Of a DNA stretch of 41,419 bases, positions 1 through 41,419 are shown in pieces. Both the position numbers and the translations under genes were made by a program. Numbering within the stretch: the stretch's first letter is position 1; every line of letters starts with the position of its first letter. The notes beneath the pieces were generated by a model. That model made no database searches, was not told where the DNA came from, and saw nothing but the letters and a program-made list of their open reading frames with translations. This DNA is from Chroococcidiopsidaceae cyanobacterium CP_BM_ER_R8_30 (GTDB taxonomy: Bacteria; Cyanobacteriota; Cyanobacteriia; Cyanobacteriales; Chroococcidiopsidaceae), in the NCBI GenBank assembly GCA_019244235.1, contig JAFASY010000158.1, positions 1-41,419 on the forward strand, written 5' to 3'.

Positions 1-253
1 ATGGTACTACGGCTCCGGTGATGATGTTGTTGCCGTACAGGAGTGAACCTGCTACTGGCTCTCTGATGCCGTCGATGTCTACTGGTGGTGCTGCAACGAA
101 GGCGATGATGAAGCAGGTTGTGGCAGCTAGCAATGTGGGGATCATCAATACGCCGAACCAGCCGATGTACAGGCGGTTGTCGGTGGATGTTACCCACTCG
201 CAGAACTGTTCCCACAAAGATGTGCTTTCGCGTCTCTGTATGGTTGTTGTCAT
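1..253 (-). CDS. psbA: Photosystem II D1 protein, 5' part only
   Basis: D1 is the reaction-centre subunit of photosystem II in the thylakoid membrane; it binds the manganese cluster and QB. The first 84 codons are visible, beginning [10 protein letters not shown], running through the first transmembrane helix (around residues 30-55) and the conserved stretch [16 protein letters not shown], and are cut at residue 84 by the window edge. The ATG at 253-251 is the expected start. Residues that distinguish D1 variants (for example position 130) lie outside the window, so the D1 form cannot be assigned. Identification is very secure because the family is nearly invariant. Confidence 0.97.
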
Positions 254-296
254 TGCTCTATGATTGCTTAAAAAACGTCAATTCTTGCGAACTGTA

Positions 297-315
297 AGGT
301 AGGTTTCTTACCTTT
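297..315 (-). promoter_or_regulatory. Inverted repeat in the psbA leader
   Basis: The arms AAGGTA and TACCTT, separated by about 7 bases, lie in the transcribed leader between the inferred promoter and the psbA start codon. They could form a small hairpin influencing mRNA stability or light-dependent translation; this role is inference. Confidence 0.3.
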
Positions 316-324
316 CCTGTTAAT

Positions 325-353
325 ATACTAAACGTTTTATTGAGATTTGTAAA
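325..353 (-). promoter_or_regulatory. psbA promoter, sigma70-like
   Basis: On the minus strand a -35 hexamer TTTACA (348-353) is followed after exactly 17 bases by TAGTAT (325-330), about 70 bases upstream of the psbA ATG. The spacing and hexamers fit a SigA-type cyanobacterial promoter, such as those seen before other psbA genes. Confidence 0.6.
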
Positions 354-404
354 GCAATTTGTAATTAACTTTTCCTTATTGGTGTCATTTGTTTTTCTTG
401 TTGC

Positions 405-755
405 TCAGCCTGGTGGCCAAGTCATTTGCCGTCCTCCCAAGACATGCAGATGCAGATGGGAAACAGTTTGACCACCATCAGGACCAGTATTGATGACGAC
501 GCGATATCCGTTGTTTAGTCCAGCCTGCTGAGCAACATGCTTGGCAGTTAATAGCAGATGACCCAGGAGGTCTTGGTTTTGAGATTCAGCATCGGCTAGC
601 TGAGCAATCGGTTCTTTAGGGATGATAAGGATGTGAACAGGAGCCTGGGGGTTAATGTCTTTGAAAGCAAGTGCTAAATCATCTTCGTAAACAATCTCTG
701 CTGGGATTTCTCGGCGAATGATTTTGCTAAAAATTGTCTCTGTATTCTCACTCAT
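405..755 (-). CDS. HIT family nucleotide hydrolase/transferase
   Basis: A 116-residue histidine-triad protein of the HINT/PKCI type, normal length for the family. HIT proteins hydrolyse nucleoside phosphoramidates or act on dinucleotides, in the cytoplasm. The triad HLHLHV is at residues 100-105, and the middle histidine (102) is the expected nucleophile. The N-terminal block with [20 protein letters not shown] is typical. The ATG lies inside the end of the upstream ABA-sandwich gene (overlap of 8 bases, both on the minus strand), which suggests translational coupling. Physiological substrate is unknown. Confidence 0.93.
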
Positions 756-1128
756 TGCGATCTATGGTGTTAAAAGAAATTGGTACGCCAACAATCTGCA
801 AAGCTGCTAGGCAGATTGCAAGCGAGGCAGTTGCGGCTCTACAAGATTGTCTCTTTTGGGGTGGAACCTTTGTAGACGCAAAAGCACACTCGTATCCTGC
901 CTCAGAGCTATTCCAGTCGATACTACCTTGATATCCTGCTTGCCGAAGTTTCTCTACTACTTCCCATGCAGCTGACAAATCAGTAGAGTATTGTGGCACA
1001 ATCCTGTGAGCCTTGCCTTCTGGTGTTGTTCCGAAACGAGTTCCGGCTACCGAGAGGTTTGTCCATCCCATCACTTGCTCTGCCACTAGGCGGTCTATTT
1101 CCCTTGGAGTGTGATTGATGGTTTGCAT
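748..1128 (-). CDS. Phage ABA-sandwich domain protein
   Basis: A 126-residue protein. The N-terminal part (residues 10-60) has [14 protein letters not shown] followed by [17 protein letters not shown], the signature I associate with the phage ABA-sandwich (BC1872-type) family found in phages and also in bacterial chromosomes. The middle and end ([25 protein letters not shown]) also fit that family, so the domain looks complete. Function is not known. The stop codon overlaps the start of the HIT gene, so the two are probably co-transcribed. No other phage genes lie beside it, so it may be a domesticated phage gene. Confidence 0.75.
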
Positions 1129-1235
1129 GTGTTTTTAGTAAGTTACCGTAACTCAAAGCGGTAAACAAAAAGGCACTGGTCACTCGCAGTACCTTTTCTA
1201 CTTTAATATGAGCTTGAGAGCATTCCAAAGGATTT

Positions 1236-3533
1236 TTATCCTTCAAGATTAAAAGGCTTACCCTGCACGGTTGGGGCGCTTTGTACACCCAAGAGCTGTG
1301 TGATAGTTGGAGCCACATCGATATTGCGGATTTGAGTTAGAGTCCCACGACCAATATCTGGTCCAGCAGCATACAAAATGGCACTCATGTTAGGTATTGT
1401 GGCGTCGTAGCCGTGGGCTCCGTAGAAGCTAGAAACCGATAGCACCTGGTTAGTAGAAGGAGAATCCCCTAGCCGCTGAACTGGAGGGCTTTGAGCCCCA
1501 TCAAAGTTGTAGCCCTCGGTGAGTAGTGCCAGCACATCGCCAGCATCTTGACCAATAACATCACTCGTAGTCGTGCCAATCGGGGAACTACCCGGATCGA
1601 CAGGTAGAGGTCGGCTATAAACCTTGTCAAAGAGTGGTACTCTCCCACCGTTATCTTTCGTATAGTTGGGGTTAGTGTCTGTAGCCGCTTTTAGAGCCTG
1701 AGCAATCTGCTGTTGCAGCTTGGCATATTCTTGTGGACTAACATTACCGTTTGGTTCTCGCCCTTGTAAATTGATATAAATGTTAGCAGCAGGACCAGAG
1801 GTAACGGCTTGTACTTTAGAGGTATCGATGCCGTTGTTTTTCAAGAGGGTGATAATATCTACTGAGGTGTGGAAGGTTGTAAAACCGTGATCGGAAACAA
1901 CAAAGATGTTGCTATTAGGTTTCCCTTCACTATTGGTGCCAACAGCATCAATGATGCGTTGGACAGCATTATCGGCAGCTTGATAAGCTGTTTGCAGGTA
2001 TTTCTGATAACGAGCGATCTTGGCTTGGTCTTGCCCCGCACCAATAGTATTTGGGTCTGCGGGGTTAGTCGCTTGGCGCTGATCGGTGAGGAGGAACTGA
2101 TGTTCAGAGCCATCTGGCTGTTCAATGTAGACCATAACTAAGTCTGCATTGGGGACCTGATTAATCGCTCGTAAGGCAACTCGTGTTTGGTAGTCTACGA
2201 AACTACGCACCTGATCTTCAAAAGCAGCCTCTAATTCAGCATCTGGAAAAGCATTAAAACTAGGGTCGAGCCTTTCGGTGAGGCGGTAGTCTGCCTGATC
2301 TGCCCAGAAACCAACGTTGTTGTTAATGTCATCCACGTTAGCCAGTACGGCCGGGTTGCGTGGGATATAATTTGCGGAGTAGCGAAGAACCCGGACTGTG
2401 GAGAGGTCAGGGGCGAGATTGCTGACATAGAATGCAGTTCCTGCTCTGTTAGAGCTGCCCTCTAGGTAAAACGGGCTGGAGGTTTGGTCACTTGCCCGAA
2501 CGTAAGCAGGACCAGTTGACGGTAGGCTAAAGGGTCCAGGTTTGATTCCCTGATTAGCGTCAAAGAAGACCAACGTATCATAATTGCTGACGCTGTCATT
2601 AGTTGTATCTAAGGCAGCAACCCGGATATCGTATTTAACTCCACCGACTGTAAAGGTATCGTTGAGAGACGCTTGCAGTACTGGGCTGTATGAAACTTTG
2701 CCTGCAGCATCGAGCTTGCTCAACGCAGCTGCCGGAGCTGCCTCCGGCAGAACGTTGAGTTGACTAGTTGTCGTACCAGGAGCCGGACTAAAATTTGCAG
2801 CCGTCAGGCTGAATCCTTTAGCTGATACTCCAGCGAATGCTCCGAAGGGAACTGTATAGTCTACTGTTCGCTGACTGGCAGGCTGAATGATTGGGCTGTT
2901 GCTCAGACCCGGAGCTGTGACATCTAATCCATCTCCGCCAGGGAAGGTTGCTGTCACAACCTTCTTCCCATTAGCTCTGAGCGGAATCCAAATGGGTTCA
3001 GCAGTTGGGTTAGGGCTAGGAGCTGGTCCATTAATAGAGTAGCCACCGATAGGTGCAGAAAAACCGCTGATCGTTCTACCCAATGGGCTAACGAGTAACT
3101 CGAAACTATTGGCATCAATGTCGGTGTTTGCAGTCGTAGAACCAGTGCCAATCGCGATATGACAAGCTGCCGTTAATGATGGAGTACAAGTTATATTCTG
3201 CTGCGCGGAAATCCCTTGACTCTTAAGTAGACCTAAACCTCGGTCTGGACTGAGTACACCATTAGCGAGGTATTGATCGACAAAGCGCGGTGTTGCACCG
3301 TCGAGCGATATCAGTATCGTCTTCGGTCTTGCTGTATTTGGCGTTGATTGTGCAGTTACCGAGTGTATACCTATTGCTAAGAAAAACACCGCCAAGACAA
3401 TTGGGGAGAAACGCTTGATGAAGTGAGCGATCGCCGACTGCCATATTCTTCGGAGTGCCTTTATGAATTGCCGAGATGAGAGGCATCTGGCAAACCGATA
3501 GCGATTTGACCTGCTTTCTACTTGATTGTGCAT
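1236..3533 (-). CDS. Secreted alkaline phosphatase superfamily protein (phosphodiesterase/nucleotide pyrophosphatase type)
   Basis: A 765-residue protein with a long N-terminal export signal: a basic stretch, a hydrophobic helix around residues 44-60 and a likely cleavage after VTAQS. The mature part resembles type I phosphodiesterase/nucleotide pyrophosphatase: LISLDGATPRFVD has the first metal-binding Asp, TPSLTAACHIAIGTGS supplies the Ser/Thr nucleophile region, IEQPDGSEHQF and VVSDHGFTTFH are later metal sites, and GAHGYD is the final His motif. It should act on phosphoesters in the periplasm or outside the cell; substrate unknown. Residues 200-420 form an insert without recognisable motifs. 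It is divergent from a second member of the superfamily at 3875. No clear Pho box was seen between them. Confidence 0.85.
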   Translation of the reverse strand: MHNQVESRSNRYRFARCLSSRQFIKALRRIWQSAIAHFIKRFSPIVLAVFFLAIGIHSVTAQSTPNTARPKTILISLDGATPRFVDQYLANGVLSPDRGLGLLKSQGISAQQNITCTPSLTAACHIAIGTGSTTANTDIDANSFELLVSPLGRTISGFSAPIGGYSINGPAPSPNPTAEPIWIPLRANGKKVVTATFPGGDGLDVTAPGLSNSPIIQPASQRTVDYTVPFGAFAGVSAKGFSLTAANFSPAPGTTTSQLNVLPEAAPAAALSKLDAAGKVSYSPVLQASLNDTFTVGGVKYDIRVAALDTTNDSVSNYDTLVFFDANQGIKPGPFSLPSTGPAYVRASDQTSSPFYLEGSSNRAGTAFYVSNLAPDLSTVRVLRYSANYIPRNPAVLANVDDINNNVGFWADQADYRLTERLDPSFNAFPDAELEAAFEDQVRSFVDYQTRVALRAINQVPNADLVMVYIEQPDGSEHQFLLTDQRQATNPADPNTIGAGQDQAKIARYQKYLQTAYQAADNAVQRIIDAVGTNSEGKPNSNIFVVSDHGFTTFHTSVDIITLLKNNGIDTSKVQAVTSGPAANIYINLQGREPNGNVSPQEYAKLQQQIAQALKAATDTNPNYTKDNGGRVPLFDKVYSRPLPVDPGSSPIGTTTSDVIGQDAGDVLALLTEGYNFDGAQSPPVQRLGDSPSTNQVLSVSSFYGAHGYDATIPNMSAILYAAGPDIGRGTLTQIRNIDVAPTITQLLGVQSAPTVQGKPFNLEG

Positions 3534-3868
3534 CTAGTGTACCCGTATTTATACAAGATTCATCTGAACCTCCACAACATACAGAAGTTTTGTTAAAGCC
3601 AAACTATGAAATTGATAAGGGTGCTTTAAGACTACTGATTTTTACCAGAACCCTATGTTAGTGGCTGTAACGTAGTGCGGATAAGCCGAAAATCACTTTC
3701 TAGCTTCGTTTGCTTCTTAGTGTAAGGTTTTGGTAAAGAAGAGATTTTTAATATCCTTTTAATAAAGTCATAGCCTGAGCTTAAAGTGACAACAGTAGCG
3801 TCAGTAAGTCATGACCGTTATTCGAGCCTCAGTGCGAGTATGGTCGTTTACGAACTATAGGGAATCAA
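3534..3868. promoter_or_regulatory. Divergent intergenic region between two phosphatase genes
   Basis: About 335 bases separate the two divergent phosphatase-like genes and must carry both promoters. The region is AT-rich around 3740-3775. I looked for tandem PyTTAAPyPy repeats (cyanobacterial PhoB box) and did not find a convincing set. No gene or RNA was recognised. Confidence 0.4.
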
Positions 3869-5857
3869 TTGCTTATGTCGCTAAGTAGATTGGCTCCACT
3901 TGGCAGTCGCAGCCAAGTAGCAGCTATTGTTAGCAGGTTCTTTCAATCACTCAAGCGGCGGAGACTTTTAGTTATCTTTCTAAGTGCTTTAGTTACCTTT
4001 ATCTTATTCGGTAGGTTGTTTCCAGTTAGTAAATCGGTCGCACAATCATCATCGCCACGCAATGCCATTATCTTCGTGGCTGATGGTTTGCGTCCTAGTT
4101 CGGTGAATGCAACTGATACACCTGCGCTCTATGGTGTCGGTCAGCAAGGGGTAAGTTTTCCCAACAGTCATGCCTTGTTTCCTACTTTCACCACGGCCAA
4201 TGGTGCGGTGATCGCAACAGGGCATTACCTAGGTGATAACGGTGACTTCAGCAATACAATCTATGCTGGTTTTCCTGTCCCTAATGCTGGTAACAGTGTC
4301 ACCCCCTTCCTTGAGAATGATGCTGTCCTAGCCGATATGAACGACCACTTCAGTGGCAACTACCTGAATGAAGAATCTCTACTCGCCGCAGCTCGCGCCG
4401 CTGGATTCAGCACTGCGGCGGTGGGGAAAGTTGGACCTGCGCTAATTCAAGATGTGACTCAGGGAAATCGGTCTAACGGTGTTGTGCCTCCTCCAACTAC
4501 GATAGTGATTGATGACTCCACAGGTAAAACTGGTGGGGTGCCACTCAATAGCGATATCACTACGTACCTGACAGCCGCTATTTTGCCTACGACGGCACCT
4601 GATAGAAGCAACGGAGCCCCAAGTACTTCACAGCAAAGTAATGGCTTCTCAGGTAGCAACACAACTCCCGGAACCACAGCTGCCAACCTGACTCAGCAGC
4701 AGTACTTTGTAGATAGCCTCACAAAGGCGATTCTGCCTCTGTTTCAGAGCCGTAACAAGCCTTTTGTTGCTGTGTATTGGTCGCGAGATCCAGATGGAAC
4801 TCAGCATAACCAAGGAGACAGCCTCAATTCTCTCACCCCAGGAATTAATGGTCCTACCTCCAAAGCGGCTGTTAAAAATGCAGATAATAACCTGAACCAA
4901 ATTCTGACAACCTTGAAGAATTTGGGGTTGGATACAACAACTGATGTATTTGTCACAGCCGATCACGGGTTTAATACCATTAGTAAGCAGAGCGCGACCA
5001 GTTATGCTGCCTCCCTGACTTATCCCAGTGTTAACCAAGGATTCCTGCCTGTAGGCTTTCTTGCTATAGATATAGCTAAAGGATTGGGTCTACCTCTGTA
5101 CGACCCAGATCAGAAGAATCAACTAGTCACTCCAGGTTCCGGCACAATTCCTCGTCCTGCTTCAGGTGACGGCTTGATTGGCAACGATCCCAATAATCCA
5201 GATGTTGTCATTGCTGCTAATGGTGGATCAGATTTAATCTATCTACCCAATGCCAGTAACCGACAGGCTTTAGCTCCGCGCATTGTTAATCTACTACTCC
5301 AACAAGATTACGTCAGTGGTCTGTTTGTTGACGGTGCCCTGGGCTCTATCCCAGGTACCCTACCTTTAAGTACAATTAACCTACAAGGTTCATCGCTGAC
5401 TCCAACTCCCGCGATCACCGTTAACTTCCGCACCTTTCATATCGGCTGTGACAATCCTCTAGCCTGTAGCGTCGAGGTTGCTGACACCGGACTACAGCAA
5501 GGACAGGGGATGCACGGAACATTTAGCCGTGCTGACACCTTCAACTACATGGCAGCTGTGGGACCTGACTTTAAGCAAGGTTTTGTAGATCAAGCTCCAG
5601 TCAGTAATGTGGACGTGCCTCTGACAATCGCAAAAATTTTAGGCCTCAATCCCCCTCCCGATAAGCAAGGCACTTTGGTGGGTCGCGCTATTAGTGAAGC
5701 TCTAGCAGGAGGACCAAACACAGTAGCCTCCACCTCCACAACTCTGTCATCTTTCCCTGCTGCTAACGGCTTGAGAACCATCCTCAAATACCAAACAGTG
5801 GGTTCAGCTAAATACTTTGATGTAGCTGGTTTTCCTGGTCGCAGTACCGGGCTTTAA
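3869..5857 (+). CDS. Secreted alkaline phosphatase superfamily protein, second paralogue
   Basis: A 662-residue protein related in fold to the divergent neighbour. After a basic N-terminus and a hydrophobic helix (about residues 33-50) there is a probable signal cleavage near SVAQS. Motifs: NAIIFVADGLRPSSVN (metal Asp), FPTFTTANGAVIATGH (Thr nucleophile region), YWSRDPDGTQH, VFVTADHGFNT and QGMHGTFSR (metal His). These fit phosphodiesterase/nucleotide pyrophosphatase-type enzymes acting outside the cytoplasm. The frame opens with TTG at 3869; an ATG two codons later (3875) is equally possible, with AGGGA at 3859-3863 serving either. The HAF-repeat gene follows within about 30 bases, implying one transcript. 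Substrate is unknown. Confidence 0.85.
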   Translation: MLMSLSRLAPLGSRSQVAAIVSRFFQSLKRRRLLVIFLSALVTFILFGRLFPVSKSVAQSSSPRNAIIFVADGLRPSSVNATDTPALYGVGQQGVSFPNSHALFPTFTTANGAVIATGHYLGDNGDFSNTIYAGFPVPNAGNSVTPFLENDAVLADMNDHFSGNYLNEESLLAAARAAGFSTAAVGKVGPALIQDVTQGNRSNGVVPPPTTIVIDDSTGKTGGVPLNSDITTYLTAAILPTTAPDRSNGAPSTSQQSNGFSGSNTTPGTTAANLTQQQYFVDSLTKAILPLFQSRNKPFVAVYWSRDPDGTQHNQGDSLNSLTPGINGPTSKAAVKNADNNLNQILTTLKNLGLDTTTDVFVTADHGFNTISKQSATSYAASLTYPSVNQGFLPVGFLAIDIAKGLGLPLYDPDQKNQLVTPGSGTIPRPASGDGLIGNDPNNPDVVIAANGGSDLIYLPNASNRQALAPRIVNLLLQQDYVSGLFVDGALGSIPGTLPLSTINLQGSSLTPTPAITVNFRTFHIGCDNPLACSVEVADTGLQQGQGMHGTFSRADTFNYMAAVGPDFKQGFVDQAPVSNVDVPLTIAKILGLNPPPDKQGTLVGRAISEALAGGPNTVASTSTTLSSFPAANGLRTILKYQTVGSAKYFDVAGFPGRSTGL

Positions 5858-5889
5858 GTATGACTGCTCACTTGCCTAAAGAATTAAAC

Positions 5890-7008
5890 ATGAAACCCAT
5901 CAACTCTTTTAAAGTCGCTCTGGCGATGGCTCCCCTCACAGTCCTGGTAGCAGCAGCCCGACCAGTCTCTGCTGCTAGCTTCGACAGTAGTTACACTATT
6001 ACCGACCTAGGAACTTTCGGTGGCAGTACTAGCGCTGCTTACGGCATCAACAACTCTGGTCAGGTTGTTGGCAGTGCAGATACCAGCAGTGGTGTTACTA
6101 ACGCTTTTTTGTACAGTGGGACTAGCCAAAACCTCGGCACGCTTGGCGGTAGTAGCAGCTATGCTTACGGCATTAACAACTCTGGTCAAGTCGTTGGCTC
6201 CTCAGATAATATCAACGGATTCCGTAATGCCTTTCTCTACAGTAGTGGGTCGCTGCAAAATCTCGGTACTCTAGGTGGTGGTTTCAGTGAAGCCCGTAGC
6301 ATTAATACTTCTGGTCAGATAGTTGGTGGTGCCAGCACTGCGAGTGGAGACCTTAATGCCTTTCTCTACAGCGGTGGGTCGCTGCAAGACCTTGGTACAT
6401 TAGGTGGCAGTAGCAGCTATGCCTATGGCATCAACAACTCTGGTCAGGTAGTTGGCTTCTCAGATATAGCAGGTGGAAACTCTCATGCCTTCCTCTACAG
6501 TGATGGAGCACTGCAAGACCTCGGCACGCTTGGCGGTAGTAGTAGTGAAGCCTATGGGCTCAATAACCTTGGTCAGGTAGTTGGCTTCTCAGATACCAGT
6601 AGCAGTGACTCCCATGCCTTCCTCTATAGCAGTGGAACACTGAAAGACCTGGGCACCCTCGGCGGCACTACCAGCTTAGCCTACGGCATTAACGATGCTG
6701 GTCAAGTCGTTGGGACTTCAGATCTTGGCGCAAGTGGTGGAAATCATGCATTCCTCTACAGCAACGGTGCGATCGCCGATCTCAATAGTCTGACTACTGC
6801 TTCTGGTTGGACGCTGAATACTGCTACTGCAATTAATAATGCTGGACAGATTGTCGGTATCGGTACGCTTAACGGTCAAAGCCGTGCCTTTGAACTCACT
6901 CCTAATGTGTCTGCTGTGCCTGAGCCGACTGATGAATTAGGAGGCTTAGCAATTGGACTGCTTCTAGCTACAGGTGCAGTCTGGAAGCACAAGCGCCAGC
7001 AGGCATAG
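5890..7008 (+). CDS. HAF-repeat extracellular protein with PEP-CTERM-like tail
   Basis: A secreted protein of 372 residues from the ATG at 5890; an in-frame ATG at 5860 would place ten extra residues before the signal peptide and is less likely. After a signal peptide ending near PVSAAS come seven tandem repeats of about 43 residues with the pattern DLGTLGG...AYGINNSGQVVG...HAFLYS; the HAF motif gives the family its name. The C-terminus has VPEP, a hydrophobic stretch and a basic end (KHKRQQA), matching PEP-CTERM sorting signals that are processed by exosortase. It lies directly behind a secreted phosphatase-like gene, so both probably work at the cell surface or matrix. HAF repeats have no known enzymatic function. 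Confidence 0.85.
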   Translation: MKPINSFKVALAMAPLTVLVAAARPVSAASFDSSYTITDLGTFGGSTSAAYGINNSGQVVGSADTSSGVTNAFLYSGTSQNLGTLGGSSSYAYGINNSGQVVGSSDNINGFRNAFLYSSGSLQNLGTLGGGFSEARSINTSGQIVGGASTASGDLNAFLYSGGSLQDLGTLGGSSSYAYGINNSGQVVGFSDIAGGNSHAFLYSDGALQDLGTLGGSSSEAYGLNNLGQVVGFSDTSSSDSHAFLYSSGTLKDLGTLGGTTSLAYGINDAGQVVGTSDLGASGGNHAFLYSNGAIADLNSLTTASGWTLNTATAINNAGQIVGIGTLNGQSRAFELTPNVSAVPEPTDELGGLAIGLLLATGAVWKHKRQQA

Positions 7009-7121
7009 TGGATGTACGAGCAGGTTGAGCGGATTTGCTGTGTAGGTAAAAAACTGACTTCAACCTGCCCTTACTGTCTTTTGCCGTGCTAGGATATGGC
7101 ATTTGACTAAGATCGACTTCC

Positions 7122-8024
7122 ATGAAGCCAGTTCGTAACCTCTTTATCCTGCTTCTACTCGCTTTACTAACCGCATCAACTGTATTTGCCTGTAGCAGTA
7201 CTAATGGGGCGATCAAGGTTGGCTCTAAAGATTTCACTGAAGAGCTCATTTTGGGGGAAATGTATGCCTTAGCGCTAAAAAATAGCGGCTTGAAGGTGGA
7301 GCGGAAGTTGAACTTGGGTGGCACGCCTGTGGCCCAGGCGGGTCTCCAGAGCGGTCAAATTGACTTGTATCCTGAGTACACTGGGACAGCTCTATTGACA
7401 GTGCTAAAACTACCCGCTAACAGTAATCGGCAGCAGGTGTTTGACACGGTAGCCAAAGACTACAAGGAAAAATTTAACTTGGTTTGGCTCAATCCTGCCC
7501 CAATGAATAATACTCAAGCTTTGGCAATGACCCAGGCAGGTTCTGAAAAATATGGCATCCGAACAATTTCTGATATGGTGGCTAAAGCTAGCCTTTTAAC
7601 CATAGTCTGCACGCCTGAGTTCCAGTCTCGTGAGGATGGGTTGCCAGGTTTGAAAAGAGTTTACGGCAACTTCCAGTTCAAAAAGCTTATTCCAGTTGAT
7701 GCCGGTTTAAGATATCAGGCATTACTGAAAGGTGAAGCAGATGTTGCAGAAGCATTTGCCACAGATGGCGAGATCAGCGCCTCTAATCTGGTCGTGCTTG
7801 AGGATAACAAGGAGCTATTTCCTCCTTACCAGGTTGCTCCGGTAGTCCGTCAAGCAGCGCTAGATGCCAATCCCAGTATTCGCAATGTCCTCAATGCGCT
7901 GTCTCCTAAGTTGACCGATGAAACAATGAGACGCCTCAACTATGAGGTGGAGGGCAAAAAGCGTGAACCAGCCGATGTGGCGAAAGAATTTCTGACTCAG
8001 GCAGGTATGTTGCAGAAATCTTAG
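7122..8024 (+). CDS. Osmolyte (glycine betaine/choline/carnitine) ABC transporter substrate-binding lipoprotein, OpuC/OsmF type
   Basis: A 300-residue lipoprotein: signal peptide with lipobox ending at Cys24 (STVFAC). The mature part begins KVGSKDFTEELILGEMYALAL and has LNLGGTPVAQAGLQSGQIDLYPEYTGT, both highly typical of OpuAC-type binding proteins for quaternary ammonium compounds. Length is normal for the family. The ATPase and permease that usually accompany it are not present on either side; the neighbours are unrelated. It either serves a transporter encoded elsewhere or binds another ligand. Ligand choice among betaine, choline and related compounds cannot be read from the sequence. Confidence 0.88.
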   Translation: MKPVRNLFILLLLALLTASTVFACSSTNGAIKVGSKDFTEELILGEMYALALKNSGLKVERKLNLGGTPVAQAGLQSGQIDLYPEYTGTALLTVLKLPANSNRQQVFDTVAKDYKEKFNLVWLNPAPMNNTQALAMTQAGSEKYGIRTISDMVAKASLLTIVCTPEFQSREDGLPGLKRVYGNFQFKKLIPVDAGLRYQALLKGEADVAEAFATDGEISASNLVVLEDNKELFPPYQVAPVVRQAALDANPSIRNVLNALSPKLTDETMRRLNYEVEGKKREPADVAKEFLTQAGMLQKS

Positions 8025-8129
8025 CGCTACCTGCGGTCTAGCCAAATAAAACTTTACCAACAATTTACTGAAACTTTATCCAGTCTTATTACGTCAGTCT
8101 AAACGTCATGGTGGTCTGAGGTCAGAGGC

Positions 8130-8330
8130 ATGGTTCTAATTCGCGAAGTTGTCCAACAAGCTTTCAGTACTGGCTGTTTAGAAATAGCAGCAGAAGAGCA
8201 ACTGCGAAAGTTGCTAACAACCAAGTACGATATGGAGGATTTCAATGCTTTCATGCTTTTGCAGGAAGCAGCAATGAGCGGGCAGGTGAAGCAAGAATCT
8301 CGTGAGCTGTCAAGATGCATTCAACAGTAG
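8130..8330 (+). CDS. Small conserved-looking hypothetical protein
   Basis: A 66-residue, charged, helix-rich protein. It contains a pattern I associate with short cyanobacterial hypotheticals: MVLIREVVQQAFSTG, then EEQLRKLL and KYDMEDFNAFMLLQEA. No catalytic motif, signal or membrane segment is visible. Codon use looks ordinary. Function unknown. It stands alone, with no close co-directional neighbour. Confidence 0.55.
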   Translation: MVLIREVVQQAFSTGCLEIAAEEQLRKLLTTKYDMEDFNAFMLLQEAAMSGQVKQESRELSRCIQQ

Positions 8331-8501
8331 ATTCAGCGACAAACTCCGCAACTGTAGAAGGTACGCGCTCCAAAATCATGCATTGCGCTTGACAGAAGAG
8401 CAGCTTTGCCTTCGCTTTGAAGAGCGCAAACGTCAATCTCACCCACCAGACGGCGTAAATTAGAGTGTGTAGTCTTAATTACAAATTGCGAATTGTTCTC
8501 T

Positions 8502-8741
8502 TTAGCCTTTGTGCTGCTTATCTAGTTCTCGAACCAGGGTATCAGCGTCTTCCTGTATATTCAGTTCTCGAATCAGGGCATCGGCAAGCTTAATAGCAAG
8601 GTGTGCTGCTGTTTCTACTGGCTGACCTCCAGCAAGAAGTCCTTGTAGTGCATAGGCAGCAAAATACTCTCGCTTGTTGACTCCAACGCTATTGTCGATT
8701 GAATGGACCGGGTACACTGGACTTTCTGGGTTGACTGACAT
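8502..8741 (-). CDS. Small hypothetical protein with KREYFAA motif
   Basis: A 79-residue soluble protein. The core NKREYFAAYALQGLLAGG followed by AHLAIKLADALIRELN resembles short phage- or mobile-element-associated hypotheticals that carry a REYFA motif; this resemblance is from memory. The C-terminus contains a direct duplication: ADALIRELNIQED is followed by ADTLVRELDKQHK, matching a 39-base tandem repeat in the DNA (8524-8546 and 8563-8585). It lies alone on the minus strand, divergent from the phytochelatin synthase gene. Function unknown. Confidence 0.6.
   Translation of the reverse strand: MSVNPESPVYPVHSIDNSVGVNKREYFAAYALQGLLAGGQPVETAAHLAIKLADALIRELNIQEDADTLVRELDKQHKG
8524..8585. repeat. 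Tandem duplication, 39-base period
   Basis: The 23-base segments starting at 8524 and 8563 are near-identical (both begin AGTTCTCGAA and continue CAGGG), with a period of 39 bases. They lengthen the C-terminus of the small protein at 8502-8741 by 13 residues in frame. Confidence 0.7.
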
Positions 8742-8810
8742 TGCTCCTCCTAGCTCAAAGCCTCGATAAGTTTTAAGTGAAAATTGGCTTATCTGTTAAC
8801 TATCAGAATT

Positions 8811-9551
8811 ATGCAAACTTGCAAATTCAAAGCGATCGCCGTTCCTCTAAGGGCACTAATTCTAAGCTTTTATGTCGCTGCTGGTGGTAGCGTCTTAGCC
8901 CAGACACTGCCACTCCCCCGCAACCTCATTGCTTTCGACTCAGCCCAAGGCGAACAACTATTGCTTGCCAGTCAAGCCAAACAGGCATACTGGCCTCTTA
9001 GTATACAGTTTGTCACCCAAAATAACCAAGCCTACTGTGGTGTTGCAAGTATGGTCATGGTGCTGAATGCGTTGTCTATTCCTGCACCCGTCGCCCCACA
9101 ATACTTTCCGTATCATGTATTTACCCAAGAAAACTTCTTTAACAACGAACAAACCCGAGAAGTCTTAGGTCCTGAAGTTGTTGCTCGTCAGGGTATGACC
9201 CTAGATCAATTAGGTCAGTTAGTGACAACCTACCCGGTTAAAGCCAAGGTCTACCACGGTGCAGACATTAGCTTAAAAGATTTTCGGAAGCTAGCAGTAG
9301 AGAATTTGCAACAACCAAACAAATTCATCTTAGTTAACTACTTGCGTAAAGTGTTAGGAGAGGAGAAAGGTGGACATATCTCTCCCTTAGCTGCTTACAA
9401 TCAAGAGACAGATCGATTTTTAATCCTAGATGTTTCCCGCTACAAATATCCGCCTGTCTGGGTGAAGGCGGTAGATCTCTGGCAAGCAATGGTAACAATG
9501 GACCCGGTTTCGGGTAAAACTAGAGGGTTTGTGGTCGTCAGCAAAGATTAG
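8811..9551 (+). CDS. Exported phytochelatin synthase (gamma-glutamylcysteine dipeptidyl transpeptidase)
   Basis: A papain-fold peptidase of 246 residues that in bacteria mostly cleaves glutathione to gamma-glutamylcysteine and can make short phytochelatins for metal binding. The triad is visible: Cys76 in NQAYCGVAS, His189 in KGGHISPLAAY and Asp207 in FLILDVSRYKYPP. The single catalytic domain without the C-terminal sensor domain matches bacterial forms. The N-terminus has a hydrophobic segment ending in SVLAQT, so it is likely exported. I start at ATG 8811; an upstream in-frame TTG at 8784 would put nine residues before it. The gene stands alone, in the same window as cysK and glutaredoxins. 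Confidence 0.9.
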   Translation: MQTCKFKAIAVPLRALILSFYVAAGGSVLAQTLPLPRNLIAFDSAQGEQLLLASQAKQAYWPLSIQFVTQNNQAYCGVASMVMVLNALSIPAPVAPQYFPYHVFTQENFFNNEQTREVLGPEVVARQGMTLDQLGQLVTTYPVKAKVYHGADISLKDFRKLAVENLQQPNKFILVNYLRKVLGEEKGGHISPLAAYNQETDRFLILDVSRYKYPPVWVKAVDLWQAMVTMDPVSGKTRGFVVVSKD

Positions 9552-9566
9552 GGGACCAGGCAGTCA

Positions 9567-10985
9567 TTATCTGTGAGCATTGGAAGCAGCTAAAGTCTGA
9601 ACAGTTAATACTTGGGGCGGGGTAGAATCAGGTGGGTAGAGAAAATCCACTTGTACCAAACGCCGAGTCCCTGGAGGCATCTTTAACTGAGCTAGGGGTT
9701 CCCCCATTTGCCCCCGGCGCTGAATCAAGTGCCAGTATTTAGTTTTGGGAAAACCATTGTCGTCGTTATAACGGATGCGAACGGTCCCCCAGAAAAATAC
9801 TGATGGATAAGGGGGTTGCCGAAAGTGCAGTCCTAGTTTGCTCAATTTGTCTTCTTTGATAGGCGTTTGCACCAGCACGTTCACTGTTTGAACCATCCCC
9901 GTGTTATTAAGCAGTGGCAGTGTAAGGTTGTATTCAACACCATAGTTACCATGTGCTTCATAAGCAGTGCCAGGATAGCGAACCAGTAGCTTGGCACTTT
10001 GATCTTGTCCAGTTCCCAATCTGCCCACGAGAATGGTACTTAGACCATAGGAAAAGGCTTGATTTCGTTGCGGAATAGCAAGATCGAGGCTGCCTGGATC
10101 AGTGACTTGTGTTCGCCATACAGAACCTTGAGCCACTGCTGCCACCCGCCCGTAGATTTCAGGTCCTGTTAAATTATCTGGAGGACTAGGAGCAACTTCT
10201 CTTGGTCTTGCTAAATTCCCTGTCGTCAGCAGAGTCTGCCATTCCTCTAAGGTAGGTGCCCGCTCACTACCGTCTAGATTTAACTTGGCAAACATAGCGA
10301 GTTCTGCTAAATAGACTGGACCATTACTGCGCAGTCGTACCAAAGTCGAGCGACCGTTCAGGAGTGGCGTTAAAGAACGTACCGGAATGGGTTGATTCAT
10401 CAGCATCCGACTCTGTTTAGGAGGAATGAACAATTGGGCAGGCCATCCCTCCTGCCTGCGCCCCCGCAACACCTCATCCGTTGTGCGATCGCCTGGTCCA
10501 GTGTAGATGTTGCCCAACTGATTGTCTAGGATAGGGGCAAGCTGAATAAAAGGAGCATCTGGCTGACTGAGGTAACTAGCGGCTTGCAATACTTCTAAAT
10601 TCACGCTTTGTGAACTGGGATTGTAGACAATTGCGCCCAGGTAAAGAGTTCGCAGGTTGTTCGGAGTTTCAATTGCTCTGGCAATGTGATGAGAGAAGAA
10701 ATCGAAACGTCCTTGAAATGGAAAATTGAGATGGGCAGTCGGCACTCGCTTACCTTTCCCAGGGAAAGTGGAAAGCAGAATTCCCTCAGTCTGAACAACC
10801 TCTGGGTTATTGCTATCAAACACAGGTACCCGATCTAGATGACCGGGTAAAGGTCGCATCTGTTGAGGAATGAAGATTTCTTGGGGTATGAGTGTGGCAG
10901 CAGGCAATACTTGTGTCAGCAGCAAACCTAAAATCAATCTGCATAAAAAAACAAAATTTCTGCTTAGATTGAGCCGCAAACTCAT
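9567..10985 (-). CDS. DUF3370 domain protein, probably exported
   Basis: A protein of 472 residues from ATG 10985 (an in-frame ATG at 11030 would add 15 polar residues in front of the signal). An N-terminal hydrophobic helix ends near LPAATLIPQE. The mature protein has the features I recall for DUF3370 in cyanobacteria: RPLPGHLDRVPVFDSNNPEV, then LNFPFQGRFDFFSHHIA, and later GNYGVEYNLTLPLLNNTG. Short Pro-rich loops suggest a beta-rich extracellular protein. No function is established. It is convergent with the phytochelatin synthase gene (15 bases between stops) and lies downstream of cysK on the same strand, 79 bases apart. Confidence 0.8.
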   Translation of the reverse strand: MSLRLNLSRNFVFLCRLILGLLLTQVLPAATLIPQEIFIPQQMRPLPGHLDRVPVFDSNNPEVVQTEGILLSTFPGKGKRVPTAHLNFPFQGRFDFFSHHIARAIETPNNLRTLYLGAIVYNPSSQSVNLEVLQAASYLSQPDAPFIQLAPILDNQLGNIYTGPGDRTTDEVLRGRRQEGWPAQLFIPPKQSRMLMNQPIPVRSLTPLLNGRSTLVRLRSNGPVYLAELAMFAKLNLDGSERAPTLEEWQTLLTTGNLARPREVAPSPPDNLTGPEIYGRVAAVAQGSVWRTQVTDPGSLDLAIPQRNQAFSYGLSTILVGRLGTGQDQSAKLLVRYPGTAYEAHGNYGVEYNLTLPLLNNTGMVQTVNVLVQTPIKEDKLSKLGLHFRQPPYPSVFFWGTVRIRYNDDNGFPKTKYWHLIQRRGQMGEPLAQLKMPPGTRRLVQVDFLYPPDSTPPQVLTVQTLAASNAHR

Positions 10986-11064
10986 AAAGTTAATGATACC
11001 CTCGCTAATCTTGCCCACATATCCTCCCAAGCAATCTGTACCAAGATTAGGAAGCCAGATGATT

Positions 11065-12027
11065 TCAAGCTAAGACTGGGGTTTCTACTTGTTCCAGTTC
11101 TCGGAACAACGGGGTGCTGAGATAGCGTTCGCCAAAACTGGGTTGTATCATCACTATCAAACTTCCGGCGTTCTCTGACCGTCTTGCTACTCGGATTGCA
11201 GCAGCTAAAGCCGCTCCTGAAGAGATACCAGACAACAAGCCCTCCTCTTTTGCCAAGCGACGGCCGTAATAAATTGCTTCCTCATCTGTAACTGTAAGTA
11301 CCTCATCTATCAGGTTCTTGCGCAAAACTTCTGGAATAAATCCAGCCCCGATCCCTTGAATCTTGTGTGCTCCCGGTTTGCCTCCAGAAATCACTGGACT
11401 ACCAACAGGCTCCACTGCAACTGCTCGGAAGCTAGGTTTTCGCGCCTTGAGGACTTCAGCTACCCCAGTTAATGTTCCACCAGTACCAACACCAGCAACT
11501 AGGAAATCTACTTCACCATCGGTATCAGCCCAAATTTCTTCTGCTGTTGTTTCCCGATGAATCTGAGGATTTGCTGGATTACGGAATTGTTGCGGCATGA
11601 ACGCATTGGGAGTTGCAGCAACAATTTCTTCAGCACGAGAGATAGCTCCCCTCATACCATGGATACCTGGGGTGAGTTCTAGCTCAGCCCCATAAGCTTT
11701 AAGCATGGCTCGCCGCTCCATACTCATCGTATCAGGCATGGTCAAAATCAAGCGGTAGCCTTTTGCCGCTGTCACCATTGCTAGAGCAATCCCAGTATTG
11801 CCAGACGTAGGTTCAACGATGATAGTTTTGTCTGGTTGAATCAAGCCATCTGCTTCAGCTGCTTGAATCATACTCACACCAATCCGGTCTTTGACAGAAG
11901 CTGCTGGGTTCATCCCCTCGAGCTTCACTACAATCCGGCCAACACATCCTTCAGTCTGTGGAATTTTATTGAGCTGGACAAGAGGCGTATGACCAACCAG
12001 TTCTGTGATGTCGTGAGCGATGCGCAT
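11065..12027 (-). CDS. cysK: Cysteine synthase A (O-acetylserine sulfhydrylase)
   Basis: A PLP enzyme of 320 residues that joins sulfide and O-acetylserine to make cysteine in the cytoplasm. The PLP lysine is Lys46 in [23 protein letters not shown] binds the substrate carboxylate, and GTGGTLTGV forms the phosphate cradle. Length is normal. Both CysK and CysM types share these motifs; the pattern fits CysK better. The start ATG is well placed, with no upstream alternative. About 480 bases upstream contain only a mobile-element relic, so the gene has its own promoter. Confidence 0.95.
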
Positions 12028-12508
12028 TGTGTTCTACACCTTAATTCAAAGCAATATGTAGTGTGAGGACAGTTTTTTTATTTGTGAATTATCAAACAAC
12101 ATAACATTTCACTATATTACGGTTATCCAGTAGAGTTTTAGTGCTTATTTTTTCAAAAGCAAGGTATTGTTCAGTGCCAAGACCGCCATTGATTACTCTC
12201 TATGACCAATTATCCTTCTGACACTATATTTGATATTTGATGTCTGCTGCGGGGCACTCAGTGGACGTTAAACAAACGCTTGTGGTGAGTCTGGTGCTAC
12301 AGGAGGGTTTCCCTCCGTAGGCAACGAGCGAACCCGAAGGGAGGGGAATCTGCCGGGGTCAGTACCGCTATCGAGTCTTAGGACGTTTGCACTCCTCGTG
12401 GGCTAGGAACACCTGTTGAAGCAAGAATCTCCCGACTTGTCGGTGAGAGTGTCAAACTTGAACCAGCATGTGGTAGCGTAACTTGGTTGAAGGAGTTGCT
12501 GATCGATC
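12028..12508. other. Long intergenic region upstream of cysK, with an insertion-sequence relic
   Basis: The first 200 bases are AT-rich and hold the cysK promoter region, with no certain hexamers. The second half (about 12240-12456) carries the IS200/IS605-type 3' relic listed separately. No intact gene is present. Confidence 0.5.
12240..12456 (+). mobile_element. Relic of the 3' end of an IS200/IS605 (IS1341-type, tnpB) element
   Basis: The sequence matches from memory the right end of cyanobacterial tnpB elements: a short tnpB tail in frame (SVDVKQTLV from 12257), a GC-rich structured stretch (GGAGGGTTTCCCTCC and a later GAAGGGAGGGG), the phrase AGGACGTTTGCACTCCTCGTG, then GAAGCAAGAATCTC and a terminal hairpin CCGAC-TT-GTCGG at 12431-12442. 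In intact elements this end yields the guide (omega) RNA for TnpB. Here nearly all of tnpB and the left end are missing, so the element cannot move by itself. Exact boundaries are uncertain. Confidence 0.55.
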
Positions 12509-12925
12509 ATGACTATCAAACTTACGAAAACAACTAGCTTAATGCTTGGGATACTTTCTGGGATTGCTGTAGTGTCTTTAGGAGCCGCATCTAGTGTGAC
12601 GGCTCAGACGAGTAAGACTCCGACGAACACTACGCACACTACGCACAAATCCGGTAGCACATCCAATTCTGGCTCAACGATGTCTCCTAGCTCTAGTAGC
12701 ACGAGTCACACGAGTGCCTCATCATATTCTGGAACGCTAACGCTTGGTAGCACTGGGGAGGCAGTTAAAGATCTCCAGACATCCCTCAAACGGTTGGGAT
12801 TTTATAACGGACCAATTAGTGGCAAATTTGGTAATCAAACACGAGCGGCAGTGATTAAGTTCCAGCAATCCAAAAATCTTCCAGCTGATGGAATTGTTGG
12901 ACCTAAGACTCGCGCAGCTCTATGA
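12509..12925 (+). CDS. Secreted peptidoglycan-binding domain protein
   Basis: A 138-residue protein. Residues 1-33 form a signal peptide ending near SSVTAQ; residues 35-75 are a Ser/Thr/His-rich linker with low complexity; residues 76-138 are one PG_binding_1 domain (LGSTGEAVKDLQTSLKRLG, then FGNQTRAAVIKFQQSKNL and DGIVGPKTRAAL), a three-helix cell-wall-binding fold. No catalytic domain is attached, so it is probably a wall-binding module, or an anchor for a partner. A Shine-Dalgarno-like AAGGAG lies at 12490-12495, 13 bases before the ATG. A strong terminator follows. Confidence 0.9.
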   Translation: MTIKLTKTTSLMLGILSGIAVVSLGAASSVTAQTSKTPTNTTHTTHKSGSTSNSGSTMSPSSSSTSHTSASSYSGTLTLGSTGEAVKDLQTSLKRLGFYNGPISGKFGNQTRAAVIKFQQSKNLPADGIVGPKTRAAL

Positions 12926-12960
12926 GCTAGACGGTTACGCTAGACTCAACTTTTTTAGAG

Positions 12961-13003
12961 AGGGAGTAGGGAAGACCCTTAGTTCTTACCCTACTCCCTT
13001 TTT
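12961..13003 (+). terminator. Rho-independent terminator
   Basis: A perfect 11-base stem, AGGGAGTAGGG (12961-12971) with CCCTACTCCCT (12989-12999), is followed by a T run to 13003. It ends transcription of the peptidoglycan-binding protein gene and lies just before the stop of the converging coaBC gene. Confidence 0.85.
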
Positions 13004-13005
13004 GG

Positions 13006-14211
13006 TCAGTACAGCGCTCTCACAAAATCAAACAAATGGTGAGCTAGCTGCAACTTACTGCAATGCTCAATTTCTTGTTGGCGTCCTTGGGTGTCTAAAA
13101 AGATAGCTTGATTGTTGTCGCTGCCAAAACCACTGTCTGGTTGATCGATCGGGTTGGCGACAATCGCATCCAATTTTTTCTCTTGCATTTTCTGCAACGC
13201 TGGACTGGTAATGTCACCAGTCTGGGCAGCAAACCCAATTAGGCGTTGATGGGGCTGTTTGAGGCGTCCTAAGTCAGCTAAGATGTCTGGTACTGGTGTC
13301 AGTGGGAGACTTGCAGGCAGTAATCGCTTCGGTAGCTTCTGTGTACTGTAGTCTGCTGGCTTGACATCTGCTACTGCTGCTGACATGACAGTTAAATCGG
13401 CTTCGGCGAACTGCTCCAACATTGCCTGCCGCATCTGCTCAGCACTGACAACAGACACAGACTGTATTCCAGGTGGAACATCCCCGATGCCTGGAGCATG
13501 GATTAGTTTTACAACTGCCCCTCGATGGAGCGCTGCTTGTGCCAAAGCAAGTCCCATTTTGCCAGTAGAGGGGTTACCGATAAAGCGTACTGGATCTAAA
13601 TGTTCTCGCGTGCCGCCTGCGCTGACCAATACCCGCTTGCCTACTAGATCGCGCTGACCATTCGTGTGTAACAGAGACTGGATGTGTGTCAAAATATCGG
13701 CTGCTTCTGCCATTCGACCAGGACCAACCCGATCGCAAGCCAACATCCCAGAACCAGGGCCCATCCCATGATACCTGCTATCTGTTAATAACTGTTGCCA
13801 GTTGCGTTGGACCACTAGTTGGGCCCACATATCAGTATTCATTGCTGGGGCTAGCAACACAGGGCAGGTGGAAGCTAACACTGTATTAGTTAGCAGATTG
13901 TCAGCTATGCCATGAGCTAACTTGGCTAAAGTATTTGCTGTGAGGGGAGCGATCACTAACACTTCTACCCACTCACCTAGATATATATGCAGGGGGCGCT
14001 GTTGCATTGGCTGCCAGAACGCCTCATCCGTGTAGGCTGGATGACGGGACAACGTTGTCAAAGTTAAGGGAGTGATAAATTCTTGGGCTTTTTGCGTTAA
14101 AACAACTCGGACCTCAGCCCCAGCTTGAAAAAGTGTTGAAACCAATTCACAAACCTTATAAGCAGCAATACCACCGCCTATACCAACCAGCACTCGTCTG
14201 CTACGCAGCAT
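13006..14211 (-). CDS. coaBC: Bifunctional phosphopantothenoylcysteine decarboxylase / phosphopantothenate-cysteine ligase
   Basis: A 401-residue enzyme of coenzyme A synthesis, cytoplasmic. The N-terminal flavoprotein CoaC domain (residues 5-180) begins [18 protein letters not shown] and has the active-site His in [15 protein letters not shown] (family motif PxMNxxMW) and [12 protein letters not shown]. The C-terminal CoaB domain (190-400) has [24 protein letters not shown] for CTP/substrate binding and KLPKR with the conserved Lys. Length is normal. The start codon follows the stop of DUF2555 with no gap, so the two are translationally coupled. Confidence 0.95.
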
Positions 14212-14424
14212 CTATGATTCATCATATGGTTCAAGATCGAGCAAGTGAACGTATGGTTCCACTAAATCTGGACGTTGAAAAGCGATGGTGCGTAATAGAT
14301 GCCAGTCGTGCAACCCATCAAAAGCGTTGTTATAGTTATCCTGCTCTAGACGTATAGCTAACTCTGCTACCTGCTTTCCAGTCATAGCAGCGATTTCCTG
14401 CTTGGAAATGCTCAGAGTTTCCAT
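14212..14424 (-). CDS. DUF2555 family protein
   Basis: A 70-residue protein from ATG 14424, chosen because GGAGG lies ten bases upstream; an in-frame ATG at 14472 would add 16 residues. The sequence ISKQEIAAMTGKQVAELA followed by NAFDGLHDWHLLRTIAFQRP and LVEPYVHLLDLEPYDE matches the small cyanobacterial DUF2555 family over its whole length. Function is unknown. It directly precedes coaBC (stop and start adjacent), an arrangement suggesting shared expression. Confidence 0.85.
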   Translation of the reverse strand: METLSISKQEIAAMTGKQVAELAIRLEQDNYNNAFDGLHDWHLLRTIAFQRPDLVEPYVHLLDLEPYDES

Positions 14425-14523
14425 ATCACCTGCGCCTCCCTTGAGCAACGGCCATATCCCAAAAAGATCCAAGCTGCACCTGCACAGCTACCTAGTATAT
14501 ATTATCAGATTTAATGACTTTAC

Positions 14524-15153
14524 TTATACACTTCGACTTGCTTTTGACATCACCCCTAAGATAAAGTTATGTATCACTGGCAATGCCTCCGGTCGAATTT
14601 CATGCTCCATATCAAATTCCTGGTACTGTACTGAAACACCAAGAGCCCTTAAAGTTTCCCGTGCTTGCCAAGCCGCTTTGAGCGGCACCACAGAGTCTTG
14701 TCTGCCATGCACAATCAAAACTGGGGGAGGCTGATTATTAGCTAATTCAGATATAGGATGCAGATACCCACTGAGAGCGACTAAGCCTGCTAGAGGCAAG
14801 CCTAACCCGACATCTAAGGTCATTGCTGCCCCTTGAGAAAATCCAGCCAAAATTGTGCGTGACAAAGGTACGCCAGTACTATCCAAAGACTTTAACCAAT
14901 CGGTCAAAAGTTTTCGGCTTTCTGGTAAACCCTCAGCCTTCTCGCTACTTAGGTCGTACCACATTTTGCCGCCAAACATATGGGGATGGTTAAAGGGCGC
15001 ATCAGGAAACATAAACTGATAATCAGGAAGGTTCAGTAGGGGAACTACCGATGCCAGATCTTGAGCATTAGCACCCCAGCCATGTAGCGTCACAACCAAT
15101 CCAGATGGCTCCCTGCCTGATGTCGGTGGAACTGTGATAACTTGTAAAGACAA
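14524..15153 (-). CDS. Alpha/beta hydrolase, phospholipase/carboxylesterase family
   Basis: A 209-residue serine esterase of the YpfH/carboxylesterase type. The nucleophile is Ser106 in AGFSQGAAM; Asp153 in HGRQDSVVPL and His184 in DMEHEI complete the triad. LHGWGANAQDL forms the oxyanion-hole region. No signal peptide, so it acts in the cytoplasm on short acyl esters. Length is normal. The stop lies 99 bases from the DUF2555 start on the same strand. Substrate cannot be read from sequence. Confidence 0.9.
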   Translation of the reverse strand: MSLQVITVPPTSGREPSGLVVTLHGWGANAQDLASVVPLLNLPDYQFMFPDAPFNHPHMFGGKMWYDLSSEKAEGLPESRKLLTDWLKSLDSTGVPLSRTILAGFSQGAAMTLDVGLGLPLAGLVALSGYLHPISELANNQPPPVLIVHGRQDSVVPLKAAWQARETLRALGVSVQYQEFDMEHEIRPEALPVIHNFILGVMSKASRSV

Positions 15154-15446
15154 AGGCTTGCTCCCGCTCTCAAACTTCCTTAATCTATCTTAATAAAACT
15201 TTTAGTATTGTGGGTATTTGCCTGCTCTAAGCTCTGGAGAAACCCTGAAATTATGTGTTTACCCTTACTAAACAATCCAACTCGGCGTAATCGAGTAAGG
15301 CAGCAATCAACAGTCGCGATCACTTCTTGGCTTCAGGTCTGTAGCTGGGGCGCGCCGTTGGTAGAAATATAGATGCTGTATCAATCTTAGATCTCAGATA
15401 ATGGAATTGAGAAACTCTATGTGTTGAATGATAGGACGTTAGGGCG

Positions 15447-15692
15447 ATGAGTTTAGTCATTTCGGATGAGTTTTTACAAACGGCACATATTTCTGAGGCA
15501 GAGCTAAAACTAGAAATTGCCGTTCTGCTATTTCAACAGGAAAAAATTACTTTGGGCGCTGGTAGCCAATTTGCAGGCATGAATCAACTAGAATTTCAGC
15601 GAATTTTGGGAAGCCGTAAAATTCCAATTCATTATGGTCTGGAAGAATTCAGGCAAGACTTAAGAACCCTGGAGGCAAACGACTGGCAGTGA
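15447..15692 (+). CDS. UPF0175 family protein (antitoxin-like)
   Basis: An 81-residue protein: SEAELKLEIAVLLFQQEKITLGAGSQFAGMNQLEFQRILGSR is the UPF0175 helix-turn-helix-like core, and IPIHYGLEEFRQDL is its usual ending. In cyanobacteria UPF0175 genes commonly precede a DUF3368 PIN-domain gene as a toxin-antitoxin pair. That arrangement is kept here: its TGA overlaps the GTG of the following truncated PIN gene by three bases. The antitoxin reading frame looks complete. Confidence 0.9.
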   Translation: MSLVISDEFLQTAHISEAELKLEIAVLLFQQEKITLGAGSQFAGMNQLEFQRILGSRKIPIHYGLEEFRQDLRTLEANDWQ

Positions 15693-15799
15693 TTGTTGTT
15701 AGTAATACTTCACCTATATTTTACCTTTCCAGCATTGGTCAGCTTGATTTGCTCCGTCAACTTTACAATGAAATCGTGATTCCAACTGCTGTTTGCTAG
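15689..15799 (+). pseudogene. Truncated DUF3368 (PIN-domain toxin) gene, N-terminal part
   Basis: A frame opening with GTG at 15689 reads VIVVSNTSPIFYLSSIGQLD, then LLRQLYNEIVIPTAV, then a stop TAG at 15797. This matches the first 36 or so residues of DUF3368/PIN nucleases, including the first catalytic Asp position, here replaced by Asn (SNTSP instead of the usual SDTSP). The rest of the roughly 150-residue domain is missing. It overlaps the antitoxin stop. The toxin cannot be active. Confidence 0.75.
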
Positions 15800-16015
15800 A
15801 TCGAATTCCTCTGTTGCGGCTTCGATGAGACGACCAAGTAGTTTCTTATAGGTTTCATGGGGGTCAAGGGGCATACGAATTTCAAGCGTGCCACGATCGT
15901 AGGTCAGTCGAATCGCAGGCCCAGATTCAAAGTCTCTGATGAGAGACTGATAGGTATGCCAGCTTATGTTGCGGAGGATGACCCGATCCGGGCTTTGGAT
16001 GAGAGTAGCAGTCAT
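15800..16015 (-). pseudogene. Truncated Uma2 (DUF820) family gene
   Basis: The minus-strand frame from ATG 16015 reads MTATLIQSPDRVIL, WHTYQSLIRDFESGPAIRLTYD and IRMPLDPHETYKKLLGRL, the start of Uma2 proteins, a very abundant cyanobacterial family with a restriction-endonuclease-like fold. After about residue 70 (EEFDL) the frame continues only as the antisense of the toxin fragment at 15689-15799 and stops near 15710. Uma2 proteins are normally about 190 residues with the catalytic part later, so this copy is broken. Confidence 0.75.
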
Positions 16016-16264
16016 AGCGGCTTCCAGAAGAGGTGGGATAGCTATATCTAGTTTAGGATGGGTTGTCGAAAAGCTGTGTAAATGGTTCTGGTAGCAACCA
16101 CGATACTGGGGAATAATGACTTGCCCAAAACTTGCTCCGTCATAAAAGAAAAAACCCTACCTTCCACATAAATAGGTTGGCATTATCCACATTTTTCAGA
16201 CTACAATTTGTCTTCTCTAAGGATATGGTTAACGACAAGACATAAGCGAGGCAGGGTTATTTAC

Positions 16265-16456
16265 AGTAGTGTTTACTCTTTTTATGTTCCTAAGACCGCT
16301 GCGCGAGCATGGGAGTTCGTTCTACAGGATGCAAACGACGAGCAGTTTTACAAGGCAACTTTCAAGCCTACAGACAAGCCTGGTGTTGTTAGCCTTAGCC
16401 TTCCTGCCAACTCAACAAAGGCATCTCTAGAAATTGGCAAGCTGTTAATTTGCTGA
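16265..16456 (+). pseudogene. Fragment of a DUF928 gene
   Basis: Residues 21-80 of an open frame read SFYVPKTAARAWEFVLQD, then YKATFKPTDKPGVVSLSLPA and LEIGK, the central signature of DUF928, a cyanobacterial exported family of about 250 residues with unknown function. Both the signal-peptide half and the C-terminal part are absent, and the frame ends at TGA directly after LEIGKLLIC. No start codon with a good ribosome site is seen. A remnant is the best reading. Confidence 0.65.
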
Positions 16457-16543
16457 TGGTCAAGATTTTCTGGGCTACTTTACGGTAAGCAGCGCGTCGG
16501 CTATATTTGGTGCATAGTGGCAGTGATAACTACTGACTTGACT

Positions 16544-17269
16544 ATGGAAACTCATCTAGACTACTTGATTTTGCATCAACTTAACCATTGGGTGACATCC
16601 TCAAAATTTTTAACTGGACAAGCAATTTTTTTAAATGATTCAGGTTTTTCTGAATTGCTGATAGCTTTAACTGTAGTTGCTTTATGGTTTTTAAAAGGAG
16701 CTGAAGCAGATCAAAATGCAAAAATCTGTCAGCGAATTTTACTGATGTTTTTTGCCTTGGTTCCTACATACATTTTAGCTAGATTGTTGCAGAGTGTTGT
16801 TCATCGTTCGCGCCCAATTATTGATGTTGCCTTGGTGATTCCTAAGGACCTGGAATTATGGCATTCAGGACAAGTTAGCTTTTCTCATTTCTGGGGATCG
16901 TTTCCTAGCGATCATGAAGCTCTATTTTTTATCTTCGCTATAGGCTTTTTTACTATTAATAAACCCTTGGGTATTTTGACCTTTCTATTTAGTTTATATT
17001 ACGGTGTAATGCGAGTTAGTGTTGGCTATCTTTGGCCTAGCGATATACTAGGAGGAGCTATACTTGGCTCCTTAGTTATGTTGCTAATGCTTTCACTTAA
17101 ATCTAGATCATTAATATCAAATGCGCTAGAATATCTGCTTTTACAGTTTAAGCATTACCCAGCATGGCTCTACACAGCTAGCTTTCTATTTTTAAGCGAT
17201 TTTCAACAGGATTTTTTATTTTTAAAGAAAATTTCCTCTCTGGTATTCCATCAAAGACTTTTTCATTAA
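16544..17269 (+). CDS. PAP2-family membrane phosphatase
   Basis: A 241-residue membrane protein from ATG 16544 (GTG at 16517 would add nine residues). It has the PAP2 phosphatase signature: HRSRPIID (motif 1), FPSDHEALFF with the catalytic SxxxxDH-type His (motif 2) and RVSVGYLWPSDILGG (motif 3 with catalytic His position replaced by Trp or displaced). There are five or six hydrophobic helices. The family removes phosphate from lipid phosphates or undecaprenyl pyrophosphate at the membrane. The gene is AT-rich relative to its neighbours, which may reflect transfer. Confidence 0.85.
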   Translation: METHLDYLILHQLNHWVTSSKFLTGQAIFLNDSGFSELLIALTVVALWFLKGAEADQNAKICQRILLMFFALVPTYILARLLQSVVHRSRPIIDVALVIPKDLELWHSGQVSFSHFWGSFPSDHEALFFIFAIGFFTINKPLGILTFLFSLYYGVMRVSVGYLWPSDILGGAILGSLVMLLMLSLKSRSLISNALEYLLLQFKHYPAWLYTASFLFLSDFQQDFLFLKKISSLVFHQRLFH

Positions 17270-17349
17270 AAAAGAGCCGGGTAAGTAGAAAATCCTAATC
17301 TGAAATGCTGATTAAAAGTGAATAAATTACTTATAAGGTATGCTTGAAC

Positions 17350-17400
17350 TCACACCTATCTTGAAAAAGTCGCTATGGTAAAATTTCAAGATAGACGTGA
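17350..17400. repeat. Long inverted repeat between convergent genes
   Basis: CTATCTTGAAA (17356-17366) is matched exactly by TTTCAAGATAG (17384-17394), with 17 bases between. With two mismatches the arms extend outward to TCAC at 17350 and GTGA at 17397. It lies between the converging PAP2 gene and the His-rich protein gene. No T run follows on either strand, so it is not a textbook terminator; it could still end or protect transcripts, or be a tiny transposon end. Confidence 0.55.
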
Positions 17401-17445
17401 ATTCAAGAAGACTTACAGGAGTAGTTTAATATCTATTAAAAGGTT

Positions 17446-17790
17446 TTAGAACCCAAATATTATCCCTACTCTATTTCTGTCGCGATATCGCGAATCGCTG
17501 TCGTGGTCATGATGCCATCGATAGTCGTTTCTATCATGGTGCCACTGGTTGTCTCGATCTCGACGCCACTGGTTGTCATATCTATTATGATTTCTCCAAT
17601 TGTCATTCTGATCGCCATCGTAGCGGTCTGCGATGAGTAAAGAGCTATGACTGTTGCTAGCTGACACAAGCTTCGATGACATCTGTGATTGTCTATTTAA
17701 TGAAACTGCTTTGGCTGGCGTTGCTGTTAAAGAGAATAATGGAGTTACCATTAGTGGTAAGCTCGCTAGGAAAAAAGCTTTACGGTTCAT
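17446..17790 (-). CDS. Secreted Asp/Arg/His-rich protein
   Basis: A 114-residue protein. Residues 1-28 form a signal peptide ending ATPAKAVS. The rest is very polar: tandem-like units DNWRNHNRYD, NQWRRDRD, NQWHHDRND and YRWHHDHDSD, giving a strongly charged, probably disordered tail, ending VGIIFGF, a hydrophobic end often seen in exported or surface proteins of this kind. The DNA is visibly repetitive at about 17500-17600. It may bind metals or polyanions; that is inference. No family recognised. Confidence 0.6.
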   Translation of the reverse strand: MNRKAFFLASLPLMVTPLFSLTATPAKAVSLNRQSQMSSKLVSASNSHSSLLIADRYDGDQNDNWRNHNRYDNQWRRDRDNQWHHDRNDYRWHHDHDSDSRYRDRNRVGIIFGF

Positions 17791-18051
17791 ATTATTTCTC
17801 CTTCTATTTTAGCCTTTGAAATAGCTGGCTTTTATTTCGATTTTGACTGCATGTTTGAGAATTGAAGTTACGTTTAAAACCTCTTATTATCGATTTTTAG
17901 TCAGTAAACTTAGCCAAGCTTTAAACAAAAAACGCACTTTTGGTTAAGGGCTCTGATAAATTCCTAAGGCTATTGCAGTTACATCTTTATGCTATCAAGT
18001 ACAAATAATAAACTACATCTAAGCAAAGTCATGTTAAGGTTGTGACCTAGG

Positions 18052-18378
18052 TCATGGTTCATCTTCTTTCTGGGCTTCTTCTATCACCCATAGGTGTTCA
18101 CAGGGAATCTTGTCTACCAACACGATGCTAGATAGTTCACCACTATAAATTTCTAGTTCTGCTAAGCGTGGCGCTTCAAACAACAGATGCTGTCCAGAGA
18201 AAAGCACACGCTCAAAGTACCAGCCGGAGATGTTGGTGACGCGAGCGATCTGGAGCTTACTAGTGGAATTGGTGTAGTGGCAGAGAATGGGTTCTTTAAC
18301 TTCCAAAGGCAGAGGATCTAGACCTGGAGTCTCTGCCTTTGGAGATACAGTTATTTTTTGGGTGTCAAAGAAGTTCAT
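18052..18378 (-). CDS. DUF1830 family protein, PirA-like
   Basis: A 108-residue cytoplasmic protein. After a variable N-terminus of about 30 residues the DUF1830 domain reads ILCHYTNSTSKLQIARVTN, WYFERVLFSGQHLLFEAP and ELEIYSGE. In Synechocystis a small DUF1830 protein, PirA, binds the PII signal protein and tunes arginine synthesis; I recall that from the literature and infer a similar role. This copy is longer than PirA. Support for a nitrogen role comes from the glutamine-aptamer-like leader just upstream (18415-18483). Start ATG at 18378. Confidence 0.8.
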   Translation of the reverse strand: MNFFDTQKITVSPKAETPGLDPLPLEVKEPILCHYTNSTSKLQIARVTNISGWYFERVLFSGQHLLFEAPRLAELEIYSGELSSIVLVDKIPCEHLWVIEEAQKEDEP

Positions 18379-18414
18379 AATTTTCGCCTCTTCTTTTATC
18401 AGAGTAGTAGAGTG

Positions 18415-18483
18415 AGGCGCGTTCCTTCAGGATGAATCCCTACTTCCGTCTCCTAGTCAATCTTAGCCAAGGGCACACCGCCT
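18415..18483 (-). promoter_or_regulatory. Glutamine riboswitch (glnA / glutamine-I type) leader
   Basis: On the minus strand the block GACGGAAGTAGG (18439-18450), a small hairpin AGG-GATTCAT-CCT and GAAGGAACGC (18419-18428) reproduce the conserved core of the glnA glutamine riboswitch, which contains ACGGAAGUAGG and CGAAGGAACG. The 3' end AACGCGCCT can pair with AGGCGG at the other side (P1, five pairs visible), and a P2-like stem lies between. The gene that follows 37 bases downstream is the DUF1830 protein. The 5' half of the aptamer is less typical than the core; an alternative 5' strand is near 18535-18545. Confidence 0.75.
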
Positions 18484-18840
18484 TTACAGGAGGTCACTCT
18501 TCTCCCGGAGGTCATCTCCGGAAACTTCATGGTGACACGCAAGAGAAAGCAGCCAACGACCCCTTCTACGGTCACAACTAACTCAACCAGGAGATGAACG
18601 ATTGAGGTCTTTATCTAGGCTACATTGTTTTTCTAAGCTATTTGATTAAACTTTGATGAATTAATGATGAAGGGATAGCAATTCTAATTATACGTTGAAC
18701 CATTAGGTATTACTAAGGGTCAAATACATCAGCAATCCCTCACACAGAATAGTTGAGTTGCTGGCTTCTCTGGCACTAGGTAATCAGCGTGGAGGGGAAA
18801 CTGGTTAGGTCTGCTAGTGGCATCAATTGCTATGAAGTTT
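18484..18840. other. Intergenic region, no gene
   Basis: About 360 bases between the aptamer and the CRP-like site hold a perfect hairpin CCGGAG-GTCAT-CTCCGG (about 18514-18530) and otherwise unremarkable AT-rich sequence. A 25-codon frame on the minus strand (beginning MKFPEMTSGRR) overlaps the leader; it could be a leader peptide but there is no independent support. Confidence 0.35.
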
Positions 18841-18841
18841 C

Positions 18842-18857
18842 AGTGATATAAGTCACA
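18842..18857. promoter_or_regulatory. CRP-family binding site candidate
   Basis: AGTGA-N6-TCACA differs from the consensus TGTGA-N6-TCACA by one base. Cyanobacterial cAMP receptor proteins (SYCRP1 type) bind this consensus. It lies about 240 bases upstream of the PEP-CTERM gene at 19095, within the long region that must hold its promoter. Confidence 0.35.
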
Positions 18858-19094
18858 TTTAAGCTATGACAGATGACATCTAAAGCAGAATGCAACGCGG
18901 TTATAATCGCTACTGTATTTTCAGGTCTTTAAGCGTTGCGTCTCAGTGAATTTGTTTGCATTGCTGTTACATCTTCATGAATTTAGCGATATTGTACTAG
19001 GCTTTGCATTCCGCTGTTAAGCCTTATTCTCTAGACGGACCATCGTCGTAACTTGGATATGTCGGTCAGTCCTCAAACGCAGAGAAGGTGATGG

Positions 19095-19694
19095 ATGCTC
19101 CAACGGAACAGACTACCTGTGTTTTTTGCTATTTCGCTTGTCTTCAGCTTGCCTAAAGCGGTACATGCAGAAAGTATTACGGTCAATGGACCCTGGTACG
19201 AATTTTCTTTTGCTCAAGTAGGTCAGGATGCTTCTGGCTGTTTTCCAGCCGATGCGAATGGCATAGATTGTATTCCCAGCCCCAGTGGCAATTCGGTATC
19301 CGCTGGTACGGCTCCGTGGGTTTACACGAGTCAGTCAGATACAGTTCTAACCGTCACCGATGTATCCCTGCGAGGCGATGCATTTGAAGTCTTCGATAAT
19401 GGTGTTTCGATTGGGACCACTCCAACAGTCGCAACTGGGGGGGGTTGCGGAGACGACCCAGTTCCATGTCTTGCTGATCCGCTAGTCAGTCACAAATCGT
19501 TTCTGCTTGCCCCTGGCAACTCCTCGATTGCGATCCAGCCCACAGCGATACTGGCACCTGGCTCGGCCTACTTTCAGGTAGAAACAGTTCCCGAACCATC
19601 CACTATTTTTCTGAATGCTATTGGTTTGCCAGCATTTTTTGCCCTTTCCCGGAAACAGCGTCCTCCAGGCAAAAAACGTGGTGAAGCTCCATGA
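19095..19694 (+). CDS. PEP-CTERM sorting domain protein
   Basis: A 199-residue exported protein. Signal peptide residues 1-24 end in AVHAES. The mature domain of about 130 residues is beta-rich (WYEFSFAQVGQD, VLTVTDVSLRGDAFEVFDNG, FLLAPGNSSIAIQP), with four or more Cys, a pattern seen in cyanobacterial PEP-CTERM proteins. The tail VPEPSTIFLNAIGLPAFFAL followed by a basic end is a PEP-CTERM signal for exosortase. Two genes of exported enzymes follow; the next starts 41 bases after this stop, so they likely form an operon. Molecular function unknown. Confidence 0.85.
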   Translation: MLQRNRLPVFFAISLVFSLPKAVHAESITVNGPWYEFSFAQVGQDASGCFPADANGIDCIPSPSGNSVSAGTAPWVYTSQSDTVLTVTDVSLRGDAFEVFDNGVSIGTTPTVATGGGCGDDPVPCLADPLVSHKSFLLAPGNSSIAIQPTAILAPGSAYFQVETVPEPSTIFLNAIGLPAFFALSRKQRPPGKKRGEAP

Positions 19695-19735
19695 GGACTA
19701 ACAGAAACTAGCAAGCAATTTTATAGGAGATTTCA

Positions 19736-22069
19736 GTGTACGCAGCGTTTATTCTAACCCAGCGTCGCCTGCTAACATGCTTACAGACGGTGACAGCATC
19801 CTTTTTGCTGGCGATTTGCATTATGCGTGCTGCAAGTGCACAGCAGGAGAAGAGTCAGGCTCCGGATGCATCGACAGTAGGACCCTTAGCAACTGTCACC
19901 GAAGATTACGACCTGGGGCCTGCCGTCAATCCGGTTATCTTACCAGGATGTGTACCAACGTCCAGCTATGATTGCAATACTGAACTTAAGGCACGTATCT
20001 ATCGACCACAAACTCTAACAGGGGTATACCCGCTCATCATTTTTCTACACGGCAATCACGCAACCTGCGGACGCCCCTATAATCCCCCTTACCAGGACCC
20101 ACCTGGCTTTCCAGGAAACCCAAGAATTGATGATAATAATCAGTATACTGGTACTGGTACCTGCCCTGTGGGTTATGTTGAGGCACCTAGCTATCTAGGC
20201 TACGCTTATCTGGCAAATCGCCTCGCTAGCTATGGATATATAGTAGTGTCTATTGATGCTAATCGTGGAATTAATGCAGGTCCTGGTCTTGCAAACGATC
20301 CGGCCCTAATTTTTGCACGCGGACGGCTTGTCCTGACCCACCTTCAATTCTTGAGCGAATGCAACATCAACGGTTCAACTGAATTAGCTGCATGTGATGA
20401 GCTAAAAGGTCGGTTAGATTTTGGGAACGTTGGGTTGATGGGTCATTCCCGAGGTGGAGAAGGCATGCGTGCTGCCTACAATCTGTATAATGCCCCAGGC
20501 AGCGCGTGGCCGACATTGATCCCGAACCGCCTTAATATCAAGGGAATTTTTGAGATTGCCCCAACCGACAACACCAACATGGTATCAGGCAACAGCTTAG
20601 ATGCGAATGGAACAGCATGGAATGTCCTGCTACCGATGTGCGACGCTGATGTGAGTGACCTCGCAGGCGCACGACCATTTGACCGAATGCTACAGGACAC
20701 CTCTGAATCTCCTCCAACTCAGAAATCTACATATACTGTTTGGGGAGCCAATCACAACTTCTATAACACTGAATGGCAGGTGAGTGACACAGTTACACTG
20801 ACGAACCCAGTTGTGAGATTCTCTTGTATTGGGGGAGCGCCCAATACCGATCTCTTCCCCGATTCTCCGGGTTCGCCCAATCAAAGGCTGACAGCAATTT
20901 CCAGCTTGCTGGCTTTTTTCCGCGCCAATATTGGTGCTGGGGCAGATGCAACCTTCAATCAGAATTTTAACCCGCTATTTAGTTTGCCTCAAAAGGTGAC
21001 AGATGAAACAGGAGCATCTGTAGCTTTTCCCACTCTTGTTAACCGGGGTTACAGCCCTTCAGCCAATTCTATTTTTAATCTTATTGTTGATAACTTCGAC
21101 AAACCTACAGGAACAAGCAGCTATGGTATTCCAGATGATGTTAGCAATATCACCATTAATGACGGAGGTGTCCGGAATGAAGACCCAGTTTTAAGCGCTG
21201 GGCAAATTACTTGGAATACTCCTGGTTCTAGCGTCTTCTTCCAAACTAATTCAACTGACATTAATACATTTGGAAGAGATTTAACAGGCTTCAAAACATT
21301 AGACTTTCGTGTTTCGCGTCAATACAATTCTCTGAATCCCGTGGGTCCAACAGACTTCTCAATTCAATTGGTCTCTGCTAATGGAATTCTGACAAGACCA
21401 GTACGTATAAGTAACTATACAGACCTTAGAGGTCCGGTTGGTGGGGTATTCGGTGGTCGCCACCCCATTTTGCAGACAGTAAGCGTTCCTTTGACCGACT
21501 TCGGCAACTTTAACTTAGTCAAGAATCAAGTGCGGGGAGTCCGTTTAATCTTTGACCAAACGCCTCAGGGTGCAATCTACATTACTGACGTTCGCTTCTT
21601 AAACACCTTCGGATCGGGCGTGCCAGACTTGACCCAAGTTCTAGGTGGACAGGCTCAAGGGCTCTCGCTTCCAAACCCGAACTCTCAATCAGCTCAAGGC
21701 TTTACAGGAGGTAGCTCCAACACAAATGAAAGCACAATATTGGTACACCATGGACATATTGTGAGTATTCGCACTGGTTCTGCAATGTCCGCCTTACAGA
21801 ATCAGCCAGGAGTAGAGATTGAAGTCTTTAGCCAGGATGGCTTTCCGGTGCGCGACGCCAAGCGTGTGCTACAGATCGGCAAGCACCAGTTCTTTTTAGA
21901 CCGCTATAAAGACGATGATATGCATACGCTGATCTTTACATTAACCAACGACGAGTTTGCGCAAGTTGCTACTGGCGATCCCGTCAGAGTCCAGTACGGA
22001 ACCGAGCCTTCCCAAGAATGGTGGGACTTAGGCTACTTAGACAAGAGCATTACCAACCAAAACCGTTAG
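19736..22069 (+). CDS. Large secreted alpha/beta hydrolase
   Basis: A 777-residue protein. Start GTG at 19736, with AGGAGA five bases upstream. A signal peptide ends at AASAQ. Residues 55-380 form an alpha/beta hydrolase: [10 protein letters not shown], then [16 protein letters not shown] and the nucleophile motif [10 protein letters not shown], with a likely His near [10 protein letters not shown]. It resembles chlorophyllase- or platelet-activating-factor-acetylhydrolase-like esterases. Residues 380-777 form a long beta-rich region with no motif I recognise, possibly two domains. It shares a probable operon with the PEP-CTERM protein before it. Substrate unknown. Confidence 0.75.
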
Positions 22070-22188
22070 GTGGTTTGGTTGCACTATTCCCCTACAGCTC
22101 CAGTTGGGATCAAGACTATGGTGGTAGCCAGGGCTCTATTGCTCGTAGTTGCGATGGTATGATGCTTTGGGAACTAATAGTGATTACC

Positions 22189-22683
22189 ATGAGGTGTTTT
22201 CTACAACTGGCGACATTTCTCTTACTGCTTGTGTTTCTTGCCTTTCCTCTATCAGCACAAGCAGCCAGCTCTTCTGTGATTTCTCGCTCGGCTGGGAACG
22301 GGGAACTCAGTGGCAAAGATTTCTCTGGTCAAAATTTACAAGCAGCTGAGTTTTCCAATGTCAAGCTAGAGCTGACTAATTTTAGCAATGCTGACCTACG
22401 CGGTGCTGTTTTTAATGGTTCTGTACTAGCCAAGGCAAATCTACATGGGGCAGATTTTACTAACGGAATTGCCTATTTAGTAGATTTTAAGGATGCTGAT
22501 TTGAGCGATGCCGTCTTGGTAGAAGCGATTATGCTGCGTTCTACTTTTGATAATGCCGATGTTACAGGTGCAGATTTTAGTGATGCAGTTCTAGACGTGC
22601 TGCAAGTCAAAAAACTCTGTGCTAGAGCAACGGGTGTTAATTCGAGAACAGGAGTATCAACCCGTGAGTCTTTGGGGTGTTGA
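22189..22683 (+). CDS. Exported pentapeptide-repeat protein (thylakoid lumen type)
   Basis: A 164-residue protein from ATG 22189, chosen because it opens directly into a clear signal peptide (residues 1-25, ending in SAQAAS); upstream ATGs add residues before it. The body consists of pentapeptide repeats (A(D/N)LxX pattern): [22 protein letters not shown] and so on, forming a right-handed beta helix. The C-terminus has two Cys (KKLCARATG and SLGC) able to form a disulphide, as in lumenal pentapeptide proteins (TL15/TL17 type). Location in the thylakoid lumen or periplasm is likely; function is unknown. It starts about 120 bases after the hydrolase gene ends. Confidence 0.85.
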
Positions 22684-22703
22684 TGGGATTTTAGATGAGG
22701 CTG

Positions 22704-23414
22704 CTACATTTCTCGGACAATCGGTTGATTGTTTTGGACTTCACCAATCAAGACTAAATCTGTGACACCCACGAATATGCCGTTTTCTAGGACGCCTGGA
22801 ATATTATTCAAGGTTTTTTCTAGACCAGCAGGGTCACTGATATTGTCAAATTTAACATCAATTACCATGTTGCCTTGGTCGGTAATCACTGGTCCGGCTT
22901 TTTTGACTCCCATGCGTAGTTCTGGCTGACCGCCCAATTTCTCAATTGCTCGCATCACTGGCGCGATCGCCATGGGGATGACTTCTACCGGGACAGGAAA
23001 ACTAGAACCAAGTCGGTCTACTATCTTAGAGCTATCCACCACCACAATAAACTGGTCTGCTAAAGAATCCACGATTTTTTCACGGGTATGGGCTGCTCCA
23101 CCTCCTTTGATCAAATTTTTTTGTGGATCAACTTCATCTGCCCCATCTATCGCCAGATCGATGTGGTCAACAGCGTCTAGGGTCGTTAGTGGGATACCAT
23201 ACTGTTTTGCCAGAACTTCTGCCTGAAAAGAGGTGGGGATGCCTTGAATATTTTTAAGTTCCCCTGCCTTAAGGCGCTCACCCAGAAACTGAATCGTATA
23301 AGCTGTGGTTGAACCTGTCCCCAATCCTACAATTGAACCAGATTGAACGCGGTCAGCGGCGGCTTGACCGACTTTCTGTTTCATTAACTTTACCGGATCT
23401 GCTGCTACGCTCAT
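22704..23414 (-). CDS. rpiA: Ribose-5-phosphate isomerase A
   Basis: A 236-residue enzyme interconverting ribose-5-phosphate and ribulose-5-phosphate in the Calvin and pentose phosphate cycles. Start ATG 23414 ([16 protein letters not shown]); an ATG 60 bases upstream gives an atypical extension. Motifs: [13 protein letters not shown] for phosphate binding, [11 protein letters not shown] with catalytic Asp, and [12 protein letters not shown] with the catalytic Glu/Lys region. Normal length. It is divergent from the DUF3288 gene, 34 bases apart, so the promoters overlap. Confidence 0.96.
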
Positions 23415-23448
23415 ACTAAAAACTCCCAAATCGATCCAAAATTCTACT

Positions 23449-23748
23449 ATGGATTCAGCTTCTTCAGAAAACAAAGAGCAACAGCATCCCCTCTACAGTC
23501 GCGATCGTCAGGTTGTGACTAGCCTGTTGTCAGGAGAACCGACAGATTATAACCTGTCGGAACTAGCTCGGCTGCGAATTCGTTATCGTGGCTTTCCTGG
23601 CGCTAGGGATATCCAAACGGACTTGGATCAAGTGATGCAACTTTGGGGTCTTACCGAAACAACTCTCTACGAGAAAACCCGCCAGATCCATGCAACTAGA
23701 CCAATTTACCAAGGTAAAGCCAAAAGCGAGGGAGAAGATTGGAATTAA
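23449..23748 (+). CDS. DUF3288 family protein
   Basis: A 99-residue soluble protein. [45 protein letters not shown] and [18 protein letters not shown] match DUF3288, a small family almost confined to cyanobacteria. Function unknown. Its stop overlaps that of the convergent MCE gene by four bases and its start is 34 bases from rpiA. Confidence 0.85.
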
Positions 23749-25043
23749 TGCATCTGTTGCTGCAACTTAACCAGAGTATTAGCTAGCGCTGTAGTATCTT
23801 GGTTGCTGGGTGCCAATTCGGTATTTCCTAGGCTGGTGTTGATGGCAGCCTTTGTAGATTCCAGCGTCTGGGCTAACTGAACTTGCTGCTGTAGCTGCTG
23901 CGTTGAGGACACTAAACCACTTAAGCCATTGATCAGGCGCTTGAGATTTTCGCGAACTTTTGGGTCACCCGTTAACTGATCTACGTCAGACGTGATCTTC
24001 TGGGCATTCTCAAACGTCACCCTAGCAGAGTCTAAAGTTTTTTGTAGTGTCACTACATTAGTGGGATTGTTCAGAGTATTAGAGAATTTGCGAAAGCTTT
24101 CTGAAATTTGAGCTGCATTATCTGATAGGGTTTCTAGATTCCGAATCAGTTTCCCCTGGGTTAAGCGGTTGAGTGCAGGAGTTGCGAGCCTTGTAGTTTC
24201 ACGCAATCGATCGCTTGTTTCCTTTAGGTTATTCAACGTCGCCACCAAGGTGCCACGGTTTTCCCTCAATAGAACATCGAGATCGGAGACGAGACGATTC
24301 GCCGCAGCACCAGTCAAACGGAGTTGGTCAGCAGTCGCACCAAATTTAGCTGCCGTCTGCGTAGTCGTTGCACTGAGCTGACCTGCTGTACGCTGAATTG
24401 AATTGGCTGTGGTTGAAAGGCTACCCAACTGTTGTTGCGCTGCCACACTCAAGCTTTTGAGTTGATGACTCAGATCGACGACTGAGGCGGCTGCCAAAGA
24501 GGCGTTTCTCGTGAGGTTATTAACATTGGTGAATAGCTCTGGGTTGCTGTAGAGATTAGTGAGGCGAGTCGAGTTGAGAATAAGTTGATTGAGGCTGACA
24601 CCAATCTCACCGTGCAATCGGGAACCATTGCAGATAATGAGCTGGCGATCGCAATTTTCGTCATTCGGCTTAGCGCTGACTTCCCCAAGTGGTAAGGGAT
24701 TTTGAGGTGTAATATCGATAGATGTTTCGCCAACTAATCCAGACTGGTTGGCTTGAACTAAAACGTTACGCGGGATAAGAAGAGTAGGTGAATTAATTTC
24801 AATTCCGACATCAACACCGTTTGATCTAGGTGTTATCGAGGTAATTTTGCCAACGTTAACCCCACGATACCGAACCACCGCTCCTTTCTGCATTCCTCCA
24901 GCCTCAGCAAACTCAACTGTGGCTGTGTAGCTGCGCTTACCAAAGCTCACCCCACGCAGCCAGAGGAACAGCCATGCCACTAGACCCAGTCCCAGTAGGA
25001 TCAACAAACCAACAGAACCCTCTCGCACCACACGCGTTCGCAT
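23745..25043 (-). CDS. MCE (MlaD) family protein, lipid transport
   Basis: A 432-residue membrane-anchored protein. Residues 10-32 are a transmembrane helix (GLLILLGLGLVAWLFLWLRG). Residues 38-120 are an MCE domain (YTATVEFAEAGGMQKGAVVRYRG, VNVGKI). The remaining 300 residues are alpha-helical, rich in Gln, Leu and Asn, as in MCE proteins that form tunnels for lipid. With the ATPase just upstream it forms the core of an MCE-type phospholipid transporter like plastid TGD2/TGD3. The permease (MlaE/TGD1) is not in the window. Confidence 0.9.
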   Translation of the reverse strand: MRTRVVREGSVGLLILLGLGLVAWLFLWLRGVSFGKRSYTATVEFAEAGGMQKGAVVRYRGVNVGKITSITPRSNGVDVGIEINSPTLLIPRNVLVQANQSGLVGETSIDITPQNPLPLGEVSAKPNDENCDRQLIICNGSRLHGEIGVSLNQLILNSTRLTNLYSNPELFTNVNNLTRNASLAAASVVDLSHQLKSLSVAAQQQLGSLSTTANSIQRTAGQLSATTTQTAAKFGATADQLRLTGAAANRLVSDLDVLLRENRGTLVATLNNLKETSDRLRETTRLATPALNRLTQGKLIRNLETLSDNAAQISESFRKFSNTLNNPTNVVTLQKTLDSARVTFENAQKITSDVDQLTGDPKVRENLKRLINGLSGLVSSTQQLQQQVQLAQTLESTKAAINTSLGNTELAPSNQDTTALANTLVKLQQQMH

Positions 25044-25110
25044 CTCTTTTGCCCTCCTGCCTGATAGATTTCAGATTCACTTTTTTAAAAAATCCAAAAT
25101 CCCAAATTGT

Positions 25111-25980
25111 TTAGTCGACAACGTGAATTGGTCCATCAACACTGCCACTAAAGAATTGTCGCACCATAGGATTGTCTGAGGTGTCAATCTCACTTTCACT
25201 ACCCTCCCACTGCAATTTGCCGTGATAGAGCAATGCAATCCTGTCAGCAGTACGACGGATGGTACTGTGCTGGTGAGTGACGATTGCATAAGAGCCACAG
25301 ATCCCCTCTGTACATTGCAGCTGACGGATCAAATCCTCAATCACAGTAGAAGCAATTGGGTCGAGACCAGCGGTTGGTTCATCGTACAGTAAAATCTCTG
25401 GCTTTTCTTTGGGATCGTCAGGATTATACGTGATTGCCCGAGCAAAACTTACTCGTTTGCGCATTCCGCCTGACAATTCAGCAGGATAGCTATTGATTGC
25501 ATGCTCTAACCCTACCATCTCCAGCCTTTGGTGAACAATCTCTCGGATTCGCGTTCGCGGTAGATTAGAGTTGTGATAGAGGGTAAAGCCAACGTTTTCC
25601 TCAACCGTGAGTGAGTCAAATAAAGCAGCTTGCTGGAACACCATCCCAATCACAATGGGGTCAGCCACATCCTCAACTAATCCTTTTCGTTGCTGCCCCT
25701 GGATGTAAACCTCCCCGGTATCAGGTGCCAGCAGTCCAGCAATAATCCGCAGAATCGTCGATTTGCCAGTTCCTGAGGGACCAACAATAGCCAGTGCCTC
25801 CCCCTTCTTGAGGTCAAGGTCTATATTATCTAAAACCGGATGCTGACCAAAGGTTTTAGAGATTCCCTTCAGTTTAATCAAGGGCTCATTCGTTAGTAAG
25901 GCTGAGTTTGTAGAGCCGTTGGCTGCAAGGTCTTCTCTAGGAGCAAGATTAGACATTTCGACATGGTGCTGATTATTCAT
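25111..25980 (-). CDS. ABC transporter ATP-binding protein, MlaF/TGD3 type
   Basis: A 289-residue ATPase. Walker A is GPSGTGKST (residues 67-75), the signature is ELSGGMRKRVSFARA, Walker B is LLYDEPTAGLDP, and the H-loop is VTHQH. The MRKR signature and position directly upstream of an MCE protein mark it as the ATPase of an MCE-type lipid transporter at the plasma membrane or thylakoid. Nine bases separate it from the DUF427 stop upstream and 67 from the MCE gene downstream: one operon. No permease gene is present. Confidence 0.92.
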   Translation of the reverse strand: MNNQHHVEMSNLAPREDLAANGSTNSALLTNEPLIKLKGISKTFGQHPVLDNIDLDLKKGEALAIVGPSGTGKSTILRIIAGLLAPDTGEVYIQGQQRKGLVEDVADPIVIGMVFQQAALFDSLTVEENVGFTLYHNSNLPRTRIREIVHQRLEMVGLEHAINSYPAELSGGMRKRVSFARAITYNPDDPKEKPEILLYDEPTAGLDPIASTVIEDLIRQLQCTEGICGSYAIVTHQHSTIRRTADRIALLYHGKLQWEGSESEIDTSDNPMVRQFFSGSVDGPIHVVD

Positions 25981-25989
25981 AACTTTAAA

Positions 25990-26274
25990 TCAAGGCTCAA
26001 CCTTGACACCCTTCCAAAAGGCGACATAACCCTCAATGTTTTTTGCTTTTTCCTTAGCAGTAGGATAGTACCAAGCAGCGTCCTTATTCACCTCTCCATT
26101 AACCTCAATGTTGTAGTAACTCGCAACACCTTTCCAGGGGCAGGTTGTGTGAGTCTGGCTTTCTTTAAAGTACTGCCGCTGAATCGAATCAGGTGGGAAG
26201 TATTGGTTGCCTTCCACAACTTCAGTGTGATCGCTCTGGGCTAAAACAGTACCATTCCAGATTGCTTTCGGCAT
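25990..26274 (-). CDS. DUF427 family protein
   Basis: A 94-residue soluble protein with the DUF427 pattern: KAIWNGTVLAQSD, then EVVEGNQYFPPDS and KESQTHTTCPWKGVASYYNI and AAWYYPTAKEKA. The conserved THTTCPWKG includes the invariant Cys. Function unknown. First gene of the operon with the MCE transporter pair. Confidence 0.9.
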   Translation of the reverse strand: MPKAIWNGTVLAQSDHTEVVEGNQYFPPDSIQRQYFKESQTHTTCPWKGVASYYNIEVNGEVNKDAAWYYPTAKEKAKNIEGYVAFWKGVKVEP

Positions 26275-26331
26275 AAGCCACTTTCCTTAATCTATATTTA
26301 GTCAGTGAGAAGTCAAGCAGGGCGGTTGCCT

Positions 26332-26361
26332 CCGTTCGCGTTAGCGCTTCGTTTAGGAAGC
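26332..26361. repeat. Dispersed GTTCGCGTTAGCG repeat
   Basis: The segment GTTCGCGTTAGCGCTTCG followed by GTTTAGGAAGC resembles the segment at 34758-34790 (GTTCGCGTAGCGTC, then CAAGGAAAACGC) and a short variant at about 33211-33241. Such elements recur in cyanobacterial genomes. Function unknown. Confidence 0.5.
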
Positions 26362-26389
26362 TCGGAACTTCAGAATCTCTGTCTTAATT

Positions 26390-27313
26390 CTAGTGAGTAT
26401 AACTCACGTGTTCGTCTATCCACGCTAGTCCAGCACCAACAGCTTCAGCCAGAATACTAACTAAGCGGTATAGGGCGAGTGCACTAATGATGATGGCAGG
26501 GGAAAAAGTCTGTGCCAAAAGTGGGATCGCGGTAGCTTCCAAGACACCCAAACCACCAGGTATGGGGACAATCAAACCTAACAGCCAAGCGAAACTAAAT
26601 ACCCCCAAGACTATAGGGATCTGATTAAGCTCCAAAGGTGTGAGAGCGAGCAGGGTTAGCACAAATCCAATGCTACGCAATCCTAAAAAGCCCAACTCTC
26701 CTAACAAAGGCCGAATAGGATAACGGGTCAGCCTAAGGGCACTCGATTCAACAACGGTAGCACTTGTAGCTTTTGCCTTCAACCGACTAAAGACGTGAAC
26801 TGCTAGATTGAGCAACCGGGGATGAACTGCTAATAGCACGATAGCTGCACCTAGAATTGGCAATCCTTTAAGGATGGCAAGACGACTTGCCGCTATGGGT
26901 TGCGCAGCAAGCATGATCATAACTAGGGCAGCAGCTGCCATGAGCAGCGGTTCTAGCAACACGCTTAAAGTTGCTGTACCAGGAGAAATCCCAGCGTTTT
27001 TGGCAGCTAAAACCCGACCGTAATAATGCCAAACACTGCCTGGAATATATTTAGCAATGTTGGTTTTCAAGTAAACCTGTATGAACTGGGACCTTGGTAC
27101 AGATTGATTTAGCTCTGCCAAGATCCAAGTCCATACCAACCCAGACCAAATGTGGGCTAGTAGGGTGATGCCCAAGGCGATCGCCAGAGTTGCCCATCCT
27201 GTATCATCAACCTGGATGGCAGCAACTCCTTGCCAATGAGCCTTCAGAGCTTTTGCTAAAAAAAATACTGTCCCGCCCAGGATTGCCCAGGTGATGTAAG
27301 GTTTTAGACGCAT
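26390..27313 (-). CDS. Lysylphosphatidylglycerol synthase-type transmembrane protein (UPF0104)
   Basis: A polytopic membrane protein of 307 residues from ATG 27313. Eight or so hydrophobic helices; LPG synthase TM-domain signature KTNIAKYIPGSVWHYYGRV and GLIVPIPGGLGVLEA, typical of UPF0104/LPG_synthase_TM proteins, several of which are flippases or lack the transferase domain. No transferase domain is attached, so it is a stand-alone membrane part. Role in lipid or glycan export is inference. It may be grouped with the lipid-transport genes downstream, but 115 bases containing a repeat separate it from DUF427. Confidence 0.85.
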   Translation of the reverse strand: MRLKPYITWAILGGTVFFLAKALKAHWQGVAAIQVDDTGWATLAIALGITLLAHIWSGLVWTWILAELNQSVPRSQFIQVYLKTNIAKYIPGSVWHYYGRVLAAKNAGISPGTATLSVLLEPLLMAAAALVMIMLAAQPIAASRLAILKGLPILGAAIVLLAVHPRLLNLAVHVFSRLKAKATSATVVESSALRLTRYPIRPLLGELGFLGLRSIGFVLTLLALTPLELNQIPIVLGVFSFAWLLGLIVPIPGGLGVLEATAIPLLAQTFSPAIIISALALYRLVSILAEAVGAGLAWIDEHVSYTH

Positions 27314-27660
27314 CAATTTTGGATTGAGAAATTTCTTCGCATCTCCTCGCTCCTCACTTTGCTTCTCCGACTCTCATAAAAACTCAACAATCTCTCTAGA
27401 GTAAGACAACTTGAGTCAAAGATTATCAGTTTGAATGTGACCTTTGCTAGAGGTTCTAAATACACTTTCCTCCGTAATATTAAGCACTAGTCAGAATATT
27501 AGCCAACCAAAACACTAGCGCCTACTTGCTCTTTTGTCCTGGGCTCCAGACTTATGAGAGCGTGACCTTAGGGAAAGGCTTATCTTACAACAGCTCATGA
27601 GTTCGGGTGCGAGTTTAGCGTAAAACCTTTGGCTGGCTCGAAGTTGATAAGGAGGATTTT
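27314..27660. other. Intergenic region between divergent genes, no gene
   Basis: It carries promoters of both divergent genes; I saw no convincing sigma hexamers. The last part has an excellent Shine-Dalgarno sequence AAGGAGG at 27649-27655 for the lipoprotein gene. Confidence 0.4.
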
Positions 27661-28203
27661 GTGAACAAGTTGATGGCTTTCTGCAAAAAACTGCGACTGC
27701 GCCAGCTCTTGACAGTATTTGTAACCTGTGTGTTGTTAATTGCTAGCACTGCCTGTAGTGGTGCAAATGCCCAAGGTGCAAATCCAGATAATCCGGCAGT
27801 ACAAGCTGGCGGTGGGAATAATCCATATAAGAGTGGGGGAGACAGTTATACCAATTTAAAGATGCCCACTGAAGCTCAGCAAAACAAAACTAGCCTAGAG
27901 CTAAGCTTCCAGCAGTTAATAGCTGCCAATAGAGATTCTGGTAAGCTTTACACGGGTGCCGAAACTCCAGCTGGTCGAGCAAAGAAAGAGGCAGAACTTC
28001 CAATAAAGACTGAAAAAGACTTTGAAGAGCCTGAGTCAGGAGGGCGAAACCAGCACAATCGAGATTTAGGAGAACGAATTGAAAATCGCCTTGAGGCGGT
28101 CAAAGACACCTTCAAGGATGCCTCTGGTTTTGTGCAAGACAAAGCGGAAGAGTCAACTCAAAGACCTGATTCATTGCAGCGAAATCCTGTCTTAAAGAAA
28201 TAA
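27661..28203 (+). CDS. Lipoprotein, member 1 of a duplicated pair
   Basis: A 180-residue lipoprotein starting at GTG 27661, with AAGGAGG five bases upstream. The lipobox ends at Cys32 (STAC). The mature part is polar, low in hydrophobic residues and helix-forming near the end (RIENRLEAVKDTFKDASGFVQDKAEE). The first 34 residues match the paralogue at 28310 closely (KLRLRQLLTVF versus KIQLRQILTAF; lipobox Cys at position 32 in both). Cyanobacterial family, no known function; possibly an envelope-stress or LEA-like lipoprotein. Confidence 0.7.
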   Translation: MNKLMAFCKKLRLRQLLTVFVTCVLLIASTACSGANAQGANPDNPAVQAGGGNNPYKSGGDSYTNLKMPTEAQQNKTSLELSFQQLIAANRDSGKLYTGAETPAGRAKKEAELPIKTEKDFEEPESGGRNQHNRDLGERIENRLEAVKDTFKDASGFVQDKAEESTQRPDSLQRNPVLKK

Positions 28204-28309
28204 ACATCTTTATTTTGTCCAATTCCTGCAAATATTGAATTGGGAAAACGCTTCTCCGCAATTTGTGTTTCAATTTCAACTCTTTCAAGGAATAGCAGGG
28301 AGTACTCCT

Positions 28310-28972
28310 ATGAACAAAATCGTTCAATTGCTTAAAAAGATTCAACTGCGCCAAATCTTGACTGCTTTTATGGCAGGGGCTTTGTTGGTTATCAGCACAG
28401 CCTGTAGCGGTAGTGTAGAAGCGCAAACCCCACCAGCAGCGGGCTTGAGACAGGATGTTCCAGCTGGATTGGAAGCAGTACCTGGGAAGAACAATCCTAG
28501 ACCAGAAGTTCCTGAAAAAGCAGAGACTAATCGCTTCAAAGGCTCATCGATGAATGAGTTCAGCGATGTTGACCCTCGGGCTAAAGAAACTGAGAAAGCT
28601 GCACAAGCAAAGGCTGAGGCGCTTAGGGAAAATGCTGAAAGGAACATCAATGAAACGGGTGAAAATCTTCCTGATAAGGTCATTCGGAACTATCAGGGAG
28701 GAACACCTCTTGGTGAAAGAGTTCAGCAGCTTGGTGAAGATGTAGGTAGTTCAGCCCAAGAGCTGAAGGAAGGTGTATATAAGGGAACAAAGCGGGGAAT
28801 AGAGAACATCAAGGAGAATACTCTAGATGCAGCTAAGGGTGTGAAACAAGGTACTGCTCGGACAGTCGATGCAAACACGCCAGATGCTAGCAACTTGACT
28901 AGAAGGGCTCAGCAAACGGCTAAGGATGCTTTAAACAAAGCAGGTAATGCCATTAATGATGCAGTTGACTAA
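28310..28972 (+). CDS. Lipoprotein, member 2 of a duplicated pair, LEA-like tail
   Basis: A 220-residue lipoprotein from ATG 28310, preceded by AGGGAG (28297-28302). Lipobox STAC ends at Cys32. After a Pro-rich stretch come amphipathic helical segments: AAQAKAEALRENAERNI, VQQLGEDVGSSAQELKEGVY, RGIENIKENTLDAAKGV and RRAQQTAKDALNKAGNAI, an 11-residue-like periodicity as in LEA group 3 proteins. The gene follows the paralogue by 106 bases on the same strand. It could coat membranes during drying, which is an inference. Confidence 0.7.
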   Translation: MNKIVQLLKKIQLRQILTAFMAGALLVISTACSGSVEAQTPPAAGLRQDVPAGLEAVPGKNNPRPEVPEKAETNRFKGSSMNEFSDVDPRAKETEKAAQAKAEALRENAERNINETGENLPDKVIRNYQGGTPLGERVQQLGEDVGSSAQELKEGVYKGTKRGIENIKENTLDAAKGVKQGTARTVDANTPDASNLTRRAQQTAKDALNKAGNAINDAVD

Positions 28973-29351
28973 CCTGTTTGGCTCTAAGGTTAGGAATCTC
29001 TGACCTTTAAAAGTACTGCTTCCATCGCGTGAGACAGTGATGCATCGTTGACTTGAAGGACAGAGAAAGGATTTATAGAACTCCTTCCTCTGTTCTTTGG
29101 AAAAGCTAGTAAGTAAAGCATATTTGATAGTCGTAAAATTTATAGTTTAATATTTAGAGTGCGAGATAGATTGGTTAAATAAATATATATATGAAATATT
29201 AGAAGTGAAAGGAATAAATCAATAAAGTTTTCTATTCCTAAAAGATTTCAATTCATTAAAATTTCTATCATTATATTGAGTTTCGACCGATTATTCAGTT
29301 GTTCATTTTAAATTAATGGCAAGACTGTAGATAACAGATAAAGCTAGCTGT
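28973..29351. other. Intergenic region, AT-rich, no gene
   Basis: The stretch 29150-29310 is strongly AT-rich (TAAATATATATATG and similar). A dispersed hairpin repeat, listed separately, lies immediately after it, before the small glycine-zipper gene. No gene was recognised. Confidence 0.45.
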
Positions 29352-29404
29352 TTGAGCTTGCAAAAAAGCAGCAGTTGGAGTAGAACTCCGGCTGACCTTT
29401 GAGT
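29352..29404. repeat. Dispersed hairpin repeat, copy A
   Basis: The reverse complement of 29377-29404 matches 39615-39642 at 27 of 28 positions, and the two copies share CAAGCTCAA at the far end at nearly equal distance. The core can fold as CAGTTGGA-GTAGAAC-TCCGGCTG, eight pairs with two G-U; copy B has a perfect stem. Opposite orientations suggest a small mobile or RNA element. Confidence 0.65.
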
Positions 29405-29505
29405 TGCAGCTTTAGGAAGGTTTCTCAAGCCAAATGTTGCAAATAGCTGCATTTTCGTCTGCTGCATAGTCGGTGTGCTTTGACGGAATGCCAAAGGAGA
29501 AAAAC

Positions 29506-29850
29506 ATGCTATTAAGTCAAAAAAGAAGTGATGATATAGTTCGCGATCAATACTTCAGTCAGACGGCCGTAAGCAATTCGTCGAGTCGCGATAGCTTTGT
29601 ACCTGTTGAGGGCAACGCTCAAGCAAAGACTGCGCATTGCGCAACGATTACAGGCAGTATGTTAGGTGCCATTGGTGGTTGCTTAGCAGGTATGGGAGTT
29701 TTAGCAATTCCTGGATTTGTGCCCATACTAGCAATTGGGTCTGCTGGAACGGCTGTAGTTATTACCCTTGCTGGTGCTGGAATTGGCTTAGCTGGTGGTG
29801 GCTTAATTTCGACTTTAGCTGCAACAGATGAATCTGAAAAATTGAATTAG
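29506..29850 (+). CDS. Small glycine-zipper membrane protein
   Basis: A 114-residue protein from ATG 29506, picked because AAAGGAGA lies at 29493-29500, five bases upstream; in-frame ATGs at 29473 and 29488 lie before it. The first 50 residues are polar. Residues 55-110 are a Gly/Ala-rich hydrophobic hairpin (MLGAIGGCLAGMGVLAIPGFVP, AGIGLAGGGLISTL), similar to the membrane segment of YflT-like general stress proteins, but the N-terminal YflT domain is not there. Unknown function. Its stop overlaps the stop of convergent larC by four bases. Confidence 0.65.
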   Translation: MLLSQKRSDDIVRDQYFSQTAVSNSSSRDSFVPVEGNAQAKTAHCATITGSMLGAIGGCLAGMGVLAIPGFVPILAIGSAGTAVVITLAGAGIGLAGGGLISTLAATDESEKLN

Positions 29851-31145
29851 TTGTGCTCAAAATACCAACTCTGTAGCGCTAGGCGGTGGACTTCACGCCA
29901 AGAAACTCCATGCCGTCGGGCTAAATCGGCGCAATCTTCATATTCTGGTTGCACGTTAGTGATGGTGGCTGTATTTTCACTCTGGTCGCTTGGCAGCTTT
30001 CTATGACCCTCCATCCAAGCTATCTTCACGCGTACTACACCATATTGTGTTTCAACTTGTTGAATTTCTCGCTTTAAGACAGAGCGGTGCTGGATAGAGC
30101 GACGAACTCCTAATGTAGTGGTTTCCTGAAATAAAACTGTCTCACAAGCAAGCACTTGTTCAGGATGACAAACCACAGTCAGCAAAATCCCAGGACGCGA
30201 CTTTTTCATACCGATGGCTTGGGTAAAGACATCCACAGCCCCAGCAGCAAATAGTGCTTCAAACACATAACCAATAGCTTGAGGACTCAAGTCATCAATT
30301 TGAGTCTCTAACACCGCAATAGTCTCCAACTCCCCCCCAACTCTCTTCTCTCCCCCTGCTTCCCCTGCCTCCCCTGCTCCCCCTGCTCTCTTCACAGCTT
30401 CCCCAATCCAAAGCCGCAAGATGTTAGGAATCGGGAGATCGCGAGAACCAGCACCTAATCCTACATGCTGAAGGATCATATCTGGGGGTGAGCCGAAGTC
30501 AGTGCAGAGAGTTGTGGCGATCGCTGCCCCCGTTGGCGTTACTAGTTCTTGTTCAATGCCGTTACTATAAACTGGACAGCCACGCATCTCCCATAGCTTC
30601 AAGACTGCTGGTACTGGTACTGCTAAACGGCCGTGAGCCGCATGAACCGTGCCACCACCAGTTGGCAGTGCCGAGCAGTAGAGTTGCTCAATTCCCAGCC
30701 AATCTAAGCCCAAACAAGTACCAACGATATCTACGATGGCATCTACAGCCCCAACTTCATGAAAGTGAACCTGTTCTGGAGGGATACCATGCACGGCACC
30801 TTCTGCTACTGCCAGTTGCTGGAATACAGCTAGACTCCAGGCTTCTACCCTTGGTGGCAATTCAGCTGAGGTAATTAGGCTGACTATCTCTGGTAAGTGG
30901 CGTGTATGGTGCTGAGGGGAATGGTTATCTTGATGGTGATGGTTGCTGGATAAATCTACATGGACTTTAGTTGCCAGTTGACCATTGCGGTGAACAGCTT
31001 CTGCCCGAAGCTGATATCCAGTGAAAGCAAGTGCTTTAAGCTGTGTAACTAGATACTCTAGTGGAACACCAGCATCAACAAGAGCTCCCAGGCACATGTC
31101 ACCAGCAATGCCAGTCGGACATTCTAGATACGCTAACCTTGTCAT
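29847..31145 (-). CDS. larC: Pyridinium-3,5-bisthiocarboxylic acid mononucleotide nickel chelatase
   Basis: LarC inserts nickel into the pincer cofactor of lactate racemase-type enzymes, in the cytoplasm. The 432-residue frame shows AYLECPTGIAGDMCLGALVDAG at the start and HFHEVGAVDAIVDIVGT, ALPTGGGTVHAAHGRL, TPTGAAIA and ETQIDDLSPQAIGYV, typical of DUF111/LarC. A His-rich stretch (NHHHQDNH) near residue 70 fits nickel handling. A low-complexity Gly/Ala/Glu insert near residue 255 is encoded by a short DNA repeat. LarB and LarE are not adjacent. It is divergent from the Sua5/YciO gene, 25 bases apart. Confidence 0.92.
   Translation of the reverse strand: MTRLAYLECPTGIAGDMCLGALVDAGVPLEYLVTQLKALAFTGYQLRAEAVHRNGQLATKVHVDLSSNHHHQDNHSPQHHTRHLPEIVSLITSAELPPRVEAWSLAVFQQLAVAEGAVHGIPPEQVHFHEVGAVDAIVDIVGTCLGLDWLGIEQLYCSALPTGGGTVHAAHGRLAVPVPAVLKLWEMRGCPVYSNGIEQELVTPTGAAIATTLCTDFGSPPDMILQHVGLGAGSRDLPIPNILRLWIGEAVKRAGGAGEAGEAGGEKRVGGELETIAVLETQIDDLSPQAIGYVFEALFAAGAVDVFTQAIGMKKSRPGILLTVVCHPEQVLACETVLFQETTTLGVRRSIQHRSVLKREIQQVETQYGVVRVKIAWMEGHRKLPSDQSENTATITNVQPEYEDCADLARRHGVSWREVHRLALQSWYFEHN
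30350..30390. repeat. C-rich microsatellite within larC
   Basis: Repeated CCCCTG(C)(T)-type units of about nine bases, in frame, give the peptide GGAGEAGEAGG in a linker of LarC. Similar C-rich tandem repeats occur between genes in cyanobacterial genomes, so this may be an invading repeat accommodated in a loop. Confidence 0.6.
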
Positions 31146-31170
31146 AGCAGGGGAATGACGAGAAAATTTT

Positions 31171-31821
31171 ATGGCAACGGTTTACATTGTTCATCCTGAT
31201 ACTCCCCAAGTCCGTAGCATGGAACAAATTGGGGACGCACTACAGAGTGGGGCAGTTATGCTTTATCCCACAGATACAGTTTATGCCATCGGCTGCGATT
31301 TGAATGCAAAATCGGCAATAGAGCGAGTACGCAGGATCAAGCAGTTGTCAAACGATAAGCCGCTGACGTTTTTGTGTCCCTCCCTTTCTAATGTGGCAAC
31401 CTATGCTCAGGTTAGCGATGCTGCTTATCGGCTGATGAAACGCCTGATTCCGGGACCATATACATTTTTGTTGCCTGCCACAAAGCTAGTACCACGGTTG
31501 GTTCAAAACCCTAAACGCAAAACGACAGGGATTCGAGTGCCTAAGCATCCTGTCTGTTCAGCTCTACTCGCAGCTTTAGGAAACCCAATTATTTCTACCT
31601 CCGCCCATTTGCCTCAAACTGAGATGGACGCCATCTCAGCGGTAGAAGAAATGAACTGTTCGAGGGTAGAACTGTTTGACCGTCTAGATAAGTTGGTAGA
31701 CGTAATTGTAGATAATGGCGAGGAGCCGAGGACTGAAGTTTCTACAATTCTAGATTTAACAGAAGAACCAACTATTATCCGACGAGGGTTAGGGTGGGAG
31801 ACGGCAGCTGCTTGGGTGTAG
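31171..31821 (+). CDS. Sua5/YciO/YrdC family protein (threonylcarbamoyladenylate synthase-like)
   Basis: A 216-residue protein. AVMLYPTDTVYAIGCDLN binds the nucleotide; RIKQLSNDKPLTFLC and LIPGPYTFLLPAT, with TGIRVPKHPVCSALL and ISTSAHLP, are conserved family motifs. The family makes threonylcarbamoyl-AMP for tRNA t6A37 or has related unknown roles. The length and RIKQL (not KKRP) pattern put it nearer the YciO branch than TsaC. It may therefore not be the essential copy. The start lies 25 bases from the divergent larC start. Confidence 0.88.
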   Translation: MATVYIVHPDTPQVRSMEQIGDALQSGAVMLYPTDTVYAIGCDLNAKSAIERVRRIKQLSNDKPLTFLCPSLSNVATYAQVSDAAYRLMKRLIPGPYTFLLPATKLVPRLVQNPKRKTTGIRVPKHPVCSALLAALGNPIISTSAHLPQTEMDAISAVEEMNCSRVELFDRLDKLVDVIVDNGEEPRTEVSTILDLTEEPTIIRRGLGWETAAAWV

Positions 31822-31853
31822 TGTCAATACCGTAGTGGCTGAGGAGCGGCAAG

Positions 31854-32132
31854 ATGTCCAGACTCTTTAGAAGGGTTAAACAGTCTATCAGTAGAAACTT
31901 TAATAGAGCATTTCGCAGAACAAAAAGAAATATTAATAGCGAAGTAGAAGAAATAATTATCAAAACTCTAGCAAATGCAGAAATTGAAGAAATTGTAATT
32001 CGAGCAGTTGAAAGAGTTATTTTTTCTCTTGTCCGACGCTATTGGTTTGCTGTAGTCCTGTTATTTCTAATATCATTAGGAGCGCAATCTGTTTTTTTAA
32101 GTATTGCTATAACTACCTTACTCAAAAAGTAA
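31854..32132 (+). CDS. Small membrane protein of unknown function
   Basis: A 92-residue protein with GAGGAG seven bases before the ATG. It has a basic N-terminus (RRVKQSISRNFNRAFRRTKR), then a charged helix, then a hydrophobic C-terminal helix (FAVVLLFLISLGAQSVFLSI), so it is probably a tail-anchored membrane protein. No family recognised. It starts 32 bases after the Sua5/YciO gene and could be co-transcribed. Confidence 0.55.
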   Translation: MSRLFRRVKQSISRNFNRAFRRTKRNINSEVEEIIIKTLANAEIEEIVIRAVERVIFSLVRRYWFAVVLLFLISLGAQSVFLSIAITTLLKK

Positions 32133-32245
32133 ATGTGACTTGCAGCAATTAAATTCTGTTGGCTTTAAGCAGTCATATCTGCATTAGGGGCTATAGCTTA
32201 AAATATGGATTTGTTACGCTCCCATTATCTCTTAAGGAGTTGAAT

Positions 32246-33133
32246 ATGAACGCTACAGTAATTAACCAACAATCTTTAGATACACACAGGTTGCAAAATC
32301 AGAAATTAGAGACGGGAGAAACAGTTTCCCAATCGTCTGGCTATACCTTGGCAACCGGAGCTGCCGAAGTCGAACGGTTAGACATTCTGAACCGAATCTA
32401 TGGGCTTAAAACTGAGTGTTTGCTGCGTGAAGTAGGTCTGAGTGAAGGCATGCGGGTTGTTGATGTTGGCTGCGGCAGTGGGATTATCACTCGCTGGATT
32501 GCTAAACAAGTTAAAGAAAAGGGTTCAGTGATTGGGTTCGATGCAAGTCCCGAACAAATTGAGCAAGCTCGCATTTTGACGGCAGAAACGGGTTTGAAGA
32601 ATATTGTTTATCAGGTTGCAGACGTTTACGCTCCGGGGTTGCCCTTAAACAGTTTCGATTTAGTTTTCTGTCGTCTGGTTCTCATGCATCTAACCCATCC
32701 GGTTGATGCTTTACACCAGATGAAAGCATTACTCAAACCAGGAGGTCGGCTTGTTTGTGAAGAAATGGATCTCTCCTACATGACATGTGACCCTTTCTCA
32801 GAAGCTTTTAAACGGCTAGTCGATCTTGATCTTGCGTTGTCAGATCATCGAGGACAGCACCACCGTCTGGGAAGTTGGCTATTTCGGTTGTTTCTGGAGG
32901 TCGGGTTGTCTGAGATGAAAATTGAATTTCATCTCCCCTGTGTAAAGCAGGTTGAGAACAAACGCTTGACGGAAATTTCCTTCGCTCAAATTTCAACTGC
33001 CTTAATTCATGATGGGCTAACGACTCAAGCAGAATTTGATCGGCTCTTTGCTGTTTTCAAGCAATTGACCGCTGACCCTATGGTTCTCTTCATGACGCCC
33101 CTGATGGGACAGGTTTGGGCAATCAATACATAA
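32246..33133 (+). CDS. Class I SAM-dependent methyltransferase
   Basis: A 295-residue enzyme. Start ATG 32246 with AAGGAG six bases before it; in-frame codons upstream have none. SAM-binding motif I is VVDVGCGSGIITRW, motif II has the acidic VIGFDASPEQIEQA, with VADVYAPGLPLNSFDLVFCRLVLMH and ALLKPGGRLVCEE as motifs III and IV. The C-terminal extension of about 90 residues is not recognised. Substrate unknown. No clear operon partner; 113 bases from the previous gene. Confidence 0.88.
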   Translation: MNATVINQQSLDTHRLQNQKLETGETVSQSSGYTLATGAAEVERLDILNRIYGLKTECLLREVGLSEGMRVVDVGCGSGIITRWIAKQVKEKGSVIGFDASPEQIEQARILTAETGLKNIVYQVADVYAPGLPLNSFDLVFCRLVLMHLTHPVDALHQMKALLKPGGRLVCEEMDLSYMTCDPFSEAFKRLVDLDLALSDHRGQHHRLGSWLFRLFLEVGLSEMKIEFHLPCVKQVENKRLTEISFAQISTALIHDGLTTQAEFDRLFAVFKQLTADPMVLFMTPLMGQVWAINT

Positions 33134-33181
33134 AGACAGCAAACATAGTTTATTCACTATAAAACCATGAAGATATAAAGA

Positions 33182-33204
33182 CACAAAGAAAGAGGTTCTT
33201 TGTG
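33182..33204. repeat. Perfect nine-base hairpin between convergent genes
   Basis: CACAAAGAA (33182-33190), a five-base loop, and TTCTTTGTG (33196-33204). It sits between the methyltransferase and hemA stops. No T run follows, but it may still act as a transcript end or stability hairpin for either gene. Confidence 0.4.
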
Positions 33205-33288
33205 CCTAACGCGCTGCCCTTGCAACGCTAGCGAGGAGCGTGGTTAATTATTAACTAATTGTATTCACGCTGGGGAACCGAAAAAATC

Positions 33289-34581
33289 TTAGCTATATTG
33301 CTCGTTTGAGACGGGTTCTAGATTGAAAAGTGTTTGCAAAGTTTCCATTGCTCGGCGTCTCGCTTCAATGTCTTGCTGGGCTCGCAATTGCACCATTGGG
33401 TCATGCAAAATTTTATTCACAATTCCCCGTGTTAGAGCTTCAATAACTTCTTGATGCTTTTCAGCAAACTCACACCCTAGTCGTGACAAAGCTTTTTCTA
33501 ACTCTTGCTCGCGGATGGCTTCCACTTTGTTCATTAAGCAACTGATTGTCGAGACAGTTTCGAGCGATCGCCACCAAACATCGAATGCTGCTACCTCTGC
33601 CTCTAAAAGTCGCTCGGCTTCTTGCACCATTTTCCGGCGGCTTTCATGGTTCTGGGCGACGACTGCCTTCAAATCATCAACATTGAAGATTTGCACATTC
33701 TCCATCTGATTGACATCTGTATGAACATTGCGCGGCACCGAGATATCAAACAGCATCAAAGGACGGTTTGGTTCTAACACGGCTGCTAGTTGGGTACGAT
33801 CCAGAAGTGGTTCAGTTGCAGCTGTACTGGTAAAGACTAAATCCGACATTGCTACCACTGTCATCATTTCTGAAATCGTGTGAACAGCAAGCTCTATCCC
33901 CTGAAACTGATTGGCTAATTCTTCTGCCCGTTGCCGAGAGCGATTCACGATGGCAATTTGACCAACCCCTTTTGCTACTAAGTGCTGTACGAGTAGGCGT
34001 GACATTTTACCAGCACCGATAACTGCCACTCGACAAGCGGCTAAATTCTGCCTATGCATTTGAGCTAACTCCACAGCGGCAGAACTGATGGAGACGGCCC
34101 CAGTTCCAATACTGGTATCGGTACGAACGCGTTTCCCCCCTGTAATTGCCTGCTTAAATAGCTTATTTAAGACGAGTTTAATCCCTTTATATTGCTGTCC
34201 TAGCTTGTGAGTCTGTTTCACTTGTGAGAGGATTTGTCCTTCTCCCAAAACTAGGCTATCTAACCCAGCTGCCACCCGCATCAGGTGCATGACTGCATCC
34301 TCGTGCAGCAACATAAATAAGTGTGGGCGTAAAGTAGAGATTGGTAATTTACTATGTTCAGATAAGAATTGTATAACTTCCCGAATCCCGTACTCAGTCT
34401 CAGGAGTAACGAGATAAATTTCTAGCCGATTACAAGTGCTAAGAATGGCAACTTCCTCTACATGAAGACAGCTTGCCAGTTGCGCGATCGCACTTTCCAT
34501 CTGTAGTTCTGAAATACTGAGCCTTTCTCTCACTTCAACTTGTGCTGTTTTGTGGCTCAACCCCACGACTGCAATATTCAT
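33289..34581 (-). CDS. hemA: Glutamyl-tRNA reductase
   Basis: A 430-residue enzyme, first committed step of tetrapyrrole (chlorophyll, heme, bilin) synthesis: reduces glutamyl-tRNA to glutamate-1-semialdehyde with NADPH. The catalytic Cys50 is in STCNRLEIY, the NADPH fold is [16 protein letters not shown], and the start [14 protein letters not shown] is the family signature. Length is normal. Key control point in cyanobacteria. It shares the strand with glpX upstream, 246 bases apart. Confidence 0.96.
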
Positions 34582-34757
34582 AAAAACCCTTCAGCTAAAC
34601 ATCTCGCCCATGACAGGCAGATTCCGATCTAAAAGTTTGTCAACAAAAAAATTGGATTTTAGATTTGATTCAGCACCTACACTGTCCCTCAAGAGCAGTT
34701 GCCGAGATGACTGATGATTCGGTAGGCATTCAATCCAAAATCCAAGTTGTTCGGCTC

Positions 34758-34790
34758 GCGTTCGCGTAGCGTCTTTGTCAAGGAAAACGC
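34758..34790. repeat. Dispersed GCGTTCGCGTAGCGTC repeat
   Basis: Related to the copy at 26332-26361. It lies between hemA and glpX, where a 71-residue frame is open only because of it; I treat that frame as spurious. Confidence 0.5.
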
Positions 34791-34827
34791 AAACGCAAGA
34801 ATCCAAAAGTCGCCTACCTAACCACTT

Positions 34828-35865
34828 CTACCGCAGTTGCAGCGTCTTTGGTTCTTCAAACATATGAATTGTATCGACAAATCGCGCTGTCTGTGACTGG
34901 CTAGAAATCACGAGAGCTTGAGTTCTTGCTCCTCCGTGAAAGAACCGAACACCTTCCATTAAGGTACCAGGAGTAATGCCACAAGCAGCAAAGAGTACCG
35001 TATTACCTGATGCCAATTCATCAGCGTTGTAAACTTTATCAGGATTTTGGATACCCATTTCTTGTAGCCGAGCAATATTACTTTCTTTGCTTTCACCAAT
35101 TAAACCTGTCTTCACAACTTCGGGATCGTATACCAATTGCCCTTGGAAATGCCCGCCTAAGCAGCGCAGAGCAGCAGCTGAGATCACACCTTCGGGTGCT
35201 GCCCCAATTCCCATCAAGGCATGAATGTTAGTGCCAGCAAAGGCACAAGAAATCGCGGCTGAGACATCACCATCGCTAATCAGTCTGACTCTAGCTCCAG
35301 CTTGACGGATTTCTTGAATCAGATCTTTGTGCCGAGGTCGATCCATCACGACCACTACTAATTCTTCCACTGCCCGACTCAGGCATTCTGAAAGAATTTT
35401 GAGGTTCTGGGTTGGCGACTTGTTAATATCTACATGACCTCTTGCTTGCGGTGGGGCCGCTAATTTTCGCATGTAGAAGTCAGGAGCGGCAAATAGACCC
35501 CCTTTTTCGGAAATCGCCAAAACAGCCATTGAACCATTTTGACCGTAAGCAACTAAATTGGTCCCTTCACAAGGGTCAACAGCGATATCAATTTCTATTA
35601 GTTCATCTGGATTACAGAAAGCTTTGGCATCTTCACGAGTACAAATGCCGACCTCTTCGCCAATGTAGAGCATAGGAGCATCATCCCGCTCTCCTTCACC
35701 AATAACAATGCGACCCCGCATGTAAATTTTGTTCATCCGCTCTCGCATAGCTTCGACTGCCACTTGGTCAGCAGTGTTTTTCTCGCCTTTGCCCATCCAC
35801 CGAGCAGACGCGATCGCTGCTTGCTCGACTACCTCAATAATCTCTAATCCCAACGTATTTTCCAC
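34828..35865 (-). CDS. glpX: Bifunctional fructose-1,6-/sedoheptulose-1,7-bisphosphatase, class II
   Basis: A 345-residue Calvin-cycle phosphatase. The GlpX-type fold is shown by [31 protein letters not shown] (metal-binding Asp/Glu) and SDGDVSAAI. In cyanobacteria this enzyme dephosphorylates both FBP and SBP and is the major one. Start codon is GTG (VENTLGLEI). Length is normal. It is divergent from the glutaredoxin gene with a 202-base gap, and shares its strand with hemA downstream. Confidence 0.96.
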
Positions 35866-36067
35866 TGGCTCTGTCCTCCCAACTGCTGCCTTATTGCTCT
35901 ATACATCCGGCAATTCCAGTGTACAAGTCTATCAGAAGGGGTATACACGCAAATGGGCAAGTCTTGGCTCAGACTATGTTAAGTTTTGCTGCTGAGGGGA
36001 CAGGGGGCCAAGGGGGGAAGAAAATGATCTAGGCTAGATCTAGTGCGTGATTTAGAAGCTAGAAAAA

Positions 36068-36385
36068 ATGTTGGACTTTCTCAATCCCCTCTTAGGTCGC
36101 CATCCGGAGCGCGTCAAAGCCAACGTCGAAATTTACACCTGGCAAACTTGTCCTTTCTGTATCCGAGCTAAGATGCTGCTCTGGTGGAAAGGTGTCAACT
36201 ACACTGAATACAAGATTGACGGTGATGAAACAGCTAGAGAGCGAATGGCTCAGCGAGCCAATGGACGCCGGACTGTGCCGCAGATTTTTGTGAATGGTCA
36301 ACATCTGGGTGGGTGTGATGACCTGTATCGGTTAGACCAAGAGGGTCAGTTAAACACTCTGCTAGCGCAGTCTATAGCATCATAG
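36068..36385 (+). CDS. grxC: Glutaredoxin 3
   Basis: A 105-residue dithiol glutaredoxin. The active site is Cys28-Pro-Phe-Cys31 in TWQTCPFCIRAKMLL; TVPQIFVNGQHLGGCDDL binds glutathione. Cytoplasmic reduction of protein disulphides with glutathione. Slightly long N-terminus for the family. The next gene, tadA, begins two bases after the stop, so expression is coupled. Confidence 0.93.
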   Translation: MLDFLNPLLGRHPERVKANVEIYTWQTCPFCIRAKMLLWWKGVNYTEYKIDGDETARERMAQRANGRRTVPQIFVNGQHLGGCDDLYRLDQEGQLNTLLAQSIAS

Positions 36386-36387
36386 CG

Positions 36388-36903
36388 TTGTCACCATTAG
36401 AGATTGATGAAACGGCAATTTTGTCTCATCAATATTGGATGAGTCAGGCGATCGCAATTGCTCAGTTAGCGGGAGAGGTTGGTGAAGTTCCAGTCGGAGC
36501 AGTCATCATTGACCGAAATGGCAATTTGATTGCGACAGGTGAAAACCGACGAGAACGAGACAAAGACCCTACAGCTCATGCAGAAATCCTTGCTTTGCGC
36601 TCGGCGGGTCAAGCTTTGCAAAATTGGCATCTGAATCAGTGCATCCTTTACGTTACTCTAGAGCCTTGTCCGATGTGTGCAGGCGCAATTGTGCAAGCTC
36701 GAATAGGTCTTTTAGTTTATGGAGCCCATGACCCGAAGACTGGTGCCGTTCGTACTGTTGTCAATATTCCTGATAGTGCTTGCTCCTACCACCACTTGTC
36801 AGTATTAGGTGGTATCTTGGAGTCAAGCTGTCGCGAACAGCTGCAAGCTTGGTTTGCCAAACGACGACAGCAGCGTCGTGACAAAACCGATTTGAGATCA
36901 TGA
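36388..36903 (+). CDS. tadA: tRNA(adenine34) deaminase
   Basis: A 171-residue zinc enzyme converting A34 to inosine in tRNA-Arg. The motif TAHAEILAL supplies His64 and the proton-shuttling Glu66; EPCPMCAGA supplies Cys94 and Cys97, and VPVGAVIID is the family start region. The start codon is TTG, two bases after grxC; residues 1-16 before WMSQAIA match the usual family N-terminus, which supports it over the ATG at 36439. Confidence 0.93.
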   Translation: MSPLEIDETAILSHQYWMSQAIAIAQLAGEVGEVPVGAVIIDRNGNLIATGENRRERDKDPTAHAEILALRSAGQALQNWHLNQCILYVTLEPCPMCAGAIVQARIGLLVYGAHDPKTGAVRTVVNIPDSACSYHHLSVLGGILESSCREQLQAWFAKRRQQRRDKTDLRS

Positions 36904-37012
36904 CGCTGTAAAAAGTGTCCCTGGGGAAGCAGACAACCCAGAGCAAAAAATTTAGGGTGAGATTTAGGAAAGTTTTGAGAAAATTTTTCCTTACACTTAC
37001 CAGCCACCATTT

Positions 37013-37765
37013 ATGATTCAGCTTGCGTCCCCCAAAACTTCCCTGGAAACTGTAACGATTACCATGGAGGATCATCTTAAATCCCATGTTTCACCTTGGT
37101 TAGCTCCGCTGCTCTACATGTTAGGGCATCGCTTGGTATTCCCCTGTTACTTTGGGCGACTTGAGATCTCTGGGCAGGAAAATATCCCCGTGACTGGTCC
37201 TGTTATCCTAGCTCCTACCCATCGTTCTCGGTGGGATGCACTACTTGTCCCATATGCTACAGGTCGGCTGGTAACGGGAAGGGACCCACGCTTTATGGTG
37301 TCAGCAAATGAAACGACAGGAATTCAAGGCTGGTTTGTGCGAAACATGGGAGGGTTTCCAATCAATCCTGCTCGCCCAACCGTTGGCTCTCTCCGTCATG
37401 GAGTTGAGCTGCTTCAGCAAGGAGAGATGTTGGTCATTTTTCCGGAAGGTGATATCTATCGCGATGGTTCGCTTCACCAACTGAAGCCTGGATTGGCGCG
37501 TCTAGCTCTTGGTGCCGAATCAAGTCAGCCGGGGTTGGGTGTTAAAGTAGTGCCCATCAGTATTCAGTACAGCCAACCTTTCCCGCAATGGGGTTGTGAT
37601 GTGAATATTCGTATTGGCGCTCCTCTAGGGGTAGCAGATTGCCATACTGGCTCAGTAAAAGAGAAAGCCCAGCAATTGACATCTAATCTAGAAGTGGCGC
37701 TCAAGCAGCTAAGCGGTCAGTCAATTACGATTAAGTGTCATTCTGCCTTGAAGATGCCTTTTTAG
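37013..37765 (+). CDS. 1-acyl-sn-glycerol-3-phosphate acyltransferase (PlsC family)
   Basis: A 250-residue membrane-associated acyltransferase making phosphatidic acid or a related lipid. The HX4D motif is His70-Asp75 (HRSRWD), the acceptor motif is FPEGDIYRDGSLHQLKPGL (FPEGTRS-like with GD in place of GT), and GQENIPVTGPVILAPTH fits. An ATG at 37064 is a possible alternative start, but the upstream one has normal family length. The upstream intergenic region is 109 bases. Acyl chain choice cannot be read. Confidence 0.9.
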   Translation: MIQLASPKTSLETVTITMEDHLKSHVSPWLAPLLYMLGHRLVFPCYFGRLEISGQENIPVTGPVILAPTHRSRWDALLVPYATGRLVTGRDPRFMVSANETTGIQGWFVRNMGGFPINPARPTVGSLRHGVELLQQGEMLVIFPEGDIYRDGSLHQLKPGLARLALGAESSQPGLGVKVVPISIQYSQPFPQWGCDVNIRIGAPLGVADCHTGSVKEKAQQLTSNLEVALKQLSGQSITIKCHSALKMPF

Positions 37766-37842
37766 AGTTGCCTATTTCGTGAGAGACTCAAACGGAGTTA
37801 AGATACCCGAATCAATCAGTTGTATCCCAAGTTGATCTCCCC

Positions 37843-38481
37843 ATGATTTCTGCTGGAACTGTTCGCTTCCTTCGCCATAGCTGCTTCACTTGCGTAACAG
37901 TAGTAGCAGCTTTCAGCTCGCTGCCGTTAGTCAATGCTCAATCACAAGCACCGAAGCTACAAAATACTCCTGGTCATTTACAACCCCTCCAGCCAACAGA
38001 CCCAAATGTCCTCCATCCCGCAGCTCAGAACAACAGCTTGCTCAGCATGGAGGGAGGTCAACGGCTGATGTCAGAGGCTAGTAGTGCAGTTTCTTCTCGG
38101 AACTACACTCTAGCAGCTAAGAAACTTCAGGAAGCTCGCGAGGTGTTCAACCAACTCTCCAATTTTTATCAAGAGCTGGGTAATAGCTTTTCAGGAATTG
38201 ACAATCGCATTGCTGATAGCCAAAGACAGAAGGCTTTACAAGCCGCACAGTTGCGAGATGATGCCACATATCAGCTAGCATTGGTCCACCGAGCGAATAA
38301 TCAGCCAGAGCTGGCTGTACCGTTACTTGTTCAAATCATCCGTAGCCAGAATCCAACCCGAGACTTAGGGAAAAAAGCTTATCAGCAGTTATTCGAGTTA
38401 GGGTTTGTTGATTCTCCCTATCCCAAACCGGGCAGTGCTCAGCTAACCCCCCCAACTTCCCCAACTTCCTCAACGAAATAG
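37843..38481 (+). CDS. Exported hypothetical protein with TPR-like helices
   Basis: A 212-residue protein with a signal peptide ending around LVNAQS. The mature part has paired helices (EGGQRLMSEASSAVSSRNYTLAAKKLQEAREVFNQ and AQLRDDATYQLALVHRANNQPELAVPLLVQI), as in tetratricopeptide-like repeats. The C-terminus SPYPKPGSAQLTPP is Pro/Thr-rich, encoded by a short CCAACTTCC repeat. Conserved in cyanobacteria to my knowledge; function unknown. BolA gene follows 37 bases downstream. Confidence 0.65.
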   Translation: MISAGTVRFLRHSCFTCVTVVAAFSSLPLVNAQSQAPKLQNTPGHLQPLQPTDPNVLHPAAQNNSLLSMEGGQRLMSEASSAVSSRNYTLAAKKLQEAREVFNQLSNFYQELGNSFSGIDNRIADSQRQKALQAAQLRDDATYQLALVHRANNQPELAVPLLVQIIRSQNPTRDLGKKAYQQLFELGFVDSPYPKPGSAQLTPPTSPTSSTK

Positions 38482-38518
38482 TTAAATTAAAGAAGAAAGG
38501 ACAATACAAGGGATTGAA

Positions 38519-38776
38519 ATGATTAGCCCCCAGCAAGTTGAGGTGATGATCAAAACTCAAATGCCGGATGCCCAAGTTCAAGTACAAGACTTGACTGGTG
38601 GTGGCGACCACTATCAGGTCGTAGTGGTATCCTCCCAATTTGAAGGAAAGGGGTTAGTGCAGCAGCACCAGCTGGTTTATGGGGCATTGCAGCAAGCTAT
38701 GTCTTCAGAAGCAATCCATGCCTTGGCGCTGAAAACTTATACTCCCCAAGATTGGCAAGCAGCTCAAACCGTCTAG
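38519..38776 (+). CDS. bolA: BolA family protein
   Basis: An 85-residue protein of the class II KH-like fold. [48 protein letters not shown] and [13 protein letters not shown] match the BolA consensus. The GGGDHY and LVQQHQ regions give the His residue that, with a CGFS glutaredoxin, binds a [2Fe-2S] cluster. It is followed by exactly such a glutaredoxin 64 bases downstream, so they likely work as a complex in iron-sulfur or iron sensing. Confidence 0.93.
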
Positions 38777-38840
38777 GTAAAAGAGCGACAATCCCGTTAA
38801 TGTATTTACATGAGACGAAAAATAGGAAAATTAAACCATT

Positions 38841-39164
38841 ATGACTCCAGAACTGAAAGCCCGGATCGATCAATTGGTAAACCAAAATAAGATTTTGGTT
38901 TTTATGAAGGGTACAAAGCTAATGCCTCAGTGTGGTTTCTCCAACAATGTGGTGCAGATTCTGAATACCCTAGGAGTTCCTTACGAGACAGTCGATGTTC
39001 TAGAAGACTTTGAAATCCGTCAGGGAATTAAGGAATATTCCAACTGGCCGACAATTCCTCAAGTATATATTAATGGTAAGTTCGTGGGTGGCTCAGATAT
39101 TCTGATTGAACTGTACCAAAAGGGAGAATTACAGCAGACGGTGGAAATGGCTCTTGCCTCTTAG
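38841..39164 (+). CDS. grxD: Monothiol CGFS glutaredoxin
   Basis: A 107-residue monothiol glutaredoxin. The active-site Cys31-Gly-Phe-Ser is in [36 protein letters not shown] binds glutathione. It carries [2Fe-2S] clusters as a homodimer or with BolA, passing them to target proteins. It follows bolA directly. A terminator lies immediately after the stop. Confidence 0.95.
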
Positions 39165-39168
39165 GTAA

Positions 39169-39192
39169 GAAGGGGCTACTCGCCGCCCCTTC
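39169..39192. terminator. Bidirectional terminator between grxD and the DUF6761-like gene
   Basis: A perfect eight-base stem GAAGGGGC (39169-39176) with GCCCCTTC (39185-39192) lies between convergent genes. It is followed by AATTATTT on the plus strand and by an A-rich context on the other, so it may serve both. Confidence 0.6.
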
Positions 39193-39194
39193 AA

Positions 39195-39449
39195 TTATTT
39201 ATAGTAGTCAGACTCTGGTTCTGGTTGTGGCGGCGCTTCAAAGTTATAGGGGTCATAGAGATAACGAACCGCTGCTTCCTCTAGACGGTGGATGCGATAA
39301 GGTTCGAGTGCATTGCTGATTCTTAAAGCGGCTAAGTACCCATCCAAATATACTCGCAAGTCATCTGAGCGGTGACCCCGATTCCACATCTCGACCAGAG
39401 CGTCGGTGAGTTTTTGGTAGTAGCGAATGGTTTGAGTATCTTGAAGCAT
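39195..39449 (-). CDS. DUF6761-like small cyanobacterial protein
   Basis: An 84-residue soluble protein. LQDTQTIRYYQKLTDALVEMWNRGHRSDDLRVYLDGYLAALR is the core that I remember for this conserved cyanobacterial family, followed by ALEPYRIHRLEEAAVRYLYDP and an acidic end. No known function. Convergent with grxD, sharing the terminator. Confidence 0.75.
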   Translation of the reverse strand: MLQDTQTIRYYQKLTDALVEMWNRGHRSDDLRVYLDGYLAALRISNALEPYRIHRLEEAAVRYLYDPYNFEAPPQPEPESDYYK

Positions 39450-39614
39450 AAGTAGAGTCTCAGATTAGGATAGCTACATATGAAGTGGAACTATTTATAA
39501 TTTTCCTTATCCTGCAACTCCCATAGATCAACCTGGTTTCTTTATTTTAACTAGATTAATAGGCAGTTACTGCAATCCTTACTTTCAAGTTGAGGTGCAG
39601 GTTTTTCTATAGCT
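39450..39614. other. Intergenic region, no gene
   Basis: Part of the 384-base gap between the DUF6761-like gene and the response regulator; it precedes the dispersed hairpin repeat B at 39615. No promoter could be fixed. Confidence 0.35.
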
Positions 39615-39668
39615 ACTCAAAGGTCAGCCGGACTTCTACTCCGGCTGCGCTCTTGAGCGCAAGCTCAA
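39615..39668. repeat. Dispersed hairpin repeat, copy B
   Basis: Inverted copy of the element at 29352-29404. CAGCCGGA and TCCGGCTG form a perfect eight-base stem with a seven-base loop; a second small stem GCTC-TTGAGC follows. It lies about 170 bases upstream of the response regulator start. Confidence 0.65.
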
Positions 39669-39833
39669 TTTTGCTTGACAAGGGTGGTGCTACCTTCTGT
39701 CTCATAACATTTCTTTGGCTCTTTTACTACTTATACTCCCAAGTACTATGATTAATTTCATCGATCTTCCGGGCTATCTTGGCAATGTATTGGGTTTTGA
39801 GGTAGCGGTCGTTACAAAACCTCTATCAGGGCT

Positions 39834-40676
39834 TTGGTAACTTTGGATTCACGAAAGCAAAGGAATCTTAATACTGTGGGCTCGGCATGTATTCAAATTG
39901 TTGAAGGAAATCCGCATCTTAGATCGCTGCTCGGCTGGCACTTGCAACAGGCAAACTATCGAGTATATCAAGCCGCTGGAGTTTACCAGGCACGAGAAGT
40001 GTTTCTAACTCGTCAGCCAGCGCTGATCATTCTGGATACTGAACTACCTGATGGTGATGGAATTGAGTTCTGTCGGTGGTTGCAGCAACAGCAACAACCG
40101 TTAATTTTGTTGTTGTCTGCCCGTAACACTGAAGCTGATATCGTCACGGGGTTGAAGGCAGGGGCAGATGACTATCTAACTAAGCCTTTTGGAATGCAAG
40201 AGTTTTTAGCGCGAGTCGAAGCACTCATTCGACGGAACCGCACACCGCTTGCACCAGCATATCTAGATTATGGAGAACTGCAAATAGACCTGGTGCAACG
40301 TCGGGTTCGTTTTCAAGGTGAATTTATTGAACTCACGCCTCAAGAATTTAGCCTTCTCTACGTCTTAGCTCAAGCTGGTGGAGTCCCTCTCAGTCGCTCA
40401 GAGTTGCTGCGCCGTGCTTGGCCGGACGCTATTGATAATCCACGAACTATCGATACTCATATCCTATCTCTACGTAAGAAGATTGAGGTCCAGCCACGGC
40501 AACCAAGCTTTATCCAAACTGTACGTAATGTTGGTTACCGACTCAACCTAGAAATTTTGAGTTCCAGTGCTACTCAGCCAGCACCCTCAGAGCTGTCTCA
40601 TCAAAAAGTAGCTGCTATCTCTAGAACTAGCCAACTTACCGTTAGCAGTCATGCCCAAAAAAACTATCCGCTCTAG
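39834..40676 (+). CDS. OmpR/PhoB-type response regulator with degenerate acidic pocket
   Basis: A 280-residue DNA-binding response regulator. The receiver domain (residues 18-130) has phosphoacceptor Asp68 (LIILDTELPDGDG), Ser95 and Lys117 (YLTKPF). The N-terminal acidic pair is EG (Glu24-Gly25) instead of the usual ED/DD, so magnesium binding may be weakened. Residues 150-245 are a winged-helix domain (ELTPQEFSLLYVLAQAGG, TIDTHILSLRKKIE, VRNVGYRL). The frame begins with TTG at 39834; a GTG at 39876, with AAAGGA at 39859-39864, is an attractive alternative. No sensor kinase is adjacent. Confidence 0.88.
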   Translation: MVTLDSRKQRNLNTVGSACIQIVEGNPHLRSLLGWHLQQANYRVYQAAGVYQAREVFLTRQPALIILDTELPDGDGIEFCRWLQQQQQPLILLLSARNTEADIVTGLKAGADDYLTKPFGMQEFLARVEALIRRNRTPLAPAYLDYGELQIDLVQRRVRFQGEFIELTPQEFSLLYVLAQAGGVPLSRSELLRRAWPDAIDNPRTIDTHILSLRKKIEVQPRQPSFIQTVRNVGYRLNLEILSSSATQPAPSELSHQKVAAISRTSQLTVSSHAQKNYPL

Positions 40677-40705
40677 CCAAAGCCCGGATGACTTGGTTAG
40701 AGCGG
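40657..40705 (-). terminator. Minus-strand rho-independent terminator inside the end of the response regulator gene
   Basis: The arms CCGCTCTAGCCAA (40668-40680) and TTGGTTAGAGCGG (40693-40705) form a long stem with one wobble or mismatch. On the minus strand the stem is followed by four bases and then seven T (complement of A run 40657-40663), as in a terminator. It would end a transcript from the structured region at 40710-40980. Confidence 0.7.
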
Positions 40706-40980
40706 CCTAGCGGGTCGTCAGATTGGAACCAGACTGCCGGAAGGATCTCCGAGCCAGCCTAGACAGTTAAGGTATCTTAGTCTCTTAATCAGACTAGGAC
40801 TAACTACTAGAGAACAGCCCCGGCACACAGCCGGTTGACTCCAACCTGGTGACCCATGCATTTACTACTATCTATCATGGGCATCACCTCCTCGTTGCCT
40901 GAACGGTCTTATTCTCTAAAGAGAAGAGCTATTAGCTCTGGTGATTGATCACCTTCAATTAAGATAACACAAAATTTAAA
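40706..40980 (-). ncRNA. Candidate structured RNA, several stacked hairpins
   Basis: In 275 bases between two convergent genes I find at least six near-perfect hairpins: TAGTCT/AGACTA (40778-40796), CCGGC/GCCGG (40820-40834), GGTTG/CAACC (40833-40846, alternative), CCCATG/CATGGG flanked by GGTGA and CACC (40848-40888), TTCTCT/AGAGAA (40912-40925), AGAGC/GCTCT (40925-40939) and GGTGAT/ATCACC (40940-40953). No open reading frame of note. A minus-strand terminator at 40657-40705 closes it. Convergent genes do not need such sequence, so a separate RNA is plausible. No known family recognised; strand is inferred from the terminator. Confidence 0.45.
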
Positions 40981-40995
40981 ATGCGTTGTGTAGGT

Positions 40996-41021
40996 AAAAA
41001 AAACCCTACCTCACGGTAGGG
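40996..41021 (-). terminator. psbD terminator
   Basis: On the minus strand CCCTACC-GTGA-GGTAGGG forms a perfect seven-base stem, followed by eight T. It lies 28 bases after the psbD stop, showing that the transcript ends here and that psbC does not follow. Confidence 0.9.
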
Positions 41022-41049
41022 ACATTTTATAAAGTCGGTTGACTAACCG

Positions 41050-41419
<370 letters not shown>

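Follow-up and report, generated by a model that had tools for sequence, protein, structure and literature searches.

A predicted structured RNA downstream of psbD with a short conserved reading frame, probably the local copy of a widespread cyanobacterial RNA family

We analyzed a 41,419-nt stretch of DNA from a Chroococcidiopsidaceae cyanobacterium (the window, always meant at its full length) and found that the region between psbD and a convergent response regulator gene carries an element which, judging from sequence comparison, is the local copy of a class-wide family of cyanobacterial RNAs. These comparisons support a unit with its own transcription, a perfect Shine-Dalgarno (SD) sequence, a conserved ORF of only 17 or 23-24 codons and a covarying, rod-like fold. 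The explanation that we favor, with moderate confidence, is that the structured RNA is translated and acts in trans, translation of the ORF and folding of the rod being mutually exclusive. The family has been reported before, since the element is very likely a homolog of ncl0160 (PMC4734099); what we add is evidence on its structure, gene order and reach, and the rod may already be published. With a rod that holds the reading frame, a link to a 17-codon form and a likely ancestral gene order, a former table entry becomes a system open to experiment.

The element looks like a single minus-strand transcription unit with its own predicted promoter element and terminator (Table 1). We consider its transcript to be independent because the terminator of psbD and a TGnTAnnnT motif both lie upstream of it, and the initial annotation was right to state that psbD has its own terminator and that the element is not the psbD 3' end. 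It also correctly placed a minus-strand terminator over the end of the response regulator gene: the last 20 bases of the regulator ORF overlap the terminator of the element. This overlap would fit an antisense RNA directed at the 3' end of the regulator, one of the two options in the initial annotation, but we regard this reading as exceedingly improbable: across 95 loci, the regulator adjoins the element only in the window itself (the flanks covered about 1.5 kb, some of them cut by contig ends), and the sole other similarity to the regulator is a 35%-identical match located upstream in locus L113.

Table 1. Predicted features of the element and its surroundings, in positions of the window
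Feature	Position	Strand	Basis
Extended -10 promoter element TGTTATCTT	40961..40969	-	TGnTAnnnT motif comparison
Predicted independent transcript, about 298 nt	40657..40955	-	5' end inferred from -10 element, 3' end from T-run
Conserved 5' UTR element GACCGTTCAGG, consensus ACCGTTTAGG	40898..40908	-	Alignment A1
Perfect 10-nt Shine-Dalgarno AGGAGGTGAT	40883..40892	-	Full complement of ATCACCTCCT
23-codon ORF MIDSSKCMGHQVGVNRLCAGAVL, ATG start, stop TAG	40807..40878	-	Homologous 23-24-codon frame in 54/55 loci of the order
Rod 5' arm, GGGTC to CTC, from the last base of codon 8 through codon 23	40810..40855	-	Consensus fold
Rod 3' arm in 3' UTR, GACCC at end	40712..40749	-	Consensus fold
Stop codon and variable apical hairpin region	40750..40809	-	Poorly conserved, length-variable alignment columns
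Intrinsic terminator CTAGGCCGCTCT..AGAGCGGATAGTTTTTTT, hairpin then seven T	40657..40710	-	Alignment place and covariation (helix 6)
psbD terminator, run of eight T	41004..41021	-	Terminator scan; separates psbD from the element
psbD 3' end, upstream same-strand neighbor, cut by contig end	41050..41418	-	Pfam Photo_RC
Convergent OmpR-type response regulator	39834..40676	+	Pfam Response_reg, Trans_reg_C

The region had been described as six or more hairpins in series. It is indeed more structured than expected by chance, with a folding z of -3.41 for the minus strand and -4.12 for the plus strand of the interval originally flagged (none of 100 shuffles as stable in either case) and of -3.29 for the predicted transcript (0/200 shuffles as stable). 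The structure that emerged, however, is one long rod followed by the terminator rather than six or more separate hairpins. In this rod, codons 9-23 of the ORF pair with the 3' UTR and the structure is closed by GGGUC/GACCC; the 5' UTR and the variable apex are predicted to fold into small hairpins of their own. We assessed the fold on an alignment, A1, of 42 of the 55 loci from the order of the window, themselves taken from 57 matching genomes (not G017 and G055). Near-duplicates (L006, L008, L009, L011, L013, L014, L025, L026 and L030) were omitted, as were the diverged L050, L053, L054 and L055, which are without the terminator motif and stand outside the structure count. The A1 consensus fold comprises 44 pairs in six helices with 98.4% of cells paired, compared to 31.6-53.9% in slid controls. 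Covariation among relatives, proposed in the initial annotation as a check, is present: 23 pairs show changes on both sides, where the shuffles average 8.8, and none of the 500 shuffles, which do not keep relatedness, reached any of the five observed fold measures. Much of the covariation comes from helix 3, which joins codons 11-13 to the 3' UTR (7/8 pairs).

Two smaller hairpins were considered as candidates. A start-codon hairpin (CCCAUG:CAUGGG) is possible in 96.4% of cells and none of its six pairs covary; a local CCGGC/GCCGG hairpin is paired in 98.1%, with two of five pairs changing on both sides and about 20 of 500 shuffles doing as well. Both explain the conservation less well than the rod, and they may form too.

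The predicted promoter element recurs across relatives. Of the 55 loci, 44 carry a TGnTAnnnT motif no more than 120 nt upstream of the SD and 11 do not; among background windows taken from these loci, the motif occurs in 193 of 1695. No clear -35 box was seen in the window for this promoter, and a sigma-70 consensus scan of the window did not list TGTTATCTT. At the other end of the unit, the terminator sequence is unusually conserved in A1, and its helix (helix 6) has ten pairs, six of them with changes on both sides. A simple terminator scan did not list this hairpin, probably due to the ATAG that lies between the main stem and the T-run. The scan listed four sites against 1.9 expected by chance, including one that resembles a terminator at 40939-40925, within the predicted 5' UTR; this site is also one of three small 5' UTR hairpins predicted at 40913-40955 (-), ahead of GACCGTTCAGG. 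The outcomes of the two scans weigh against an independent transcript.

The SD AGGAGGTGAT occurs once in the window, where 0.10 occurrences are expected, and GGAGGTG precedes the start codon in all 55 loci of the order. A search for GGATCACCTCCT in the assembly from which the window derives gave no match. GGATCACCTCCTTT was present in five of the seven other genomes searched (absent from G132 and G176), and one match, in a genome of the same family, was confirmed as the 16S 3' end.

The initial annotation had found no open frame here, and this statement has to be revised: an ATG-initiated ORF of 23 codons follows AGGAGGTGAT, below the 40-codon limit of the ORF list. A frame of 23-24 codons with ATG is found in 54 of the 55 loci, the sole exception being L049, where a 1-nt deletion breaks it. 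Among 40 diverged loci, 20 have 23-24 codons, 19 have 17 codons with a stop at codon 18 and one (L103) is unrelated. Sixteen of the 19 belong to family f41, and three of these 16 f41 loci use GTG in place of ATG. L105, L115 and L116, from families f40 and f37, also stop at codon 18, with a TAG or TGA at the rod loop, and their ORFs equal those of f41 in length through other sequence. In total, 94 of 95 loci yielded an ORF (all but L049; L103 included). GGT follows codon 8 in frame in 90 of these (81 of the common length and nine longer), is off by one in two (GGGGT), and the last two have no GGGT.

These patterns bear on whether the element could be a pure regulatory small RNA whose ORF arises incidentally from structural conservation and an SD-like motif. 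The frame is kept, yet codon-position entropies are flat (0.53/0.60/0.61 in 54 distinct sequences among 60 ORFs of 72 nt) without an excess at third positions, which indicates a constraint that lies to a large extent at the RNA level. This constraint and the conserved terminator sequence are what such a small RNA would present. We nevertheless view this possibility as improbable, because start, stop, SD and frame are all kept and the other two frames of the same strand are interrupted by stops in 31 and 38, respectively, of the 38 sequences. In frame 0, none of the 38 sequences has a premature stop, where 2.4 are expected with letters shuffled within columns (P of none 0.036). Frame 0 also has the highest coding score of the six, 0.61 (column-shuffle p 0.02); the next best, at 0.31, is on the other strand. 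The coding test used 38 of the 42 rows of A1, after four gapped rows were dropped and the column block of a 3-nt insert was excluded. The coding statistics are modest, and some of such a signal can arise from conserved pairing.

Conversely, the element could be a plain small-protein mRNA, with the 23-aa peptide as its product and the rod and terminator serving only to stabilize the message or brake translation. We hold this to be possible but doubtful. The perfect SD and the conservation of start, stop and frame agree with it, as do residues S4-S5, G9, R16-L17 and A19-G20-A21, each common to at least 50 of the 54 distinct 23-aa ORFs, whose stops are TAA in 38 and TAG in 16. The lack of excess variability at third codon positions does not, and the last six residues are absent from f41, f37 and part of f40 (19 of the 40 diverged loci). 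Moreover, the 23-codon and f41 forms read the shared GCCGGCTG motif in different frames, which argues against a conserved function of the C-terminal peptide. When four peptides were compared to Pfam and NCBIfam, no family was found for any of them.

We consider a translation-coupled, dual-function design to be the most likely mode of action. The SD and the first codons lie outside the rod, and a ribosome would enter at the exposed SD. To cross codons 9-23 it would then have to melt the rod, as deduced from the geometry. Because these codons form the whole 5' arm of the rod, translation and rod folding would exclude each other, and the RNA would alternate between two states, one translated and open and the other untranslated and folded. 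A comparable design is SgrS/SgrT, a dual-function RNA in which one molecule combines a short ORF with a separate RNA-level role. In the present element, by contrast, the ORF supplies one arm of the main structure.

Absence of the element from close relatives had been set beforehand as one of the outcomes that would refute it, and a DNA search found it in 57 of 60 genomes, its own included. At the level of the class, a covariance model, R1, matched 205 of 242 genomes and 112 of 120 genera; in a phylum sample it matched 137 of 386 genomes, a count that includes one false match; the two samples overlap, and the 42 sequences on which R1 was built match by construction. The false match (locus L103 in G129) lies outside the class and was rejected on account of its unrelated peptide and a match of 118 nt. 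Within the order of the window, 98 genomes of the phylum sample match R1 and seven are among the genomes listed without a match. Carriers with a species name are Hydrococcus rivularis, whose locus (L086) is cut at its end, and Synechocystis salina, whose locus (L087) matches R1. In family f39, six g84 genomes (2.2-3.2 Mb) are among those listed without an R1 match and G538, from another genus, matches; loss in the g84 lineage or strong divergence is possible. One genome, G517, has two full-length R1 matches. Phages gave no match for either the window form or the f41 form, and viral contigs searched with one exact pattern of the window form gave none. Conservation as wide as this is shared by few small RNAs of cyanobacteria, among them, according to PMC4734099, Yfr1 and Yfr2.

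The initial annotation had also considered this the most likely undescribed element of the window, but it very probably belongs to the ncl0160 family, although it has no match in Rfam 15. The Rfam search that had been proposed returned no family at gathering score over the whole window. Lowering the threshold to E up to 10 over 40500-41100 yielded two matches that fell well short of the gathering score, one to CLRN1-AS1 outside the element (E 0.015) and one to snR76 on the plus strand (E 3.5). According to the main text of PMC4734099, which credits the first listing, in Synechocystis PCC 6803, to Mitschke 2011a, ncl0160 has 83 homologs from a comparison of 89 genomes, heterocystous and other, and encodes a conserved peptide of 23-25 aa that was concluded to be likely translated. 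As in our element (peptide of 23-24 aa), a ribosome binding site always precedes the start, which is ATG with some GTG, the stops are TAA or TAG with few TGA, and the distribution across cyanobacteria is very wide (PMC4734099). This agreement in length, codons, stops and distribution is the reason why we hold the identity to be very likely; the comparison was with the published description of the family. In contrast to the present analysis, the main text on ncl0160 gives no pairing between ORF and 3' UTR and no gene order; the alignment is its Figure S1 and the predicted secondary structure its Figure S2, which may show the rod (PMC4734099). Our literature search found no function for the family, and searches with the peptide or DNA letters found nothing.

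Other known RNAs fit less well. Like the element, 6S RNA is a long rod-like RNA, but the element has an ORF; the 6S family (RF00013) matched nothing in the window, nor in 40500-41100 with E raised to 10, and the genome has its own 6S RNA at C223:5482-5664. A tmRNA was likewise set aside, since ARAGORN found none in the window and Rfam gave no match.

The diverged form of family f41 was first seen as weak R1 matches (E 2e-9 to 1e-4). A model built from it, R2, matched 78 of 121 f41 genomes. Among the 20 of the 43 misses that were listed, 16 are genomes of 1.4-1.9 Mb, a size that would suit Prochlorococcus; several genomes of that size do match. The family looks like picocyanobacteria, and its 17-aa loci, judging from size, probably represent the lineage omitted by the ncl0160 survey, which excluded the marine Prochlorococcus/Synechococcus lineage (PMC4734099). 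The f41 ORF has the same layout and a different sequence: the two forms have in common the SD, the start, eight codons, a rod closed by GGGUC/GACCC and an adjoining terminator, and R1 aligns end to end with the f41 loci tried (18 chosen loci were searched). In the f41 alignment A2 (15 of the 16 loci; L100 was excluded for its long apical insert), no rod pair changes on both sides, and the six such pairs among 41 are all in the terminator. Because no rod pair changes on both sides, the f41 rod rests on layout and stability; single-sequence folds gave the full rod in only part of nine sequences.

It is conceivable that the element is a near-universal cyanobacterial RNA that senses translation: ribosomes attracted by the perfect SD would hold the ORF arm of the rod open, and the rod would close into a trans-acting form whenever initiation fails. 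The peptide sequence would then matter little, and this would explain how the ORF could shorten or change frame between lineages with the layout of the rod unaltered. We advance this more specific version tentatively and regard it as rather unlikely.

The f41 form also recalls Yfr103, an abundant structured RNA of marine Synechococcus that is described as of unknown function and of which one strain carries seven paralogs, 290-328 nt long (PMC5069720). This identification was rejected on copy number: whereas Yfr103 is present in seven paralogs, the f41 form occupies one locus in 17 of the 18 matching genomes (22 searched). The remaining one, G176, has two loci, and the two rows of G303 are adjoining pieces of one locus. 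The f41 model starts at the SD, without the 5' UTR, and length is no firm argument against Yfr103. The second copy in G176 (first copy L088) is diverged and lies at G176:C1:2023816-2023978, about 5 kb from the first.

The genes around the element point to common descent of the two forms. psbD lies upstream on the same strand in 35 of the 55 loci of the order and in seven of the 40 diverged loci, including two from f41 (L100 and L101). Downstream, an SLH/OprB porin family is found in 19 of the 55 and 14 of the 40 (four from f41), and a pterin dehydratase family (phhB) in 13 and seven, respectively. One member of each neighbor family was named by Pfam, and the counts are lower bounds, as many loci end at contig ends. 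Loci L110, L116, L119 and L120 have all three genes, from which the order psbD - RNA - phhB - porin looks ancestral.

The recurrence of phhB and the porin downstream on the same strand, in many loci including diverged lineages, could suggest a translated attenuator leader, in which the position of the ribosome on the ORF sets terminator formation and hence readthrough into phhB or the porin. We judge this to be very improbable. In the window, no same-strand gene follows the terminator; the only gene there is the convergent response regulator, to which that strand is antisense. The downstream gene also differs within one family, with a same-strand porin in L003 and an opposite-strand ORF family in L004-L006, L008, L009 and L011. 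Finally, a scan for conserved pairing partners of the 5' element ACCGUUUAGG returned one weak candidate (61% of 41 sequences) and none in the terminator. Regulation of a downstream gene in cis is thus unlikely, given that the neighbor varies and nothing follows on the strand of the element in the window. Returning to the dual-function reading, the element stays conserved whatever gene lies downstream, and for this reason we infer that it would act in trans, as RNA, as peptide or as both.

The psbD gene of the window is itself cut by the contig end, with no psbC-sized ORF listed after it, and the contigs of several relatives also end inside psbD. This suggests that these genomes have a second, near-identical copy of psbD.
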